Part shown: one piece after another, positions 1 through 64,000 of the stretch
How positions within the stretch are numbered: position 1 is the stretch's first letter
Layout: the number at the start of each line of letters is the position of its first letter
Source: Streptomyces morookaense
GTDB taxonomy: Bacteria; Actinomycetota; Actinomycetes; Streptomycetales; Streptomycetaceae
Direction of reading: 5' to 3'
Length of the DNA stretch: 64,000 nucleotides
NCBI RefSeq assembly: GCF_013030945.1
Contig: NZ_JABBXF010000016.1
Span: 124,001 to 188,000 of the forward strand
Position numbers and translations under genes: made by a program
The notes under the pieces: generated by a model
The model's input: only the letters and a program-made list of their open reading frames with translations
What the model was told of the DNA's origin: nothing
Databases searched by the model: none

Positions 1-127
1 CTTCTCCGCGAAGTTCGACTTCGGGCTGCCGAGCCTGGCGGGGATCATCGACCCGGTGGCCGAACGCGTGCTGCGCGAGACCATCACGGACATCCTCCGG
101 GCCCTGCTGGACCAGGAGGCCAACTGA
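1..127 (+). CDS. C-terminal end of a protein of unknown function (5' part outside window)
   Basis: An open frame entering from the left edge codes for 41 residues starting FSAKFDFG and ending at a TGA at 125-127. The stop overlaps the ATG of the next gene (TGATG), so the two are translationally coupled and probably in one operon. The tail has a beta-strand-like start, a Gly/Pro-rich turn (GLPSLAGIIDP) and a long amphipathic helix, the shape in which SRPBCC/polyketide-cyclase-like proteins often end. That resemblance is weak and the family cannot be set from 41 residues. Confidence 0.7.
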   Translation, partial: FSAKFDFGLPSLAGIIDPVAERVLRETITDILRALLDQEAN

Positions 128-588
128 TGGACGCCGCCAACCGGTTCGAGTCGCCGGTCACCTACCGGCTGCTGCGCGCCGAGTACACCGTGGGACTGGT
201 CGTCGCGGCAGGACTCCTGCTGTGGCACTGGCGGGACGTCGACTGGGCGGCCGCCGTCGGGCTCTTCGCCTACATCGACGTGATCGGCTACCTGCCCGGT
301 GCGCTCGCCCATCACCGGGCCAGGGGCGGCGAGGTCCCCCGCGTCTACTACGTCCTCTACAACACCATGCACAGCTGGCTGACGGCGGGCGCGGTGGTGG
401 GGCTCTGGGCGTGGCTGTTCGGCTGGGAGTGGGCGCTGCTGGCCGTGCCGGTGCACCTGTGCGGCGACCGCGGGCTGCTGGGCAACTTCCTCAAGCCGTT
501 CTCCGTCGAGTTCGAGCCCAAGGCGCACCCGGCGTTCACCGAGTTCGAGGCGGCCCTCGCCGGCCGGCCCGCGGGGAGCCGCGGGTGA
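127..588 (+). CDS. small integral membrane protein, VlmO-like candidate
   Basis: The 153-residue protein has three or four hydrophobic segments (about residues 22-37, 40-60, 85-105 and 105-115) and little soluble domain. Conserved-looking His residues sit at the membrane edges (ALAHHRAR near 60, NTMHSW near 82, PVHLCGDRG near 112), which could ligate a metal or act in catalysis. Its start overlaps the upstream stop, and its stop overlaps the GTG of the aminoacyltransferase gene (GTGA). From memory, azoxy clusters of the valanimycin type encode a small membrane protein (VlmO) beside VlmA and VlmB, and the context fits. The name rests on context more than on sequence I can align. Confidence 0.75.
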   Translation: MDAANRFESPVTYRLLRAEYTVGLVVAAGLLLWHWRDVDWAAAVGLFAYIDVIGYLPGALAHHRARGGEVPRVYYVLYNTMHSWLTAGAVVGLWAWLFGWEWALLAVPVHLCGDRGLLGNFLKPFSVEFEPKAHPAFTEFEAALAGRPAGSRG

Positions 589-1598
589 GCGCCCCGACCG
601 TGCCGCCGCCCGCAGCCCGCGCGGCGGACCTGCTGAGCGCCCACGCCGACCACCCCAGCGCCGTCCTCGCGCTCAACCGGAACACCGGCCGCTATACGGG
701 CCGTCAGGTGTCCGGGCTGATCGCGTACCGGCCCGGGCGGCGCCATGTGGTGCAGTTCGGCGGCCCGTTCGCGGGGCCGGGCGACCGCGGGGCGCTGCTG
801 GACGAGTTCCTGGCGCACCTGTCCGCAGGCGGGCGGCGCCCGCCGCTGCTGACCGCGGCCCAGGTCGGCCGGGACGATGTGGCGCTGTACGCGGAGCGCG
901 GCTTCTCGGTGAACCAGATCGGCTGCACGTACGGGATCGACCTGGGCCGCTTCACCCTGGGCGGCAAGGCGCTGGCCAAGGTGCGGCAGAACGTCAACCG
1001 GGCCCGCCGTGAAGGGGTCACGGTCGTCGAGACGGACCCCGGCGACCCGGGCGACCGGCGGGAGCTGGACGCCATCGACGCCGCCTGGCTGCGGGCGAAG
1101 GGCCGGCACGTGAAGGAGCTGGCGTTCCTCGTCGGCGAACGCGGCGGCCCCGCCGGGCCGTTGCGCCGCACGTTCCTGGCCCGGCAGCACGGCCGGACGG
1201 TCGGCTACCTCACCTACTCCCCGGTGTGGGGCACCCGGCCCGGCTGGCTGTACGACCTGACCCGGCGTTTCCCGCAGGCCCCGGTCGGCACCGTCGAGCT
1301 GGTCAACCTCACCGCCCTGACCCGGTTCCGGGAGGAGGGCGCACGCTGGCTGCACCTGGGGCTGACCCCGTTCGCAGGACTGGCGGACGTGCACGAACCT
1401 GCCGCCGCCGGGCCCCTGTTGACGCGGGCGCTGCGACTGGTCGCCGAGCACGGGCGGGCCGTCTATCCGGCCCGTACCCAGGAGGCGTTCAAGCTCAAGT
1501 GGGCGCCGCACACCGTCGAGCCCGAGTACGCCGCCTTCCAGGGCGGCGTCCGCCCGTCCGCCGTCTGGCACCTGCTGCGCACCACCGGCGCCGTGTGA
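585..1598 (+). CDS. MprF-type (DUF2156) aminoacyl-tRNA-dependent transferase, VlmA-like candidate
   Basis: A 337-residue protein with the fold signature of the C-terminal catalytic domain of phosphatidylglycerol lysyltransferases (two GNAT-like halves). Typical stretches are LALNRNTGRYTG near residue 32, LAKVRQNVNRARREG near 130 and the C-terminal FKLKWAPHTVEPEY. It lacks the membrane flippase domain of MprF, so it is a soluble transferase. Family members take an amino acid from aminoacyl-tRNA. In valanimycin assembly VlmA moves serine from seryl-tRNA to a hydroxylamine, and I recall it belongs to this family. The GTG start at 585 is set by the GTGA overlap with the previous gene. The acceptor substrate is unknown. 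Confidence 0.8.
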   Translation: MSAPTVPPPAARAADLLSAHADHPSAVLALNRNTGRYTGRQVSGLIAYRPGRRHVVQFGGPFAGPGDRGALLDEFLAHLSAGGRRPPLLTAAQVGRDDVALYAERGFSVNQIGCTYGIDLGRFTLGGKALAKVRQNVNRARREGVTVVETDPGDPGDRRELDAIDAAWLRAKGRHVKELAFLVGERGGPAGPLRRTFLARQHGRTVGYLTYSPVWGTRPGWLYDLTRRFPQAPVGTVELVNLTALTRFREEGARWLHLGLTPFAGLADVHEPAAAGPLLTRALRLVAEHGRAVYPARTQEAFKLKWAPHTVEPEYAAFQGGVRPSAVWHLLRTTGAV

Positions 1599-1642
1599 GC
1601 GGCGCACCGCACCGACCATCCCGATCCCGAGGAAGGCACATC

Positions 1643-2599
1643 ATGAACCGTCTCCCCGTCGAGGCCGACTGGGACCGCGCCCCGAGCGTGCTCGAGGGCG
1701 CCCGCACCCTGGAACTGACCCCGCAGCACTGCAATCTGCCGTACTGGTTCGAGCACGTCGCCGGGACGATGCTGCGCCGCCTCGCGGACGGCTCGGTGGC
1801 GGACGCGGGTCCGACGGAGGCCGTGCGCCGTCCGGGGCCGCTGCGCGAGGCGCTCGTGGACGAGTTCACCTTCCGGCACCTGGCCGAGGAGAAGGCCACG
1901 CGTGCGCTGTCCTTCCTCGTGTACCACGCCCCCGGGCGGGACTGTCTGGAGTTCTTCGCGACGCAGCTGGTCGACGAGGCGCGGCACGCCCGGGCGTTCC
2001 GGGACCACCTGCTGCGGGTGGACGTCTCCGAGGAGGAGCTGGCGGCAGAGGTGGCGCGGACGGCGGCGACCTCGGCGGCGGCCGTGCTCGATCCGCTGGA
2101 GGAGTTCGGCCTCCATGTGCTGCGCGACCGCGGTGACTTCCACGGGGGCGTGCTGGTGCTGACGGTGCTGGTCGAGGGGATCCTGGCCCCCGCCGCGGAG
2201 CTGAGCGAGCGCAAGTGGCGCCCGCTGGACCCGTCGGCGGCCCTGGTGGAGCGGGGCGCCAACATGGACGAGATACGCCACCTCGCGGTCGGCAGCTCCG
2301 TGGTGCGCCAGTACCTGACGGACCGTCCCGGGGAGCGGCCGCGGCTGCTGGAGATCGTCGAGGAGGGGCGCCGGCTGTGGGAGAAGCTGCCCATGGCCGA
2401 GGTGCTGTTCCGCCGGGAGACGCTCTTCCAGCAGGGGCTCGCCGAACACGGGCATCTGGTGGGGGACTACGAGATCTGGCCGGGGCGCAGGCTGGTCGAC
2501 ACCGGCGTCGAGGAGCGGATGGAGGCGGCCGAGCGCTGGTCCCGCGAGACCCAGGACGCACGCCTCGCGTACATGCTGCTGGACGGAGCCGCCCGGTGA
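1643..2599 (+). CDS. ferritin-like diiron oxygenase, VlmB-like candidate
   Basis: A 318-residue all-helical protein with a complete ferritin-like diiron ligand set: Glu83 (AEEKATRA), Glu112 and His115 (DEARH), Glu178 (LVEGI), and Glu210 and His213 (DEIRH). That makes two ExxH motifs and four carboxylates. Family members activate O2, often for N-oxygenation or C-H oxidation. It starts 44 bp after the transferase with a GAGGAAGG ribosome site and overlaps the hydrolase gene (GTGA). Placed next to an MprF-type transferase and a small membrane protein, it fits the VlmB role in azoxy biosynthesis. The diiron assignment is firm, the azoxy role is inference. Confidence 0.82.
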   Translation: MNRLPVEADWDRAPSVLEGARTLELTPQHCNLPYWFEHVAGTMLRRLADGSVADAGPTEAVRRPGPLREALVDEFTFRHLAEEKATRALSFLVYHAPGRDCLEFFATQLVDEARHARAFRDHLLRVDVSEEELAAEVARTAATSAAAVLDPLEEFGLHVLRDRGDFHGGVLVLTVLVEGILAPAAELSERKWRPLDPSAALVERGANMDEIRHLAVGSSVVRQYLTDRPGERPRLLEIVEEGRRLWEKLPMAEVLFRRETLFQQGLAEHGHLVGDYEIWPGRRLVDTGVEERMEAAERWSRETQDARLAYMLLDGAAR

Positions 2600-3474
2600 G
2601 CGCCGGACCGCAGGAGCCGGAACGGCTAGTGGTGCCGCTGCCCGGCGCCGCCCCGGCCCGGGTGGTGGCGCAGGTCACCGTGCCCGCCGGGGAGCCGCGG
2701 GCGGTGGTGGTGCTGTGGCCTGCGTTCGCCGTGAAGGCGTCGTACTACGCGCCGTTCTGCGCCGAGTTGGCGGCCCTGGGCATCGCGGTGGTCGCCGCGG
2801 ACCTGCGCGGCCAGGGCGAGAGCGGGCCGCGTCCGGGGCGTGGCGCGCGGTACGGCTATCAGGAACTGGCCACCCGGGACTGGCCGGCCGTGGTGTCCGC
2901 GGCGCGGGAGCGGTTCGGGGTGGAGGTGCCCCTGTACGTGCTGGGTCACAGCATCGGCGGTCAGGTGACGGCGCTGTACGCGGCGCGCGAGCCCAAGGGC
3001 GTGGCCGGGCTGGTGTTCGTGGCCGCTGGGTCGGTGCACTTCCGCGGTTTCCCCGGTGCCGGGGCGCTGCGCGTGCTGCTGAGCACCCAGCTCGCCGCGG
3101 CCGTCGCCACGCTGTGGGGCTACTTCCCGGGCCACCGGCTGGGGTTCGGGGGGCGGCAGCCGGGCCGGCTGATCCGGGACTGGGCGCGGATCGGCCGCAC
3201 GGGCCGCTTCCGGCCGTCCGGTGCCGACATCCCCTACGAGGAACGGATGGCACAGGTGCAGCTGCCGGTGCTGGCCGTGTCGGTGGCGGGGGACGCGTTG
3301 GCGCCGGCGGGTGCGGTGGAGCGGTTGTGCGCCAAGCTGGCGTCGTGCTCCGTGGAGCGCTGGCACTTCGCCCCGGAGGACGGCGCGCGGGTCGACCATG
3401 TGCGCTGGGCCCGGGCCGGCGGTCCGGTCGCCGCGCGCATCGGCGAGTGGATCGCCGGGCGAACGGCCGGATAG
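2596..3474 (+). CDS. alpha/beta hydrolase (serine hydrolase, S33/lysophospholipase type)
   Basis: A 292-residue protein with the alpha/beta-hydrolase layout: an early strand VVVLWPAF, the DLRGQGESG loop, the nucleophile elbow GHSIGG near residue 116, a late acidic region (SVAGDALAPAG) and a His near the C-terminus (ARVDHVRWA). Start is GTG at 2596, overlapping the preceding stop. It has no signal peptide, so it acts in the cytosol. In a metabolite operon it could release an acyl or aminoacyl ester or thioester, or hydrolyse a protected intermediate. The substrate is not predictable. Confidence 0.85.
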   Translation: MSAGPQEPERLVVPLPGAAPARVVAQVTVPAGEPRAVVVLWPAFAVKASYYAPFCAELAALGIAVVAADLRGQGESGPRPGRGARYGYQELATRDWPAVVSAARERFGVEVPLYVLGHSIGGQVTALYAAREPKGVAGLVFVAAGSVHFRGFPGAGALRVLLSTQLAAAVATLWGYFPGHRLGFGGRQPGRLIRDWARIGRTGRFRPSGADIPYEERMAQVQLPVLAVSVAGDALAPAGAVERLCAKLASCSVERWHFAPEDGARVDHVRWARAGGPVAARIGEWIAGRTAG

Positions 3475-3484
3475 GGGCGGTCCG

Positions 3485-4180
3485 TTGGGGGGCGCTCTGG
3501 TGCTGGCCGGTGGATCGGCCGTCGTGCTGGGCCGGTTGCAGGCCGTCCGTACCGCGTTCACCGCTGCCGAGCAGGCCCGTGCCGCACGCTTCCGTTCCCC
3601 GGCCGCCCGGGACGACTACGTCGCCGCGCACCTGCTGGTGCGGGCCTGCGCGGCGCGGGTGGCCGGGGTGGATCCGGCGTCATTGACGCTCCGTCACTTG
3701 TGCCCGGGATGCGGCGCGTCGGACCACGGGAGGCCGTATGTCGCGGAGCTGCCCGGGGTCTCCGTGAGCCTCAGCCATACGCGCGGCCATGCGGCGGCCG
3801 CCGCCGGGGAGGGCGGTGTCGTGGTGGACGCCGAGGCGGTGCGGCCGGGCGGGCCCCCGGCCGCCGCGGCCCGCCATGCCCTGACTGCCGCGGAAGCGGC
3901 GGCCGTTGCCGCGGACAGTCGGCCGGGGGTTGCATTCGCCCTGCGCTGGACGTACAAGGAGTGCGTCGTCAAATGGGGTGAGGCGTCCTTGGGCACACTG
4001 CGCCGTATCGAGACACCGTCCGGGCTGTTTCCGGCCGGGGTTCCGGTACGGCATGCGGGCCGCTGGGTCCTGCAGTGGGGCGCCGACGTGGGCATCGTCT
4101 GCGGCACCGCGCTGACCTCGGAGATTCCGGCACTTGAAATTTTGAACACCGGCAATGCGCCGACGTTGCACCGGTGTTAG
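3485..4180 (+). CDS. Sfp-type 4'-phosphopantetheinyl transferase
   Basis: About 231 residues, with the PPTase metal and substrate motifs VVVDAEAVRP (the usual ID/VE pair, here D-A-E) and WTYKECVVKWGEA, the hallmark WxxKEAxxK signature. It converts apo carrier proteins to holo form using CoA, so a PKS, NRPS or FAS-like carrier protein is probably encoded upstream of the window. A TTG at 3485 follows an AGGGGCGG-like ribosome site. GTG at 3500 is an equally good start. The gene lies 10 bp after the hydrolase stop and ends the + strand operon. A Cys-rich patch (CPGCGASD) precedes the catalytic motifs. Confidence 0.88.
   Translation: MGGALVLAGGSAVVLGRLQAVRTAFTAAEQARAARFRSPAARDDYVAAHLLVRACAARVAGVDPASLTLRHLCPGCGASDHGRPYVAELPGVSVSLSHTRGHAAAAAGEGGVVVDAEAVRPGGPPAAAARHALTAAEAAAVAADSRPGVAFALRWTYKECVVKWGEASLGTLRRIETPSGLFPAGVPVRHAGRWVLQWGADVGIVCGTALTSEIPALEILNTGNAPTLHRC
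4145..4178. terminator. inverted repeat at the 3' end of the PPTase gene
   Basis: AACACCGG (4145-4152) pairs with CCGGTGTT (4171-4178) around an 18-base loop, ending at the stop codon of the PPTase gene. The loop is long and no T-run follows, so it may be a weak terminator or a protein site rather than a strong terminator. Confidence 0.35.
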
Positions 4181-4191
4181 CATCCGCAACA

Positions 4192-4209
4192 GAACGATCC
4201 GTATCGTTC
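4192..4209. promoter_or_regulatory. candidate TetR operator upstream of the TetR gene
   Basis: GAACGAT (4192-4198) and ATCGTTC (4203-4209) form a perfect 7-bp inverted repeat with a CCGT centre, 51 bp before the start of the TetR gene. Size and symmetry suit a TetR dimer, so autoregulation is likely. Read by eye, not by search. Confidence 0.5.
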
Positions 4210-4260
4210 ACATCCGGCGAGGCCTCGAACGGCCCGTGGCACCAGCATGAGAGAGCGCTG

Positions 4261-4878
4261 ATGGGACAGAAGAGGATTCTCCAGCAAGTAACCGATTTCA
4301 CCGGCGAACACCGGCGCGACCTCGACGCCCGCAGACGTATCCTCGCCGCCACGCTGCGCCTGCTCGCCCAGCACGGTTACACCAAGCTGACCATCGGCGG
4401 CGTGGCCACGGAGGCGTCCGTGGGCAAGGCCACGATCTACCGGTCCTGGCCCAACAAGGCCGCCCTCGTGCTCGACGCGGTCCGCGACCAGCTGCCCGGC
4501 GTGCCGGACGAGGACACCGGCGACAGCCGCACCGAACTGCTCGCCGTCGCCGGCACGCTGGCCGACCTGTTCGGCTCCTCGAAGCTGCGGGCGGTGCTCC
4601 TCGCCCTCGTCGCGGACTCGGCCGACAACTCCGAACTGGGGCGGCACCTGAAGGAGGACCTCATCGAGGGCCGCAAGGCGGCCTCCCGCTCGGTGGTGGT
4701 CCGTGCAGTCGAACGCGGGCTGCTCCCGCCGGACACGGACGTCTCCCTCGTCCTGGACTCCTGGGCGGGCACCATGCTCTTCCGCAGCCTGTTCTCCGAG
4801 AAGAGCCTGGACGAGGAGACGGTGCGCCGCGTCGTGGACGCGACTCTGGCCTCGCCGCCGCGGTTGCCGGCCCCGTAA
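4261..4878 (+). CDS. TetR-family transcriptional regulator
   Basis: A 205-residue regulator. The N-terminal TetR helix-turn-helix is at about residues 24-70 (RRRILAATLRLLAQHGY, then VATEASVGKATIYRSWPNK), followed by a C-terminal ligand-binding region of the TetR_C_11 sort. ATG 4261 is preferred over upstream starts because it places the HTH about 20 residues in. The gene follows the PPTase by 80 bp and has a candidate operator at 4192-4209. It may control the metabolite operon to its left or itself. The ligand is unknown. Confidence 0.88.
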   Translation: MGQKRILQQVTDFTGEHRRDLDARRRILAATLRLLAQHGYTKLTIGGVATEASVGKATIYRSWPNKAALVLDAVRDQLPGVPDEDTGDSRTELLAVAGTLADLFGSSKLRAVLLALVADSADNSELGRHLKEDLIEGRKAASRSVVVRAVERGLLPPDTDVSLVLDSWAGTMLFRSLFSEKSLDEETVRRVVDATLASPPRLPAP

Positions 4879-4932
4879 GGGGGAGGCGCCCCGTCAGGGG
4901 CGCTGGGGGTACCCCCAGCGCCCCTTACGGGG
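4869..4932. terminator. nested palindromic terminator-like repeat
   Basis: Two nested inverted repeats lie between the TetR and M28 genes. The inner one (4897-4924) is a perfect 28-bp palindrome built from GGGGCGCTGGGGGT and its complement. The outer arms CCCCGTAAGGGG (4871-4882) and CCCCTTACGGGG (4921-4932) also pair. The same CCCCGTAAGGGG end recurs in the repeat at 56709-56854. It probably terminates TetR transcription. Confidence 0.7.
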
Positions 4933-5051
4933 CGCCATGGTCCCGCCCACGCGGCGGAGCCGCATCGACCTGCACGCATCTGGGTACGGTCGGTCCCAGC
5001 CGCGGCACACCCCGCGCCGTGGCCGCCCCGCCCCTGCCCGGAAGGACCCCC

Positions 5052-6545
5052 GTGCGCGTACCACTTCGCCGCCGGGCGATAGCGGCTCTCGCCGCCTCCG
5101 CCGTCGCCACCCCCCTGCTGCTCGCCGCCGCCCCGGCGGAGCATCGGCGCAGACAGGCCGACCAGTTCGCGGACCGCCTGGTCCGGGCGTCCTCCGCCAG
5201 GAGCGCCTACCGCCATCTGCAGAAGTTCCAGCAGATCGCCGACGCCAACGGCGGCAACCGCGCCGCCGGTACCCCCGGTCACGAGGCCTCCACCGAGTAC
5301 GTCAACGCGCTGCTGCAGAAGGCCGGTTACGACGTCTCGTACCAGAACTTCGAGATCTGGCAGGCCAAGACGCTCACCGAGAATCTCTCGGTCGTCTCTC
5401 CGCAGCCGCGCGAGCTGAAGGTGTCGGCGTTCACCTTCTCCCCGTCCACGCCCGAGGGCGGCATCGACGCCCCCGTCGCCGTCGCCCGCGGGGACAAGGC
5501 TCCCGGATGCTCCCCCGGCGACTACACCGCCGGCGCCTTCGCCGGCAGGATCACCCTCGTTCGGCGCGGCGGCTGCACCTTCGCCGAGAAGCAGGCCGCC
5601 GCGGCGCAAGCAGGAGCCGTCGGCGCCGTCGTCTACGACGACGAGGGCCGGGACGCCGCCCTGCACGGCACCTTCGGCAGCCCCGCCGAGGGCCGTATCC
5701 CCACCGCGGGCATCTCCAGGGCCGACGGCGAGGCCCTGGCCGCGGCCGCCCGGGACGGGGTCACCGTGCACCTGGACATCCGGCAGGAGCACTCGAGGAA
5801 GCAGACCCGCAACGTCATCGCCGAGACCCGGGGCGGCAGCCCCGAGCACGTGGTCGCCCTCGGCAGCCACCTCGACTCGGTGCCCGAGGGGCCCGGCATC
5901 AACGACAACGGCTCCGGCTCCGCAGGCCTGCTGGAGGTCGCCCTCAAGCTCGCCCGCGAGATCCGCAAGCCCGGTCACCAGCCGGTGAACAAGGTCCGCT
6001 TCGCCTGGTGGTCGGGCGAGGAACTCGGCCTGCTCGGCTCCGACTACTACGTCTCCCACCTCGACGCACAGCAGCGCAGAAGGATCGCCCTCTACCTCAA
6101 CTTCGACATGATCGGCTCGCCCAACCCGGCCGAGTTCGTCTACGACGGCGACGACTCCGACCACAAGGGCTCGGGACCCGGCCCCAAGGGCTCCGCGCAG
6201 ATCGAGCAGCTGATCAACGGCTGCCTGGACCGCCGCCACCAGCCGCACGAGGGCACGGACTTCGACGGCCGGTCCGACTACGGGCCGTTCATCGAGGCCG
6301 GCATCCCCGCCGGCGGCACCTTCACCGGCGCCGAGGGCATCAAGACCGAGGAGCAGGCACAGCGCTACGGCGGTACGGCCGGCACCGCCTACGACCCCAA
6401 CTATCACGCCCCCGGCGACACCCTCCGCAACCTGGACCTGAAGGCCTTCGACACCAACATCGGCGTCATCGCGCACGCGGTCGGCACCTACGCCCACGAC
6501 CTGAGTTCGCTCGACGAGCCGGTCAGACACCGACCAGCACGTTGA
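5052..6545 (+). CDS. exported M28-family zinc aminopeptidase with PA domain
   Basis: A 497-residue secreted metallopeptidase like the Streptomyces griseus aminopeptidase family. It starts at GTG 5052 after GGAAGGAC and has an Arg-rich n-region plus a hydrophobic Ala/Leu stretch (about residues 8-28) as signal peptide. A protease-associated domain follows at about 130-230. The M28 metal and catalytic residues are visible in SHLDSV, INDNGSG, WWSGEELG, DMIGSPN and YHAPGDT. Expected reaction: removal of N-terminal residues from extracellular peptides. Its 3' end overlaps the convergent ATP-grasp gene by 23 bp. It is probably unrelated to the flanking biosynthetic genes. Confidence 0.92.
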   Translation: MRVPLRRRAIAALAASAVATPLLLAAAPAEHRRRQADQFADRLVRASSARSAYRHLQKFQQIADANGGNRAAGTPGHEASTEYVNALLQKAGYDVSYQNFEIWQAKTLTENLSVVSPQPRELKVSAFTFSPSTPEGGIDAPVAVARGDKAPGCSPGDYTAGAFAGRITLVRRGGCTFAEKQAAAAQAGAVGAVVYDDEGRDAALHGTFGSPAEGRIPTAGISRADGEALAAAARDGVTVHLDIRQEHSRKQTRNVIAETRGGSPEHVVALGSHLDSVPEGPGINDNGSGSAGLLEVALKLAREIRKPGHQPVNKVRFAWWSGEELGLLGSDYYVSHLDAQQRRRIALYLNFDMIGSPNPAEFVYDGDDSDHKGSGPGPKGSAQIEQLINGCLDRRHQPHEGTDFDGRSDYGPFIEAGIPAGGTFTGAEGIKTEEQAQRYGGTAGTAYDPNYHAPGDTLRNLDLKAFDTNIGVIAHAVGTYAHDLSSLDEPVRHRPAR

Positions 6546-7875
6546 TCAGCGCCCCGTGCCCGTACATGCTGACGATCCCGCTCCCGCCGTCGGCGAAGTA
6601 GCGGACGAGGCAGCCGGCGGGCCGCCCGGCGACGATGTACGGGCCGAGGAGCGGGGCGATCGTCGTGGTGTGCGTCCCCGCCTCCGTACCGTCCGTGAGC
6701 CCGGCCGCGCAGCGGCCGGGCTCGACGTATTCCTGCGCGACGCTGTCCTCCTCCCGCACGGCCCGCTCGACGGCATCCGCCCACACGGCCGGATCCGTCG
6801 ACGGACCCAGGAGCACACCGTCGCCGCACATGCCCACGGCCTTCTTCAGCACGAACTGCTCCCGCCTGCCCAGCAGCAGCTCGCCCAGGCCGTAACGGCG
6901 TCCGCGCCAGACGACCGCGCGGTCGCCGGTGACCCGGGTCCACGGCAGGTAACGGCGTACGAACTCCCGGTCCGCGCCCGTCATCCAGGGCCGCCCCTCC
7001 GAAATCCAGCCGAGCACCTTCTTGTTGGAGACGAGATAGGCCGTCTGCGGGGCGAGGAACAGGCACCCGGCGTCGAGGGCGCGGCGCACCGGGGCGAGGT
7101 CGATGCCGTGGTGCCGCCACTCGGTGACGGTGAAGTGCCGCAGCCCGACCGGGTACCGGAAGCGTCCGTCGGCGCCGTGGCCGTGGTGCAGGTCCTCGGG
7201 TTCGAAGAACTCGGCGGCGAAACCGTGCCGGCGCAGGTGGTCGACCTCCAGGTCGAAGTAGCGGGTGCCGTGCACGCCCGGCAGGTCGCGGACGGTGCCG
7301 AGCAGGGCGACGCCGCGCTCGGCCCCCAGTTCGGCGCAGACGGCCTCGAAGAGCCGCCTGCGCTCGGCGAAGAGCGAGTGGCTGTGGAACGGGAGCCGCC
7401 CGCCGTCCGGGCCGTCGCGGTCCTCCGCGTACAGGCGGCACCAGGTGCGGGTGAGGACATGGGTGTGCACGGCGCCGCCGACCGCGCCGCCCACGTTGAC
7501 CTCCAGGAACTGCGGCCCGCCGGGTCCGATCACCACATCCGGGCGGGCCATGCAGGCGCAGTGGCGCTCCTCGGTGCGGTCGTCGGTGAACAGCGGGTGC
7601 AGGGTCTCGTCCACCGCCAGGGCGGCCATGCGCTCCTCGCGCCCGGGGCCGGCGGCGAGGAGCGCCGTGCGCAGGAGGGCCAGCAACCGGGCCGACGCGG
7701 CGTAGAGTTCGGCGGCCGAGGCGTGCGGCACGGCCAGCGGCCGGGTGGCGACCTGTGCGCCGTTGAACCCCACGTCGCGCATCGCGTGCACGAAGGTCTG
7801 CCGCAGCTCCTCGGCGCCGGGCCGGGCGGGGGGAGGCAACTCGCCGGTGCCGAACCAGGGGTGGTGGCCGGTCAT
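6523..7875 (-). CDS. ATP-grasp-like ligase
   Basis: A 450-residue protein with scattered ATP-grasp signs: VSNKKVLGWISEG near residue 290, QFVLKKAVGMCGDGV near 350 (ATP-binding lysine and Gly-rich loop), QEYVEPGR near 395, and a C-terminal RPAGCLVRYFADGG. The order, with an acidic FLEVNVGG segment near 140, may indicate a permuted or divergent member of the glutathionylspermidine-synthase kind. It would join a carboxylate to an amine via an acyl phosphate. It is the last gene of a five-gene operon and overlaps the preceding gene by ATGA. Family placement is moderate, substrate unknown. Confidence 0.7.
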   Translation of the reverse strand: MTGHHPWFGTGELPPPARPGAEELRQTFVHAMRDVGFNGAQVATRPLAVPHASAAELYAASARLLALLRTALLAAGPGREERMAALAVDETLHPLFTDDRTEERHCACMARPDVVIGPGGPQFLEVNVGGAVGGAVHTHVLTRTWCRLYAEDRDGPDGGRLPFHSHSLFAERRRLFEAVCAELGAERGVALLGTVRDLPGVHGTRYFDLEVDHLRRHGFAAEFFEPEDLHHGHGADGRFRYPVGLRHFTVTEWRHHGIDLAPVRRALDAGCLFLAPQTAYLVSNKKVLGWISEGRPWMTGADREFVRRYLPWTRVTGDRAVVWRGRRYGLGELLLGRREQFVLKKAVGMCGDGVLLGPSTDPAVWADAVERAVREEDSVAQEYVEPGRCAAGLTDGTEAGTHTTTIAPLLGPYIVAGRPAGCLVRYFADGGSGIVSMYGHGALINVLVGV

Positions 7876-8975
7876 CGGGGAACCGGGTGCAGAAAGGTGT
7901 CCAGGTCCAGGTGCCGGGCGCGCAGGATGCCGGGGCACTGCCAGGCCAGGTCGGTGCGCGGCGGCCGGTGCGCGTCGTGGAAGTAGAGGGCCTCGAAGCC
8001 GCCCGCCGCGAGGGCGACGACCGGGTTGGCCACGAGGAGGTCCCGTACGCCCGGGGTGTCGCGCACGACGCGCAGGACGAGCCGCTTGCCGCCGAAGTGG
8101 TCGGCGGGCAGCCGGCATTCGGGGTGGAAGCGCTGTTTGAACTGGAAGATGCCCTTGCTGAGGAACGGCTCGCAGCCCGAGAGGTCGACGTGCGTCATCC
8201 CGTGCATGCAGGCCCACTCCAGGGCGAAGTGTGTGAGCGCCCTGGCGGCGCCGCTCGCGTAGTGATCCTCGGCCCCGTCGAGGACGCCGAGCAGTCGCAT
8301 GGTCAGGGTCCGGGAGCGGGCCCGGCGGGCGCACAGCACCCCGGCGACCCGGGTGCCGTTCTCGACGACGAAGAACAGCGCCCCGCGCCGGAAGAGGCAT
8401 TCGTAGGCGAGGGCGGGCGGGACGCTGCGGGTCGCGCCGCCGTGCCGGCGGCGCATGGTCGGCAGGTGCATCCGCTCGTAGAAGTGGTCGAACGCGCCGG
8501 GTCCGGTGGCCTGTTCCCAGGTCCAGCCGCGTTCCCTGCGGCGGGCGGCGAAGCCGCGCCGCTCGCGCCGGGAGATCCGCGCGCGCAGCGCCTCGGTGCC
8601 CTCGCCGACCGGGACGACAAGGCGTACCCGGAAGGGCAGCAGGAGCGTGGCCGGGGGCAGGGCGGGCACGGCCCGGGCCGTCGTGCCGCGCAGCAGGATG
8701 TCGGCGGGCGCGTCGCCGGTGCCGGCTGCCGCGGTGGGGACGCCCTGCTGCCGCAGGAACTCCAGGACGTGGCGCGGGCCTTCGTCCAGCCCCGCGTAGC
8801 TCAGCCGCACGGGGCCGGCCGGCAGCGAGCGGGCGCGCACGGGGCGGTGGCGGCCGCGTACACCGTCCCAGCCGCAGTGGACGGGGGCCAGGCAGGGGCC
8901 GGTGTCCCAGGCGTACCGGGCGTGCAGGGCGGTGCGCGAGGGCAGCGGGGCGCGGGGCGGCGCCGGGGAGTTCAC
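7872..8975 (-). CDS. FemAB/GNAT-like acyl- or aminoacyltransferase
   Basis: A 367-residue protein with a GNAT-like core in its second half (ALFFVVENGTRVAGVLCARR near 225, then HVDLSGCEPFLSKG and IFQFKQRFHPECRLP near 300). The FQFK...F pattern is like the C-terminal half of FemAB/FemX peptidyltransferases. A basic helix (RISRRERRGFAARRRERGW) near 135 could bind RNA or an acidic donor. Start is GTG 8975, overlapping the methyltransferase stop (GTGA). Together with an ATP-grasp partner it suggests amide formation on a small molecule. The exact family is uncertain. Confidence 0.65.
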   Translation of the reverse strand: MNSPAPPRAPLPSRTALHARYAWDTGPCLAPVHCGWDGVRGRHRPVRARSLPAGPVRLSYAGLDEGPRHVLEFLRQQGVPTAAAGTGDAPADILLRGTTARAVPALPPATLLLPFRVRLVVPVGEGTEALRARISRRERRGFAARRRERGWTWEQATGPGAFDHFYERMHLPTMRRRHGGATRSVPPALAYECLFRRGALFFVVENGTRVAGVLCARRARSRTLTMRLLGVLDGAEDHYASGAARALTHFALEWACMHGMTHVDLSGCEPFLSKGIFQFKQRFHPECRLPADHFGGKRLVLRVVRDTPGVRDLLVANPVVALAAGGFEALYFHDAHRPPRTDLAWQCPGILRARHLDLDTFLHPVPR

Positions 8976-9721
8976 GGCGCCCCCTCGGTGACGGGCCGGT
9001 AGACGGAGATGCAGCGCCGGGTGTCGGGCCGTACGGTGCCGCCCTGCCAGCCCGGCCAGCGGTCTTCGAGGGCCAGCCCGGCGGCCGCGGCCATCAGGTC
9101 CATCTCCGACGGCCAGACGTACCGGATGACCGAGCGGTACGGAGTGACGCCGCCGTTCTCGACGACCATGGTCTGCCGTTCCATGATCTGGGAGACCGGG
9201 TCGCAACGGACGACGGAGAAGCGGAAGCGGTCCGGTCCGGTGTGCAGGTGGCGGAGGGAGGGGCCGCTGCCGACGGCGTCGGGGATCTGGTGGTCGACGA
9301 CGAAGCGCCCGCAGGGGCCGGCCAGATGGCGGGCCGCGACGGCGAAGCAGGCGGTCTGACGGCGCTGGTCGGGCACGCAGAAGAGGCTGTTGAAGACGGA
9401 GTAGACGAGCGCGAAGCGGCGGCCGAGGTCGCAGTCGGTCATGTCGGCGAGCTCGGTGCGGACGAGCTCGGCGCCGGGTTTGGCGCGCAGCCGCCGCAGC
9501 ATGTCGGGCGAGGTGTCGACGCCGTGGACGCTGATGCCGCGGGCGGCGAGGGGGATGGCGATGCGGCCGGTGCCGACGCCCAGTTCGAGGGCGCCGCCGT
9601 CGCGCCCGTAGCGGGCCAGGACCTCGACGGCCGCCTCGCCGTCGTCGAAGTCGAGGGAGTACCAGTCGTCGTAGACGTCGCCGAACGTCCGGCCGTAGTC
9701 GTCATCGTGGTCCGTCGCCAC
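8972..9721 (-). CDS. class I SAM-dependent methyltransferase
   Basis: A 249-residue protein with the Rossmann methyltransferase motif I (ALELGVGTGRIAIPLA, about residues 44-59), the acidic motif II (GVDTS) and a motif near ADMTDCDLGRRFALVYSVF. It has the small-molecule methyltransferase length. GTG 9721 start, overlapping the end of the F420-type gene by 20 bp. In azoxy pathways such as azodyrecin a SAM methyltransferase does late tailoring, so this may be a tailoring enzyme. The link to the genes at 127-4180 is inference because the strands differ. Confidence 0.85.
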   Translation of the reverse strand: MATDHDDDYGRTFGDVYDDWYSLDFDDGEAAVEVLARYGRDGGALELGVGTGRIAIPLAARGISVHGVDTSPDMLRRLRAKPGAELVRTELADMTDCDLGRRFALVYSVFNSLFCVPDQRRQTACFAVAARHLAGPCGRFVVDHQIPDAVGSGPSLRHLHTGPDRFRFSVVRCDPVSQIMERQTMVVENGGVTPYRSVIRYVWPSEMDLMAAAAGLALEDRWPGWQGGTVRPDTRRCISVYRPVTEGAP

Positions 9722-10646
9722 CGGCGGCGCCTCCGTTCGCGTCGTGCGCCGGCCGGAGCCGTGCGATGTGCGGCAGGGCGGCCGCGACGACCGCGTCGAA
9801 CGTCCCGGCCTTTCCGGCGAACACCCCGGAGGGGCGGGGCCGGTGGAGGACGAGGTCGGTGAAGCCCAGCGCCGCGCAGCCGGCGGCGAAGGCGGTCAGC
9901 CGGTCGGCCGAGTCGGTCAGGTCCGGGACCAGACGGCTGCCGAGGACGATGCGGTCCAGGCTCGCGGGGTCCCGGACCGCCCGGGCGCAGGCCTCGTCCA
10001 TGGCGCGGGCCTGCCGGGCCAGCAGCGGCAGCACGGCGGGGCCCGTGACCCGGCCCGGCCGGGCCGGGTCGCCCGCGGTGACCCAGGCCTGCCCGTACCG
10101 CGCGGCCAGGCGCATGCCGCGCGGGCCGGCCGCCGCGATCGCGAAGGGGATCCGCGGCTGCTGCACGCAGCCGGGCACCGTGCGGGCGTCGCGTGCGGTG
10201 TAGAACGGGCCGTCGTGGTCGGTGGCCGGGTGCCGGAGCAGGCGGTCGAGGAGCGTGACGAACTCCTCGAAGCGGCGCGTGCGGGCGCCCGGCGGCAGCG
10301 CGGGACCGCCCAGCGCCTGGGCGTCGAAGCCGTCGGCGCCCGCGCCGATCCCCGCGGTGAGGCGGCCGCCCGCGATGTGGTCGAGCGTCATCAACTCCTT
10401 GGCCAGGACGACCGGGTGCCGGAAGTTCGGGGTGGCCACCAGGGGGCCGATGCGGATCCGGCGGGTGACCGCGGCGACGGCGGCCAGCAGCGGGACCGAG
10501 CCGAACCACGGTGCGTCGCGCAGCGACCGCCAGGTCAGGTGGTCGTACGTCCAGGCGTGGTCGAAGCCGGCTTCCTCGGCGGCCTGCCAGATCTCCCGGG
10601 CCTCGGGCCACGGGTGTTCGGGAAGGATGACGACTCCCGTGCGCAT
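9702..10646 (-). CDS. LLM-class F420-dependent oxidoreductase
   Basis: A 314-residue TIM-barrel protein of the luciferase-like family. Visible marks are the N-terminal strand MRTGVVILPE, GFDHAWTYDHLTWRSL near 28, IGPLVATPNFRHPVVLAKELMTLD and GRLTAGIGAG near 95. Actinobacterial members usually use reduced F420 for hydride transfer. The ATG at 10646 sits 8 bp after the upstream stop with GAGGCGG as ribosome site. It is the second gene of the operon, and its product probably reduces or oxidises a pathway intermediate. Confidence 0.87.
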   Translation of the reverse strand: MRTGVVILPEHPWPEAREIWQAAEEAGFDHAWTYDHLTWRSLRDAPWFGSVPLLAAVAAVTRRIRIGPLVATPNFRHPVVLAKELMTLDHIAGGRLTAGIGAGADGFDAQALGGPALPPGARTRRFEEFVTLLDRLLRHPATDHDGPFYTARDARTVPGCVQQPRIPFAIAAAGPRGMRLAARYGQAWVTAGDPARPGRVTGPAVLPLLARQARAMDEACARAVRDPASLDRIVLGSRLVPDLTDSADRLTAFAAGCAALGFTDLVLHRPRPSGVFAGKAGTFDAVVAAALPHIARLRPAHDANGGAAGGDGPR

Positions 10647-10654
10647 CGGCCGCC

Positions 10655-12010
10655 TCACGTGTCCCGGACGCCCGCGGCCTTGTGCAGCACCTCGGCCAGG
10701 TCCGCCGACTGGGCGGCGGGCCGGAGGGCGTCGGCGGGCAGCGGGGTGTAGTCGTCGGCGTCGTACGAGCCGGAGCCGTGCAGGACGACCTCGTCGGCGC
10801 GGACCAGTCCGCGCTCGACCGCCAGCAGGGTGCCGGTCACCACCATCACCAGCGACCATTCCCGCAACTTCCGTGGATCCGCGGGCAGTTGCACGTCCGC
10901 CTGCGCCACCAGGGCGCGGACCTGGGCGTAACGGCCGAGGCACTCGTGGAGGGAGACCACGATGCCGCTGCCGCCCTGCTCCCGGATCAGCGCGCTCATG
11001 CGCGGCGCGGTGGCCGGCCGCTCGGTGTAGAAGGTGGGGTCGATGCTCTCGCGGGGGTCGAAGGCGGCCGCGGGGAACACCGGGTTGGCGTTCTGGACGT
11101 ACAGGCCGCTCACCGGGTGCCGGCGGTACGGGGGCGACGCGGCGCCGGCGTACAGGTCCTGCACCATGTCCGGGGTCCGCAGGTGCTGGACGAGGAGATA
11201 GCCGGGCGGGTCGTCCCGCGCGCCCGGCTCCGCGGCGAGGAGCCGGGTGCCCAGGTGGTGGCCGAACAGCCCGAAGGCGCTGGAGACGGCATGCGAGTGC
11301 CAGCGGATCCTGCCCTCGGGCAGCGGGAGGAACTCGGCCTCGTAGAAGGCCCGTACGGTGTCCGCTGCACGGTAGTTGTCGAGGTCGAGCGTATGCCAGA
11401 TATGCACTCCGGCCGCCCGCGCGAGCTCCGCCGCACAGGTTTCGGCGGCCTCCTGCGCCAGGGCCTTCACTGCGGCACCGGAACCGTCGTGCACGACGAC
11501 GGGGTTGCGCTCGCGCAGTCCGGGATCGGCGGCCAGACGGGAGTGCCACACCTTGCCGGCGGACTCCCGGGGGACGACACAGGCGATGCGCAGCTGGTCG
11601 CGGGTGACGAGGCCGGCGTCGACGGCGCGCAGCACCGCGTCGCGCAGGGCGGTGGCCTTGTTCGCCGACGACGGGGTGACGAGCATCAGCTGCTCCCCCG
11701 TCTCGCGGATGTGGCGCACGGCGCGCGCCACGATGACCAGGGAGGCGAAGGTCTTGGTGGTGCGGGTGGCCGGGTTGCGCATGAGGTCGAGGAGGACGAG
11801 CCGCACGCCGTGGTGCGTGCCGAGGGCGGCCGAGGCGAGCCCGGAGACGGAGAGGAACTCCCTTACGGAGTCGTCGAGTTGTGGCAGTCGCTGCTCCGGC
11901 GTGCCGTCGCCCGCCGTGCCGTGCTCGCGGACGTGGTCGAGCGCCGACTGGATCCGGTCGTAGTACCGCGCGATCGCATTGTCCAGAACAGCTCGCCTGC
12001 GTGGCACCAT
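10655..12010 (-). CDS. conserved protein of unknown function (DUF6002-like?), first gene of operon
   Basis: A 451-residue cytosolic protein without signal or membrane segment. I cannot place it firmly. It resembles actinobacterial proteins I recall as DUF6002. A segment LVTPSSANKATALRDAVLRA near residue 130 recalls the phosphate/PLP loops of fold-type II PLP enzymes (serine, asparagine and lysine in one loop), but no full signature is present. ATG 12010 follows a GGAAGGACGGA ribosome site. As the first gene of a run with F420 oxidoreductase, methyltransferase, acyltransferase and ATP-grasp genes, it is likely an enzyme of that pathway. Confidence 0.72.
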   Translation of the reverse strand: MVPRRRAVLDNAIARYYDRIQSALDHVREHGTAGDGTPEQRLPQLDDSVREFLSVSGLASAALGTHHGVRLVLLDLMRNPATRTTKTFASLVIVARAVRHIRETGEQLMLVTPSSANKATALRDAVLRAVDAGLVTRDQLRIACVVPRESAGKVWHSRLAADPGLRERNPVVVHDGSGAAVKALAQEAAETCAAELARAAGVHIWHTLDLDNYRAADTVRAFYEAEFLPLPEGRIRWHSHAVSSAFGLFGHHLGTRLLAAEPGARDDPPGYLLVQHLRTPDMVQDLYAGAASPPYRRHPVSGLYVQNANPVFPAAAFDPRESIDPTFYTERPATAPRMSALIREQGGSGIVVSLHECLGRYAQVRALVAQADVQLPADPRKLREWSLVMVVTGTLLAVERGLVRADEVVLHGSGSYDADDYTPLPADALRPAAQSADLAEVLHKAAGVRDT

Positions 12011-12087
12011 GGGCCCGCTTCCGTCCTTCCGGCAGGCTCGGTTTCACCGAGATCAGCCGTCCCCCGAGGGCGTGCGGTCGTCGAGTT

Positions 12088-12117
12088 TATCTCCGGAATA
12101 TCCGGTTCCTGGAGATA
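12088..12117. promoter_or_regulatory. inverted repeat in divergent promoter region
   Basis: TATCTCC (12088-12094) and GGAGATA (12111-12117) face each other across 16 bases that contain a near-palindromic CCGGAATATCCGG. The site lies between the divergent DUF6002-like operon and the MFS gene and is AT-rich for this genome, so it is a plausible shared operator. Confidence 0.4.
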
Positions 12118-12196
12118 TTTACCGGCCACCTTGCGCGGCCCTCCGGCGACGGTATTCGGATCAGTGATCCCCTTGCCCCGCCGCACACTTGGCGAC

Positions 12197-13507
12197 GTGA
12201 GCAGCCCCTCTCTCCGCTCCCTGCGGCCGGCGGTCCCCACGGGTCCGCCGTCGCTGCTGCGGGACCGCAACTTCGTCCTCCTCTCCTGGGCCCGCACCGT
12301 CTCGGTGCTGGGCAACGGCTTCGCGCGCGTGGCCCTGTCCTTCGCCGTCCTGGGGCTGCCCGGGACCACACCCGGCGAACTGTCCCTGGTCCTGGCCTGC
12401 CAGGCACTCCCCCAGCTGCTGTTCGTCCTCGTGGGCGGGGTGATCGCCGACCGGGTCCCCCGGGTCCGGCTGCTGGCCGCCGCCGAGTCGACCGGGGCCG
12501 CCGCCTACACCGGGCTCGCGGCGATGACGCTCACGGGACACGCGCCCCTGGCCGCGCTCGCCGGGCTGGCCACGGTGGCGGGGCTGGCGACCGCGCTGTT
12601 CGCCCCGGCGATGACGGCCGTGGTCCCCGAGATCGTGCCCGCGGACCGGCTGACGGAGGCGAACGCGCTGCTGCGCATGGGAATGAACACGGCCATGCTG
12701 CTGGGCCTGGCGCTGTCGGGCGTGGTGGTCTCCCTGGTGGGCGCGGGGTGGGCACTGGCCGTGGACGCGGCGTCGTTCCTCGCCGGGGCCGGCCTGATAG
12801 CGGGCATCCGGGTGCGCACACCGCGCCCGTTGCGGACGGGCGGGGGCTCGGGGTGGCGCGATATGCGGGACGGCTGGCGGGAGTTCGCGTCACGCCAGTG
12901 GCTGTGGGTGGTGGTGCTCCAGTACACGTTCGTCGTGGCGGCGGTGAGCGCGGAGACCGGCGTGCTCGGCCCCCTGGTGAGCGAACACGGCCCGGGCGGG
13001 GCCCGCGCCTGGTCCGCGGTGGTGGCGGCCCAGGCGGTGGGCACGATCGCGGGGGCGGCCCTGGCGGCACGGCTGCGCCCGCGCCGCCCGATGCTCGTCG
13101 CGGTACTGGCCACCTTCCCGGCGGCGGCACCGATGCTGCTGCTGGGCCTGCATGCACCCCTCTGGCCGACCGTCGTGGTGGCCTTCCTCGCCGGGGTGTC
13201 GGGGGACGTCTTCGGGGTGCTGTGGGCGACGACCCTCCAACGCGAGGTGCCTGCGGCGGCCCTGTCGCGGGTGAGCTCCTACGACTGGTTCGGCTCACTG
13301 GCGTTCGCGCCGGTGGGGCTCTACGCGGCCGGTCCGCTCGCCGCGGCGGCCGGGGCGGATGTGGCCCTGCTGGGGTGCGCGGACGTGGTCGTCCTGGCGA
13401 CGACGGCGGCACTGCTGGCGCCGGGGGTACGGCGACTGGGGGCGGGCCGGGCCGGGCCGCCGTCTCAGGGATCCCCGAGCAACGCGTCCAGCCGGCCGAC
13501 CACTTGA
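12197..13507 (+). CDS. MFS transporter (multidrug efflux type)
   Basis: A 436-residue protein with about 12 hydrophobic segments and the MFS loop GGVIADRVPRVRLL after segment 2. N-terminal LLRDRNFVLLSWARTVSVLGNGF is typical of MFS_3/EntS-like exporters. I chose GTG 12197. GTG 12164 and TTG 12173 are in-frame alternatives. The gene diverges from the five-gene operon and shares its upstream region, so it may export the product of that operon. Its 3' end overlaps the convergent small gene by 43 bp. Confidence 0.85.
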   Translation: MSSPSLRSLRPAVPTGPPSLLRDRNFVLLSWARTVSVLGNGFARVALSFAVLGLPGTTPGELSLVLACQALPQLLFVLVGGVIADRVPRVRLLAAAESTGAAAYTGLAAMTLTGHAPLAALAGLATVAGLATALFAPAMTAVVPEIVPADRLTEANALLRMGMNTAMLLGLALSGVVVSLVGAGWALAVDAASFLAGAGLIAGIRVRTPRPLRTGGGSGWRDMRDGWREFASRQWLWVVVLQYTFVVAAVSAETGVLGPLVSEHGPGGARAWSAVVAAQAVGTIAGAALAARLRPRRPMLVAVLATFPAAAPMLLLGLHAPLWPTVVVAFLAGVSGDVFGVLWATTLQREVPAAALSRVSSYDWFGSLAFAPVGLYAAGPLAAAAGADVALLGCADVVVLATTAALLAPGVRRLGAGRAGPPSQGSPSNASSRPTT

Positions 13508-13836
13508 CGCAGCTCGCGGGCGTTGCGGGGCGACATGGCCTGCATCACCGCGGCGAGCAGTTCGCGGGCGTGGTGCGGGTTGCCGCAGCAGAGCCAGTGC
13601 GGGTCGTCTTCGTCCTCGTCGGCCCACAACTGGCGCTCGGTCCGGCGGGTGTGCTCCTTCCACAGGCGCACGGCGGCAGCGGTGTCCCCGGGGGACAGAT
13701 AGCTCCTGCTGCGTTCCAGACGGGCGATCGCGGCGAGGGCCCGCGAAGAAAGCCCGTCGATGACGGGCTTCGCGCTCTGCGACCGAGGCCGGTGCGGGAG
13801 ACCGGCCCGGATGCGCGCCGGCCGGCTACGCGGCAT
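13465..13836 (-). CDS. small hypothetical protein
   Basis: A 123-residue basic-then-acidic protein with no signal or membrane segment. It carries a helix SRALAAIARLERSRSYLSP, an acidic patch DEDEDDPHW followed by LCCGNPHHAREL, and a C-terminal helix. Cys-Cys and His-His pairs could bind a metal. Codon use looks normal. It overlaps the MFS gene tail to tail. Function not recognised. Confidence 0.6.
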   Translation of the reverse strand: MPRSRPARIRAGLPHRPRSQSAKPVIDGLSSRALAAIARLERSRSYLSPGDTAAAVRLWKEHTRRTERQLWADEDEDDPHWLCCGNPHHARELLAAVMQAMSPRNARELRQVVGRLDALLGDP

Positions 13837-14025
13837 GTGCCTTTCGGTTCGTCGTCATGCCGTGGATCGTGCCAGGGCCCGGTCAAGAAGGCGATCGGGT
13901 TTCCCACCCGCCCGGTCGGGCGCCGTCGATGCGGTCGAGCAACGCCCGGGCCTCGGTGGTGCGGTGGCGGTCCGGGCCCAGGGCGGTCGGGCAGGCATCG
14001 TGGGCGGCTGCGGCCCTGGCAGGGG

Positions 14026-14604
14026 TCACCGCCCCAACGCGCTGCCGGCCCAGCCCTGTTCCAGCAGGGCGAACAGTTCGTGCACGGTCCCGGCCGGGTC
14101 CGGGCTCTCGCGGGCGATGCCGGGGGCTTCGAGGGCGAAGTGGGCCAGGCCGGTGACGGCGGGGGCGTCCGGGTCGAGGCCGGTGGCCTCGGCGAGGGCG
14201 GCGGCCAGTGCCTTCTCGTGACGGGACCACATGCGCCGGGCGTAGTCCCGCAGGGCGGGGGTGGATTCGATGAGGACGAAAAAGGGGTCGTCGAGCCGTA
14301 CGGAGGCATGGGTGTTCGCGATGTGGTCGCGCAGGGCATGCAGCACGGACCGGTCCGGCTCCCGGTCGCGGACGGCGGCGACCAGGCCGCTCTCGATGTC
14401 CTCGTCCAGATCGAAGACGAGGGCTTCCTTACTGGGGAAGTGCTTGAACAGGGTGCTCAGCGAGACGTCGGCCGCCTCCGCGATCTCCCGCACGCCGACG
14501 TCGTCGAAGCCGCGCTCGGTGAACAGCCGCAGGGCGGCATCCGCCAAGGCCTGCCTGGTACGCGCCTTCTTGCGCTCGCGGCGCCCTGTCGTCGTCTCGG
14601 CCAT
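14026..14604 (-). CDS. TetR-family regulator of the divergent monooxygenase
   Basis: A 192-residue regulator with a standard TetR HTH at about residues 12-58 (RQALADAALRLFTERGF, VREIAEAADVSLSTLFKHF). The remainder is a helical ligand domain. It is divergent from a TetX-like FAD monooxygenase with 117 bp between them, in which two palindromic sites are visible (14629-14662). It most likely represses the monooxygenase and itself, responding to an aromatic or antibiotic ligand. Confidence 0.9.
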   Translation of the reverse strand: MAETTTGRRERKKARTRQALADAALRLFTERGFDDVGVREIAEAADVSLSTLFKHFPSKEALVFDLDEDIESGLVAAVRDREPDRSVLHALRDHIANTHASVRLDDPFFVLIESTPALRDYARRMWSRHEKALAAALAEATGLDPDAPAVTGLAHFALEAPGIARESPDPAGTVHELFALLEQGWAGSALGR

Positions 14605-14628
14605 GCCCTCACCCTACCCTCTGGGGCA

Positions 14629-14662
14629 GATTCGCTCGTAAAACGAATCGACTTCGAAGTCG
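14629..14662. promoter_or_regulatory. two palindromic operator candidates between TetR and FAD monooxygenase
   Basis: GATTCG (14629-14634) and CGAATC (14644-14649) form an inverted repeat with 9-base spacing. Overlapping it by one base is a perfect 14-bp palindrome, CGACTTCGAAGTCG (14649-14662). Both lie in the 117-bp divergent gap, where a TetR dimer would bind. Confidence 0.6.
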
Positions 14663-14721
14663 GAGCCGTTGTACTTTTGGAGCTGCTGGCCTTCCTACTC
14701 CGTGGAACGGAGCGATTCCCC

Positions 14722-15891
14722 ATGTCCACCACCCCTCGCATCGCCATCGTCGGCGCCGGCCCCGGCGGCCTCGTCTGCGCGCGCGTCCTGCAGCAGCACG
14801 GCGTGCCCGTCACGGTCTTCGAGCGCGACACCGACCCGGACTCCCGCTCGCAGGGCGGCTCCCTCGACATCCACGACGACACCGGCCAGGTCGCACTGCG
14901 CGCAGCCGGTCTGTTCGAGCAGTTCCTCGCCCTGTCCCGGCCCGAGGGCCAGGAGTGGCGCATGTACGACCGTCACGCCGCCCTCATACGTCACGACAAG
15001 GCCGACGACGGCGATCTGAGCAGGCCCGAGATCGACCGCGGGCAGCTGCGTGCCCTCCTGCTGGACTCCCTCGCACCGGGCACCGTCCGCTGGGGCCGGC
15101 CCGTGGAGTCCGTCACCCCGCTCCCCGACGGCACCGCCCGGCTGCACCACCAGGACGGCACCGCCGAGGAGTTCGACCTCGTCGTCGGTGCCGACGGCGC
15201 CTGGTCCCGGGTGCGCCCCGCGCTCTCCGCCGCCCGGCCCGCCTACACCGGCGTCACGATGGTGGAGGCCCTCTACGACGACGTCGACCACCGGCACCCG
15301 GGGATCGCCCGCCTGGTCGGACGCGGCACCATGTCGGCCAAGGCGGGCAGCCGCACCATTTTCCTGCAGCGCAACAGCAACGGGCATGTCCGCGCCTACG
15401 CCTCCTTCCGCGGCCCCGAGGACTGGCACGCCGGCCTCGACCTCGCGGACACCGAAGCCGTACGCGCCCGCCTGCTCGGCCTGTTCGAGGGCTGGGACGA
15501 GAGCCTGCTGGACATCCTGCGCAACAACGAGGGCGGGTTCGTCAACCGGCCCCAGTTCGTCCTTCCCGTCCCCCATACGTGGCAGCGCGTCCCCGGCGTC
15601 ACCCTGCTCGGCGACGCCGCCCATCTGATGCCGCCCGCCGGCGTGGGCGCCAACCTCGCCCTGCTCGACGGCGCCGAACTCGCCCAGGCCGTCGTCGGGC
15701 ATGCCACCGTCGACGAGGCACTCCACGCCTACGAGAGCGTGATGCTGCCCCGCGGCGCCGACAACGCCGAGTTCGCCCAGCAGATGCTCGCCACCCTGCT
15801 GCCCGAGACGGATTCCGACGACGCCCTCTTCCCCGACGACCTCTGGCCGGACGCCACGGACGCCGACCCGGACCCTGCTCCGGCCGGTTGA
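14722..15891 (+). CDS. FAD-dependent monooxygenase (TetX/PHBH-like)
   Basis: A 389-residue flavoprotein hydroxylase. It has the dinucleotide-binding GxGxxG (IVGAGPGGLVCARVL, residues 9-23), the DG motif (LVVGADGAWSRVR near 160) and the GD motif (VTLLGDAAHLMPPAGVGAN near 295). Group A enzymes of this kind use NAD(P)H and O2 to hydroxylate aromatic compounds, and TetX-like ones inactivate tetracyclines. ATG 14722 follows a GGAACGGAG site. The divergent TetR suggests substrate-induced expression. Its 3' end is 6 bp from the convergent LuxR gene. Confidence 0.9.
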   Translation: MSTTPRIAIVGAGPGGLVCARVLQQHGVPVTVFERDTDPDSRSQGGSLDIHDDTGQVALRAAGLFEQFLALSRPEGQEWRMYDRHAALIRHDKADDGDLSRPEIDRGQLRALLLDSLAPGTVRWGRPVESVTPLPDGTARLHHQDGTAEEFDLVVGADGAWSRVRPALSAARPAYTGVTMVEALYDDVDHRHPGIARLVGRGTMSAKAGSRTIFLQRNSNGHVRAYASFRGPEDWHAGLDLADTEAVRARLLGLFEGWDESLLDILRNNEGGFVNRPQFVLPVPHTWQRVPGVTLLGDAAHLMPPAGVGANLALLDGAELAQAVVGHATVDEALHAYESVMLPRGADNAEFAQQMLATLLPETDSDDALFPDDLWPDATDADPDPAPAG

Positions 15892-15897
15892 ACCCGG

Positions 15898-18648
15898 TCA
15901 GGCAAGCGCGGCCTCATCCGGCGCAGAGGACGGTCCGGCCCCCTCTCCCTCCAAGGAGGACGCGAGTTGGGTGCGCCGCGTCACCCCGAGCTTCCGGTAG
16001 GCGTTGGTGAGGTGGGTCTCCACGGTGCGGCGGGCCAGATGGAGCGCCGCACCGATCTCGGCGTTCGTCCGGCCGCGGGCCGCCAGTTCGACGATGCGCC
16101 GCTCGGCCCGGGTGAGTGCGGCGCTGCCCGTCGTGACATGGCCGATCCGGCGGGCGCCCCCGGCCCGCAGGGCGTTCTCGGCGGCACCGGCCAGGCGCCC
16201 GGCGGCGGAGTCGGGGCCGAGGAGCTGCAGCGCCAGCGCGTGGGCCTCGTGCAGGTCGCTGCGGCCCTTGCGGCCGTTCCCGGTGGCGATCCGTGCGTGT
16301 CCCAGGTCGAGCAGGGCCTCGATGAGTTCCACGGGCGCGGGTGCCTGTCTCAGCGCATCCACGGCCTCGTTCAGCGACTCGAGGCCCCGGCGGCCGCCCA
16401 CGGCTGCGGCGCGGGCCCGCAGCGCCCGGCCGATCGTGCGGGGAGTGCCCCAGGCCCGCGCGTGCCGCAGCTCCGCCTCGGCCAGCTCCAGCGCCTGTTC
16501 CGGCCGGCCGAGTCCGACCAGGGCGTGGGCCGCGCCGGACCGCCAGGGGGTGATCACGGGGCTGACGACGTCGCGGGCCTCCTGGCCCCGGCCGCAGGCG
16601 AGGTGATGGTCGAGCGCTTCCTGCCACCTGCCCTCGGCGGCGTGCAGGAGGCCCCGGACATAGCGCAGTTCGTCCCACTTCCATGAACTGCCCGTGCGCT
16701 CCTCGCACTTCTCGTCGACGGTGTCCAGCAGGCGCCAGGCCCGGGCACGATGACCGAGCTCGTAGCGGGCGAGCGCCACCACGGATATCAGGTGGGGCAT
16801 GCGGATGCCCTGGCCGGTGCAGGCGTCGAGGAGCGGGGTGTTCTCGTCGACCACGCGCCGGAAGTCACCTGCCCACAGGGCGGCTTCGGCCCGGACGCCG
16901 ACCAGGGACTGCCGGCCGACGTCCGTCAGGTCCGGGAGCAGGGGCGGCGCCGGGAGGGACTCGTCGGCGAGCGCGCGTGCCTCGTCCAGCCGGTCGGCCC
17001 ATTGCAGCAGCGTGGCCGCGGTGCCCAGCCAGCCGGTCCGGATCCGGGGGTCCACCGTCGCCTTCAGCCGCGGCAGGACACGGCCGAGGGCCTCGGCCGC
17101 CGACAGCCTGCCGGTCCCGGCCTCGTACTCGGTGACCAGGCCGCAGGCGAGCGGCTCGATGCCGGCCGGAGCCGTCGCCGCCAACTCCCGCATACGGGCG
17201 ACGGCGTTGCGCCAGGCGACCGCGTCGTGCGAGGCCATCATGGCGGCGGTGGTCTGCAGGACGCGCACGAGCTCGTCGTCCTCCACGGCGCTGCCCGCCT
17301 CGCGCATGACGTGCATGGCCGTGTCGGTGCGGCCCCGGGCGACGAGCGCCGCGCCGAGGGCGGGCGCGACGGCGGCACGGTCGCGGTGGTCGTCGTGCAG
17401 CTCCAGCACCGAGCGCAGTCTGCGGATGCCGGCGTCGGCGCTGCGGGGCAGTTCGAGGGCGCCGAGGCGCAGGGCGAGCGCGGCGCGGCGGCCGGGGGCG
17501 AGCGGAGCGGTGAGGGCGTGCCGGAGGAGGGCGGCGGCCTCGTCGATGCGTCCGTCGCGTGCGGCGTCCTCGGCCGCGTCCTCCAAGGACTGCGTCATCC
17601 ACTCCTCGCCGGGCCGGTCGATGTGGAGCAGCTGTGCGGCGACGGTCGCCGCGGGTGCGCCGTGCTCGTCGAGCAGGCGGGCGAACCTGCCGCGCAGCTC
17701 GCCCAGTTCGTCCGGATCCGTTGCCGCGAGCACGGCTGCGCGCGCCAGCCGGTGGGAGAGGAGACGGCCGTGGCTGGACGTGCCGACGGGCAGGGCACGC
17801 TGGTTCGGACCGAGGCCGGCGGCCTCGCGGAGCAGTGCTTTGCGGGGCACTGCGGGGCCGCCCCAGGCGATGGCGAGAGCCACGGCGACGCGGCGCGACG
17901 CCGGGGTGACCCGGGACCGTAACCACTGGGCGATCGCGTCGCGGTAGCGGCTTCCGGCCAGGTCGGAGAGCCGGTTCGGGAGGGGTCCCTCGGCGAGGTC
18001 GGCGAGGAGGGCGTGCACCAGGGCGGGATTGCCGGCACATGCCCGGACGCACAACTCGGCCCCGGCGGCGCCGTGTCCGTGGACGGGGGGAAGGGAGGCG
18101 GCCACGAGACGGACGACGGCCGACGGGCCGAGCGGGCGGAGCGTCAGGACCGTGCCCGTCGTGCCGGACCGCACGGTGGCGCCCTCCTCCTGGCACTCGG
18201 TGACCACCAGCAGCACGGGCAACCCCGCCAGCCGGCGCCCCAGATAGCCGATCCAGCGGCGCGACACCGCATCGGCGTGGTGCAGATCGTCGACCGCCAT
18301 GAGCACGGGCTGCCGGGCGGCGATCCGGGCCAGACCGGTCACGAGCCGGTGGAACGTCCGTTGTTCCTCGGCAGTCGGCAGCTCCGCGAAGGGAATCCGG
18401 AGCTCGGGGAAGAGCTGGCGGAGGAGCGCGAAAGGGAACGCCGATTCATCGGGCGAGCAGCGTGCATGGACGACGCGCATCCCGCCGGCTCCGGCCTCGC
18501 GCCGTATCACTTCTTCCAGCAGGGCGGTGCGCCCCAGGCCCGTCGTCGCACCGAACAACAGCCAACGGCCGTTCCCGGACCGCGCGGAATTCCCGGCTCT
18601 CGCCGCTTCCGCCAATGCTTCGTCGCGTTCAAGAAGCACGTTTCCCAC
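15898..18648 (-). CDS. LAL-type LuxR-family regulator with AAA ATPase domain
   Basis: A 916-residue regulator: N-terminal AAA_16 ATPase (about 1-280), long TPR-like helical middle, and C-terminal LuxR HTH (SAALTRAERRIVELAARGR then NAEIGAALHLARRTVETHL). The Walker A loop reads GATTGLGRTAL, with Arg where Lys is expected. Walker B is LMAVDDLHHAD. GTG 18648 has a strong GGGAGGA ribosome site. LAL regulators commonly switch on specialised-metabolite or sugar-use genes. None of its neighbours is an obvious target, and loss of the Walker lysine may weaken ATP binding. Confidence 0.88.
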   Translation of the reverse strand: MGNVLLERDEALAEAARAGNSARSGNGRWLLFGATTGLGRTALLEEVIRREAGAGGMRVVHARCSPDESAFPFALLRQLFPELRIPFAELPTAEEQRTFHRLVTGLARIAARQPVLMAVDDLHHADAVSRRWIGYLGRRLAGLPVLLVVTECQEEGATVRSGTTGTVLTLRPLGPSAVVRLVAASLPPVHGHGAAGAELCVRACAGNPALVHALLADLAEGPLPNRLSDLAGSRYRDAIAQWLRSRVTPASRRVAVALAIAWGGPAVPRKALLREAAGLGPNQRALPVGTSSHGRLLSHRLARAAVLAATDPDELGELRGRFARLLDEHGAPAATVAAQLLHIDRPGEEWMTQSLEDAAEDAARDGRIDEAAALLRHALTAPLAPGRRAALALRLGALELPRSADAGIRRLRSVLELHDDHRDRAAVAPALGAALVARGRTDTAMHVMREAGSAVEDDELVRVLQTTAAMMASHDAVAWRNAVARMRELAATAPAGIEPLACGLVTEYEAGTGRLSAAEALGRVLPRLKATVDPRIRTGWLGTAATLLQWADRLDEARALADESLPAPPLLPDLTDVGRQSLVGVRAEAALWAGDFRRVVDENTPLLDACTGQGIRMPHLISVVALARYELGHRARAWRLLDTVDEKCEERTGSSWKWDELRYVRGLLHAAEGRWQEALDHHLACGRGQEARDVVSPVITPWRSGAAHALVGLGRPEQALELAEAELRHARAWGTPRTIGRALRARAAAVGGRRGLESLNEAVDALRQAPAPVELIEALLDLGHARIATGNGRKGRSDLHEAHALALQLLGPDSAAGRLAGAAENALRAGGARRIGHVTTGSAALTRAERRIVELAARGRTNAEIGAALHLARRTVETHLTNAYRKLGVTRRTQLASSLEGEGAGPSSAPDEAALA

Positions 18649-18746
18649 GCGCGGTCCTCCCTCTTGGTATGTGATCACATCCTTGCAGGGGGAATGCGAT
18701 TCCCGCCAAGGGAGCGCCGGGCGGGCGCTCCCACGGGCGGACATCC

Positions 18747-19475
18747 TCAGGACACGGTGCCGCACTTGTTCGCCGCGAGGCCGGCGTTGAGCGCCCGCTT
18801 GAGTGCGGCGACCTTCTGCGGGGAGAGGTCCTTGTTGGGGATGTCCAGCGTGATCTGCGTGTTCGCCGTTCCCCTCTTCCTCGGCAGCATGGACACCGTG
18901 ACGCTGTCGGGTATCACGGACGGCCCTGCGGGGTAACGCGCCAGGGCCGAGTAGTTGGTGACCTGCATGCCGGGGACCTTCAGGCATTTCTTCGCGCCGT
19001 TCTCGAACATCTTGTAGATGCCGATGTTGACCGAGTGCCGCAACGGCACGAGGTTGATGCGCTTGCTGACGCCCTTCAGCGAACTGGCTATCAGATGGCC
19101 GCCGTCATAGCCCTTGCCGCCCATGTTCCCCACCGTCGTCTCGCACGCGCTGCGCGGGGACCTGCCGGCGGACAGAATACCGGCACGTGCCCAATCGGGG
19201 CGCCCCTGGGCGTCGATGTGGAAGGTCCACGTCGAGCGGACGGTCTGGCCCCTGTAGGCCGCCAGATATTGGTCGCAGGGGTAATCCGCGCGTAATCCGG
19301 CTGTAGACGGCATCGGTGTCGCCGGTGCGGTGGGGCCGGTTGGTGCGGCCGGGGCTGCGGCGGCCGGTGCTGCGGCAGCGGCCGGGGCTGCGAGCACACC
19401 TGCGGTCACGGCGCCCGCCAGCCCGGCGGCGGCCCAGAGGCGGAGGTGCACGGGCGAGATGGATCGTGCGGTCAT
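18747..19475 (-). CDS. secreted DNA/RNA non-specific endonuclease
   Basis: A 242-residue exported protein. Its signal peptide has a hydrophobic Ala-rich core at about residues 12-40, then a Pro/Ala-rich linker, then a beta-beta-alpha-metal nuclease domain. The motif GYDGGHLIASSLKG near 140 matches the catalytic D(R/G)GH signature, with the metal Asn in NLVPL...N downstream (RINLVPLRHSVN). It would degrade nucleic acids outside the cell. ATG 19475 follows GAGAGG and the 10-bp palindrome 19476-19485. Confidence 0.8.
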   Translation of the reverse strand: MTARSISPVHLRLWAAAGLAGAVTAGVLAAPAAAAAPAAAAPAAPTGPTAPATPMPSTAGLRADYPCDQYLAAYRGQTVRSTWTFHIDAQGRPDWARAGILSAGRSPRSACETTVGNMGGKGYDGGHLIASSLKGVSKRINLVPLRHSVNIGIYKMFENGAKKCLKVPGMQVTNYSALARYPAGPSVIPDSVTVSMLPRKRGTANTQITLDIPNKDLSPQKVAALKRALNAGLAANKCGTVS

Positions 19476-19485
19476 GAAACGTTTC
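19476..19485. promoter_or_regulatory. perfect palindrome between ribosome site and start of the nuclease gene
   Basis: GAAACGTTTC is perfectly palindromic and fills the gap between GAGAGG and the ATG of the nuclease gene. It could be a small operator or a hairpin that affects initiation, but ten bases also arise by chance. Confidence 0.25.
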
Positions 19486-19617
19486 CTCTCTCGTGGTCGG
19501 AGCGACTGCGGAGCAGTGCACCACCCTCGGATCAACAGACGATTGACATCGCAGGTCAAGGGTGTGAGAGGCGCGGGGCGCAACCGCAGCGCGTCCCGGC
19601 ACGCGAGTGCTGTTACC

Positions 19618-19647
19618 GATCAGACCGGATCAGACCGGATCAGACCG
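19618..19647. repeat. three tandem copies of a 10-bp unit at the TetR stop codon
   Basis: GATCAGACCG occurs three times in a row (19618-19627, 19628-19637, 19638-19647). The stop codon of the TetR gene (complement of 19640-19642) is inside the third copy. Slippage would add or remove units just past the coding end. Confidence 0.85.
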
Positions 19648-20278
19648 CCTCGTCGCCGTCTCCGTCGCCGGCCGACCGTGCCGCCCCGCCCAGCAACGCC
19701 CGGACGAGGCCCAGGAGTTCGCCGGGATCCGCGGCGGCGAGCTCCGTGAGCGCGCCGGCGTGGCGGGCGAGGACGATGCCGGTGAGCGCCGCCACCGCGA
19801 GCTCCGCCCGCAACTGCGCCCCGGGGACGCCGTCCCGGACGAAGTGCTCGCTCAGCGGGTCGACCAGCCGCTCGTACAGCTGGGTACGGGCGGCCTCCTG
19901 GACGACGGGGTCGCTGTACGGCACCACGGTGGCCCGGGTCACGGGGCCCGGACCGTGGTCGGTGATCCGGCGCAGGAAGCCGAGCAGCCGCTCCTCGTCG
20001 AGCAGGTCGGCGGGGATCTCCCGGTCGGACATGGCGCGCAGCGTCGCGAGGTAGAGCTGCGGCTTGCCGCCGAAGTAGCGGGCGATCAACGCCGGGTCGG
20101 CGCCCGCCCGTTCCCCGATCTCGCGGGTCGTGGTGCGGTCGAAGCCGCGCTCGGCGAACAGCTCCTGTGCGGCGTCGAGCAGCCGCTCGCGGGTGCGGCC
20201 GGCGTCGCGGCGGCGCTGCGGGGCGGCGGCCGGCGGCGTCTTCCGGCTCCCGGACGGTGCCTGCTGCTCGGGGCTCAT
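19640..20278 (-). CDS. TetR-family regulator of the linked MFS pump
   Basis: A 212-residue TetR protein. The HTH spans about residues 28-72 (RERLLDAAQELFAERGF, TREIGERAGADPALIARYF), followed by a ligand domain. It is coupled to the MFS gene upstream by ATGA, so pump and regulator are co-transcribed. An 8-bp inverted repeat with an extra half site upstream of the pump (21832-21864) is the probable binding site, giving feedback control. Its last codons lie in a tandem 10-bp repeat. Confidence 0.9.
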   Translation of the reverse strand: MSPEQQAPSGSRKTPPAAAPQRRRDAGRTRERLLDAAQELFAERGFDRTTTREIGERAGADPALIARYFGGKPQLYLATLRAMSDREIPADLLDEERLLGFLRRITDHGPGPVTRATVVPYSDPVVQEAARTQLYERLVDPLSEHFVRDGVPGAQLRAELAVAALTGIVLARHAGALTELAAADPGELLGLVRALLGGAARSAGDGDGDEAV

Positions 20279-21816
20279 GGGGACCTCCGGTCGTCGGGTG
20301 CGCACCGCGCCGGGGCGGCCGCGGGCGCGGGGGTGTCGTTGTGCGGTGCCGCACCGACGGCGCTCTTCTCGCCCGTCGCCACATGCACCGTTGCGGCTCG
20401 GGAGCGCGCGGGCAGGACGACGGTGACCACGATGGTGACCAGCCACACGGCGCATCCCAGCAGCGCGGCGGCCTGGTAGCCGTCGGCGGACGGCAGCGTC
20501 CGGCCCGCGGGGGTGTGCGCCTCCAGGACGGTCGCGCTCAGCGCGCTGCCCGCGGAGTATCCGACGCAGCGCAGGACCTGGTTGAAGCTGATGGCGCTGC
20601 CCGTCTCGTGCGCCGGGACCGCGCTGACGACGAGGCCGGGCATGGCCGCGAACGTACAGCCCACGCCGAGTCCGGCGATGCCCATCGCGAGGAACAGCTC
20701 CCAGAGGCTGTCGCGCGCGAAGCCGAAGACGGCCATCGCGAGCAGGGACACCGTGCAGCCCACCGGCAGCACGGCATGGGTGGACACGCGCCGCGCCAGG
20801 ACGCCGGCCAGTTTGCTGGAGACGACGCTGGCGGCCGAGAACGGCAGCAGGATCAGGCCGGTGACGACGACGGACGCGCCGAAGCCGTAACCCGTCGCGG
20901 CCGGGGTCTGCGCGTAGCGGGTCACCAGGGATATGAGGACGTACATGCCCAGGCCCGCGATCACGGCCGTCACATCGGCGGTGAGGACCACCGGGTGCCG
21001 GACCAGCCGCAGGTCCACCAGCGGGTGCGGGGTGCGCAGTTCGTGCACCGTCCACCACAGCAGCAGGACCACCGACGCGCCGACCAGTCCGAGCAGGCGG
21101 GCCGAGACCCAGCCCCAGGACTCCCCCTCGCCGAGGACGAGCAGCACTCCGGCGAGCGCGACACCGAGCAGCACCGCGCCGAACACGTCCAGCGGCTGCG
21201 GTGTCAGGTGCCGCGTGGGCGGCAGGACGACCGCGGCGGCGCCCAGTGCGACGGCGCTGACGACGGCCGCGAGCCAGAACCCGGCGTGGAGGCCGAAGAG
21301 TTGGGTGAGCAGGCCGGTGACCGGGTAGCCGAGGCCGACTCCGGCGACCAGGGTGATCGACAGCACTCCGACCGTCGACCGCGACCGCTCGGCGGGCAGG
21401 CTCTCGCGCGCGGTGGCGATGGCCAGCGGTATCAGCCCGAGCCCCACGCCCTGCAGGGCCCGCCCGGTGAGCAGCGCCCCGAAACCCAGCGGCAGGGCCG
21501 CCAGCACGCTGCCGGCCAGCACGACGCCCACCGCGCCGAGGATCACGGCCCGGCGCCGGGGCCCGTCGCCGAGGCGCCCCATGGTCGGGGTCGCGACGGC
21601 ACCGACGAGCAGCGCGATGGTCAGCGACCATTGCGCGGTGGCCGGCGAGACGTGGTCGACGACGGCGATGCGCGGCACCAGCGGCGCGCCGAGACTGCTG
21701 ACCATGGCCACGACCATGCCCAGATAGACGAGTACGGGCACGAGCGCCCGCTGCCGCCATGTGAAGGGGGGCGTCGTCGCCCCCCGCTGTTCCCCGGATC
21801 CGGACCCGGACTCCAC
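20275..21816 (-). CDS. MFS drug transporter (DHA2, about 14 membrane segments)
   Basis: A 513-residue transporter with about 14 hydrophobic segments. It carries the MFS loop ATPTMGRLGDGPRRR and the exporter motif C-like GVGLGYPVTGLL, as in EmrB/QacA pumps driven by proton exchange. GTG 21816 start. It is first in an operon with its own TetR gene (ATGA overlap). The aminotransferase at 21913 diverges from the same 97-bp gap. Confidence 0.9.
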   Translation of the reverse strand: MESGSGSGEQRGATTPPFTWRQRALVPVLVYLGMVVAMVSSLGAPLVPRIAVVDHVSPATAQWSLTIALLVGAVATPTMGRLGDGPRRRAVILGAVGVVLAGSVLAALPLGFGALLTGRALQGVGLGLIPLAIATARESLPAERSRSTVGVLSITLVAGVGLGYPVTGLLTQLFGLHAGFWLAAVVSAVALGAAAVVLPPTRHLTPQPLDVFGAVLLGVALAGVLLVLGEGESWGWVSARLLGLVGASVVLLLWWTVHELRTPHPLVDLRLVRHPVVLTADVTAVIAGLGMYVLISLVTRYAQTPAATGYGFGASVVVTGLILLPFSAASVVSSKLAGVLARRVSTHAVLPVGCTVSLLAMAVFGFARDSLWELFLAMGIAGLGVGCTFAAMPGLVVSAVPAHETGSAISFNQVLRCVGYSAGSALSATVLEAHTPAGRTLPSADGYQAAALLGCAVWLVTIVVTVVLPARSRAATVHVATGEKSAVGAAPHNDTPAPAAAPARCAPDDRRSP

Positions 21817-21831
21817 GGTTGCCCCCAGTTC

Positions 21832-21864
21832 ATGTCATCGAGCGATGTCATCGCATGATGACAT
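21832..21864. promoter_or_regulatory. TetR operator candidate upstream of the MFS pump
   Basis: ATGTCATC (21845-21852) and GATGACAT (21857-21864) are a perfect 8-bp inverted repeat around GCAT. A third ATGTCATC half site lies at 21832-21839. The cluster sits 16 to 48 bp before the pump start and 49 bp before the divergent aminotransferase, where a repressor could block both. Confidence 0.65.
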
Positions 21865-21912
21865 AGGAGCGGGGCGACCCATACCCCGACCACCCTTGAT
21901 AAAAATGAAGAC

Positions 21913-22959
21913 ATGCGTGACGCCTTCGGAGCGGAATTCGATGTTCCCCAGGGGTACTTGAACACGCCGAGCATCGGCATTCCGCCGGGCGTGGCCGCCG
22001 ATGCGGTGGCGGCCGGGGTGGACCGGTGGCGGCGCGGGGCCGATACGCCGGACGACTTCGACGAGGCGGTGGCCTTGTCGCGGCAGGGCTACGCCGACCT
22101 CATCGGTGTCCCGATCGGGCGCGTGGCCGTGGGCACGGCCGTGTCCCAGCTGCTGGCCCCGGTGGCGGCGGGTCTGCCCGACGGGGCCAAGGTGCTGGTG
22201 GCCGAAGGGGAGTTCACCAGCACCACCTTCCCGTTCGCGGCCCAGGCGCACCGCGGCGTCACGGTGACCGAGGTGCACCTGGCCGAGCTGCCGGCAGCGC
22301 TCCCCGGCCACGATGTGGCCGCCGTGAGCGTCGTGCAGTCCGCGGACGGCGCACGCGTGGACCTCGACGCGCTGCGCGAGGCGCGTGAACGCAGCGGCGT
22401 TCCGGTGGTGTTGGACGTCACGCAGGCCGCCGGCTGGACGCCGCTCCGGCTGGACTGGGCGGACTGGGTCGTCGCCGCCGGGTACAAGTGGCTGCTGTCC
22501 CCGCGCGGGGCCGCCTGGATGGCGGTGCACCCACGGGCGCTCGAGCGCGTCATTCCGGTCAACGCCGGCTGGTACGCGGGCGAAGAGCCCATGCAGACCG
22601 TCTACGGCATGCCCCTGCGCCTGGCGAAGGGATCACGCCGCCTGGACCTCGCCCCGGTCTGGCTCGCCCACCTGGGCGCGGCCGCCGCACTCCCCTACCT
22701 GGCCTCGCTGGACCTGGCCGCCGTCCACTCCCACTGCGCGGCCCTGGCCGACACGCTCCTCACCCGGCTCGGCCTGCCCGCGCGGGGCAGCGCGATCGTG
22801 GCCCTGGACGCCGATGCGGACGGGCTGGCGGCCGCGGGGGTGACCGCGAGCACACGGGCGGGCAAGGCGCGGCTGGGGTTCCACCTCTACAACACCGTCG
22901 ACGACGTGGAGCGGGTGCTGGACGCACTCCGGCCGCGCCGCACGCGCCCCTGTCGGTGA
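21913..22959 (+). CDS. class V PLP-dependent aminotransferase / cysteine-desulfurase-like
   Basis: A 348-residue PLP enzyme of the class V fold. The family starts with a NTPSIG-type motif (YLNTPSIGIPPGV). The PLP lysine is in WVVAAGYKWLLSPRG near 195, and the aspartate before it in VPVVLDVTQAAGW binds the pyridine N. Members include isopenicillin-N-epimerase-like and selenocysteine-lyase-like enzymes, so the reaction (transamination, epimerisation or C-S cleavage) is open. It diverges from the MFS/TetR pair and shares the operator region, which suggests common control. Confidence 0.85.
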   Translation: MRDAFGAEFDVPQGYLNTPSIGIPPGVAADAVAAGVDRWRRGADTPDDFDEAVALSRQGYADLIGVPIGRVAVGTAVSQLLAPVAAGLPDGAKVLVAEGEFTSTTFPFAAQAHRGVTVTEVHLAELPAALPGHDVAAVSVVQSADGARVDLDALREARERSGVPVVLDVTQAAGWTPLRLDWADWVVAAGYKWLLSPRGAAWMAVHPRALERVIPVNAGWYAGEEPMQTVYGMPLRLAKGSRRLDLAPVWLAHLGAAAALPYLASLDLAAVHSHCAALADTLLTRLGLPARGSAIVALDADADGLAAAGVTASTRAGKARLGFHLYNTVDDVERVLDALRPRRTRPCR

Positions 22960-23241
22960 TCCATCACAGCCCGCTCCCCCGAGCCGGGCAGACAGCACAG
23001 CTCATCGGCGAGCAGCTCGCCGATGTACCGCTGCGACCGAGCCGAGCAGCCGGGGACGGAATTCCCTACGTGCCGCAGTGGGAAGAACTTCCCCCGGATT
23101 CGGCGGACTTGCTGCTCGACTGCGTGCACCGTTTCCCGGCGGAAGAACTCGAACACGGCCCCCGCCTTGGCGGACGAGGCCTTGGACTTGTTCACCGGCC
23201 CCGTGGAGGGAAGCGACGAGCTGCGGCAGCTGTGCGTTTGA
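22954..23241 (+). pseudogene. remnant of a histidine phosphatase (phosphoglycerate-mutase-like) gene
   Basis: One frame from 22954 reads VIHHSPLPRAGQTAQLIGEQ, the typical post-catalytic part of a histidine phosphatase, on to VPQWEELPPDSADLLLDCVH. Near 23160 the match jumps frame to ALADEALDLFTGPVEG, ending at a stop at 23239-23241. The N-terminal RHG motif and everything beyond the VTHN region are missing. A frameshift plus loss of both ends makes it a dead fragment, abutting the aminotransferase stop. Confidence 0.65.
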
Positions 23242-23511
23242 CAAGCGACCTTGCGCGTGTTGCGGCGATGCCCGGCGTATAGATCACGGGGCGACGTCGA
23301 GCCGCTCCGCCGGAAGGGACGGCTCCGCGGGCGCAATGCGGGCGATCGAGTTCGGAGGCGCAGACCGAGTCATGCTCCCGATTCGCACACTCGGTCACGG
23401 TGCGGTCTCATGCGTACCGGCCCGGTAACCGGCAATCCGATCGGACCCGTTCGGCAAAATCAACGCGCCATGCTCGCTCCCTCGAACCACGTTCACAGGA
23501 GGACGACCGCC

Positions 23512-23757
23512 ATGCCCATCAGAATGCGCATCGCCACGGCCGGCCTGGTCACGGCCGGACTGCTGCTGACCTCGACCATCACGGCAACAACCGCCCAGGC
23601 GGCAAGCTGCGCCCACCACACCACCGGTGTCTGCAAGGCCAACAGTCGGCACCCCCGCGGAGCCACCGCCCAGTGCAAGGACAAGACGTACTCGTACAGC
23701 GCACGCTTCAGCGGAACCTGCTCCCATCACCGGGGAGTTCGCTACTGGTACAAGTAA
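23512..23757 (+). CDS. small secreted DUF3761-family protein
   Basis: An 81-residue protein with a signal peptide (MPIRMRIATAGLVTAGLLLT, cleavage after AQA near 30) and a mature part holding the DUF3761 pattern: ATAQCKDKTYSYS, then SGTCSHHRGVRYWY. Four cysteines remain after cleavage (SCAHH, GVCK, AQCK, GTCS), enough for two disulfides. The AGGAGGACG ribosome site at 23497 is strong. Function of the family is unknown, and members are small exported proteins in many bacteria. Confidence 0.82.
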   Translation: MPIRMRIATAGLVTAGLLLTSTITATTAQAASCAHHTTGVCKANSRHPRGATAQCKDKTYSYSARFSGTCSHHRGVRYWYK

Positions 23758-23862
23758 CCGCGCAAGCGTGGTCGACGCTGACGTCTGTGGAAGAATCCGC
23801 GGGTTTCGGCGTGGGCGGTGCGGTTCGACGCCCGGCCGGGAGACGCGGGTCACATTCGTGCG

Positions 23863-23889
23863 TGTCACAGGGAATCGGGCTGTCTCGTC
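23863..23889 (+). promoter_or_regulatory. ECF41-type promoter of the AhpD-like gene
   Basis: TGTCACA (23863-23869), exactly 16 bases, then CGTC (23886-23889), is the ECF41 promoter pattern as I recall it (TGTCACA-N16-CGTC). The start of the carboxymuconolactone-decarboxylase-like gene is 42 bp downstream and the ECF41 sigma gene follows it. This indicates control of the pair by its own sigma factor. Confidence 0.75.
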
Positions 23890-23930
23890 CCAGAGGGTGT
23901 AGCCACTGACGAGCACCGAGGAGCAACACC

Positions 23931-24407
23931 ATGGACGCGCGGCTGAACTTCTTCGCCGGCCCGACCGTCGGCAAGGCCCTGAAGCACATCATGGCGGCGG
24001 GCAAGGTGATCAAGGACTCGCCACTGCCGGCCGCGACGCAGGAGCTGGTGGCGCTGCGCGTGAGCCAGATCAACGGCTGCGCCGTCTGCCTCGACATGCA
24101 CACCAAGGAGGCCGCAGCTGCCGGTGAGACCTCGGTGCGGTTGAACCTGGTGGCGGCGTGGCGGGAGGCCACGGTCTACACCGAGGCCGAGCGCGCCGCG
24201 CTGGAGCTGGCCGAGCAGACGACCCGGATGACGGACGGGGCCGCGATCCGGGTCACCGACGAGGTGTGGGCGAATGCCGCCAAGCACTTCGACGAGGAGC
24301 AGCTCACCGCCCTGGTGCTCCACATCTCCTTCATGAACATGGCGAACCGGATGAACGCCGTCACCCAGCAGCCGGCCGGTGACTACGTACCCGGACAGTT
24401 TCACTGA
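23931..24407 (+). CDS. carboxymuconolactone decarboxylase / AhpD-like protein
   Basis: A 158-residue helical protein with the AhpD redox site CAVCLDMH (CxxC with the following His) near residue 50 and the VALRVSQINGC lead-in. It likely acts in peroxide or thiol defence, or as a small oxidoreductase. ATG 23931 follows GAGGAGCAACACC. ECF41 sigma factors are known to sit beside genes of this family, which act as their targets. A hairpin at 24424-24450 separates it from the sigma gene. Confidence 0.9.
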   Translation: MDARLNFFAGPTVGKALKHIMAAGKVIKDSPLPAATQELVALRVSQINGCAVCLDMHTKEAAAAGETSVRLNLVAAWREATVYTEAERAALELAEQTTRMTDGAAIRVTDEVWANAAKHFDEEQLTALVLHISFMNMANRMNAVTQQPAGDYVPGQFH

Positions 24408-24423
24408 ACGACGTCAGCAAACG

Positions 24424-24450
24424 GCTCGGGTCCCGCTGCGGGCCCCGAGC
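24424..24450. terminator. hairpin between AhpD-like and sigma genes
   Basis: GCTCGGG (24424-24430) pairs with CCCGAGC (24444-24450), and an inner CCCGC/GGG stack strengthens it. No T-run follows, so it may only attenuate read-through into the sigma gene. Confidence 0.5.
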
Positions 24451-24554
24451 TGGTAGGCGTTGCCCTGGCCTGCCGGCCTCCCTGATGATCATCAGAAGGT
24501 ACCTGTCCGGCGCGCGCGGCCGGGTGGGAGGGGTTCAGGGGGAGGGGATTCGGC

Positions 24555-25478
24555 GTGAGCAAGGTCGAGGAGTTCGAGGAGCTGCGGCCGCTGCTGTTTT
24601 CGATCGCCTATCGGATTCTGAGCAGTGTGGGTGAGGCCGAGGACGCGGTGCAGGAGACGTGGCTGCGCTTCGACGCCTCGGCGACCGAGCCCACGTCGAC
24701 CAAGGCCTTTCTGTCGGCCACGGTGACGCGGATCTCGATCGACGTGCTGCGCTCCGCGCGGGTCCGGCGCGAGGAGTACGTGGGCCCGTGGTTCCCCGAG
24801 CCGCTGCTGAGCGATCCGTACCAGAATCCGGCGCGGTCGGCAGAGCTGGCCGACTCGGTGTCGGTGGCGGCGCTGCTGCTGCTGGAGCGGCTCAGCCCGC
24901 TGGAGCGGGCGGTGTTCGTGATGCGGGAGGTGTTCGCCTTCGGATTCGACGAGATCGCCGCGGCGGTGGGGCGTTCGGAGGCGGCATGCCGGCAGCTGCT
25001 CGTGCGCGCGCGGCGGCACATGGAGGCCGGGCGGCCACGGTTCGAGGCGGATCGGCAGGAGCGGCAGGAGCTGGCCACGCGGTTCTTCGACGCGCTGAAG
25101 GACGGCGACGTGGGCGGGCTGCAGGAACTGCTGGCCACCGACGTGCAGTTCGTCGGTGACGGCGGCGGCAAGGCCCCGCAACTGGCCAAGGCCCTCGTGG
25201 GCGCGGAGAACGTGGCCCGGGTACTGGGCACGGTCTTCCCCTGGCTCATCCGGATCGACGTGACGTACGAGCCGCACGAGGTGAACGGCCAGCCCGGCGC
25301 GATCTTCCGCGACCGGGACGGCAAGGTGCTCCACACCCTGGCCCTCGATGTGCTCGACGGGCAGATCCAGACCATCCGCGCCGTCATCAATCCCGACAAG
25401 CTCGGCCACATCGGCCCGGTTGCCGACGCCTGGGCCGTCGACCGCGAGCTGAAGCAGGCCCGGCGGCGCTCGAACTGA
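24555..25478 (+). CDS. sigJ: ECF41-family RNA polymerase sigma factor (SigJ-like)
   Basis: A 307-residue sigma factor. Sigma2 is at about 8-75 (LLFSIAYRILSSVGEAEDAVQETWL), the linker carries WFPEP (the ECF41 WLPEP motif), sigma4 is at 110-160, and a SnoaL-like C-terminal domain from about 175 holds the family marks DGGGK and NPDKL. ECF41 factors have no separate anti-sigma factor, as the C-terminal domain controls activity. GTG 24555 has GGAGGGG upstream. The neighbouring AhpD-like gene carries the matching promoter, so this is a self-contained switch. The gene symbol denotes a SigJ-like class, not proven orthology. Confidence 0.92.
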   Translation: MSKVEEFEELRPLLFSIAYRILSSVGEAEDAVQETWLRFDASATEPTSTKAFLSATVTRISIDVLRSARVRREEYVGPWFPEPLLSDPYQNPARSAELADSVSVAALLLLERLSPLERAVFVMREVFAFGFDEIAAAVGRSEAACRQLLVRARRHMEAGRPRFEADRQERQELATRFFDALKDGDVGGLQELLATDVQFVGDGGGKAPQLAKALVGAENVARVLGTVFPWLIRIDVTYEPHEVNGQPGAIFRDRDGKVLHTLALDVLDGQIQTIRAVINPDKLGHIGPVADAWAVDRELKQARRRSN

Positions 25479-25714
25479 CCCCGGGAGCGGGAGCGGGCCG
25501 ACCTCTCATCGGCACCCGCAGGGCGGCCTCGGCCGGTGAAGGGCCGTCGCCGGCCGGCGTCAACCACACATCGTGCGAGGCCACTTCGGCGGCCCGCACG
25601 TCCGCTACGTGAGCCTCCAGCCGTTCAGGTGCACAGGACGCCGAGTGCGGCCCGACCACATATGTCGGGCCGCATGTCGTGGCCTTCGACGGCCGGTCTT
25701 CGGAACGGTGCCGT
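25479..25714. terminator. convergent gap with terminator hairpin (stem 25646-25674)
   Basis: The 236 bp between the sigma gene and the convergent secreted-protein operon hold no credible gene. TGCGGCCCGAC (25646-25656) pairs with GTCGGGCCGCA (25664-25674) over a 7-base loop, an 11-bp stem able to end transcription from either side. Confidence 0.65.
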
Positions 25715-26080
25715 TCAGGAGCAGGCGACAAGGTCGCAGTCGAACCTCACCGCCAGTGCGGCAGGGGCTCCGTCAGGCTTGCTCCACGCCGTCCCCCTAC
25801 CGGTTCCCGGATCGGCCGCCACCGCGGCGATTTCCGTCGTGTTGCACTTGTCGTCCTGGAACAAGTGGGCTTTTTGATTGGTCGCGTTGGTGACCCTGAC
25901 GACCGCATAGGGGAATTTGATGCACTTCCCCGAGGGCGGGTTGAGCATCTCTCCCGTTCTGCTGACCGAGTTCTCGTAGATGAAGTGGCCGTTGGCCGCG
26001 TATGCCGGGGCTCCGCCCGACGTGGCGGTGAACAACGCTGCCACAGGCAGTGCGAACAGAACGCTCATGCGGCGCCTCAC
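25715..26080 (-). CDS. small secreted protein, unknown function
   Basis: A 121-residue protein with a signal peptide (RRRMSVLFALPVAALFTATS, cut near AYA at 31). The mature part holds three cysteines (GKCIKF, DKCNTT, FDCDLVAC gives two more) and a beta-rich pattern with VVRVTNATNQKAHLF. GTG 26080 is chosen because GGGAGGA lies 5 bp before it. ATG 26068 is the alternative. It is third in a run of three exported proteins. Its VVRVTN...F.DDKC pattern loosely resembles the two paralogues upstream. No known family seen. Confidence 0.72.
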   Translation of the reverse strand: MRRRMSVLFALPVAALFTATSGGAPAYAANGHFIYENSVSRTGEMLNPPSGKCIKFPYAVVRVTNATNQKAHLFQDDKCNTTEIAAVAADPGTGRGTAWSKPDGAPAALAVRFDCDLVACS

Positions 26081-26103
26081 GGAGTCCTCCCTTCTCACCG
26101 CGC

Positions 26104-26475
26104 TCACGTGTGCGTGATCTCGATTTCGGTGTGGCAGTTCGGGCTGGGGTCGATGTCTCCGGTGTGGAGAACCTCGCGGTTGCCGATGAAGGCGCTGGCC
26201 GCGAACTTCCGGACGTCGGAACAGGAACCGAGGTCGAAGCTCGCGGTGGCTCCTGACACCACGTGGCGCTGGTTTTGCAGCCGGATGACCGGGTCGCTGA
26301 AACGCGCGACGGCGAGATCGACCTCGTCCAGGCCGAAACCCGAGTGGTTGACGACATCCACCCTGTAGTTCTGCGCTGCTTCGGCCTGGTGGGCAGCCGA
26401 AGCCTGCGGGGCCGTTGCGACCGCCGCGGCGAGTGCCAGCGCGGCGGCGCAAACCGCCTCGGCCGCGCGCCTCAT
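26104..26475 (-). CDS. small secreted protein, paralogue of the gene at 26472-26915
   Basis: A 123-residue exported protein with signal peptide to about residue 28 (AAEAVCAAALALAAAVATA). The mature part NYRVDVVNHSGFGLDEVDLA aligns along its length with the next gene: NYxVxVxNxS, DEhxLAxxRxS, P.V...LxxQ, FDLGxCSDVxxFAxS, TGDIDxxPxxC. Two cysteines are shared (GSCSDV, PNCHTE). It overlaps the upstream paralogue by ATGA. Unknown function. A protein-coat, adhesion or inhibitor role is possible but not shown. Confidence 0.78.
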   Translation of the reverse strand: MRRAAEAVCAAALALAAAVATAPQASAAHQAEAAQNYRVDVVNHSGFGLDEVDLAVARFSDPVIRLQNQRHVVSGATASFDLGSCSDVRKFAASAFIGNREVLHTGDIDPSPNCHTEIEITHT

Positions 26476-26915
26476 CGGGCGTTCCGGTGCATCGCGAGTG
26501 CGCCCGTGTCCCGGATGGTGACGATGTCGTCGCAGCCGACGGGATCGGCGTCGACGTCGCCGGTGGTGAACTTGCGTTCCCCGCCCACGAGACCGCTCAC
26601 CGCGTACTGCTTGACGTCGGAGCACGGGCCGAGGTCGAAGATGACCACACTGGAGGCCGGCACATTGAACTGGTGGAGGATCTGAGTGACGGGTGTGCTG
26701 TTGCGCGTGAAGGCCAGGGCGATCTCGTCGAAGGCCTGGCTGGAGAAGTTGTCCACCTCGACCTGGTAGTTCTTCTCCTGGCGCATCGCCGCGCTCCGGG
26801 CCGTCGTCGACGCCGCTCTCGCCTCGGCCGCGTGCCCGGAAGCCTGGGTCGCCGTCAATACCGCGAGGCAGGCCACCATCACGGGCGCCGTCCGCTTGAA
26901 GGATGAAAAGCGCAT
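26472..26915 (-). CDS. small secreted protein, first of three in an operon
   Basis: A 147-residue exported protein with an N-terminal signal (MRFSSFKRTAPVMVACLAVL, cut near ASG or AAEA) and a mature domain with NYQVEVDNFSSQAFDEIALA, FDLGPCSDVKQYAVSG and TTGDVDADPVGCDDI. The two mature cysteines may form one disulfide. ATG 26915 follows GGGGGGAAGAC. It is a tandem paralogue of the next gene, so a local duplication took place. The leader has a small GGGCT/AGCCC hairpin at 26941-26955. Confidence 0.8.
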   Translation of the reverse strand: MRFSSFKRTAPVMVACLAVLTATQASGHAAEARAASTTARSAAMRQEKNYQVEVDNFSSQAFDEIALAFTRNSTPVTQILHQFNVPASSVVIFDLGPCSDVKQYAVSGLVGGERKFTTGDVDADPVGCDDIVTIRDTGALAMHRNAR

Positions 26916-27143
26916 GTCTTCCCCCCTTAAGAAGTAGATAGGGCTCCATAAGCCCCTCCACGACATGTAGTCACGCTATCGCTGGACATATCGGCGGACT
27001 AAGTACCCGATCGGGTGAATGGCCGGCAACCGGGACCCGCGGCACCGGGCGGGGTGAGTGCTCCGAAGCGGAACGCCTACCCTGGTGCGCGCCACGTCGC
27101 GACGCGACGAGGGCTGGGACGAGGGCGAGGAACGGAGCATGCG

Positions 27144-28706
27144 GTGACAGCGGGGGAGGCCAACGGCGGGGAGCTGGTCGGGCAGGTGCTCGGTGGGCGT
27201 TACCGGGTGACCGCGACGATCGGGCGCGGCGGTATGGGTGTGGTCGCCCGGGCGGTGGACGAGCTGCTCAACCGCGAAGTCGCCGTCAAGGTGCTGCGGG
27301 CCTACACCGACGCCTCCGCGCCCGAACTGGCCGATCTGCGGGCCCGCATGCAGCGGGAGGCGCAGGCCGCTGCCCGGATCCGGCACAGCGGTGTGGTCAC
27401 CGTGCACGACGTGGCCGAGGAACAGGGCCTGCCGGTCATCGTGATGGAGCTCGTCGACGGCCCCTCGCTCGACGACGTGCTCGCCGAGCGCGGCACGCTG
27501 GAGCCGCACGAGGCCGCGGCCATCGGCGCGAAGCTGATGGACGCGCTCGACGCCGCGCACCGGGCCGGTGTGCTGCACCGGGACGTCAAGCCCGGCAACG
27601 TGCTGCTGGAGCGCGGCGGCAGGGTCGTGCTGACCGATTTCGGCATCGCCGCCATGGACGCCTCCGGCGACGACGACGCCATGGCCAAGCTGACGCGCAG
27701 CGGCGAGATCGTCGGCTCCCTCGACTACCTGCCGCCGGAGCGGGCGCGGGGCAGGGAGCCCGGTCCCGCGTCCGACATCTGGTCGCTCGGCATGACGCTG
27801 TACGCGGCCGTGGAGGGCGCTTCGCCGTTCCGCCGCACGTCCGTGTGGTCCACGCTGACGGCGATCGTCCAGGAGCCGCTGCCCGAGCCCCGCCGGGCCG
27901 GGCCGCTCGCGCCGGTGCTGCAGGCGCTGACGGCGAAGGAGCCGGAGCAGCGGCCCACCGCCGATCAGGCGCGGCGGATGCTGGAGGAGGTCGCTGCGGG
28001 CAGGGCGACGAGCCCTACCCCATCGGCCCCGGTCCCCGGCGTTCCCCGCACCCCCACCGCCCTCTCGACCCCCGCGCCCGCCCCCGGCTTCGGCCCCCCG
28101 CCCGCCGCGGACCCCGGACCCGCGGCCGCCGGCCGCAACCGGCGGCGCACCCGTGTCGTGATCGCGGCCTCGACCGCCGCCGTCGTGCTCGCCGGCGGCG
28201 GCGTCACCTACGCCCTGACGGGCGGGCACGACGGTTCCGGAGCCGACGCGCTGCACGCGGTGCGTCACGGAGGCGCGTCCCCCTCCCCCAGCGGCGGCCG
28301 GGCATCGGCCCCGCCGTCCGCCGCCCCTTCGCAGCAGCCCGGCCCGGCGGCGAGCAGCGCGGCCCCGTCCGCGTCGCCCTCGCAGAACGCGCAGAACACA
28401 CAGAACCCGCAGACGGCGAAGCCGAGCCCGGTGTCGACGAGTTGCACCGGCTGGAGTCACGCGGACCCCAAGCCGGGCACCTACGGCTTCATGGCCGTCA
28501 GCAGCCACATACAGACCGGGCCGTACCAGATGTGTCCGTCCGTGACCCTGGCCAAATCCGGCACGAAGCTCTGGTACCACTGCTCCGTCGTCAACGCCTA
28601 TGGCAATACGTGGACCTGGGTCCGCGTGGCCGGCACGAACACCTCGGGCTGGATGTCGGACGACAACCTCACACGCCAGAACGGGCCGTCTGCTCCGCCC
28701 TGCTGA
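27144..28706 (+). CDS. membrane Ser/Thr protein kinase with extracellular SH3-like domain
   Basis: A 520-residue PknB-type receptor kinase. The kinase domain (about 16-275) shows GRGGMGVVARA (Gly loop), VAVKVLRA (Lys), HRDVKPGNVLL (catalytic loop), DFGIAAM (DFG) and PPERARG (P+1 region). A Pro/Ala linker leads to one membrane segment near 345-365 (VVIAASTAAVVLAGGG). The outside part ends in a Cys-containing SH3-like domain (WYHCSVVNAYGNTWTWVRV) after a Ser/Pro stalk. GTG 27144 after GGAACGGAG. The ligand is unknown. Its 3' end overlaps the MscS gene by 38 bp. Confidence 0.92.
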   Translation: MTAGEANGGELVGQVLGGRYRVTATIGRGGMGVVARAVDELLNREVAVKVLRAYTDASAPELADLRARMQREAQAAARIRHSGVVTVHDVAEEQGLPVIVMELVDGPSLDDVLAERGTLEPHEAAAIGAKLMDALDAAHRAGVLHRDVKPGNVLLERGGRVVLTDFGIAAMDASGDDDAMAKLTRSGEIVGSLDYLPPERARGREPGPASDIWSLGMTLYAAVEGASPFRRTSVWSTLTAIVQEPLPEPRRAGPLAPVLQALTAKEPEQRPTADQARRMLEEVAAGRATSPTPSAPVPGVPRTPTALSTPAPAPGFGPPPAADPGPAAAGRNRRRTRVVIAASTAAVVLAGGGVTYALTGGHDGSGADALHAVRHGGASPSPSGGRASAPPSAAPSQQPGPAASSAAPSASPSQNAQNTQNPQTAKPSPVSTSCTGWSHADPKPGTYGFMAVSSHIQTGPYQMCPSVTLAKSGTKLWYHCSVVNAYGNTWTWVRVAGTNTSGWMSDDNLTRQNGPSAPPC

Positions 28707-29739
28707 CAGGGACCGGCGGCACCAGCGAAACGGTCCGCTCCGGTGCGGGAACGCGGATGCCCTCGGCGCGGTAGCGCTGGTGCAGGCGCTTGATGAACTC
28801 GTGCTTGATGCGGTACTTGTCGCTGAACTCGCCCACACCGAGGATCACCGTGAAGCCGATCCGCGAGTCCCCGAAGGTGTGGAAGCGGACGGCCGGTTCA
28901 TGGTCGGGGACGGCGCCGGTGACGTCCTTCATCACGCCTTCGGCGACCTCGATGGTGATGCGCTCGACCTCTTCGAGGTCGCTGTCGTAGGCGACGCCCA
29001 CCTGAACGGTGACGGACAGCTTCTGCTCGGGCCGGCTGAAGTTGATCATATTCGTGCCGGCGAGCTTGCCGTTGGGGATGATGACGAGGTTCTTCGCCAG
29101 CTGCTCCACCACGGTGTTGCGCCAGTTGATGTCGACGACGTAGCCCTCTTCACCGCTGCTGAGGCGGATGTAGTCGCCGGGCTGGACGGTCTTCGACACG
29201 AGGATGTGCACTCCGGCGAAGAGGTTGGCCAGCGTGTCCTTCAACGCCAGTGCGATGGCCAGACCGCCCACACCCAGGGCGGTGAGCAGCGGGGCGATGG
29301 ATATGCCGAGCGTCTGCAGGACGATGAGGAAGCCCATCGCCAGCACCGCGATCCGCGTGATGTTGACGAATATCGTGGCCGATCCCGCCACGCCCGAGCG
29401 GGACTGTGCCACGGAGTGCACCAGCCCGCCGACGACGCGGGCCACGGTGAGGGTCACCGTGAAGATCACGACGACTTCCAGCACCTGATTGACGGTGTGT
29501 CCGACGGCCCGGTTCAGCGGCAGAGCCGCAGCACCCGCCGCGACACCGGCCGCCACCGCGGCCCACGGCACGGACGTGCGCAGCAGGTCCACGATGATGT
29601 CGTCCCCGTTCCACCGCGTCCTGCGGGCCCGTTCGGCGAGCCAGCGCAGGATCACCCGCAGGACGAGCGCCGCGGCCAGCCCCGCGGCCACCGCGATGCC
29701 GGCGACGACGGCGTCGTGCAGCGTCAGGGTCCGGTTCAC
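28669..29739 (-). CDS. small-conductance mechanosensitive channel (MscS family)
   Basis: A 356-residue membrane protein with four or five segments. The pore helix GVGGLAIALALKDTLANLFAG near 150 is followed by the beta domain motif VQPGDYIRLSS and the signature VIIPNGKLAGTNMINFSR near 215. Such channels release solutes on hypo-osmotic shock. Start is GTG 29739, where GGGGGAGG precedes it. A longer in-frame start exists but would add a charged tail before segment 1. Convergent with the kinase gene. Confidence 0.9.
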   Translation of the reverse strand: MNRTLTLHDAVVAGIAVAAGLAAALVLRVILRWLAERARRTRWNGDDIIVDLLRTSVPWAAVAAGVAAGAAALPLNRAVGHTVNQVLEVVVIFTVTLTVARVVGGLVHSVAQSRSGVAGSATIFVNITRIAVLAMGFLIVLQTLGISIAPLLTALGVGGLAIALALKDTLANLFAGVHILVSKTVQPGDYIRLSSGEEGYVVDINWRNTVVEQLAKNLVIIPNGKLAGTNMINFSRPEQKLSVTVQVGVAYDSDLEEVERITIEVAEGVMKDVTGAVPDHEPAVRFHTFGDSRIGFTVILGVGEFSDKYRIKHEFIKRLHQRYRAEGIRVPAPERTVSLVPPVPVSRAEQTARSGV

Positions 29740-30100
29740 CGGCCTCCCCCTGCCCGTATGCCGCGCCGAGCGGAACGGCTGCCCGCCGCTCGGAGCCCGG
29801 GTCTGCAACCGCGGTCGTCGAGGTAATGGTGCGTCACTTCCACCTGCCTGTCCCAGAGATCACGATCGCGCCGGGCCACGGGGGCGGGCCGGCGCGCGGA
29901 TGATCATCCTGCACCACGCCGGCCGGGGGTCGGGACGCAGGGGCCCTGCCGGCGGACGCAGCGCCGGCACCCCTCGTGATCGCCATGAACAGATCAAGGA
30001 TTCCCCAGGATCCGCCCCTTCCCCTTGTTGACCGTCCACCGACAAAACTACGGTCTGCGCAACCCGCCCACCGGGTCGATCCGCCTCAGGAGGAAGCACC
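29740..30100. other. 361-bp intergenic region, no gene seen
   Basis: This is the divergent promoter space for the MscS channel (minus) and the sedolisin (plus). An AGGAGG ribosome site for the sedolisin ends it at about 30088-30094. I see no credible coding frame, RNA gene or long repeat. Confidence 0.6.
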
Positions 30101-31360
30101 TTGAGCGACCGCATATCGGCACGCCACAGATCCCGTGCCCCCCGCCGCACCGTCCTCGCCGTCCTCGGAACCGCCGCGCTCGGCCTCTCCGGCCTGATGG
30201 CCTCGGCCCCGGCCGAGGCACAGGCCGCAACCGGTTCCTCGCACGGCGCCGCGTGGGTCCGCTCCTGCGCGCAGGCCACCACCCCGGGCGCCATGGCCTG
30301 CAACGCCCTGCGCGTGACCAACGCACGCCAGCACGTCAAGCCGCTCGGCGTCACCGCCGACGCCACTCCCTCCGGCTACGGTCCCGCCGACCTGCTCAGC
30401 GCCTACAACCTGCCGGCCGGCGGCGGCAGCGGGCAGACGATCGCCATCGTCGACGCCTACAACGACCCCAACGCCGAGTCGGACCTGGCCACCTACCGCA
30501 GCCAGTACGGGCTGCCCGCCTGCACCACGGCCAACGGGTGCTTCCGGAAGACCGACGAGCACGGCGGCACCAGCTACCCGCGCAACAGCACGGGCTGGGC
30601 CGGCGAGATCTCCCTCGACCTCGACATGGTCTCCGCGATCGCGCCCAACGCCCACATCATCCTCGTCGAGGCAAAGACCGCGAGCACGGCCGACCTGGGC
30701 ACGGCGGTCAACACCGCCGTCCGGCTCGGCGCGCAGTACGTCTCCAACAGCTACGGCGGCCCGGAGTCGGCCTCGGACGCCTCCTACGACGAGAGCTACT
30801 ACAACCACCCCGGCGTGGTCATCACCGCGTCCTCCGGGGACAGCGGCTACGGCGTCGAGTACCCGGCAGCCTCGCAGTACGTCACCGCAGTGGGCGGCAC
30901 CTCCCTCAAGCGCGACTCCAGCAGCCGCGGCTGGAACGAGAGCGTCTGGAACACCAGCTCCACCGAGGGCACCGGCTCCGGCTGCTCGGCCTACGACACC
31001 AAGCCGGCCTGGCAGACGGACGGCGGCTGCGCACAGCGCACGGTCGCCGACGTCGCCGCCGTCGCCGACCCCGCCACCGGTGTCGCCGTGTACCAGACCT
31101 ACGGCGGCTCCGGCTGGAGCGTCTACGGCGGCACCAGCGCCGCTTCGCCGATCATCGCGAGCGTGTACGCGGACGCCGGCACCCCGTCCGCCGGTTTGTA
31201 CCCGTCCTCGTTCCCCTACGCGCACACGGGCTCGCTCAACGACGTGACCAGCGGCTCGACCACCACGTGCTCCCCCTCCTACCTGTGCACCGCCGGGCCC
31301 GGCTTCGACGGCCCGACCGGGCTGGGGACGCCCAACGGCCTGGCCGCCTTCACCGGTTGA
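30101..31360 (+). CDS. secreted S53-family serine-carboxyl peptidase (sedolisin-like)
   Basis: A 419-residue exported protease. Signal peptide is at 1-42 (VLAVLGTAALGLSGLMASA). The sedolisin catalytic pair is GEISLDLDMV (Glu and Asp four apart, near 168-172), the oxyanion Asp is in ASSGDSG near 248, and the nucleophile is in GGTSAASP near 345. The large pro-domain of fungal members is absent, as in other short Streptomyces members. TTG 30101 start with a strong AGGAGG. It is expected to digest proteins outside the cell at low pH. Confidence 0.88.
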   Translation: MSDRISARHRSRAPRRTVLAVLGTAALGLSGLMASAPAEAQAATGSSHGAAWVRSCAQATTPGAMACNALRVTNARQHVKPLGVTADATPSGYGPADLLSAYNLPAGGGSGQTIAIVDAYNDPNAESDLATYRSQYGLPACTTANGCFRKTDEHGGTSYPRNSTGWAGEISLDLDMVSAIAPNAHIILVEAKTASTADLGTAVNTAVRLGAQYVSNSYGGPESASDASYDESYYNHPGVVITASSGDSGYGVEYPAASQYVTAVGGTSLKRDSSSRGWNESVWNTSSTEGTGSGCSAYDTKPAWQTDGGCAQRTVADVAAVADPATGVAVYQTYGGSGWSVYGGTSAASPIIASVYADAGTPSAGLYPSSFPYAHTGSLNDVTSGSTTTCSPSYLCTAGPGFDGPTGLGTPNGLAAFTG

Positions 31361-31369
31361 CACGACCGT

Positions 31370-31397
31370 GCCCGCCGTGCGGATTCGCACGGCGGGC
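31370..31397. terminator. bidirectional terminator hairpin
   Basis: GCCCGCCGTGCG (31370-31381) and CGCACGGCGGGC (31386-31397) form a perfect 12-bp stem with a 4-base loop between the convergent sedolisin and the next minus-strand gene. Confidence 0.8.
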
Positions 31398-31410
31398 CAC
31401 CGCAAGCACT

Positions 31411-32469
31411 TCAGGAACGCCCCGCTCCCAGCGCCCCCTTGAGCGCCTTGTCGCGGTAGGCGCAGAACACCTTCGCCGGGTTCTTGTAGTGACTCCACGG
31501 CACGGCGCCCACATGGCCGTCCACCAGCCGGAACTGGATCAGGGCCGCCTCGTGGCGGCCTGCCTTGGTGAGGAAGTACGCGAGCAGGTGCCGGACTTCG
31601 GCCAGCCGCGGATGGTCGGGGCGGGCCGCCGCCACGTCGGCCAGGGCGGCGTCGACGAGAGCGGTGACCTCCGGCCAGCCGTAGGCCTCGGCGGGCGCCT
31701 TGTCGTCGTGGGTCTCGTACCAGTTGAGGAGCGGGAACATGGTGAGCAGGCTGCCGGGGGGCGCCGTTGCAGCGGCCCGGGCCGCGAAGTCGCGGGAGAG
31801 CTCTTCGGAGCCGTGCCACTTGGCGTACCAGTAATTGAGGGCGCGCCAGTGCGCCTCGTAGTGGTACGGGGCACGGGACGTGACCTCGGCCCACAGCTCG
31901 TGCAGGGCGTCGTGCGGGGCACCCAGGCCCATGTACAGCGGGATCTGCAGCAGGTACGGGGTGGGGTCCTCGGGACGGGCCAGGGACGCGGCCCGCTCGA
32001 AGTCCTCGCGGGCCTCGCGCAGGACGCGGTGGAAGCCCGCGAACTGCTCGGCGGTGGTGTCCTCGGCCCAGCGCCCGCCACGGATCTCCCAGGCGACCCA
32101 CACCTTCGCGGTCGCATGGATCACGGCGGCGTCCGGGTCGTCGGGGTGCGCGGCCCGCCAGGCCTGCAGCCAGGTGTCGTCCTCGACCGCCCGTGCGGCC
32201 GCGGCTCCGACCAGGCAGGAGCGGCGCTCCCAGTCCGTGCCCGCGGCGGCGAGGGCCCGGGCGGCGGGCTCCCATGTGCCCTGGGCGAGGGCCGCGTTCA
32301 TGGCGTCCGCCTCGGGGTCCGCGGCGGCCCGGTCCGTGTTCTGGCGCTCCGGCGGCAGCAGGTCCGCGCCGGCGACGGCCGCTTCGCGCGCGAGTTTCGC
32401 GGCGCGCCGCCGGTTCCGCAGCCAGAAGAAGAGCATGGCGGCGAGGACGAGGATGGGGAAAATTCTCAC
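31411..32469 (-). CDS. TPR-like helical protein with N-terminal membrane anchor
   Basis: A 352-residue protein with one N-terminal hydrophobic segment (MRIFPILVLAAMLFFWL) then a basic stop (RNRRRAAK). The rest is alpha-helical repeats rich in Trp and Ala, with the motif PLYMGLGAPHDALHELW and a C-terminal KAGRHEAALIQFRLVDGHVG as in tetratricopeptide arrays. It probably lies on the inner membrane face. GTG 32469 start. It follows the M48 protease gene by 36 bp, so the two may act together. Function unknown. Confidence 0.75.
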   Translation of the reverse strand: MRIFPILVLAAMLFFWLRNRRRAAKLAREAAVAGADLLPPERQNTDRAAADPEADAMNAALAQGTWEPAARALAAAGTDWERRSCLVGAAAARAVEDDTWLQAWRAAHPDDPDAAVIHATAKVWVAWEIRGGRWAEDTTAEQFAGFHRVLREAREDFERAASLARPEDPTPYLLQIPLYMGLGAPHDALHELWAEVTSRAPYHYEAHWRALNYWYAKWHGSEELSRDFAARAAATAPPGSLLTMFPLLNWYETHDDKAPAEAYGWPEVTALVDAALADVAAARPDHPRLAEVRHLLAYFLTKAGRHEAALIQFRLVDGHVGAVPWSHYKNPAKVFCAYRDKALKGALGAGRS

Positions 32470-32505
32470 AGGTACGGTTTTCTACGGTTGTCGGGGATTT
32501 CGGAT

Positions 32506-34143
32506 TCAGTCGGTGAGGAGCGTGCGCAGCGGCAGCGTGTCCGGGAGGTCCGCGACGGCACTCCGCACCGCCGCCGCCAGCGCGTCCGCCACGTCCACGT
32601 CCCCGGCCCCCGGCAGCACCAGCCGGGCGGGCGCGGACCAGGACAGCTCCCAGCGCGCCCCGGCCCGTTCCACCAGGGCCAGTTCCGCGAGCCGGGTCAC
32701 GCCGGCCTCCAGTGCGGGCCGCAGGAACTCGCGCGCGGCCCGGCCCGTCGCCTGCGCCGCCTCCGGCGACTTGGGCAGGTGACCGGCGACCTGCCACAGC
32801 CGGCCGGCGTCGGCGGCGTCCAGCAGGGCGTTCAGGTCGTCCGCGGCAAGCCCTGCCGCCAGTCCGGCCTCCGAGATCGCCGAGCGCAGCGGCTGCGCGG
32901 CCTTCTGTACGAGCGTGTGGACGGCCCGGTGCGTCAACTCCGGCCATTCCACCCGCTCCAGGGCCAGCGCCTCCGGGGTGAGGACCGCGCCCTCCAGCTC
33001 CACCAGCACCCGCTCGGGGTCGCGCAGCAGCTCCAGTGCGGGGCGCGCCGGTGCCGCCGCCATGCCGTCGTCCGGGAGCTCCTCGATGAGCCGTACGCGC
33101 TCGGCCACCGGCGGGTGCGAGTCGTAGGGGGAGAGCTCGTCGGGCGGCAACTCGCCGCGCAGTTCGGCCAGGTCGGCCTGGCGGTGCGGGTCGGCGAGCA
33201 GGTGCCGCAGGCCGCCGAAGACCTCGCCGTGCGGCGGGAGCACGCCCGCCGGGACGCCCAGCGTGGCGTACCGCTCCATGTAGTGGTCGTGCGCGGCGTC
33301 GAGGGCCGCGGTCGCCCGCAGGGCCGAGGCCGTGGCGTCCCGGCCCGCGACCCGGACCGCCAGCAGGTCGGCGGCGAGCTCCTGCTGCCGGCCGACGCTG
33401 TGCGTGGCGCGCAGGTAGAAGCGTGCGTACGCCTGGAACGGCTTGGCCGTCATCCGGTAACCGAAGCCCGCGCCACCGGTGTTGACCTTGCGGGGCTTCT
33501 TGCCCTTGCGCAGACGCTTGGCGGCCGCCCGCTCCTGCCGCGAGCGTTCGTCCTCGACGGCCCTCTGCTCGCGCTCCTGGAAGGCCTCCACCGTCCGCTG
33601 CACGGCGTCGCGGCCGCGCCGTGTGATGCCGGCGACGCGGGTGTCCGCGTTGCCGTAGTGGCCGAGTTCGTGTGCGACGACGGCGTGCAACTGCGGCTCG
33701 GTCAGGCCCGTCAGCAGCGGTACGCCGAGGTACAGGCGGCGCCGGCCGGGCAGCAGGCCCAGCATCCGGGTGTCCTCGGAGACGGCCGCGTTGACGTCAC
33801 CGGTCAGTACGATCTCGTCCGGCGCCCGGGTGCCCGACCGCTCGGCCAGGGACCGTACGGCGCGCCACAGTTCGGGCTGCCGGCCCTCGGTCACCGGGAG
33901 CCCGTGCTCCTCCCCGCCTTTGGACGCGCCGAGCGCGAAGACGCCCTTCAGCACGGGGAGTCCGAGCACGACGGTGACCGCGGTTATTTTGATCGCTGCA
34001 ACGGCCGGCGCCCGCATCCACGCCGCCACGTCGACGCCGACGAACACGCCGAGCACGACAAGCGCGAGCAGATAGAAGCCGGCCAGCAGCACAAGCGCAC
34101 GCAGGGCGCGCAGAGAAGTGCCCACAGGGCGGAGTACCCCCAC
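32506..34143 (-). CDS. membrane-bound M48-family zinc metallopeptidase
   Basis: A 545-residue protein with N-terminal membrane segments (residues 12-38 and 46-68), then an M48 (HtpX/Ste24-type) domain. The zinc motif HELGH is in LHAVVAHELGHYGNADT near 155, with the third ligand Glu probably in GRQQELAADLLAVRVAG near 265. A lysine-rich loop (KRLRKGKKPRK) separates them. Family members cut misfolded membrane proteins. GTG 34143. It is probably one operon with the TPR-like gene. Confidence 0.88.
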   Translation of the reverse strand: MGVLRPVGTSLRALRALVLLAGFYLLALVVLGVFVGVDVAAWMRAPAVAAIKITAVTVVLGLPVLKGVFALGASKGGEEHGLPVTEGRQPELWRAVRSLAERSGTRAPDEIVLTGDVNAAVSEDTRMLGLLPGRRRLYLGVPLLTGLTEPQLHAVVAHELGHYGNADTRVAGITRRGRDAVQRTVEAFQEREQRAVEDERSRQERAAAKRLRKGKKPRKVNTGGAGFGYRMTAKPFQAYARFYLRATHSVGRQQELAADLLAVRVAGRDATASALRATAALDAAHDHYMERYATLGVPAGVLPPHGEVFGGLRHLLADPHRQADLAELRGELPPDELSPYDSHPPVAERVRLIEELPDDGMAAAPARPALELLRDPERVLVELEGAVLTPEALALERVEWPELTHRAVHTLVQKAAQPLRSAISEAGLAAGLAADDLNALLDAADAGRLWQVAGHLPKSPEAAQATGRAAREFLRPALEAGVTRLAELALVERAGARWELSWSAPARLVLPGAGDVDVADALAAAVRSAVADLPDTLPLRTLLTD

Positions 34144-34223
34144 ATCGAGAAAAATCAGGATGAGGGGATTTTACGCGCCCTTTAGGTCGGCCTGTTGTTA
34201 TTTTACGTGCCGTACGGTCCGGT

Positions 34224-34961
34224 TCAGGCCGTGCGGCGGCGGAGCGTGGCCGCGCCGAGCGCCAGCGCGAGCAGGGCGGCGCCCGCGATGACGGCCAAGT
34301 CCCGTACCAGCAGGGCGTCCACGCCGGTGGCGACGGTCAGCCTGCTCATCGCATCGACCGCGTACGAGAGCGGCAGGACGTCCGAGATCCAGCGCAGCAC
34401 GGCCGCCATGTTCGCGCGCGGCACGAAGAGCCCGCACAGCAGCAACTGCGGCAGGATCACGGCGGGCAGGAACTGGACCGCCTGGAACTCGGTGGCCGCG
34501 AACGCGGAGACCAGCAGGCCGAGCGCCATGCCCAGCAGGCCGTCGCCGACCGCCACCGCGAAGAGCAGCCAGGCGGGGCCCGCCACCTTCAGCCCCAGCA
34601 GCCCGAGGGTCAGCGCCGAGGCGAGAACCGCCTGCACGAGGGCGACCGCGCCGAAGGCGAGGGCGTACCCGAGCAGCAGGTCGAGCCGGCCCAGGGGCAT
34701 GGTGAGCAGCCGCTCCAGCGTGCCGGTGGTGCGCTCGCGCAGCATCGCGACCGAGGTCACCAGAAACATCACCAGCAGCGGGAAGATGCCCAGCAGCGCC
34801 GCGCCGACGCGGTCGAAGAGCTGGGGCTGCTGGTCGAACATGTAGCGGAGCAGGGCGAGCAGCACGCAGGGCACCACGAGCAGCATCGCGATCGTGCGCG
34901 GGTCGTGCCGGAGCTGGGCCAGGACCCGGCGGGCGGTGGCGAGGGTGCGGGTGGTGTTCAC
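34224..34961 (-). CDS. ABC-2 type transporter permease
   Basis: A 245-residue permease with six hydrophobic segments. The central cytosolic motif MLRERTTGTLERLLTMPLGR is diagnostic of ABC-2 drug/heme exporters. GTG 34961 overlaps the ATPase stop (GTGA), so the two subunits are made together. A DrrAB-like exporter is the likely unit. The substrate is unknown. Confidence 0.92.
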   Translation of the reverse strand: MNTTRTLATARRVLAQLRHDPRTIAMLLVVPCVLLALLRYMFDQQPQLFDRVGAALLGIFPLLVMFLVTSVAMLRERTTGTLERLLTMPLGRLDLLLGYALAFGAVALVQAVLASALTLGLLGLKVAGPAWLLFAVAVGDGLLGMALGLLVSAFAATEFQAVQFLPAVILPQLLLCGLFVPRANMAAVLRWISDVLPLSYAVDAMSRLTVATGVDALLVRDLAVIAGAALLALALGAATLRRRTA

Positions 34962-35722
34962 GAGGGGTCTCCGGTGGGGAGGGCGGCGGTCGCGTCCGGG
35001 TCCTGGGCGACGAGGGCGAGGAAGGCGCTGTCGATGTCGGACGCCCCGGTCCTGCGCAGCAGTTCCGCGGGGGTGCCGGCGGCGAGCAGCCGTCCGTCGC
35101 GCATCAGCAGGAGGCGGTCGCAGCGGGTGGCCTCGTCCATGACGTGACTGGAGACCAGCAGGGCGGCGCCCCCGTCGGCGAGTTGCCGGAAGAGCTGCCA
35201 GAGGTCCTGCCGGAGGACCGGGTCCAGGCCGACCGTGGGCTCGTCCAGGACGAGCAGTTCGGGGGTTCCGAGCAGGGCCGCGGCCAGCGAGACGCGGGCC
35301 CGCTGGCCGCCGGAGAGCCGGGCGACGAGGGCGTGCGCGTGGGCGGTGAGGCCGACTTGGGCGATCACGCGGCCAGGGTCGGAGGGCGGTGCGCCGAGGA
35401 CGGCTGCGAAATAGCGCAGGTTCTCGGTGACGCTGAGGTCGCCGTAGACGGAAGGCGCCTGGGTGACGTAGCCGACCCGGTCGCGCAGCGCAGCGCTTCC
35501 GGCCGGGCTGCCGAGCACCTCCACCCGTCCCCCGGCCACGCGCTGCACGCCGACGATCGAGCGGAGCAGCGTGGTCTTGCCGCAGCCGCTGGGGCCGAGC
35601 AGCCCGGTGACCGAGCCGCGGGGGACGTCGAGATCGAGGCCGTGCAGGACGGTGCGGCCGCCGCGGACGACCGTCAGGCCCGCGGCACGGATCGCGGGGG
35701 CGGACCCCACGCCATAATTCAT
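34958..35722 (-). CDS. ABC transporter ATP-binding protein
   Basis: A 254-residue ATPase with Walker A GPSGCGKTTLL near 45, signature LSGGQRARVSLA near 145, Walker B ELLVLDEPTVGLDP near 167 and the H-loop VSSHVMDEA. It partners the permease encoded immediately downstream. ATG 35722. It diverges from the AraC gene by 99 bp. Confidence 0.94.
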   Translation of the reverse strand: MNYGVGSAPAIRAAGLTVVRGGRTVLHGLDLDVPRGSVTGLLGPSGCGKTTLLRSIVGVQRVAGGRVEVLGSPAGSAALRDRVGYVTQAPSVYGDLSVTENLRYFAAVLGAPPSDPGRVIAQVGLTAHAHALVARLSGGQRARVSLAAALLGTPELLVLDEPTVGLDPVLRQDLWQLFRQLADGGAALLVSSHVMDEATRCDRLLLMRDGRLLAAGTPAELLRRTGASDIDSAFLALVAQDPDATAALPTGDPS

Positions 35723-35821
35723 CACGCGATGAGTTTCCTGCTGGGTGCCCGGCCCGTCAAGCGCGGGCCATGGCTTCCGGTCCCGGAGGCGGGCCGGCGC
35801 CGCCGTGCGATGCTGGAGCGC

Positions 35822-36259
35822 ATGAACCTGGAGGATCTGGTGCGGCTGCGCCGCGCCCGGGACACGATGGACCGCGACTACGCGCAGCCGCTGGACGTCC
35901 CGGCGCTGGCGGACATCGCCCTCATGTCGCCCGGCCACTTCTCGCGCAGCTTCCGCGCCGCCTTCGGGGAGACGCCCTACAGCTATCTGATGACCCGCCG
36001 CGTCGAGCGGGCGAAGGCGCTGCTGCGGCGGGGCGATCTGAGCGTGACGGAGGTCTGCTTCGCCGTCGGCTGCACCTCGCTCGGGTCGTTCAGCTCCCGC
36101 TTCACCGAGCTGGTCGGCGAGAGCCCCAGCGCCTACCGGGCCCGCGGCCATGAGGAGGCTGCCGCGATCCCGGCGTGCGTGGCCAAGATCTTCACGCGGC
36201 CGCGCAGGAACGGCGAACCGGTCAGGATCGGAGAAGCGGAATCCGCCGCCGCCTCGTAG
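35822..36259 (+). CDS. short AraC-family transcriptional regulator
   Basis: A 145-residue protein that is essentially only the AraC double-HTH domain (PLDVPALADIALMSPGHFSR, then SVTEVCFAVGCTSLGSFSSR), lacking a sensor domain. ATG 35822 is preceded by GGAG. Just downstream (10 bp) lies a VOC protein gene. AraC-only regulators paired with VOC proteins are common and may control the glyoxalase-like gene and the following UvrA-like gene. Confidence 0.88.
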   Translation: MNLEDLVRLRRARDTMDRDYAQPLDVPALADIALMSPGHFSRSFRAAFGETPYSYLMTRRVERAKALLRRGDLSVTEVCFAVGCTSLGSFSSRFTELVGESPSAYRARGHEEAAAIPACVAKIFTRPRRNGEPVRIGEAESAAAS

Positions 36260-36269
36260 CGTCGGGGGC

Positions 36270-36685
36270 ATGAACATCAAGCTTTCCCAGTGCTTCATCG
36301 CAGTCGACGACCACGACAAGGCGCTCGCCTTCTACCGCGACGTCCTCGGCCTCGAGGTGCGCGGCGACGTCGCGTTCGAGGGCATGCGCTGGGTGACCGT
36401 CGGGTCGCCCGAGCAGCCGGACGTGCAGATCGTCCTGGAACCGCCGCTCGCCAACCCCAACGCCTCGCCGGCCGACAAGCAGGCGATGGCGGAACTGCTG
36501 GCCAAGGGCATGCTGCGCGGCGTGATCTTCTCCACCGACGACTGCGACGCCACCTTCGAACGCATCCGTGCCGCCGGCGGAGAGGTCCTCCAGGAGCCGA
36601 TGGACCAGCACTACGGCGTCCGCGACTGCGCCTTCCGCGACCCGGCCGGCAACATGCTCCGCTTCACCCAGCCCCGCACGACGCG

Positions 36686-36689
<4 letters not shown>
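36270..36689 (+). CDS. VOC-family (glyoxalase/bleomycin-resistance-like) protein
   Basis: A 139-residue protein with two beta-alpha-beta-beta-beta units typical of the vicinal-oxygen-chelate fold: CFIAVDDHDKALAFYRDVLG at the start and DCAFRDPAGNMLRFTQP at the end. Metal ligands could be the early acidic/His residues and a late Glu, not certain. It either binds a toxic compound or opens a substrate. Its stop overlaps the UvrA-like start (ATGA). Confidence 0.9.
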
Positions 36690-39142
<2,453 letters not shown>

Positions 39143-39156
39143 CGGGGGCGGTGGCG

Positions 39157-39195
39157 GTCAGGTCAAGTCAAGTCAGGCCAGGCCAGGTCGAGTCA
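39157..39195. repeat. imperfect pentanucleotide repeat between convergent genes
   Basis: Seven to eight units of the GTCAG/GTCAA/GCCAG type run from 39157 to 39195. The last unit contains the stop codon of the TetR gene (complement of 39193-39195). Such arrays grow and shrink by slippage. Confidence 0.75.
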
Positions 39196-39765
39196 CGGCA
39201 GCCGTTCCAGGAGTCTGCGGACCGCATCCAGCATCAGCCGGCTCACGTGCTCCGGATCGGCACTGGCGAGCGGTTCCTGGCGGACGACGACGCGCGTGAG
39301 ACCGATGCCGAGCAGCCAGGCGAGGACGAGTGCGGCGCGCAGTTCGGCATCGGCGGCGTCGGTGAGGCCGGTGAGCGCAGTGGTGTACTCCTCGGTCAGG
39401 CGGCTGTTCGTCCGGGCCGCCTCGTCGTCGCTGCCGGCCGAGCGCAGGAACACTTCGAGCGAGCGGTCGGCGGCCGCCGTGCCGCCGGGGGCGAGCAGGT
39501 TCTTCAGAGCGGACTGCAGCAGGTGTTCGGCGGGGGTCTCCTCCAGTTGGCGGCGGCCGTTCATCGCCACGACCTCGCCGAAGAGCGCGGTCTTCGATCC
39601 GAAGTAGCGGAAGAGCAGGGCCTGGTTGACGCCGGCGCGGTCGGCGATCGCGCGCACCGTCGTGCGGTCGTAGCCCCGTTCGGCGAAGAGCTGCGCCGCC
39701 GCCTCGACCAGGCATCTGCGGGTGGCCTCGGCATCGCGGCGGCGCGGCGGCTTCTCTGCGGTCAT
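39193..39765 (-). CDS. TetR-family regulator of the divergent P450
   Basis: A 190-residue TetR protein with HTH at about residues 17-60 (RRCLVEAAAQLFAERGY, VRAIADRAGVNQALLFRYF) and a helical ligand domain. It is divergent from the cytochrome P450 gene with a 160-bp gap. A perfect operator-like repeat lies on top of a visible promoter in that gap (39803-39852), making repression of the P450 likely. Confidence 0.9.
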   Translation of the reverse strand: MTAEKPPRRRDAEATRRCLVEAAAQLFAERGYDRTTVRAIADRAGVNQALLFRYFGSKTALFGEVVAMNGRRQLEETPAEHLLQSALKNLLAPGGTAAADRSLEVFLRSAGSDDEAARTNSRLTEEYTTALTGLTDAADAELRAALVLAWLLGIGLTRVVVRQEPLASADPEHVSRLMLDAVRRLLERLP

Positions 39766-39802
39766 GTCCGGTCCTCCTCAAACGCCGGGCCGGCAGGCCC
39801 TG

Positions 39803-39852
39803 TTGACGCCTGCCCCGCCCCGCCCTACGGTCGTTGTAAGCACCTGCTTACA
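39803..39852 (+). promoter_or_regulatory. P450 promoter with overlapping TetR operator
   Basis: TTGACG (39803-39808), 17 bases, then TACGGT (39826-39831), is a good housekeeping-sigma promoter. Starting 3 bases later, TGTAAGCA (39835-39842) and TGCTTACA (39845-39852) form a perfect 8-bp inverted repeat around CC, covering the expected transcription start. A bound TetR dimer would block the P450 promoter. Confidence 0.75.
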
Positions 39853-39925
39853 TCATGCTCCTGCACCGCCGCGAGACCTTACTGCCCCTTGTGAAGCAAC
39901 AAGGAACGACGAACGAGGAGTCCGG

Positions 39926-41116
39926 ATGTCCGTCTCCCCCGCCGAGCCCGCCGCCTACCCCTTCAACGAAGCCGCCGGCCTGGAACTGTCCGAGCGGTAC
40001 GCCGAGGTGCGCGCCCACGAGGGCCTGCCGCGCGTCCAGTTGCCCTACGGCGAACCGGCCTGGCTGGTCACGCGGTACGCGGACGCCCGGCTCGTCCTGG
40101 GCGACCAGCGCTTCAGCCGCGCCGCATGCGTCGCGCACGACGAGCCCCGGCAGTCGGAGAACCAGAACAACAGCGGCATCCTCGCCATGGACCCGCCCGA
40201 CCACTCCCGGCTGCGCAGGCTGGTGGCCGGGGCGTTCACCGTGCAGCGGATGGAGCGGCTGCGGCCGGACATCCGCGCCCTGGCGGAGAGCCTGCTGGAC
40301 GACATGGTGGCGGCCGGCCCGCCGGCCGACCTGGTCGACGCCTTCGCGCTGCCGCTGCCCGTCTCCGTCATCTGCCGCATGCTCGGCGTGCCCGAGGCCG
40401 ACCGGCCGCTCTTCCGCAAGTGGAGCGACGACGCGCTCTCCACGAGCTCCCTGACGGCCGAGGAAGCCGAGGCCAGCCGGCAGGAGTTGCGCGCCTACAT
40501 GGCGGAGCTGATCGCCGGGCACCGCGTCCGGCCCGCGGACGACCTGATGACGTCCCTGATCGAGGCCCGTGACCAGGGGGACCGGCTGTCCGAGCAGGAG
40601 TTGATCGACCTGTGCGTGGCGGTGCTGGTCGCGGGGCACGAGACCACGGCCACCCAGATCCCCAATTTCGTCTGGACCCTCCTCGGCCGCCCCGGCGAAC
40701 TCGCGCGCCTGGGCGCCGATCCGGCCCTGATCCCGCCCGCGGTCGAGGAGTTGCTGCGCTTCGTCCCCATGGGCATGGCGGCGGGCATCCCCCGCTACGC
40801 CACCGAGGACGTCGAAGTGGGCGGGACACTGGTGCGCGAGGGCGAGGCCGTCCTGGTGTCGATGGGCGCCGCCAACCGCGACGACCGGCGCTTCGCCGCC
40901 CCCGACGCACTCGACCTGGGCCGAACGGGCAACCAGCACCTGGGATTCGGCCACGGCGTCCACCACTGCCTCGGCGCCCCGCTGGCCCGCGTCGAACTGC
41001 AGGAGGCCCTGAGAGCCCTCTCCTTGCGGCTCCCGGGTCTCCAACTGGCCGGTGACATCGTCTGGAAGACCCAGATGCTGGTCCGCGGGCCGCGGGCGAT
41101 GCCGGTGGGATGGTGA
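39926..41116 (+). CDS. cytochrome P450
   Basis: A 396-residue bacterial class I P450. The I-helix is VLVAGHETTATQIP near 240, the ExxR is in VEELLRFVPMG near 283, and the heme loop FGHGVHHCLGAPLAR near 345 holds the Cys ligand. Length and motifs match CYP105/CYP107-like soluble enzymes. ATG 39926 after CGAGGAG. No ferredoxin gene is adjacent, so it must borrow redox partners. Control by the divergent TetR suggests a xenobiotic or pathway substrate as inducer. Confidence 0.94.
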   Translation: MSVSPAEPAAYPFNEAAGLELSERYAEVRAHEGLPRVQLPYGEPAWLVTRYADARLVLGDQRFSRAACVAHDEPRQSENQNNSGILAMDPPDHSRLRRLVAGAFTVQRMERLRPDIRALAESLLDDMVAAGPPADLVDAFALPLPVSVICRMLGVPEADRPLFRKWSDDALSTSSLTAEEAEASRQELRAYMAELIAGHRVRPADDLMTSLIEARDQGDRLSEQELIDLCVAVLVAGHETTATQIPNFVWTLLGRPGELARLGADPALIPPAVEELLRFVPMGMAAGIPRYATEDVEVGGTLVREGEAVLVSMGAANRDDRRFAAPDALDLGRTGNQHLGFGHGVHHCLGAPLARVELQEALRALSLRLPGLQLAGDIVWKTQMLVRGPRAMPVGW

Positions 41117-41264
41117 GGCGCAGGGGCACCTCGCGGCTCTCGTGGCCGAAAACCGCCCTCCGGCCGAGGGCGGTTCGGCCGGAACTATTGGTTCATGTGT
41201 TCGGCGTGCCTAGCGTCGCCCTCCCGTGGCCATCAGGCCGCGCGGAGCGACTCGAGGAGCGCCC

Positions 41265-42563
41265 ATGCACTGGCCGACACGCCGTGCGCTGACCGCCGCC
41301 CTGGTCGGCGCCGCCTGCACCGTTCTCCCCGCCACCTCGGCAGTGGCACAACCGGGTACAGCCGCGAACACCGCCGTCACCACGACGTCCGTACAGGTCG
41401 TCGACGCCGCGCATCCGCTGCCTGCCGTCGGCAGCAGATGGGATGCCGGAGCCCAGCACCGGTCCGCGCAGTGGCGCGATTCCGTACCGCAGCCGCCGGC
41501 CACACTGCACGAGCACGGTGACGTGACCGCGCAACGGCTGGGGGTCACTTACACGTCCACGGCCCACGGTGCGTCGGCTCTCGCCGCCGGTGCGGATCTG
41601 GCCACGTGCCGGAGGCTGCTGCCGACGTCCGGCGAGCAGATCCTCAACCACTACGCGTACTGCCGCGTCACCCCGCTCGGATACTCCGTCGTGAGCGGCG
41701 GCAAGGTGATCGGCACCGTCTCGTGGCGGAACACCACGGCGGGGGACGGCACCAAGGGTTCCCGGGTCATCCGGCTGGTGACCGGCATGGACCGGTTCCG
41801 GCGGGTCGGCGTGACGACCGACGGGCTGCTCTCCATCGGGTGGACCACCGGCGGCTACCGCGGGCCGGACGGCAGCAACAAGGCGTGCGGGGTCTTCGGT
41901 TCCGGGCCGAACCTGCTGAGCGAGTGGCAGGCCGGCGGCACCGCCATCCACACCATCGCCTCGCCGGTGAGCGACGGTTACGGCCAGGACAAGGTGGCAC
42001 GCTGCGCGATCCGCTCGTCCGTGACCAACAGCGGCGGCACCGGGGCGTTCCTCGACAACGGCGTCCGGTTCGACTCCGCGAAGTACCTCGGCATCAAGGG
42101 CGCGGGGATATTCGACCGGGTCATGCCGACGATGGGCGAGTACGGCGTCCGCAGCACGCGCAACGGAGCGGTCGCCCGCCACATACAGCTCGCCCAGACC
42201 AACCCGGCGGCCACCTATCCGCCCGCGCCCGCCGGACACACCAAGTCCATTCCCGGCAGCGTCGCCTCCGGCAGGCCGCTGCACCGGCTGGTGTCCACCT
42301 GGGACGCGACGGCCACCACCGAGTACAACAAGAACCGCAGCAAGGTCCAGAGCACCTGCGCCCACCTGCCGCACAAGGCGGGCGAGGAGTGCGACGAGTA
42401 CCCCTTCGCATCGTCCTGGGAGGGCGCGGGCAAGGGCGACGGCAACTTCTCCGTGAAGTACGTCGACGGCACCCAGAACGGCAACGCCGGAACCGACTTG
42501 AACAACTGGTACCTGGCCGACCGCATCCTGCACAAGGACGCCTTCTACGTCGTCATCCACTGA
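41265..42563 (+). CDS. secreted protein with C-terminal NucA/NucB-type nuclease domain
   Basis: A 432-residue exported protein: signal peptide 1-29 (ALTAALVGAACTVLPATSAVA), a long middle part of unknown fold with SGGKVIGTVSWRNTT and ten or so conserved-looking Gly/Asn turns, then a C-terminal domain with CDEYPFASSWEG, VKYVDGTQNGNAG and LNNWYLADRIL. That set matches the NucA/NucB deoxyribonuclease family (acidic pair with the DEYPFA core). ATG 41265 after CGAGGAG. It may degrade DNA or be a toxin in competition. The middle region is unassigned. Confidence 0.78.
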   Translation: MHWPTRRALTAALVGAACTVLPATSAVAQPGTAANTAVTTTSVQVVDAAHPLPAVGSRWDAGAQHRSAQWRDSVPQPPATLHEHGDVTAQRLGVTYTSTAHGASALAAGADLATCRRLLPTSGEQILNHYAYCRVTPLGYSVVSGGKVIGTVSWRNTTAGDGTKGSRVIRLVTGMDRFRRVGVTTDGLLSIGWTTGGYRGPDGSNKACGVFGSGPNLLSEWQAGGTAIHTIASPVSDGYGQDKVARCAIRSSVTNSGGTGAFLDNGVRFDSAKYLGIKGAGIFDRVMPTMGEYGVRSTRNGAVARHIQLAQTNPAATYPPAPAGHTKSIPGSVASGRPLHRLVSTWDATATTEYNKNRSKVQSTCAHLPHKAGEECDEYPFASSWEGAGKGDGNFSVKYVDGTQNGNAGTDLNNWYLADRILHKDAFYVVIH

Positions 42564-42582
42564 CCTGACCGTCGGCGGTACG

Positions 42583-43071
42583 TCATCCCCGGACCCGGGC
42601 CCACAGCTGGACGACGTACCGCTCCAGACCGGTGAACAACGGCGGGTCCGCGGCCCGTTGCCGTGCCCGCGCCTCCGGGCCTCCTCCATGCCGGTACAGG
42701 CGCACGGCGTACGCTCCGGGCCCGCCCAGTTCCACCGGCTCGCCCGCCGGACCGTGCGCCACCGCCCAGGCCGTCACGGCGCCGGACGGCACGTCGAGCA
42801 CGCACTCCCCCACCGGCGGCCCGGCCGGCTGCTCCGGGGGCGGCCCGTCCCACACCTCGAACCGCACATCCGCATCGTGCATCGCAACGGTGCTGGCGAC
42901 CATCAACCCGCTGCCGTTGACGGCCAACTCCCGCCCGTCGAGCGCCGGGAGCTGCCACGGCCGCCCGCCGAACGGCGCCTCCGCGTCGCACAGGGCGAAC
43001 TGTGCCCGCTCGACACCCACCAACCGCTCGAACACATGCACCACGGCTGTCACGCCGGCCTCCCGGGACAT
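42583..43071 (-). CDS. conserved hypothetical protein
   Basis: About 162 residues, cytosolic and beta-rich with many Gly/Pro turns, including VWDGPPPEQPAGPPVGECVLD and GPGAYAVRLYRHGGG. No known family recognised. The start is uncertain. ATG 43107 would extend it but lies in the loop of the terminator hairpin 43085-43126, so ATG 43071 is preferred. Convergent with the nuclease gene and downstream of the MFS gene. Confidence 0.6.
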   Translation of the reverse strand: MSREAGVTAVVHVFERLVGVERAQFALCDAEAPFGGRPWQLPALDGRELAVNGSGLMVASTVAMHDADVRFEVWDGPPPEQPAGPPVGECVLDVPSGAVTAWAVAHGPAGEPVELGGPGAYAVRLYRHGGGPEARARQRAADPPLFTGLERYVVQLWARVRG

Positions 43072-43084
43072 CGGTACGAACGAA

Positions 43085-43126
43085 TGCTGCTCCTGCCGGG
43101 ACGACATCTTCCCGGCAGGAGCAGCA
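43085..43126. terminator. perfect 17-bp hairpin after the MFS gene
   Basis: TGCTGCTCCTGCCGGGA (43085-43101) and its exact complement (43110-43126) enclose an 8-base loop, 11 bp after the MFS stop. It is strong enough to end MFS transcription. An in-frame ATG of the next gene lies in the loop. Confidence 0.85.
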
Positions 43127-43136
43127 CCACCGCCAA

Positions 43137-44324
43137 CTACTGCTTCCCGTACCGCGACCGTCCCACCGCCGCCGCCACCGTCAGCGGCACCGTCAGGACC
43201 GCCGCGACGGTGAACAGGGGCCCGTAGTGGTGCGCCCCGGCCGCGCCGGCCGAGATGGCGCTGGCCACTGCGCTGCCGACGTAGAGGGCCACGCCGAACA
43301 TCGCCACACCGGTCGCCCGGGCCGTCGCCGACAGGCCGGTCGCCCACGACTGGACCGTGGAGTGCATGAACGACCAGCCGCCGCCCAGCAGCAGGGCCGT
43401 CACCACGAGCGCCGGCACCGACTGGCTGACCGCCGCGACCGCGTAGGCGGCGGCCATCTGCACGCCGCCCGCCACGATCAGCCGGACCGGACCCCACTGG
43501 CCCACCAGGCGCTTGACCCACTGGGCGGCGGACATCGAGCCCACGCCGTAGAGCGCGGACACCGCACCGGCGAGTGCGGTCGGCACGCCCCGTGCCTCCA
43601 GCGCCGGGGCGATGTAGGTCAGGAAGCCCAGCAGCACCGCGCCCTCCAGGGCGGCCACGGCCATGACGTACCACTGCCAGCCCGACCGCAGCACGTCCCG
43701 CATCGGCGCCAACAGCGAGCCGACAGGCTCCCGTTCGGGCTCCTCCAGCCGGCGCAGGGCGAACACGAGGTACAGCGCGAGCAGGCCCGGCAGGGCGAAC
43801 ACCACGCGCCAGCTGACGTACAGAGCCACCACTCCGGCCACCACGGTGGCCACGGCCGTGCCCAGGGCGAAGGCCGTCATCAGCGAGCTCAGCGGGCGTT
43901 GCCGCACCGCCGCGGGGACGGTGTCGCCGACATAGGTCAGCGAGGCGGCGATCGAGGCCGCGAAGAAGGCCCCGGCGACGGCCCGCGCCACGATCAGCAC
44001 CGGCGCGTCGGGCGCCGCCGCCGAGCAGAACGCGGCAACGGCCGCTCCCGCGAGGGAGAACCGCATCACCCGCACCCTCCCCAGCCGGTCGCTGGCCACC
44101 CCCCACACCGGCTGCATGAGCCCGTAGCAGAGGTAGTAACCGCTGGCCGCGAGGACCACGGTCGAGAGGGACGCGCCGAGGTGGGTGCCGATGAGCACGA
44201 GCATCGGTGCAATGCAGAAACGGTCGAAGTTGCTGACGAATCCGGCGGCGCTCAGCATCCGGAGCGACTGCTCGGGCAGCCCGGTTGCGGGAGGCGCGGA
44301 AACGGGGGACGCGACAGTAGTCAT
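43137..44324 (-). CDS. MFS transporter
   Basis: A 395-residue transporter with about 12 hydrophobic segments. It carries the MFS loop GVASDRLGRVRVMRF near 80 and the pattern RAVAGAFFAASIAASLTYVGD in segment 4, as in drug efflux proteins of the DHA1 group. ATG 44324. It diverges from an XRE/MmyB-type regulator with an inverted repeat between them, so the two probably form an inducible efflux pair. Confidence 0.9.
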   Translation of the reverse strand: MTTVASPVSAPPATGLPEQSLRMLSAAGFVSNFDRFCIAPMLVLIGTHLGASLSTVVLAASGYYLCYGLMQPVWGVASDRLGRVRVMRFSLAGAAVAAFCSAAAPDAPVLIVARAVAGAFFAASIAASLTYVGDTVPAAVRQRPLSSLMTAFALGTAVATVVAGVVALYVSWRVVFALPGLLALYLVFALRRLEEPEREPVGSLLAPMRDVLRSGWQWYVMAVAALEGAVLLGFLTYIAPALEARGVPTALAGAVSALYGVGSMSAAQWVKRLVGQWGPVRLIVAGGVQMAAAYAVAAVSQSVPALVVTALLLGGGWSFMHSTVQSWATGLSATARATGVAMFGVALYVGSAVASAISAGAAGAHHYGPLFTVAAVLTVPLTVAAAVGRSRYGKQ

Positions 44325-44391
44325 GGGGAGGTGCTCCTCTCTTCACCCATGCCTCCATCTCACTCCCCGGCGGCCTGCCGTGATCACCTCA

Positions 44392-44407
44392 AGCGATTAC
44401 CATCGCT
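44392..44407. promoter_or_regulatory. candidate operator between MFS and XRE regulator
   Basis: AGCGAT (44392-44397) and ATCGCT (44402-44407) form a perfect 6-bp inverted repeat with TACC between, in the middle of the 125-bp divergent gap. Confidence 0.45.
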
Positions 44408-44449
44408 GACAGGCTCGCCAGGAGCCGGCACGGGGAGGAACGGGGGACG

Positions 44450-45277
44450 ATGGACACCACGACGCGCACGCCGCGTCAGGAGCTCGGGGCCTTCCTGCGC
44501 TCCCGCCGGGAGCGGCTCTCCCCCGCCGACGTGGGTCTGCCGGGCTCGCCGCGGCGGCGCACCCCCGGGCTGCGCCGGGGCGAGGTGGCCGGGCTGGCCG
44601 GGATCAGCAGTTCCTGGTACGCGTGGCTGGAGCAGGGCCGGGTGCGCACCTCGGAGCAGGTGCTGCGCGCGGTGGCGCGGGCGCTGCTGCTGGACGCGGA
44701 CGAGACGGCGCACGTGCTGTCGTTCACCGAGGACGCCCCGGAGGCCGGGGCGGCGGCGCCGGGCTGGGTCTCGCGGAACCTGCTGTCGCTGGTGGAGGCG
44801 ACGGACCCCAACCCGGCGGTGGTGATCGACCCGCACTGGGACCTGCTGGCGTGGAACGCCGGCTACGCGGCGCTGCTCACCGACCCGGCGCGGCTGCCTC
44901 CGAAGCAGCGCAATCTGCTGTGGCTGGTGTTCCGCTGGCCGCCGAGCCGGACGCTGCTGGCGCAGTGGGAGCCCGAAGCCCGCAGTCTGCTGGGCCAGTT
45001 CCGGTCGCACGCGGCGCGGCATCCCGGGGACGGACGGTACGCCGAGATCGTCGAGGAGCTGCTGGCCGATCCGGAGGCGGCCCGCTGGTACGGGCAGCGG
45101 GAGACGGCGGCGTTCCACCCGGCGGTGCGGCACTTCCGCCATCCGGTGGCGGGCGATCTGCATCTGCGGTACGTGAAGCTGGCGGCCGTCGACGAGCCCG
45201 GCCACCACTTCCTGGCCTATGTGCCGGACGACCCGGCGACGGCAACGGCCGTACGGCGGCTGGCCGGAGAGACGTGA
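44450..45277 (+). CDS. XRE-family regulator with MmyB-like ligand domain
   Basis: A 275-residue regulator. The N-terminal XRE HTH spans about 10-80 (LGAFLRSRRERLSPADVGLP, VAGLAGISSSWYAWLEQGR), joined to a C-terminal MmyB-like (MLTR) ligand domain with VVIDPHWDLLAWNAGYAALL and AVRHFRHPVAGDLHL. Members bind fatty-acid-like ligands. Several are paired with a divergent transporter or dehydrogenase, as here with an MFS pump and at 60552 with an alcohol dehydrogenase. ATG 44450. Confidence 0.92.
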   Translation: MDTTTRTPRQELGAFLRSRRERLSPADVGLPGSPRRRTPGLRRGEVAGLAGISSSWYAWLEQGRVRTSEQVLRAVARALLLDADETAHVLSFTEDAPEAGAAAPGWVSRNLLSLVEATDPNPAVVIDPHWDLLAWNAGYAALLTDPARLPPKQRNLLWLVFRWPPSRTLLAQWEPEARSLLGQFRSHAARHPGDGRYAEIVEELLADPEAARWYGQRETAAFHPAVRHFRHPVAGDLHLRYVKLAAVDEPGHHFLAYVPDDPATATAVRRLAGET

Positions 45278-45280
45278 GAA

Positions 45281-45310
45281 GGAGCCGCCCGCGGTGTCGC
45301 GGGCGGCTCC
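45281..45310 (+). terminator. intrinsic terminator between XRE gene and ten-gene operon
   Basis: GGAGCCGCCCGCG (45281-45293) and CGCGGGCGGCTCC (45298-45310) form a 13-bp stem with a GTGT loop, followed by CCCATCTCTTTT. It serves the XRE gene and, in reverse, the end of the convergent operon. Confidence 0.9.
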
Positions 45311-45329
45311 CCCATCTCTTTTCGAGTGG

Positions 45330-46430
45330 TCAGCTGGTGAGCACGGCCTTCATCACCGATCCGGCGGCGACCGCCGCCATCGCCTCGGCGTGCTGCTCCA
45401 GCGGGTACGCCGTCACCAGCCCCGCGAGGTCGAACCGGGCGGCCAGCGTCGGCAACAGCCGTACGTACTCGGTGAGATGGGCTCCGGTGAACGCCCAGGA
45501 GCCGATCACGTCGAGCTGGCGGTGGACGATCTGGTGCGGGTTGAGCAGGGTGTCGCCCGCGTCGGAGTACTGGCCGATGACCAGGTACGAGCCGCCGCGG
45601 CGGGCCAGGGTGAGGCCCTGGGCGACGGCGGCGGGCACCCCGGCGCACTCGATGACGAGGTCCGCCCCGGCGCCGCCGGTGGCGTCGCGCACCTCCTGCC
45701 GAACGGCGTCCTGTCCCCCGGCGATGTCGATGTGCACGTCGCCGATACCGGCCTTGGCGGCCAGGGCCAGCCGTTCGGCGGGGCCGCCGACGAGGATCAC
45801 CTTGGCGGCGCCCGCGAGCTGGGCGAAGGCCGCCGCCGCGAGGCCGACGGGGCCGCTGCCCTGGACCACGACGGTCTCGCCGAGCCGGACGGGCCGGCGC
45901 TCGAAGAGGGCGTGGACCACGGTGGGCCCGGCGCAGGCCAGCGACATCGCGGCCAGCGGGTCGACGCCCTCGGCCGCCTTGACGACGGTGGTGCCGGGCT
46001 GCAGCACGATGTGGTCGGCCCACGAGCCGGACAGCCCGGCCCCTTCCGTCACCGGGCGGTTGACGCCGTAGGTGCGGCGGTTCTCGCACAGGGTGGGTTC
46101 CCGGTGCAGCCGGCAGGGCGGGCACTCGCCGCAGGCGATGGACGAGGCCCACATCACCGCGTCGCCCTCGGCCAGCGGTGCGCCGGTGGCGTCGCGGTGC
46201 TCCCCGGCGCCGAGTTCACGGATGACGCCGTAGCCCTCGTGCCCCAGGACGAGCGGGGTGGGGATGGGCAGGTGGCCCTGCTGGAGGTGCAGGTCGGTGC
46301 CGCAGATGCCGCCGTAGCCGCAGGCCACGATCATGCCCCCGGCGGGGGCCTGCGGGATACCGAACTCGCGCAGGGCGAGCGGCGCGTTGAACTCCTCCAG
46401 GACCACGGCCTTTCCGGTGCGCGCGGTCAT
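45330..46430 (-). CDS. zinc-dependent alcohol dehydrogenase (MDR family), last gene of operon
   Basis: A 366-residue medium-chain dehydrogenase. The catalytic zinc Cys is in GGICGTDLHL near 42, the His-Glu pair in LGHEGYGVIREL near 66, the structural zinc Cys set in CGECPPCRLHREPTLC near 100, and the nucleotide loop GSGPVGLAAAAFAQL near 185. It interconverts an alcohol and an aldehyde or ketone with NAD(P). It overlaps the PhyH gene (ATGA). Likely finishes or recycles the product made on the carrier protein. Confidence 0.9.
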   Translation of the reverse strand: MTARTGKAVVLEEFNAPLALREFGIPQAPAGGMIVACGYGGICGTDLHLQQGHLPIPTPLVLGHEGYGVIRELGAGEHRDATGAPLAEGDAVMWASSIACGECPPCRLHREPTLCENRRTYGVNRPVTEGAGLSGSWADHIVLQPGTTVVKAAEGVDPLAAMSLACAGPTVVHALFERRPVRLGETVVVQGSGPVGLAAAAFAQLAGAAKVILVGGPAERLALAAKAGIGDVHIDIAGGQDAVRQEVRDATGGAGADLVIECAGVPAAVAQGLTLARRGGSYLVIGQYSDAGDTLLNPHQIVHRQLDVIGSWAFTGAHLTEYVRLLPTLAARFDLAGLVTAYPLEQHAEAMAAVAAGSVMKAVLTS

Positions 46431-47239
46431 GCCTTCACCCCCTGGAGGGCGTCGAGGAAGGGCTCGGACAACGGGCGCAGCGGCACGCTGTCGCGGCAGA
46501 CGACGTACTCGGGGCGGGGTGTGCCGGACCAGCTGGGCAGGTTGGTGACGTCGTTGTAGGTGGCGATGAGCAGGCGGCGGGCGAACGGGGACATGTTCGG
46601 CGCGGAGCCGTGCACGATCTCCGGGGAGAAGAACACCACCGATCCGGCCGGTCCCTTGGGGCTGGTCATGCCGTACCGGTCGACGTGCTCGGCGAGCTGG
46701 GCGGGGGTCAGGGCGATGTCGTCGGGGTCGAGGTGCTGATCCGAGCGGGCGTCGGCCTTGCGGCCGTCGCGCACCATGCCGTTGCGGTGGGAGCCGGGCA
46801 GGAAGATGACCGGCCCGTTGAACTCGGTGACGTCGTCGAGGAACACGCCGATGTTGACCTGCCGGGGTGCGGGCAGGGCGTCGGCGAGCCGCCAGGCGAG
46901 GTAGTCCTGGTGCCAGGCCCACTTGTCGCCGCCGAAGGCCGGCTTGGCGTTGATCTTGAACTGGTAGACGTAGACGTCGTCGGTGAGCAGCTGGCGGACG
47001 GGGCCGAGCACGCGGGGGTCGCGGATCAGTCCGGCGTACTCCGCCTGCCGGTGGTGGGAGGCGTAGACGGCGCGGACCTCCTCGCCCGTCTCCTCGGTGA
47101 CGAGGTGGGGGCCGGGGACGGTGCAGTCGCGGGCGAAGGCCTCGCGCAGGGCCGTCACCTCGCGCGGATCCAGCAGGGACTCGATGAGGAGGAAGCCGTT
47201 GTCGTGGTAGTGGTCGAGCTGCTCCTGGGTCAGGTGCAT
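46427..47239 (-). CDS. phytanoyl-CoA dioxygenase (PhyH) family Fe(II)/2-oxoglutarate oxygenase
   Basis: A 270-residue oxygenase with the facial triad WAWHQDYLAW (His-x-Asp near 108-110) and a distal His in EIVHGSAPNM near 215, followed by Arg in FARRLL for 2-oxoglutarate. Enzymes of this family hydroxylate or halogenate small amino-acid-like substrates, sometimes free and sometimes carrier-bound. ATG 47239 is chosen because GGAG lies 9 bp before it. ATG 47254 has no ribosome site. Part of the ten-gene operon. Confidence 0.9.
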   Translation of the reverse strand: MHLTQEQLDHYHDNGFLLIESLLDPREVTALREAFARDCTVPGPHLVTEETGEEVRAVYASHHRQAEYAGLIRDPRVLGPVRQLLTDDVYVYQFKINAKPAFGGDKWAWHQDYLAWRLADALPAPRQVNIGVFLDDVTEFNGPVIFLPGSHRNGMVRDGRKADARSDQHLDPDDIALTPAQLAEHVDRYGMTSPKGPAGSVVFFSPEIVHGSAPNMSPFARRLLIATYNDVTNLPSWSGTPRPEYVVCRDSVPLRPLSEPFLDALQGVKA

Positions 47240-47286
47240 GGTGTAGTGCTCCATGGTGTGTAGGGGAGTTCGCGGGCGGGCCCTGA

Positions 47287-48024
47287 TCAGCCCATGAAGT
47301 TGCCGCCGTCCACGATCAGTTGCTGACCGGTGAGGTAGGCGCTGCGGGAGGTGACGAGGAACTCCAGGGCGTCGGCGATGTCCCGGGGCGTGCCGATCCG
47401 GCCCGCGGGGATGGTGGCGAGGACGGCCGCGCGCCGGTCCGGGTCGTCCAGCCGGTAGCGTTCGGTGACTTCGGGGGTGTCGGTGAAGCCGGGGATCAGG
47501 GCGTTGACCCGGATGTGCGGGGCCAGTTCGAGGGCCATGCACTTGGTGAGCTGCAGCAGTCCCGCCTTGCTGGCACAGTAGTTCGCGCCGTTGGCCCGGG
47601 GCCGGATGGCGGTGGTGGCGCCGATGTTGACGATGCTGCCGCCGCCGGCCCCGATCATGGCGGGGGCCAGCGCCCGGACGAGGTGGAAGGGTGCGGAGAG
47701 GTTGGTGGCGAGGACGTCGTCCCAGTCCTCGCCGGTGAGGGAGAGGAAGGGCCGGTCGCGGTTGACGCCGGCGTTGTTGACCAGGACGGCGGGCGGGCCG
47801 TCCGTGGCGAGGATCTCCGCGCAGACGGCCCGGATCTCCGCCGGCCGCGCCAGGTCGGCCCGGAGGGTGCGGAGTTGTCCGGCACCCTCCTTCTCGGCCC
47901 GGCGGGCGGCCTGTTCGTCGGTGCGGTAGAGGGCGGTCACGCGGTGGCCCAGTGCGCACAGGCGCAGGGCGAGCTCCAGGCCGATGCCGCGTGTGCCGCC
48001 GCTCACCACGGCGGTCGGCGTCAT
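47287..48024 (-). CDS. short-chain dehydrogenase/reductase (FabG-like)
   Basis: A 245-residue SDR with the nucleotide motif [15 protein letters not shown] at the start, the [10 protein letters not shown] strand near 88, and the catalytic Ser/Tyr/Lys set [12 protein letters not shown]...NYCASKAG near 135-155 (Thr or Ala where Ser is usual, to be checked). [13 protein letters not shown] and [15 protein letters not shown] are FabG-like. It probably reduces a beta-keto or oxidises a beta-hydroxy group. ATG overlaps the panD stop (ATGA). Confidence 0.9.
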
Positions 48025-48437
48025 CCTTCGAGGATGTCGCCGCGCTTGAGGCCCGAGTCCGCGGGGACGTCCGCGGGGTCGGTGCCCAGGGTTTTGACGG
48101 CGTTGTGCTCGTCGACGAAGACCACGCGCGGGTCCATGATCTTGGCCTCCTCGTCCGTCACGGAGGCGTAGGCGATGAGGATGACGAGGTCGCCGGGGCT
48201 GATGAGGCGGGCCGCCGCGCCGTTGATGCCGATCACGCCGGAGTCGCGGGGGCCTTCGATGACGTAGGTGGACAGGCGGGCGCCGTTGTCGATGTCGACG
48301 ATGTCGACCTTCTCGCCGGGTAGCAGGTCGGCGGCCTCCATCAGGTCGGCGCTGACGGTCACCGAGCCCACGTAGTGCAGATCGGCCTGGGTGACGGTGG
48401 CGCGGTGGATCTTCGACTTCATCATGGTGCGGTACAT
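48021..48437 (-). CDS. panD: aspartate 1-decarboxylase proenzyme
   Basis: A 138-residue PanD. The N-terminus [20 protein letters not shown] includes the self-cleavage Gly-Ser pair (YVGSVT near residues 23-26), and [20 protein letters not shown] is also conserved. Cleavage at that Ser makes the pyruvoyl group that decarboxylates L-aspartate to beta-alanine. The housekeeping panD of Streptomyces normally sits with pantothenate or lysine genes. Here it is embedded in an oxidative carrier-protein operon, so it is likely a dedicated copy feeding beta-alanine to the pathway. Confidence 0.93.
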
Positions 48438-48476
48438 GGTTCGACCTCGAATCGATGGAAGGGGAAGGGGGGTTGG

Positions 48477-49013
48477 TCACGCCTGCCAGGTGGCATAGCG
48501 GCGTCTGCCGTAGAGCAGGGGTGCGGGGCCGGGGCCGTCGGAGGCGTCGGTGCGGATGACCTCGCCGAGCACGATGGTGTGGTCGCCGGCCCGGTCCAGG
48601 CGTACGACGCGGCACTCGGCGACGGTGTGGGCGTCGTCGGGCAGCAGCGGCAGCCCGGTCTCGGGGGACGGTTCCCACGGCACCGCGGAGAAACGTTCCG
48701 CGGTGCGGCCCGCGAAGGCCTCGGCCGCGCGGCGTCCGGCGCCGTGCAGGAGGTTGACGGCGAACGCCCCGCGTTCGGCGATCACCGGCAGCGTCCTGCT
48801 CGTGTTCGCCGCGCACACCAGCAGCAGCGGAGGATCGAGGGAGACGCTGCACCAGGCGGTGCAGGTGAATCCGTGCGGGTCGCCCAGGGCGTCGGTGGTG
48901 GTGATGACGGCGACGCCGCCGGGATGGGAGCCCATCAGCGCGCGGAACGCGTCGGGCGTCACCGTGGGTACGGTCTCGACGGGGGCGGTTTCGATGGAGG
49001 ACACGGGGCTCAC
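48477..49013 (-). CDS. flavin reductase (HpaC-like)
   Basis: A 178-residue flavin-reductase-domain protein with PDAFRALMGSHPGGVAVIT, then HGFTCTAWCSVSLDPPLLLV and a C-terminal GRRRYATWQA. It supplies reduced FMN or FAD to a partner oxygenase. GTG 49013 overlaps the stop of the acyl-CoA-dehydrogenase-fold gene (GTGA), which points to that protein as the oxygenase partner, as in the VlmR/VlmH-type two-component systems. Confidence 0.9.
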   Translation of the reverse strand: MSPVSSIETAPVETVPTVTPDAFRALMGSHPGGVAVITTTDALGDPHGFTCTAWCSVSLDPPLLLVCAANTSRTLPVIAERGAFAVNLLHGAGRRAAEAFAGRTAERFSAVPWEPSPETGLPLLPDDAHTVAECRVVRLDRAGDHTIVLGEVIRTDASDGPGPAPLLYGRRRYATWQA

Positions 49014-50209
49014 CACTCGAACGCCTGGGCGTTGTAGAGGTTGACGCCGAGGGCGGCCTTGCCGACGTACTCCAGGCACTCGTCGGGCTTGGCGGGCATC
49101 ACGGCGGAGAAGGCGACCTCGCGGATGTAGCGCTCCAGCGGCTGTGCGCGGCTGACGGCGGCCGAGCCGCAGATGCGCACGGCGTCCTGGGCGAGCGCGG
49201 GGCCGACCTCGCCGACGATGTACTTGGCGGCGTGCACCATGGCATTGGCCTCCAGGCTGCCGCGCTGCGTGTCGACGTGCGCGCCCGCCTCGTGCACCAG
49301 GGCCCGTGCCGCGCGCAGCCGGGCGGACATCCGGCCCAGGTCGCGCTGCATCACCGGGGAGTCGGCACGCTTGGGCGAGGCGGCCACGTAGTCGACGGTG
49401 CAGCGGTAGACGGCCTCCGCGATGCCCAGGTAGGCGCCGGTGTAGCCGGCGGCCATCCAGTGCGGTTCGCGGACGAGCTTGAACAGCGACATCCCCTCGA
49501 CGCCGAGGTAGAGGCGCGAGCGCGGCACGGTGACCTCGTCGAGCTTCATGGCGGCGGTGCTGGTGCCGTACAGCGCCGACAGGTTGTGCACCTCGCCGAA
49601 GCTCACGCCGGGGTCGTCGGCGGCGACGACGAAGTGCGAGACCTCGCTGCTGCCCTCGGTACCCTCGGCGCGGGCGACGACGATGTAGTAGTCGGCGGCG
49701 CCGGCCAGCGAGACGAAGGACTTCTCGCCGTTGAGGACGTAGTGCTGCCCGTCCTCGGAGCGCCGGTAACTGGTGCGGATGCCGCGCAGCTTGGCGCCGG
49801 TGCCCGCCTCGGAGGTGGCGGAGGCGAAGAGCTTGCGGCCGTTCACGACCTCGTCGAACATCCAGGCTCGGAAGGTCTCGGCGGACGGCGGCAGTTGGGT
49901 GCCGACCGACTCGGAGAGCGCGCCGATGACGACGTTGTGCATGTTGTAGCCGAGGGCGGCGGCACCGTTGTGGGCGCCGAGCGCGGCCAGGACGCGGGAG
50001 TAGTCGGCGAAGCCGAGCCCGGCTCCCCCGGCCTCGCGCGGGACGAGCAGGCCGAGCAGGCCGCTCTCGCGGAGGATGCGGTAGGCCTCGTGGCCGTTGT
50101 CGCGCTGGGCGTCGACGTCGGCGGCGAGAGGGGCCAGGATCCGGCCGGTCTCCTCGGCGAGCTTGAGCAGGTCGTCGAGGGTCGCCGGCAGAGTGGCGGT
50201 GGTGGTCAT
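49010..50209 (-). CDS. acyl-CoA-dehydrogenase-fold flavoprotein, possible flavin-dependent oxygenase
   Basis: A 399-residue protein of the acyl-CoA dehydrogenase superfamily: LLGLLVPREAGGAGLGF near 50, FASATSEAGTGAKLRG near 130, KSFVSLAGAADYYIV and RAQPLERYIREVAFSAVMPA near 372. The canonical C-terminal catalytic Glu motif (YEGT) is absent, replaced by SAVMPAKPDEC. That, with a coupled flavin reductase, suggests a two-component hydroxylase or N-hydroxylase rather than a dehydrogenase. ATG 50209 after GGAAGGACC. Confidence 0.85.
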   Translation of the reverse strand: MTTTATLPATLDDLLKLAEETGRILAPLAADVDAQRDNGHEAYRILRESGLLGLLVPREAGGAGLGFADYSRVLAALGAHNGAAALGYNMHNVVIGALSESVGTQLPPSAETFRAWMFDEVVNGRKLFASATSEAGTGAKLRGIRTSYRRSEDGQHYVLNGEKSFVSLAGAADYYIVVARAEGTEGSSEVSHFVVAADDPGVSFGEVHNLSALYGTSTAAMKLDEVTVPRSRLYLGVEGMSLFKLVREPHWMAAGYTGAYLGIAEAVYRCTVDYVAASPKRADSPVMQRDLGRMSARLRAARALVHEAGAHVDTQRGSLEANAMVHAAKYIVGEVGPALAQDAVRICGSAAVSRAQPLERYIREVAFSAVMPAKPDECLEYVGKAALGVNLYNAQAFEW

Positions 50210-50225
50210 GGGGTCCTTCCTCGTG

Positions 50226-51386
50226 TCAGTTCTCGACCGGCAGGCCGAACTGGCGGGCGACACCGACGCGCAGCAGGTCGTTGTGGCCCGCGTAGACATG
50301 GGCCGCCATCGGGCTGTGCAGGTCGGCGGTCAGACCGGATCCGGGGAGGAAGCCGCGGACGCCGGCGAGCGCGGTGGCGTGCTCGCTGAGGCGTACGTAG
50401 TCCTCGGCAACCGAGATCTTGGTGAGGGCCGCCTCGGCGGCCAGCTGCCGGGCAGGTGTTCCGGCGTCGAGCCGGGCGGCCATCGCGTAGAGCTGGACGC
50501 GGGAGCGGTGCAGTGCGAGCGCCATGTCGCTGATGCGGGCGGCCACTTGGTGGCTGGCGCCCATGCGGCGGCCGAAGTGCTCGCGGGTTCCGGCCCATTC
50601 GGCGGTGCGCTGCAGGGTGCGGCGCATGGGGCCGAGGGCGTACCCGAGGACGACTGCGCGCTCCCAGGCGGTCGTGGAGGACATCACGGCCAGGCCGGAT
50701 CCCTCCTCGCCGATCAGTGCCGTGGCGGGCAGCCGGGCGCCGTCGAAGACCAGCTCGCCCATGGGGACCGTGGGCAGGGCGGTCTTGTCGAAGGTCTCGC
50801 CGAGGCTCACGCCGGGGGTGTCGACGGGGAAGAGGAAGGCCGAGAGCGCGAACGGCGAACGGCCTTCCGCGGTGCGGGCGAAGACGATGGCCAGGTCGGC
50901 GATGGGCGCGGCGGTGATGAAGGTCTTGGCACCGTCGAGCACATAGCCGTCGCCGTCGCGCCGGGCACGGGTGTCCATGGACAGCGGGTCGCTGCCCGCG
51001 GTGCGTTCGGTGAGGGCGTGGCACAGCATCGTGCGCCCGTCCTGGACGTGGGCGAGGGCCTGCCAGGCCTGCTCGGGGAGCGTGGCGCGCAGCGGGAACT
51101 GCATGCCGAAGAGCTGGGAGGCCAGGGCGTAGCAGATGCCGGGGTCGGCGCCGGCCAGTCCGATGCCCTCGACGGCGGCGAGGGCGCGGGTGACCGGGCC
51201 GGGGTGTTCGCTGCCGGGCGGGTCCATGCGCAGTGCGCCGAGGTCGGCCAGGGCCTGCCACTGGGTGCGGAAGTCCTTGCCCTCGGTCTGCTCCACGGCC
51301 GGCCGGGCCCGTTCGCGCCAGGCGTCGACGAGTTCCTCGGCCGGTGCGGGGCCGGACCGCAGCAGGCGGTCGGTGGGGGTGCTCAC
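50226..51386 (-). CDS. acyl-CoA-dehydrogenase-fold protein, candidate carrier-bound aminoacyl dehydrogenase
   Basis: A 386-residue flavoprotein of the acyl-CoA dehydrogenase superfamily, with the flavin-side TAGSDPLSM and KTFITAAPIADLAIVFAR segments and the C-terminal YAGHNDLLRVG where YEGT is normal (Glu missing there). A Glu at about 242 (WERAVVLGYALG) occupies the helix used as catalytic base in isovaleryl-CoA dehydrogenase and prolyl-carrier dehydrogenases. GTG 51386 overlaps the carrier protein stop, so it likely oxidises the aminoacyl group carried by that protein. Confidence 0.86.
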   Translation of the reverse strand: MSTPTDRLLRSGPAPAEELVDAWRERARPAVEQTEGKDFRTQWQALADLGALRMDPPGSEHPGPVTRALAAVEGIGLAGADPGICYALASQLFGMQFPLRATLPEQAWQALAHVQDGRTMLCHALTERTAGSDPLSMDTRARRDGDGYVLDGAKTFITAAPIADLAIVFARTAEGRSPFALSAFLFPVDTPGVSLGETFDKTALPTVPMGELVFDGARLPATALIGEEGSGLAVMSSTTAWERAVVLGYALGPMRRTLQRTAEWAGTREHFGRRMGASHQVAARISDMALALHRSRVQLYAMAARLDAGTPARQLAAEAALTKISVAEDYVRLSEHATALAGVRGFLPGSGLTADLHSPMAAHVYAGHNDLLRVGVARQFGLPVEN

Positions 51387-51646
51387 TTGCGGGCCCCGCC
51401 GGTGAGGTCCTCGATGGCGGTCCACAGGGCCTTGGGGCTGCGGAAGTTGGCGGCGACGATCTCGGTCTCGGGGAGCACGATGCCGGCCTGCTTGTCCAGG
51501 GCGGAGACGATCTCCATGATGGCCAGCGAGTCCAGCAGGCCGAGTTCGAGGAGGGGGGTGTCGGCGGTCAGGCTCTGCGGGTCCTCGCCGCGGGCCCAGG
51601 TGATCTTGCTGCTGATGAGGGTGCAGAGCTCTTCGACGCTGTTCAT
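51383..51646 (-). CDS. stand-alone acyl/peptidyl carrier protein
   Basis: An 87-residue carrier protein with the phosphopantetheine site LLELGLLDSLAIMEIV (Ser in DSL near 40). Charge pattern and the alpha-helix II sequence are like discrete PCPs. It overlaps both neighbours (ATGA with the adenylating enzyme, GTGA with the dehydrogenase), so production is balanced. It needs a PPTase such as the one at 3485-4180. Confidence 0.92.
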   Translation of the reverse strand: MNSVEELCTLISSKITWARGEDPQSLTADTPLLELGLLDSLAIMEIVSALDKQAGIVLPETEIVAANFRSPKALWTAIEDLTGGARK

Positions 51647-53286
51647 GTGCGGTTCTCCTCAAGGGTGTGGGAGGTGGGGCGGGGGGTGCCGTCAGGGGTG
51701 TCGGCGAGGGTGCTCAGGGCGCGCCGGTCGACCTTGCCGCTGGTGGTGGTGGGCAGCGAGGCGACGGGGACGACCCGGTCGGGCAGCATGCGCTTGGGCA
51801 GCAGGCCGCGCAGTTCGGCGAGGAGCTCGCGCTCGCCCGCGTCGGTCAGGGCGTAGGCCCAGATCTCGCCCGCGTGGTCGCCGCCGTCCTTGGCGACGAC
51901 GGCCGCGGTGGAGACCTGGGGCAGGTCGAGGACGGCGCTCTCCACGTCGAGCAGGTCGATGCGGTGGCCGCGCCGTTTGACCTGCGAGTCGCGGCGGCCG
52001 CGCAGGAAGACGCGCCCGTCGGGGGTGATCCGGCCGATGTCGCCGCTGGCGTAGGCGCGGCGGGGTGCGCCGTCGCGGAAGGCCACGGTGACGGTGGGGT
52101 CGGTGAGTTCGCCGTTGCGCAGGTAGCCCTGGAAGACGGTGGGTCCGGCGATGTGGATCTCGCCTTCGCCGTCGGTGGGCCGGCCGTCCTCGTCCAGGAC
52201 CTCGATGTCGACGCCGCCGATGCCGCGGCCGATGGTCAGTTCCTGGTCGGCGGTCCAGTCGCGCGGCATCAGCCAGTAGGTGCAGGCGTTGGTCTCGGTG
52301 GGCCCGTAGAGGTTGTAGAAGGGCACGTCGCCCAGCAGTTCGAGGTACTCCTCCAGCAGCTGGGGCGCGAAGGCCTCGCCGCCGAAGAAGGCCACGCGCA
52401 GGGTCGGCGGTACCGCATCGGCGAACCCGCCCTGCTGGAGCATGTTGTGGTAGAGGGACGGGACGGCCATGAAGGCCGTGATCCGCTGCTCGTTGAGCCA
52501 GTTCACCACGTCGCGCGGGAAGGCGCGCAGCATGTCCGGCATGAGCACCGCACAGGCTCCGGCGGCGGCCGCGCCGTACAGGTCGAAAGTGGTCAGGTCG
52601 AAGGTGAGGGCGGCCTGCGAGCCGATCCTGTCGTGCTCGGTGAGGCCGAACTCGGCGGCGGCCCACCGGGCGTAGTGGGCGACGTTGGCGTGCGAGAGCA
52701 GGACGCCCTTGGGCCAGCCGGTGCTGCCGGAGGTGAACAGGATGTACCCGCCGCGGTCGGCCGGCGCGGGCAGCGGGGCCGGGCGGCCGTCCCCGTCCAG
52801 GACGCGCAGCCGGTGCAGTCCGTGCTCCAGCGGCTCCGCGTCCGGCTCGGCGCCGTCGCGGGCCTCGGCCGCGGCCTTGCGGCACACGGGCAGGGCCCGG
52901 TCGGTGGTGAGCAGCAGCGAGATGCCGGCGTTGCGCACCATCCGGGCCGTGCGGGCCGGGGGGTCGGCGGTGTCGAGGGGGGCGACGACCGCACCGGCCC
53001 GCAGGGCGGCGTAGAGGGCGATCACGGTGGAGGGGGTCTTGGGGGCGTGGACGCCGACGCGTTCGCCGGGGACGAGGCCGTCGTCGGCGAGCCGGGCGGC
53101 CAACGCGTCGACGGCGCGGTCGAGTTCGGCGTACGTCCAGGTCTCGCCGGCACCGGACAGGGCGGGGCGGTCGGGGTACCGGCGGGCGGAACGGGCCAGG
53201 AGACCGTCCAGGCGCAGGGTCTCGGTCCCGGTGGTGCCGTCGGTGACGGCGGGGGCGGCGGGGGCGGTGGGGGCGGTGGGGGTCAC
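51643..53286 (-). CDS. stand-alone amino-acid adenylating enzyme (AMP ligase)
   Basis: A 547-residue A-domain protein with core motifs A3 FTSGSTGWPKG near 190, A4/A5 LTFDLTTFDLYG and NLYGPTETNACTYW, A8 GRRDSQVKRRGHRID near 425, and A10 TTTSGKVDRRAL with the catalytic Lys near 520. The D of FDLTTFD sits where alpha-amino-group recognition occurs in Phe and Pro A-domains. The TETNACTYW stretch is like prolyl ligases of pyrrole pathways. It activates an amino acid and loads it on the downstream carrier protein. Whether the acid is proline, beta-alanine or another cannot be fixed by eye. Confidence 0.93.
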   Translation of the reverse strand: MTPTAPTAPAAPAVTDGTTGTETLRLDGLLARSARRYPDRPALSGAGETWTYAELDRAVDALAARLADDGLVPGERVGVHAPKTPSTVIALYAALRAGAVVAPLDTADPPARTARMVRNAGISLLLTTDRALPVCRKAAAEARDGAEPDAEPLEHGLHRLRVLDGDGRPAPLPAPADRGGYILFTSGSTGWPKGVLLSHANVAHYARWAAAEFGLTEHDRIGSQAALTFDLTTFDLYGAAAAGACAVLMPDMLRAFPRDVVNWLNEQRITAFMAVPSLYHNMLQQGGFADAVPPTLRVAFFGGEAFAPQLLEEYLELLGDVPFYNLYGPTETNACTYWLMPRDWTADQELTIGRGIGGVDIEVLDEDGRPTDGEGEIHIAGPTVFQGYLRNGELTDPTVTVAFRDGAPRRAYASGDIGRITPDGRVFLRGRRDSQVKRRGHRIDLLDVESAVLDLPQVSTAAVVAKDGGDHAGEIWAYALTDAGERELLAELRGLLPKRMLPDRVVPVASLPTTTSGKVDRRALSTLADTPDGTPRPTSHTLEENRT

Positions 53287-54080
53287 TGCAGGGTCTCCGC
53301 GGGGGTCGGGCGGCCGGGGACAGCGTGTTCGTCGTGTTCGTCGAGGAAGGCGCAGGCGGCGTCGATGACGAGGTCGGGGCAGACCAGGTGGGGGTAGTGG
53401 TCGACACCTTCCGGCACGATCCGCCGCACGGGGCCGCGCAGGGCGCGCTCGGCGGAGTCGAGCTGGTCGAGGGTGCCGTACTCGTCCTGATCGCCCTGGA
53501 TCAGCAGGACCGGCGCGGTGACGTCCAGGTCCTTCTCGATGTTCCAGTCGCGGAACCCGTCCGAGAGCCAGACCCGGCTCCAGCTGCCGAAGACGCCCTG
53601 CGGGTCGTCGTGCACCAGGGCCATCTTGCGTTGCAGCGGCCCCGCTTCGAAGGACGCGCGGGCCGCCTCGATGCCCTTGCGGTTCTGCTCCTCGAAGTAC
53701 AGGTGCGGGCCGAGGGCGACCACGGCGGTGGCGGGGCGGACCGAGGCGTACAGCAGCCCGATGGAGGCGCCGTCGCTGTGCCCGACCAGGACCGGGTTGC
53801 CGATACCGAGCAGGTCGAGCAGCTCGGGCAGGTCCTCCTGGGCGTGCTCGTGCATATAGCGGGGGGTGCGGGGGCGCACGGCGGGGCCCGAACCGCCCTG
53901 ACCGAGGCGGGAGTACACCAGGGCGCGGCGCCCGGTGGCCGCGGCGAGGCGGGCGGGGAAGCGTCCCCAGCTCGCGATGCAGCCGAGCCCGCCGTGCAGG
54001 AAGACGAGCGGCGCCAGGTCGGGGTCGCCGTCGAGGAGAACATGCTCGACGGGGCCGTTTCGGGTCTCGGCTATCGGCAC
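53283..54080 (-). CDS. alpha/beta hydrolase, first gene of ten-gene operon
   Basis: A 265-residue hydrolase with an oxyanion segment VFLHGGLGCIASW near 32, nucleophile elbow VGHSDGASIG near 105, acid in LLIQGDQDEYGTL near 205 and His in VPEGVDHYPHL near 235. GTG 54080 follows GAAAGG. It overlaps the adenylating gene by GTGA. It could serve as thioesterase releasing the product, or as an ester or amide former. It is related to epoxide-hydrolase-like enzymes. Confidence 0.88.
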   Translation of the reverse strand: MPIAETRNGPVEHVLLDGDPDLAPLVFLHGGLGCIASWGRFPARLAAATGRRALVYSRLGQGGSGPAVRPRTPRYMHEHAQEDLPELLDLLGIGNPVLVGHSDGASIGLLYASVRPATAVVALGPHLYFEEQNRKGIEAARASFEAGPLQRKMALVHDDPQGVFGSWSRVWLSDGFRDWNIEKDLDVTAPVLLIQGDQDEYGTLDQLDSAERALRGPVRRIVPEGVDHYPHLVCPDLVIDAACAFLDEHDEHAVPGRPTPAETLQ

Positions 54081-54362
54081 ATCAATACCTTTCTCGGTCG
54101 GGTGCGGAAAATGACTGGGTAAAGCGGCGCACAGCCATCGGCAAATATGAAACAGCGTCCGCGGGCCCCGGGGAATGTCACCAAAGAACGTCGCCGCCAC
54201 CTCAACAACCGTTCTGATGTGTGGTATTGATGCAGTACACCCTCTGTTCAATTGCACGGCATGCGACTTGACATCCACCGCATTCACGCCGGTGCAACAC
54301 TCCCGTAAGAATCGCGTACGGGGCGGGATATGCCTTTACCGGATCACTTATGCTCTGGAGTC
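54081..54362. promoter_or_regulatory. divergent control region between the ten-gene operon and LysR
   Basis: 282 bp, AT-richer than the flanks. AGAACG (near 54184) and CGTTCT (near 54209) form an inverted repeat. TTGACA at 54268-54273 could be a promoter element toward the LysR gene. Several T-N11-A patterns typical of LysR sites are possible but not decisive by eye. Confidence 0.45.
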
Positions 54363-55256
54363 ATGGATGTCGACCTCCGCCATCTCCGCAACTTCCTGGC
54401 CGTGGCCGAGGAGGGCGGCTTCACGGCCGCCGCCCGGCGCCTGCACCTCGCCCAGCCGACCCTGACCCGGAGCATCCGGACCCTGGAAGAAGCCCTGGGA
54501 GTCCGCCTGTTCGACCGCACGACCCGCAGGACCGCACTCACCGACAAGGGCCGGGAGCTGCGCAGCTCCCTCGTCCCGCTGCTGCATCGGCTCGACACCG
54601 CACTCACCGGGCTGCGCAAGGGCGAATCCCTGCGCGTCGGCTTCAACTGGGGGCTGCCCGAGGGGCTTTCGGGCACGGCGGCCCGGTTCGGGGACGAGAC
54701 CGGGGTGGCGGTGGAGTTCGTCCGCAGCGACACCCCGCTGGCCGGCCTGGACACGGGCACCGTCGACGTCGCGCTGCTGCGCGCCGAACCGCTGCCGAAA
54801 GGCCTGCGCGGGGTCCTGTTGTGCGAGGACACCCGCGTCGCCGCCGTCCCCGGCCACTGGCCGCTGGCGGCCCGCTCCCGGCTGGGCTGGGCCGAACTGG
54901 CGGATCTGCCGCTGGTCGTCAACACCGTCAGCGGCGTCACCTTCCCCGCCATGTGGCCGGCGGGCCGGCGCCCCACGGTGGGCGCCGAGTGCCGCAACTA
55001 CGACGAGTGGCTGGAGAAGGTGGCCGCCGGCCTGGGCGTGGGCTCCGCCCCCGCGGCCGCCGCCCGGCGCCATCTCCATCCCGCGGTCCGGATGATCCCC
55101 CTCGACGACGCCCCCGTCGTCCGCGCCTACCTCGCCTATCCCTCGCACGGCGCGCACCCGCAGGCGGCACGGTTCGCCGACGAGGCGTGGCGCGCGGCCG
55201 AGGCCCTGGCGACGAAGGGCCTCACCGCCGACGAGCAGCCGGCCCGGGGCTGTTGA
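54363..55256 (+). CDS. LysR-family transcriptional regulator
   Basis: A 297-residue LysR regulator. The winged HTH at residues 4-62 reads LRHLRNFLAVAEEGGFTAAA...LAQPTLTRSIRTLEEALGVRLF, followed by a periplasmic-binding-like effector domain. ATG 54363 is preceded by GGAG. It diverges from the ten-gene operon and is most likely its activator, perhaps with a pathway intermediate as co-inducer. Its stop is 6 bp from the convergent GNAT gene. Confidence 0.92.
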   Translation: MDVDLRHLRNFLAVAEEGGFTAAARRLHLAQPTLTRSIRTLEEALGVRLFDRTTRRTALTDKGRELRSSLVPLLHRLDTALTGLRKGESLRVGFNWGLPEGLSGTAARFGDETGVAVEFVRSDTPLAGLDTGTVDVALLRAEPLPKGLRGVLLCEDTRVAAVPGHWPLAARSRLGWAELADLPLVVNTVSGVTFPAMWPAGRRPTVGAECRNYDEWLEKVAAGLGVGSAPAAAARRHLHPAVRMIPLDDAPVVRAYLAYPSHGAHPQAARFADEAWRAAEALATKGLTADEQPARGC

Positions 55257-55262
55257 CGGGCG

Positions 55263-55838
55263 TCACTTCCCGAGGATGCTGCACAGGGCCGACGGGCCGG
55301 GGAAGTCCTCGGGAAGGGCGTCCATCAGCAGCTCGTCGACACACTGCCCCAGCCAGTGCCCGGACCTGCGCAGCCGCCCGGCGAACCGGAACCCGGCCTT
55401 CTCGTAGGCGGCCAGCCCGGCACGGTTGGGCTCCAGCACCCTCAGCCACACCGAGCGCAGCGCCCCCAGATGGAACGCCCAGTCCAGCGTCAGCCGGGTC
55501 GATTCCTCCGCATACCGCTTGCCGCGCATGGCGGGAGCGATGAGGATGGCGAACTCGGCGGTCGCGGCGACGGAGTTGATCTGCAGCCAGGTGAGGCCGA
55601 CGGACTGCCGGTCCTTCACGCGCAGCACCTCGAACTGGACGTGGTCCCGGTCGGCCCGCCGCCGCTCCCACGTGGCGAGCCGGGCCTCCCACGGCTGGGG
55701 GAAGCGGCCGCCGTAGCCGAGGATGGTGGTCGGGTCGCTCTCCCAGGCGTGATACTCGGCCAGCGCTTCCGGGCGGGGCATTCCCAGGGCGAGACGTTCA
55801 CCGGTCAGCAGGACGTGCGGGGCGTGCGGGCTGCTCAT
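55263..55838 (-). CDS. GNAT-family N-acetyltransferase (RimJ/RimL-like)
   Basis: A 191-residue acetyltransferase with the acetyl-CoA motif region AMRGKRYAEESTRLTLDWAF near 105 and VLEPNRAGLAAYEKAGFRFAG near 140, as in RimJ/RimL or antibiotic N-acetyltransferases. ATG 55838 after TTGAGGAATC. TTG 55850 is an alternative. The substrate is unknown. Its location suggests independence from the operon. Confidence 0.88.
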   Translation of the reverse strand: MSSPHAPHVLLTGERLALGMPRPEALAEYHAWESDPTTILGYGGRFPQPWEARLATWERRRADRDHVQFEVLRVKDRQSVGLTWLQINSVAATAEFAILIAPAMRGKRYAEESTRLTLDWAFHLGALRSVWLRVLEPNRAGLAAYEKAGFRFAGRLRRSGHWLGQCVDELLMDALPEDFPGPSALCSILGK

Positions 55839-55883
55839 GCGATTCCTCAAGGGGGGACCGACGGGGGCGGTGGCGCGCGGCGC

Positions 55884-55917
55884 GGATTCTCGCAGGGGGC
55901 GGATTCTCGCAGGGGGC
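55884..55917. repeat. 17-bp tandem duplication
   Basis: GGATTCTCGCAGGGGGC occurs twice in direct tandem (55884-55900 and 55901-55917) in the gap upstream of the GNAT gene. A recent slippage or unequal exchange is likely. Confidence 0.9.
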
Positions 55918-56014
55918 GGCGGCGGCCCGGCCCTCGCCCCGCCCCCGTGGCACGCCCCTGACCAGCGCGGGCACCGGTCCGGCGGTCACCCGAACGGTCT
56001 ACTGCCGGCCGTGC

Positions 56015-56703
56015 TCACCCCAGTCGGCGCACCGGCTCGCCCGCGAGGAACGCCTCGATGTCCTCCACCGCCTGGGCGAAGTAGCCGTCGTAGTTGCGCC
56101 GCGTCACATACCCGAGGTGGGGTGTGGCCAGCAGGTTCGGCAGCGAGCGGTACGGATGGTCCGCGGGCAGCGGCTCGATGTCGAAGACGTCGACGCCCGC
56201 ACCGGCGATTCGGCCCTCGCGCAGCGCCGTCGCCAGCGCCTCCTGGTCCACGATGGCGGCACGGGAGGTGTTGACCAGGAACGCGCCGGGACGCATCGCC
56301 TTCAGCTCCGCCTCGCCGATCAGGCCCCGGGTGCCGTCGGTGAGCGGCAGGTGGACGGAGACGATGTCGCTGCTCGCCAGCAGCTCCTCCTTCGACGCCG
56401 CGCGGCGTGCTCCGGCGGCCGCGGCCCGTTCGTCCGTCAGGTTCCGGCTCCAGGCGATCACGTCCATCCCGAAGGCCTGGCCGACCCGGGCCACCTTGCT
56501 GCCGATCCGGCCGAGCCCGAGCAGGCCGAGCCGCCTGCCGTACAGGTCGGTGCCGACCGTGCTCTGCCAGGGTCCGCCCTCGCGCAGGGCGGTGTTCTCC
56601 TGCACCAGGCCGCGGGCCAGCCCGAGAATGAGCGCCCAGGTGAGCTCGGCCGGGGGCTCGCCGTTGCGCATGCCCGAGGTGACGAGCAGTCTGCGCGGCA
56701 CCT
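56015..56703 (-). pseudogene. truncated D-2-hydroxyacid dehydrogenase
   Basis: The frame has the NAD-binding LGLLGLGRIGSKVARVGQAF, then the catalytic Arg in VNTSRAAIVDQ, Glu in DVFDIEPLP and His in ATPHLGYVTR, as in D-2-hydroxyacid dehydrogenases (about 310-320 residues). The N-terminal substrate domain is gone. The match begins only at RRLLVTSGMRN, and about 20 residues between GMRN and PPAELTW are also missing. Upstream the frame runs into the inverted repeat starting at 56709. A deletion next to that repeat removed the start and promoter. A short product from an internal start is possible but unlikely to work. Confidence 0.8.
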
Positions 56704-56708
56704 CAGTG

Positions 56709-56854
56709 CCCCGTAAGGGGCGCGGGGAACTGCGCGACCGGCCACGACGCACCCGCAGTCGAAGTACCGGGGCTTCGCCCCGGACCCCGGGGTGGGTTCA
56801 TCGGCTGCGGGCCGGAGGGGGCTGGTCGCGCAGTTCCCCGCGCCCCTTACGGGG
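56709..56854. repeat. 146-bp element with 31-bp perfect inverted ends
   Basis: Positions 56709-56739 and 56824-56854 are perfect reverse complements (31 bp), starting CCCCGTAAGGGGCGCGGGG. The loop contains a further hairpin CCGGGGCttcGCCCCGG (56767-56783) and pairing CCCGCAG/CTGCGGG. The outer end CCCCGTAAGGGG also occurs at 4871-4882. It looks like a dispersed Streptomyces palindromic element or terminator. No coding capacity or target-site duplication was found. Confidence 0.85.
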
Positions 56855-56871
56855 CCGCCCCCAACGGGGCG

Positions 56872-57612
56872 CTACCGCACGTGCGCGCCCCCGAATTCCC
56901 GCACCGCCTCGTCCACGATCGTCTGCAGCCGCGCATGATGCGCACCCCGCCAGTACACGCGCCCGCACGCGGTGCACTGCGCGAAGACGTCGTAGGTGCG
57001 CTGCGTGCCGTGCTCCAACTGCTCCCGGACGGCGTCCTTGTCCGCGTCCTGGAGCCGCCCGTTGCACGCGGTGCAGCGCGTCCAGGGGGCGAGGGCCGGG
57101 GCGAACCGGCCGAGGACGTCCCGCAGTTGGTCGTCCGGGCGGTCGCTGTAGACGTACGCGCCCGCCCACAGCTCCCGGCGGCGCAGCAGTCCGCGGTCGC
57201 GGGAGAGCATCACCCGGCGCTGGGCGGCGGAGAGCGCGGCGAGGGCCGGGTCGCCGATGTCCTCGCTCTCGTAGGCGGCGTCCACGCCCAGCAGCCGCAG
57301 CCGGCGGGCGAGCGTCCCCAGGTGCACATCGAGCAGGAACCGCAGCGGCGCGCCCGGCACCTCCTGGGGCCGGGCCACCTCCTCGACCTCCACGGTCTCC
57401 CCCGCGCCCGGCACATGCGAGGCGGCCGTCTCCCGGCCGTCGACCAGCAGCCGGCCGACCTCGGTGAGCGGGACGCCGAGCGACTCGACCACGTGGCCGA
57501 GCGTCGACGCGCCGTCGGTCACCACGGCGGTACGGGCCCGGTGCCGCCGCCCCGGTTCGACGAAGAGCTGCAGGCCGGGGGCGAAGCTGATGGTGATCTC
57601 GGGTCCGTTCAC
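56872..57612 (-). CDS. Mut7-C RNase-domain protein with N-terminal ubiquitin-like part
   Basis: A 246-residue protein. The first about 85 residues are a ubiquitin/ThiS-like fold (ISFAPGLQLFVEPG, GETVEVEEV). The rest is a Mut7-C PIN-like RNase domain (FLLDVHLGTLARRLRLLGVDAA, MLSRDRGLLRRR) with a zinc ribbon CTACNGRL...CTACGRVYW. The acid residues LLDVH and SEDIGD fit a PIN active site. GTG 57612 start. Its exact RNA target is unknown. Confidence 0.88.
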   Translation of the reverse strand: MNGPEITISFAPGLQLFVEPGRRHRARTAVVTDGASTLGHVVESLGVPLTEVGRLLVDGRETAASHVPGAGETVEVEEVARPQEVPGAPLRFLLDVHLGTLARRLRLLGVDAAYESEDIGDPALAALSAAQRRVMLSRDRGLLRRRELWAGAYVYSDRPDDQLRDVLGRFAPALAPWTRCTACNGRLQDADKDAVREQLEHGTQRTYDVFAQCTACGRVYWRGAHHARLQTIVDEAVREFGGAHVR

Positions 57613-57855
57613 ATCACCAGCATGCCACCGGCCACCGACACCGCCGGGGCCGGGGCCGTCATGAGGGCCGTCCCGTGCGGAACTTGGCGCCAGGGGGTCA
57701 GGCGGGTGACAGCGCCCGCGGCGGCGCGCGTGTCGGGCCGTCCCCGGGTGCACGGCAGGGGAGGCTGCTGCGCACGCGACAACCGGGTTGACCCGACAAC
57801 CATGCAATGCGATGGACGGGTGTCCGGTACCGGCCCCGATCGAGGAGAGCGGTCG

Positions 57856-58161
57856 ATGGAAACCGTCTACCAGATGATGGCCACAACCCTCAGCGAGCAC
57901 TTCGGCGTCCCCGAGGACCACATCCACCCGGACGCCACCTTCGAGGAGCTCGACGTCGACTCCCTCGCCCGGGCCGAGATGCTCGCCGTCGTCGAGGGCC
58001 GGCTGAAGGTGACCCTCGATCAGGAACCCGGCGGCCTCACGCTCGGCGAGGCCGCCGCCCGCATCGAGCGGCTGCTGGCCGGCGGCACCGGGGGCGCGGC
58101 GACGGCCGCGGCACCCCCGCCGGGAACGGGGCCCGCTTCGCTGCCCGGCCCTCTCCTGTGA
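57856..58161 (+). CDS. acyl carrier protein
   Basis: A 101-residue carrier protein with the phosphopantetheine Ser in ELDVDSLARAEMLAVV near 38 and an Ala/Pro-rich tail. FAS/PKS-type ACP. ATG 57856 after GAGGAGAGCGG. Its stop overlaps the start of a ketosynthase stub (GTGA), so it once belonged to a fatty-acid or type II PKS-like gene set that has been deleted. Whether it is still used is unclear. Confidence 0.88.
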   Translation: METVYQMMATTLSEHFGVPEDHIHPDATFEELDVDSLARAEMLAVVEGRLKVTLDQEPGGLTLGEAAARIERLLAGGTGGAATAAAPPPGTGPASLPGPLL

Positions 58162-58247
58162 GCGAACACGCTGTCGCCGTCACCGGCATCGGCACGATCA
58201 CGCCGGCCGGGCTCGGCCGGGACGCGGCCTTCCTGCTTCGCGGGTGA
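58158..58247 (+). pseudogene. 5' stub of a beta-ketoacyl-ACP synthase gene
   Basis: GTG 58158 overlaps the ACP stop. The frame reads SEHAVAVTGIGTITPAGLGR, the universal ketosynthase N-terminus, for 29 codons, then a stop at 58245-58247. The remaining about 380 residues, including the catalytic Cys, are absent. No continuing ketosynthase coding was seen in any frame from 58248 to 58472, so a deletion removed the gene body. Confidence 0.8.
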
Positions 58248-58472
58248 AGGAGCACTACGTACGGACCCGTGGGGCGGGCCAACTGGTGGGCGCCGGGGCC
58301 GCTTCGGCGGGTGCACGGGAGGGTGGTGCGGCGTCTGGGGCTGGAGGAGGCCGGTCGCCTGCTCACCCGTTCGCATGAATGTCGCCGCCCGGTCCTTTGG
58401 GGCGAGGGTCACCGGTCAACGTCTGTGGTGGATCCGCATCCGGATCCAGGCCATCTGCGAAAGGGAGTCCCC

Positions 58473-59294
58473 GTGCCCGCACCCTCCGTGCTCGACCACA
58501 AGGCCCGTGCCTACAGCCTGGCCCACGCCTACTGGCTGGCACAGGCGTCCGATCTCGCCTACAAGGACAAGGACACCATCGAGGAGCGGGCACGCAGTTG
58601 GGGGTTCGACCGGGTACGGCATCACGAGACGCGGTTCACACCGCCGTTCCCGCTGCAGGACACCCAGGCGTACACGATGGCCAGCGACCACATGATCATC
58701 AGTGCCTTCCGGGGCACGGAGCCCTCGGAGATCCGCGACTGGCTCTCCGACGCCAATACCCCGCCGTGGCCGGGCCCGGCGAAGACCGGATACGTGCACC
58801 ACGGCTTCGGCCAGGCCCTCGAGTCGATCTACCCCGAGGTCGAGGACACCCTTCGCGAGTTCCGGACGAACGGCCAGACCCTGTGGTTCACGGGGCACAG
58901 CCTCGGCGGCGCCCTGGCCATGCTCGCAGGTGCGCGCCTCTACCTGGAGGATCCCAGGCTGCTGGCCGACGGCGTCTACACCTACGGCCAGCCCCGCACC
59001 TGTGACCGGTTGCTGGCCGACGCGTACAACAAGGGTTTCAAACAGCGCATGTTCCGGTTCGTCAACAACAACGACATCGTGGCGCAGCTGCCGCCCGAGC
59101 CCGCGTACACGCACGTCGACGCTCTGCGGTACATCGACTCCCACGGCAAGGTCCACGAGACGATCTCGTTCTTCGACGGTCTGACGGACCGGGCCAGGGG
59201 GCTGACGGCCGATGCGTTCGCCCCGGCGAGCGCCGGCGTGCGGGACCACTCCCTGCGCCATTACATCGCCGCTCTGGAGAAGAACCTCGCCTGA
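58473..59294 (+). CDS. class 3 lipase-like hydrolase
   Basis: A 273-residue protein with the class 3 lipase layout: ISAFRGTEPSEIRDWLSDA near 75, nucleophile WFTGHSLGGALAMLAGARL near 140, Asp in FVNNNDIVAQLPP near 200 and His near the C-terminus (VRDHSLRHYIAAL). No clear signal peptide, so likely intracellular or leaderless. GTG 58473 after AAGGGAG. It hydrolyses acylglycerols or other esters. Confidence 0.86.
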   Translation: MPAPSVLDHKARAYSLAHAYWLAQASDLAYKDKDTIEERARSWGFDRVRHHETRFTPPFPLQDTQAYTMASDHMIISAFRGTEPSEIRDWLSDANTPPWPGPAKTGYVHHGFGQALESIYPEVEDTLREFRTNGQTLWFTGHSLGGALAMLAGARLYLEDPRLLADGVYTYGQPRTCDRLLADAYNKGFKQRMFRFVNNNDIVAQLPPEPAYTHVDALRYIDSHGKVHETISFFDGLTDRARGLTADAFAPASAGVRDHSLRHYIAALEKNLA

Positions 59295-59312
59295 CCGCGG
59301 GCACGGAAGCCG

Positions 59313-59362
59313 GCGGCTCCGGCGCCCGGTCCACAGGGGAGAGGTCCGGGTGCCGGAGCCGC
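59313..59362. terminator. bidirectional terminator hairpin
   Basis: 59313-59329 and 59346-59362 pair over 17 bp with one G-U pair (GCGGCTCCGGC against GCCGGAGCCGC at the base), loop 16 bases. It lies between the convergent lipase and alcohol dehydrogenase genes. Confidence 0.8.
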
Positions 59363-59379
59363 GGCAGGGGTGGTGCGCG

Positions 59380-60432
59380 TCAGATCGTCGCGGTGTCGAT
59401 GACGAACCGGTAGCGCACGTCGCTGGCCAGGACCCGCTCGTACGCCTCGTTGATCTGGTCGGCGCGGATCACCTCGATCTCGGAGGCGATGCCGTGCTCG
59501 CCGCAGAAGTCCAGCATCTCCTGGGTCTCCGGGATGCCGCCGATCATCGATCCGGCCATGGACCGGCGCTGCCGGAAGAGGGCGGCCGGGGCGACGGTCA
59601 GCGCGTTCTCGGGGGCGCCGAGCTGGACCAGGGTGCCGTCGGTCTTCAGCAGGCCGAAGTACGCGTTCAGGTCCAGGTCCGCCGAGACGGTGTTGAGGAT
59701 CAGGTCGAAGGTGCCCGCCAGCGCCTCGAAGGTGGCCGGGTCGGAGGTGGCGTGGTAGTGGTCCGCGCCGAGCCGCAGGCCGTCGTCCTTCTTGCGGAGG
59801 GACTGGCTGAGCACGGTGACCTCGGCGCCCATGGCGTGGGCGATCTTCACGCCCATGTGGCCGAGCCCGCCGAGGCCGATGACGGCGACCTTCTTGCCGG
59901 GGCCGGCCTGCCAGTGGGCCAGCGGCGAGTACAGGGTGATGCCGGCGCACAGCAGCGGGGCCGCGGCGTCCAGCGGGATGCTCTCGGGGATGCGCAGGGC
60001 GTAGTTCTCGTCGACGACGATGTTCGTGGAGTAGCCGCCGTGCGTGAAGTCGCCGTGGCGGTCGGTGTCCGCGTAGGTGCCGGTCATGCCGGGCTCGCCG
60101 GTGCAGTACTGCTGCAGTCCGGCGCGGCAGTTGTCGCACTCGCGGCAGGAGTCGACGAAGCAGCCGACGCCGACGCGGTCGCCGACGGCGTAGCGGGTGA
60201 CGCCGGGGCCGGTCGCGGAGACGATGCCGGCTATCTCGTGGCCGGGGACGATGGGGAAGGTCTCGTGGCCCCACTCGCCGCGCACGGTGTGGATGTCGGA
60301 GTGGCAGATGCCGGCGTACTTGATGTCGATCAGGATGTCGTGCTCGCCCAGCGCGCGGCGGGTGATGGTGGTGCGCTCCAGGGGAGCCTTGGGGGCGGGG
60401 GCCGCGTAGGCGTGGGCAGTGGTGTGCGTCAT
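59380..60432 (-). CDS. NADP-dependent alcohol dehydrogenase (cinnamyl-alcohol/YahK type)
   Basis: A 350-residue MDR enzyme with catalytic zinc residues in [17 protein letters not shown] near 42 and [11 protein letters not shown] near 63, structural zinc [15 protein letters not shown] near 95, and the nucleotide loop [16 protein letters not shown] near 183. Members reduce aromatic or aliphatic aldehydes with NADPH. ATG 60432. The divergent XRE/MmyB-like regulator at 60552 likely controls it, a common Streptomyces pairing. Confidence 0.92.
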
Positions 60433-60538
60433 GGTCCCGATCCTGCGGCAGCCGGAAGATCGCAGCCAGGACCCGGTCGAGCGTACGCCTGCCGTTCCTA
60501 CCACTGGCAGGACCACCCTGGGTGTCCGGCGGCACCCG

Positions 60539-60544
60539 CATACT
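60539..60544 (+). promoter_or_regulatory. -10 element giving a leaderless XRE transcript
   Basis: CATACT at 60539-60544 ends 7 bases before the ATG at 60552. No ribosome site precedes the ATG, so transcription probably starts at or near the A of the start codon. No good -35 was seen. Confidence 0.4.
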
Positions 60545-60551
60545 GGTCGGT

Positions 60552-61421
60552 ATGGACCAGCGCACCGAACTGAGCGAGTTCCTCCGCTCCCGCCGCGCCC
60601 GGCTGCGGCCGGAGGACGTGGGGCTGACGGCGTACGGGGCCCGGCGGCGGGTGCCGGGGCTGCGGCGCGAGGAGCTGGCACAGCTGGCCGGTGTGAGCGT
60701 GGCCTACTACACGCGGCTCGAACAGGGCCGGGGGCAGAACGTGTCGGCGTCGGTGCTGGACGCGATCGCGGATGCGCTGCGGCTGGACCGGGCCGAGCGG
60801 GACCACCTCACGCACCTGGCCAGGCCGGCCGGGCGCCGCACGCACACGGCGGCCGCCCGTCCGCAGCGGGTGCGTCCGGCGGTGCAGAACCTGATCGACA
60901 CCATGGAGAACGTGCCGGCGTACGTGGTCGGGCGCCGGATGGACATCATCGCCTGGAACCGGCTCGCCTGCGCCCTGCTCGGCGATTTCCCCGCCATACC
61001 GGCCCAGCAGCGCAACATGGCCTGGCAGGTCTTCCTGGAGCCGGCCACGCGCGAGCTGTACGTGGACTGGGAGTCCAAGGCGGCCGACCTCGTCGCCATG
61101 TTGCGGCTGGAGGCGGGCCGCCGCCCGGACGATCCGCGGCTGACCGCGCTGGTGGGCGAACTATCCGTCAAGAGCGAGGAGTTCCGCAGTCTGTGGGCCG
61201 CGCACAACGTGCGGGACAAGTGCTACGGGGTGAAGCGGCTGCACCACGCGGTGGTGGGCCCCCTGACCCTGTCGTGCGAGACGCTGGTGCTGCCGGCCGA
61301 CCCGGACCAGCAGCTGGTCACGTATCACGCCGAGCCGGGCTCGGAGTCCGCCGAGTCCCTGCGGCTGCTGGCCAGTTGGACGCTCGGCACGGCGCCGGAG
61401 GTTCCGGCGCGCTCCTCCTGA
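60552..61421 (+). CDS. XRE-family regulator with MmyB-like ligand domain
   Basis: A 289-residue regulator with XRE HTH at about 8-75 ([39 protein letters not shown]) and a C-terminal MmyB/MLTR domain ([22 protein letters not shown]). Divergent from the alcohol dehydrogenase, which it likely controls. It is related to, but clearly different from, the regulator at 44450. Starts at ATG 60552, apparently leaderless. Confidence 0.92.
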
Positions 61422-61441
61422 CGTTCCCCGTACGCGGGTGC

Positions 61442-61483
61442 GGCGCGGCCCCTGGACCCGGGGGAAGGTCCAGGGGCCGCGCC
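61442..61483. terminator. strong bidirectional terminator hairpin
   Basis: GGCGCGGCCCCTGGACC (61442-61458) and its exact complement (61467-61483) form a 17-bp stem with an 8-base loop between the convergent XRE and protease genes. Confidence 0.88.
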
Positions 61484-61529
61484 TGTGCGCCTGCCGGTGG
61501 CGCGTCCATGGAGGGTGCTGCGGGATGTT

Positions 61530-62606
61530 CTACGGGAGGCTGGCTCCGGTGGCGCTCAGCGCCGCGGGCACCGGCTGGAAGAAGGTCTCGCCGCCGCTGG
61601 TGCAGTCGCCGCTGCCGCCGGAGGTGAGGCCGAGTGCGCTGTCGTTGTCGAAGAGGGCTCCGCCGCTGTCGCCCGGCTCGGCGCAGACGCTGGTGTCGAT
61701 GAGGCCGTTGACCGTGCCCTCCGCGTAGTTGACCGTCGCGTTGAGTCCGGTGACCTGGCCGCCGTGGACCTGGGTGGTGCTGCCGCTGCGCTGGACGTTC
61801 TCGCCGACGGTCGCGTCGGCGGCCCGGCTGATGGACTGCTGGCTGCCGTTGTAGAGGTCGACCGCGCTGGGGTGGTCGACGCCGGAGGTGTAGGCCACGA
61901 GGGCATAGTCGTTGCCGGGGAAGACCGACTGCTCGGTGGAGCCGGCCTGGGCTCCGCCCTGGGAGTCGGACCAGGTGGCCGAGGCGTTGCCGCAGTGCCC
62001 GGCGGTGAGGAAGTAGGGCTGGCCTCCCTTGGTGACGTTGAAGCCCAGCGAACAGCGCACGCCGCTGCCCCAGATGGCGTCGCCGCCGGCGAGCAGCGGC
62101 CGGAAGGTGCCCGAGGTCCGCTTGAGGGCGGCCCTGTCGCCGAGCTGTGCGACGACCTTGTTCAGCTGCGCCAGTTCGGCGCCTTTGACGGTGCTGTCGG
62201 CCTTGACGACGACCTTGTTCGTCCTGGGGTCGACGGACCAGGCGGTGCCGGGGACGGCGGCCTGCTGCTCCAGTGTCCGTCTGGCCGAGGCGAGCTGGGC
62301 GGCCGAGTACCGGACGTACCGGGCCTGTGCGCCGGCGGCCCGCACGGTGGCGGCGGCGGATGCGTCGGTGACGTCGACGACGAGCGTGCCCGCCGCCGCG
62401 TCGTAGTACGAGCCGGCCGTGCCGGACCCGAGGCCGGCGGCCAGTTGCTGCCCGACCTGGGCGGCCCGGGCCGCGGACATGGCGGCGGTGCCGGACGCCG
62501 GTGCGGCGTGGGCGGTCTGGAAGGTGAGGGAGGATGCCGTGGCCAGGGCCACGGCGCCGGCGACGGCCAGGGCCGTGCGCCTCCTGGGTATGCGTGAGTC
62601 CTTCAA
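61530..62606 (-). CDS. secreted streptogrisin-type S1 serine protease with propeptide
   Basis: A 358-residue preproprotease: signal at about 8-40 (RTALAVAGAVALATASSLT, cut near AHA), propeptide about 45-160 (VVVDVTDASAAATVRAAGAQ), then a mature chymotrypsin-fold domain with His in FLTAGHCGN, Asp in GNDYALVAY and Ser in EPGDSGGALF. TTG 62606 is fixed by the strong ACAGGAGG site. It needs the propeptide to fold. Expected to digest extracellular proteins. Confidence 0.93.
   Translation of the reverse strand: MKDSRIPRRRTALAVAGAVALATASSLTFQTAHAAPASGTAAMSAARAAQVGQQLAAGLGSGTAGSYYDAAAGTLVVDVTDASAAATVRAAGAQARYVRYSAAQLASARRTLEQQAAVPGTAWSVDPRTNKVVVKADSTVKGAELAQLNKVVAQLGDRAALKRTSGTFRPLLAGGDAIWGSGVRCSLGFNVTKGGQPYFLTAGHCGNASATWSDSQGGAQAGSTEQSVFPGNDYALVAYTSGVDHPSAVDLYNGSQQSISRAADATVGENVQRSGSTTQVHGGQVTGLNATVNYAEGTVNGLIDTSVCAEPGDSGGALFDNDSALGLTSGGSGDCTSGGETFFQPVPAALSATGASLP

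Positions 62607-64000
<1,394 letters not shown>

Follow-up and report, generated by a model that had tools for sequence, protein, structure and literature searches.

A conserved Streptomyces operon predicted to convert L-leucine to a methylated N-hydroxypyrrole acid

The locus lies in a 64,000-nucleotide stretch of Streptomyces morookaense DNA (the window) and is composed of ten consecutive minus-strand genes at positions 45330–54080. In the direction of transcription, the run opens with an α/β hydrolase (53283–54080; PF00561, GHSDG elbow), a stand-alone adenylation enzyme (A-domain; 51643–53286; PF00501) and a free-standing carrier protein (51383–51646; PF00550) with Ser40 as its attachment residue. 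Two flavoproteins of the acyl-CoA dehydrogenase (ACAD) fold follow, ACAD1 (50226–51386), of the prolyl-carrier dehydrogenase type, and ACAD2 (49010–50209), a predicted aminoacyl-carrier N-oxygenase, and then a flavin reductase (48477–49013; PF01613) predicted to feed ACAD2. The aspartate 1-decarboxylase PanD (48021–48437, alternative start 48425), whose role in the pathway is unproven, precedes a short-chain dehydrogenase/reductase (SDR; 47287–48024), a PhyH-family Fe/2OG oxygenase (46427–47239) and a Zn-dependent alcohol dehydrogenase (ADH; 45330–46430; PF08240/PF00107). Coordinates, Pfam and NCBIfam assignments thus agree with the gene order, strand and families of the original prediction. 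The run also behaves as the single operon proposed there, with 4-bp overlaps at six of the nine junctions, including that between PhyH and ADH, and spacings of +16, +47 and +51 bp at the others. A LysR regulator gene (plus strand, 54330 or, from an alternative start, 54363 to 55256) is divergent from it, as had been described, and no conserved regulatory motif was evident in a 24-row alignment of the LysR–hydrolase intergenic region.

The limits of the unit, on the other hand, had been drawn too narrowly. A helix-turn-helix (HTH) transcriptional regulator gene (44450–45277, plus strand), convergent with the operon, is conserved in the loci of the full type, a class defined by gene content. An MFS transporter gene (43137–44324, minus strand, alternative start 44258), encoding a probable exporter, occupies the same place in most of them at ~76–79% identity. 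The conserved unit therefore has 13 genes, namely the ten together with the LysR, HTH and MFS genes, and their order is kept in other Streptomyces loci; in L019 and L020, near-identical copies on two plasmids, the three flanking genes carry LysR, helix-turn-helix and MFS annotations. A scan of genomes by two peptide patterns yielded 70 stretches, 49 relatives and 48 loci, all counts being lower bounds; 36 loci (49–89% identity) were typed and 12 (24–27%) were set aside, L165 was not counted as it shares a contig with L052, and L033 and L063 lack an A-domain row and an ACAD2 row, respectively. The search for conserved neighbourhoods recovered all ten genes, linked and in identical order at ~62–85% identity, in nine other loci (L019, L020, L022–L024, L026 and L028–L030), although the SDR of L029 is partial or broken. 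Given these nine further loci, the ten-gene order is far beyond chance, and this set of Streptomyces genes is compact and transferable.

The upstream half of the operon resembles the N-hydroxypyrrole route characterised in 2024, in which ChmG, with Met in place of Glu, N-oxygenates prolyl-S-ACP, ChmH, which keeps the Glu, then oxidises it, and ChmF performs the release; the flavin reductase ChmR belongs to the same chm cluster (PMC11177257). The hydrolase, A-domain, carrier, ACAD1, ACAD2 and flavin reductase match ChmF, ChmJ, ChmI, ChmH, ChmG and ChmR as their putative counterparts. Several hallmarks of a ChmFGHIJ-type cassette are present: a pair of Glu- and Met-bearing ACAD proteins, an adjacent free-standing A-domain and carrier, and an α/β hydrolase. 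In the alignments, the catalytic Glu242 of ACAD1 is conserved in 45/45 rows, while Met252 replaces the catalytic Glu of ACAD2 in 44/44. The best NCBIfam model for ACAD1 is a RedW-type L-prolyl-PCP dehydrogenase (238.7 bits, under the model cut-off), and DnmZ is among the PDB sequence matches of ACAD2. Comparison of the ACAD2 fold (model mean pLDDT 75.5) did not separate oxygenase from dehydrogenase, since a flavin monooxygenase scores no better than isobutyryl-CoA dehydrogenase, both reaching Z 36; KijD3 and DnmZ were absent among the 50 matches listed. As originally proposed, the A-domain, carrier and dehydrogenase are the central components of a pathway of the proline-to-pyrrole type, and the operon contains no condensation or ketosynthase gene. 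The accompanying statement that the oxygenase, PhyH and reductases have no place in any described pathway was not supported: the N-hydroxypyrrole route (PMC11177257) can accommodate the second ACAD, flavin reductase and hydrolase, and a 4-methylproline cassette (PMC5676206) can accommodate PhyH, ADH and SDR.

This latter cassette is likened to GriE/GriF, which the three genes fit. The best PDB match of PhyH is the leucine hydroxylase 5nch (E 8.8e-101), and His110, Asp112, His210 and Arg242 of GriE, comprising the Fe triad and Arg242, are kept in 23/23 PhyH rows. Among the 15 non-operon PhyH loci at ≥51% identity (of 23 found), an ADH homologue (50–83% identity) adjoins PhyH in 12, and in five the SDR lies directly upstream of PhyH–ADH. 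Three of the non-operon loci (L146, L152 and L153) adjoin condensation-domain NRPSs. The SDR stands where a GriH/ProC-type reductase would be expected; L052 lacks it and L029 has a broken copy, as would be allowed for a step replaceable by proC.

The A-domain links the two halves of the operon. Its specificity code, now extracted, is DLFMAFLACK, as compared to DLFY..VCK in proline-type relatives, and because the proline pocket is altered at two places, we set the operon apart as a variant of the ChmFGHIJ-type cassette. With pocket positions numbered as in GrsA, position 278 is Met, Val or Ile (17, 4 and 2 rows) and position 330 is Ala in 23/23 rows from cassette-bearing loci, while Tyr and Val stand there in 21/21 rows without the cassette, as well as in 2/2 further rows and the RedW-like neighbour L034; this split coincides with one A-domain clade, and the rows are not independent. 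The substitutions suggest a pocket enlarged to fit an extra methyl group. In three loci lacking PanD–SDR–PhyH–ADH (L021, L037 and L046), both ACAD1 and ACAD2 branch within the full type, whereas the A-domains group outside it. A single full-type clade, the type having been defined by gene content before the trees, was rejected for ACAD1 and ACAD2 (p 0.005 and 0.008), and the ACAD2 topology, from which the tested clade was taken, was rejected on the A-domain (p 1.9e-5), even after removal of 70 pocket-flanking columns (p 0.0013). The A-domain tree thus conflicts with those of its neighbours, and the A-domain therefore follows precursor supply rather than the adjacent genes. Loading of β-alanine was ruled out as a candidate, the A-domain keeping Asp235 and what is presumably an otherwise proline-type pocket. 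The ChmG-type set is also conserved at loci where proline is the likely substrate, and the 4-methyl assignment therefore rests on PhyH/ADH and the pocket.

Inferring the product and every reaction from the encoded proteins, we consider that L-leucine is likely to be converted by the operon to 1-hydroxy-4-methylpyrrole-2-carboxylic acid or to some simple derivative of this acid, in keeping with the small product guessed originally. PhyH would hydroxylate leucine at C5 (the GriE role), and ADH would oxidise 5-hydroxyleucine to the aldehyde (the GriF role), with ring closure to 3-methyl-pyrroline-5-carboxylate. The SDR, in the GriH role, or the host ProC would reduce this to 4-methylproline, which the A-domain, with its enlarged pocket, would load onto the free carrier. 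ACAD2 and the flavin reductase would then hydroxylate the ring nitrogen, ACAD1 would oxidise the ring to the N-hydroxypyrrole, and the hydrolase would release the acid or pass it to a small acceptor, with the MFS transporter exporting the product. PanD may supply β-alanine as that acceptor, which is the weakest step.

Other routes through the same genes deserve consideration. If both ACAD-fold proteins were dehydrogenases, the product would be 4-methylpyrrole-2-carboxylate, with no N-hydroxylation; the fold of ACAD2 and its top NCBIfam matches, which are dehydrogenases, point that way. However, the invariant Met, as in the characterised ChmG (PMC11177257), and the presence of a flavin reductase argue against such a plain pyrrole, and a second ACAD is needless in single-ACAD pathways of the RedW/PigA/PltE type, which the operon, with its Met-bearing second protein and reductase, does not match. 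We regard this outcome as unlikely. There is a similarly small chance that the A-domain loads a different amino acid, such as leucine or 5-hydroxyleucine, and that the ring closes on the carrier. The enlarged pocket by itself names no substrate, but its remainder is that of proline-type relatives, and SDR–PhyH–ADH cassettes are also found next to NRPSs where there is no free A-PCP-ACAD set. A nearby NRPS as the necessary user of the product was dropped as a candidate, because none is annotated in the 37.5-kb stretches around L019 and L020, for which the gene table is incomplete. Loading of 4-methylproline followed by N-hydroxylation remains our preferred reading.

PanD, listed among the misfits in the original prediction, remains one, and the acid itself does not need it. 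The assignment is secure (TIGR00223, 155.1 bits against a cut-off of 106), and PanD was present in all examined operons that bear the methyl cassette; in the PanD tree the operon copies are not monophyletic, although the tree is compatible with one origin. Our preferred but unproven reading is β-alanine conjugation, with the hydrolase acting as an acyltransferase to give N-(1-hydroxy-4-methylpyrrole-2-carbonyl)-β-alanine, and we advance it tentatively, at somewhat less than even chances. In its favour, all examined catalytic residues (the G24-S25 cleavage site, K9, R54, T57, Y58, N72, A74 and A75) are kept in 23/23 operon copies, and in the genome scan PanD is present in 17/17 full-type loci and 0/19 other ACAD2-bearing loci. 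Moreover, adenylation-domain genes adjoin 3/6 other PanD loci retrieved, as expected for β-alanine supply, and the operon copy is the sole PanD of genome G064. Against it, an amide ligase is absent, homologous hydrolases occur in loci without PanD, and ChmF is reported to hydrolyse (PMC11177257). Alternatively, the embedded PanD could be a self-protection copy, if the acid resembled pyrazinoic acid and inhibited PanD. This small heteroaromatic carboxylic acid binds the active site of M. tuberculosis PanD via Arg54, Ala74 and Ala75 (PMC6969166), and the window's genome carries a second PanD. However, these contacts and His21 are unchanged in 23/23 operon copies, G064 has no PanD other than the operon copy, and no PanD adjoins the loci from which the unmethylated acid would be expected, the host of one (G175) having none at all. 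Self-protection therefore seems improbable to us, as does its extension, in which the 4-methyl-N-hydroxypyrrole acid would block the PanD of competitors, and hence coenzyme A supply, while the embedded copy protects the producer and loss of the methyl cassette took PanD along. An extra PanD, even an unchanged one, could protect by dose.

In the open-access literature we found no characterised cluster with exactly this gene set, in line with the original prediction. The chalkophomycin (chmFGHIJ, chmR; PMC11177257, PMC11085572) and hormaomycin (hrmKLMN) systems likewise have a free A-domain, carrier, Glu-ACAD, Met-ACAD, hydrolase and flavin reductase, but the operon differs in its enlarged pocket, leucine-to-methylproline cassette and PanD, and no NRPS follows. 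Griselimycin griE-griF-griH (PMC5676206) shares the Fe/2OG leucine hydroxylase, the Zn-dehydrogenase and a subsequent dispensable reductase, whereas the reductase here is an SDR instead of an F420-type GriH, and the precursor would enter a free A-PCP pair instead of an NRPS. The RedW, PigA, PltE and CloN3 pathways share the A-domain, carrier and Glu-bearing prolyl-carrier dehydrogenase; unlike the operon, they have one ACAD and lack an N-oxygenase, and their pyrrole is passed on to an assembly line. Crooke et al. distinguish four classes among such clusters from 97 organisms, and the present class may be one of them. Two of our loci, L065 and L066, look chm-like, with a stand-alone adenylase and ABC transporters, and L065 also has a 1152-aa NRPS.

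The N-hydroxypyrroles glycerinopyrin (from S. violaceus, reportedly described in 1991) and surugapyrroles A and B are candidate products, a link that we propose here via species name and leucine origin, not via structures. L-leucine is one origin of N-hydroxypyrroles and, judging by the order of references, that to which the glycerinopyrin skeleton is attributed (PMC11177257). The surugapyrroles come from Streptomyces sp. USF-6280, assigned to S. coelicoflavus by another title. The full operon is also present in a different strain, S. coelicoflavus NBRC 15399 (L050), whose genome gives a single strong ACAD2 match (1e-212; next 7e-38). No gene cluster for glycerinopyrin or the surugapyrroles was found in the open-access literature.

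The operon is a testable genetic candidate for leucine-derived N-hydroxypyrroles, compounds known only from chemistry. Its precursor cassette and A-domain pocket change together, and with it comes an A-domain that is predicted to accept 4-methylproline. It also raises the question of why an aspartate decarboxylase is embedded in a pathway to a small heteroaromatic acid.

All ten genes of the predicted operon (window positions 45330–54080, minus strand), encoding a hydrolase, an A-domain, a carrier protein, two acyl-CoA dehydrogenase (ACAD)-fold flavoproteins (ACAD1 and ACAD2), a flavin reductase, PanD, an SDR, PhyH and ADH, were found in the window. The original prediction had described them as mostly joined by 4-bp overlaps, as observed at six of the nine junctions; the remaining junctions are short gaps. 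LysR, an HTH regulator and an MFS transporter also belong to the conserved unit. In Streptomyces sp. NBC_00826 and NBC_01369, where the unit is plasmid-borne, all 13 genes retain their order. These two plasmid copies are nearly identical, with one accession common to both for most of the proteins, and share two genes further downstream, for a NUDIX hydrolase and a DegT-type aminotransferase; their upstream sides differ and contain transposase genes. ACAD1 has a match in 15 of 392 Streptomyces genomes. When the loci were mapped, the full operon was present in eight genomes, including that of S. morookaense, core sets lacking PanD, SDR, PhyH and ADH in four, NRPS-linked sets in two and a RedW-like relative alone in one.

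ACAD1 is closest to the prolyl-carrier dehydrogenases and contains the catalytic glutamate in 45/45 rows. ACAD2, the second ACAD-fold protein, has Met252 where this glutamate is expected (44/44 rows), and the two together reproduce the residue pattern of ChmG (Met) and ChmH (Glu) of chalkophomycin biosynthesis. ChmG is reported to N-oxygenate prolyl-S-ACP before ring oxidation by ChmH and the release of N-hydroxypyrrole-2-carboxylic acid by ChmF (PMC11177257). ChmR, a flavin reductase, is encoded in the chm cluster as well (PMC11085572). Given these parallels, six genes of the window (hydrolase, A-domain, carrier, ACAD1, ACAD2 and flavin reductase) make up a ChmF-J-I-H-G-R set. Related A-PCP-ACAD1-ACAD2-hydrolase sets with a proline code occur in Pseudomonas and Chromobacterium (loci L060, L062, L063, L064, L068 and L071). 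At locus L166, an ACAD2-like protein (63%) adjoins an A-domain with a proline-type code, with no clear separate ACAD1 or carrier match.

A match to 5nch (E 8.8e-101) relates PhyH to the leucine hydroxylase GriE, whose iron ligands and Arg242 are kept in 23/23 rows. The action of GriE and GriF on leucine gives 3-methyl-pyrroline-5-carboxylate, with griH being dispensable (PMC5676206). PhyH matches occupy 31 places in 28 of the 392 genomes; eight of these places are the operon. In the 15 places examined among the other 23, an ADH homologue adjoins PhyH in 12, the SDR (70–79% identity) additionally precedes PhyH directly in five, and PanD is nearby in one. Since the SDR directly precedes PhyH-ADH outside the operon, it belongs to the methylproline cassette, and its absence from L052 and breakage in L029 fit a step replaceable by ProC. 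Condensation-domain NRPSs adjoin the cassette in L146, L152 and L153. These three loci, together with L147 and L151, carry SDR-PhyH-ADH outside the operon, mostly next to NRPS-type genes, and are candidate sources of 4-methylproline peptides; L151 additionally carries PanD and an A-PCP-reductase protein.

The genome scan revealed a close ACAD2 in 36 loci, with PanD, PhyH and ADH all present in 17 and none of the three in the other 19. In all 23 rows with the cassette, A-domain position 278 is Met, Val or Ile (17, 4 and 2 rows) and position 330 is Ala; in all 21 rows without it, these positions are Tyr and Val. The Tyr and Val pocket likewise occurs in two further loci and in the L034 A-domain beside a RedW-like gene. 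The smaller side chains at 278 and 330 leave space for an extra methyl. The row count alone is weak, since the rows of each kind are mutually related, and the gene trees provide stronger evidence for the coupling. ACAD1 and ACAD2 of L021, L037 and L046 nest inside the full type, the loci with PanD-SDR-PhyH-ADH beside the core genes (a single full-type clade was rejected, p 0.005 and 0.008), and the A-domains of these three loci fall outside it. The ACAD2 grouping imposed on the A-domain was rejected (p 1.9e-5), and still so with 70 pocket-surrounding columns removed (p 0.0013). The A-domain has thus tracked the precursor supply, rather than its own neighbours.

The self-cleavage and catalytic residues of PanD are kept in 23/23 operon copies, and also in 20 other copies compared, where only single exceptions occur. 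PanD gene counts vary between 0 and 5 in a set of 14 genomes; G064 has no PanD besides that of the operon, and G175 and G058 have no PanD at all. Six further PanD loci were retrieved, and three of them adjoin adenylation-domain genes. Based on the kept residues, the sole copy in G064 and the adenylation-domain neighbours, we prefer beta-alanine supply as the role of the operon PanD, and speculate that the hydrolase would conjugate this beta-alanine to the pyrrole acid. Pyrazinoic acid inhibits M. tuberculosis PanD via Arg54, Ala74 and Ala75 (PMC6969166), a precedent by which the operon PanD could possibly be a self-protection copy. However, these contact residues are unchanged in the operon copies, and no PanD lies beside the loci predicted to make the unmethylated acid, which disfavors self-protection. 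Several Streptomyces PanD genes are near NRPS genes (L001, L103–L109 and others). In S. lilacinus (L039), the PanD reading frame, with unknown bases at its start, continues into the SDR, which may be an assembly fault.

N-hydroxypyrroles are rare, with hormaomycin, glycerinopyrin, pyranonigrins and surugapyrroles as examples (PMC11177257). The same article gives L-leucine as one origin, citing the glycerinopyrin paper first and the pyranonigrin papers next, and from this order we infer that the leucine origin refers to glycerinopyrin. The surugapyrrole source is Streptomyces sp. USF-6280, called S. coelicoflavus in another title (PMC7397340, reference list). The complete operon is present in S. 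coelicoflavus NBRC 15399 (L050), a different strain from USF-6280, and the NBRC 15399 genome has only one strong ACAD2 match. No gene cluster for glycerinopyrin or surugapyrroles was found in the open-access library searched.

Just before the window, which starts at C68:124001, about 13 carrier-domain matches in large open frames mark an NRPS/PKS region (C68:27445–118827) on the same contig, ~50 kb from the operon. Within the window, a weak carrier-protein match (57883–58020, plus strand, E 8.9e-7) lies inside a small predicted ORF (57856–58161), with a Mut7-C RNase gene and a lipase close by, and a DUF6002 protein of unknown function is encoded at 10655–12010 (minus strand; very strong match, 638 bits).

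We read the operon as a thiotemplated N-hydroxypyrrole pathway in a new variant form, in which the core genes are joined with a leucine-to-methylproline cassette and the A-domain pocket is changed to match; the predicted reactions would yield 1-hydroxy-4-methylpyrrole-2-carboxylic acid or a simple derivative. The cluster is probably free-standing and transferable, with a putative small N-hydroxypyrrole as its product.
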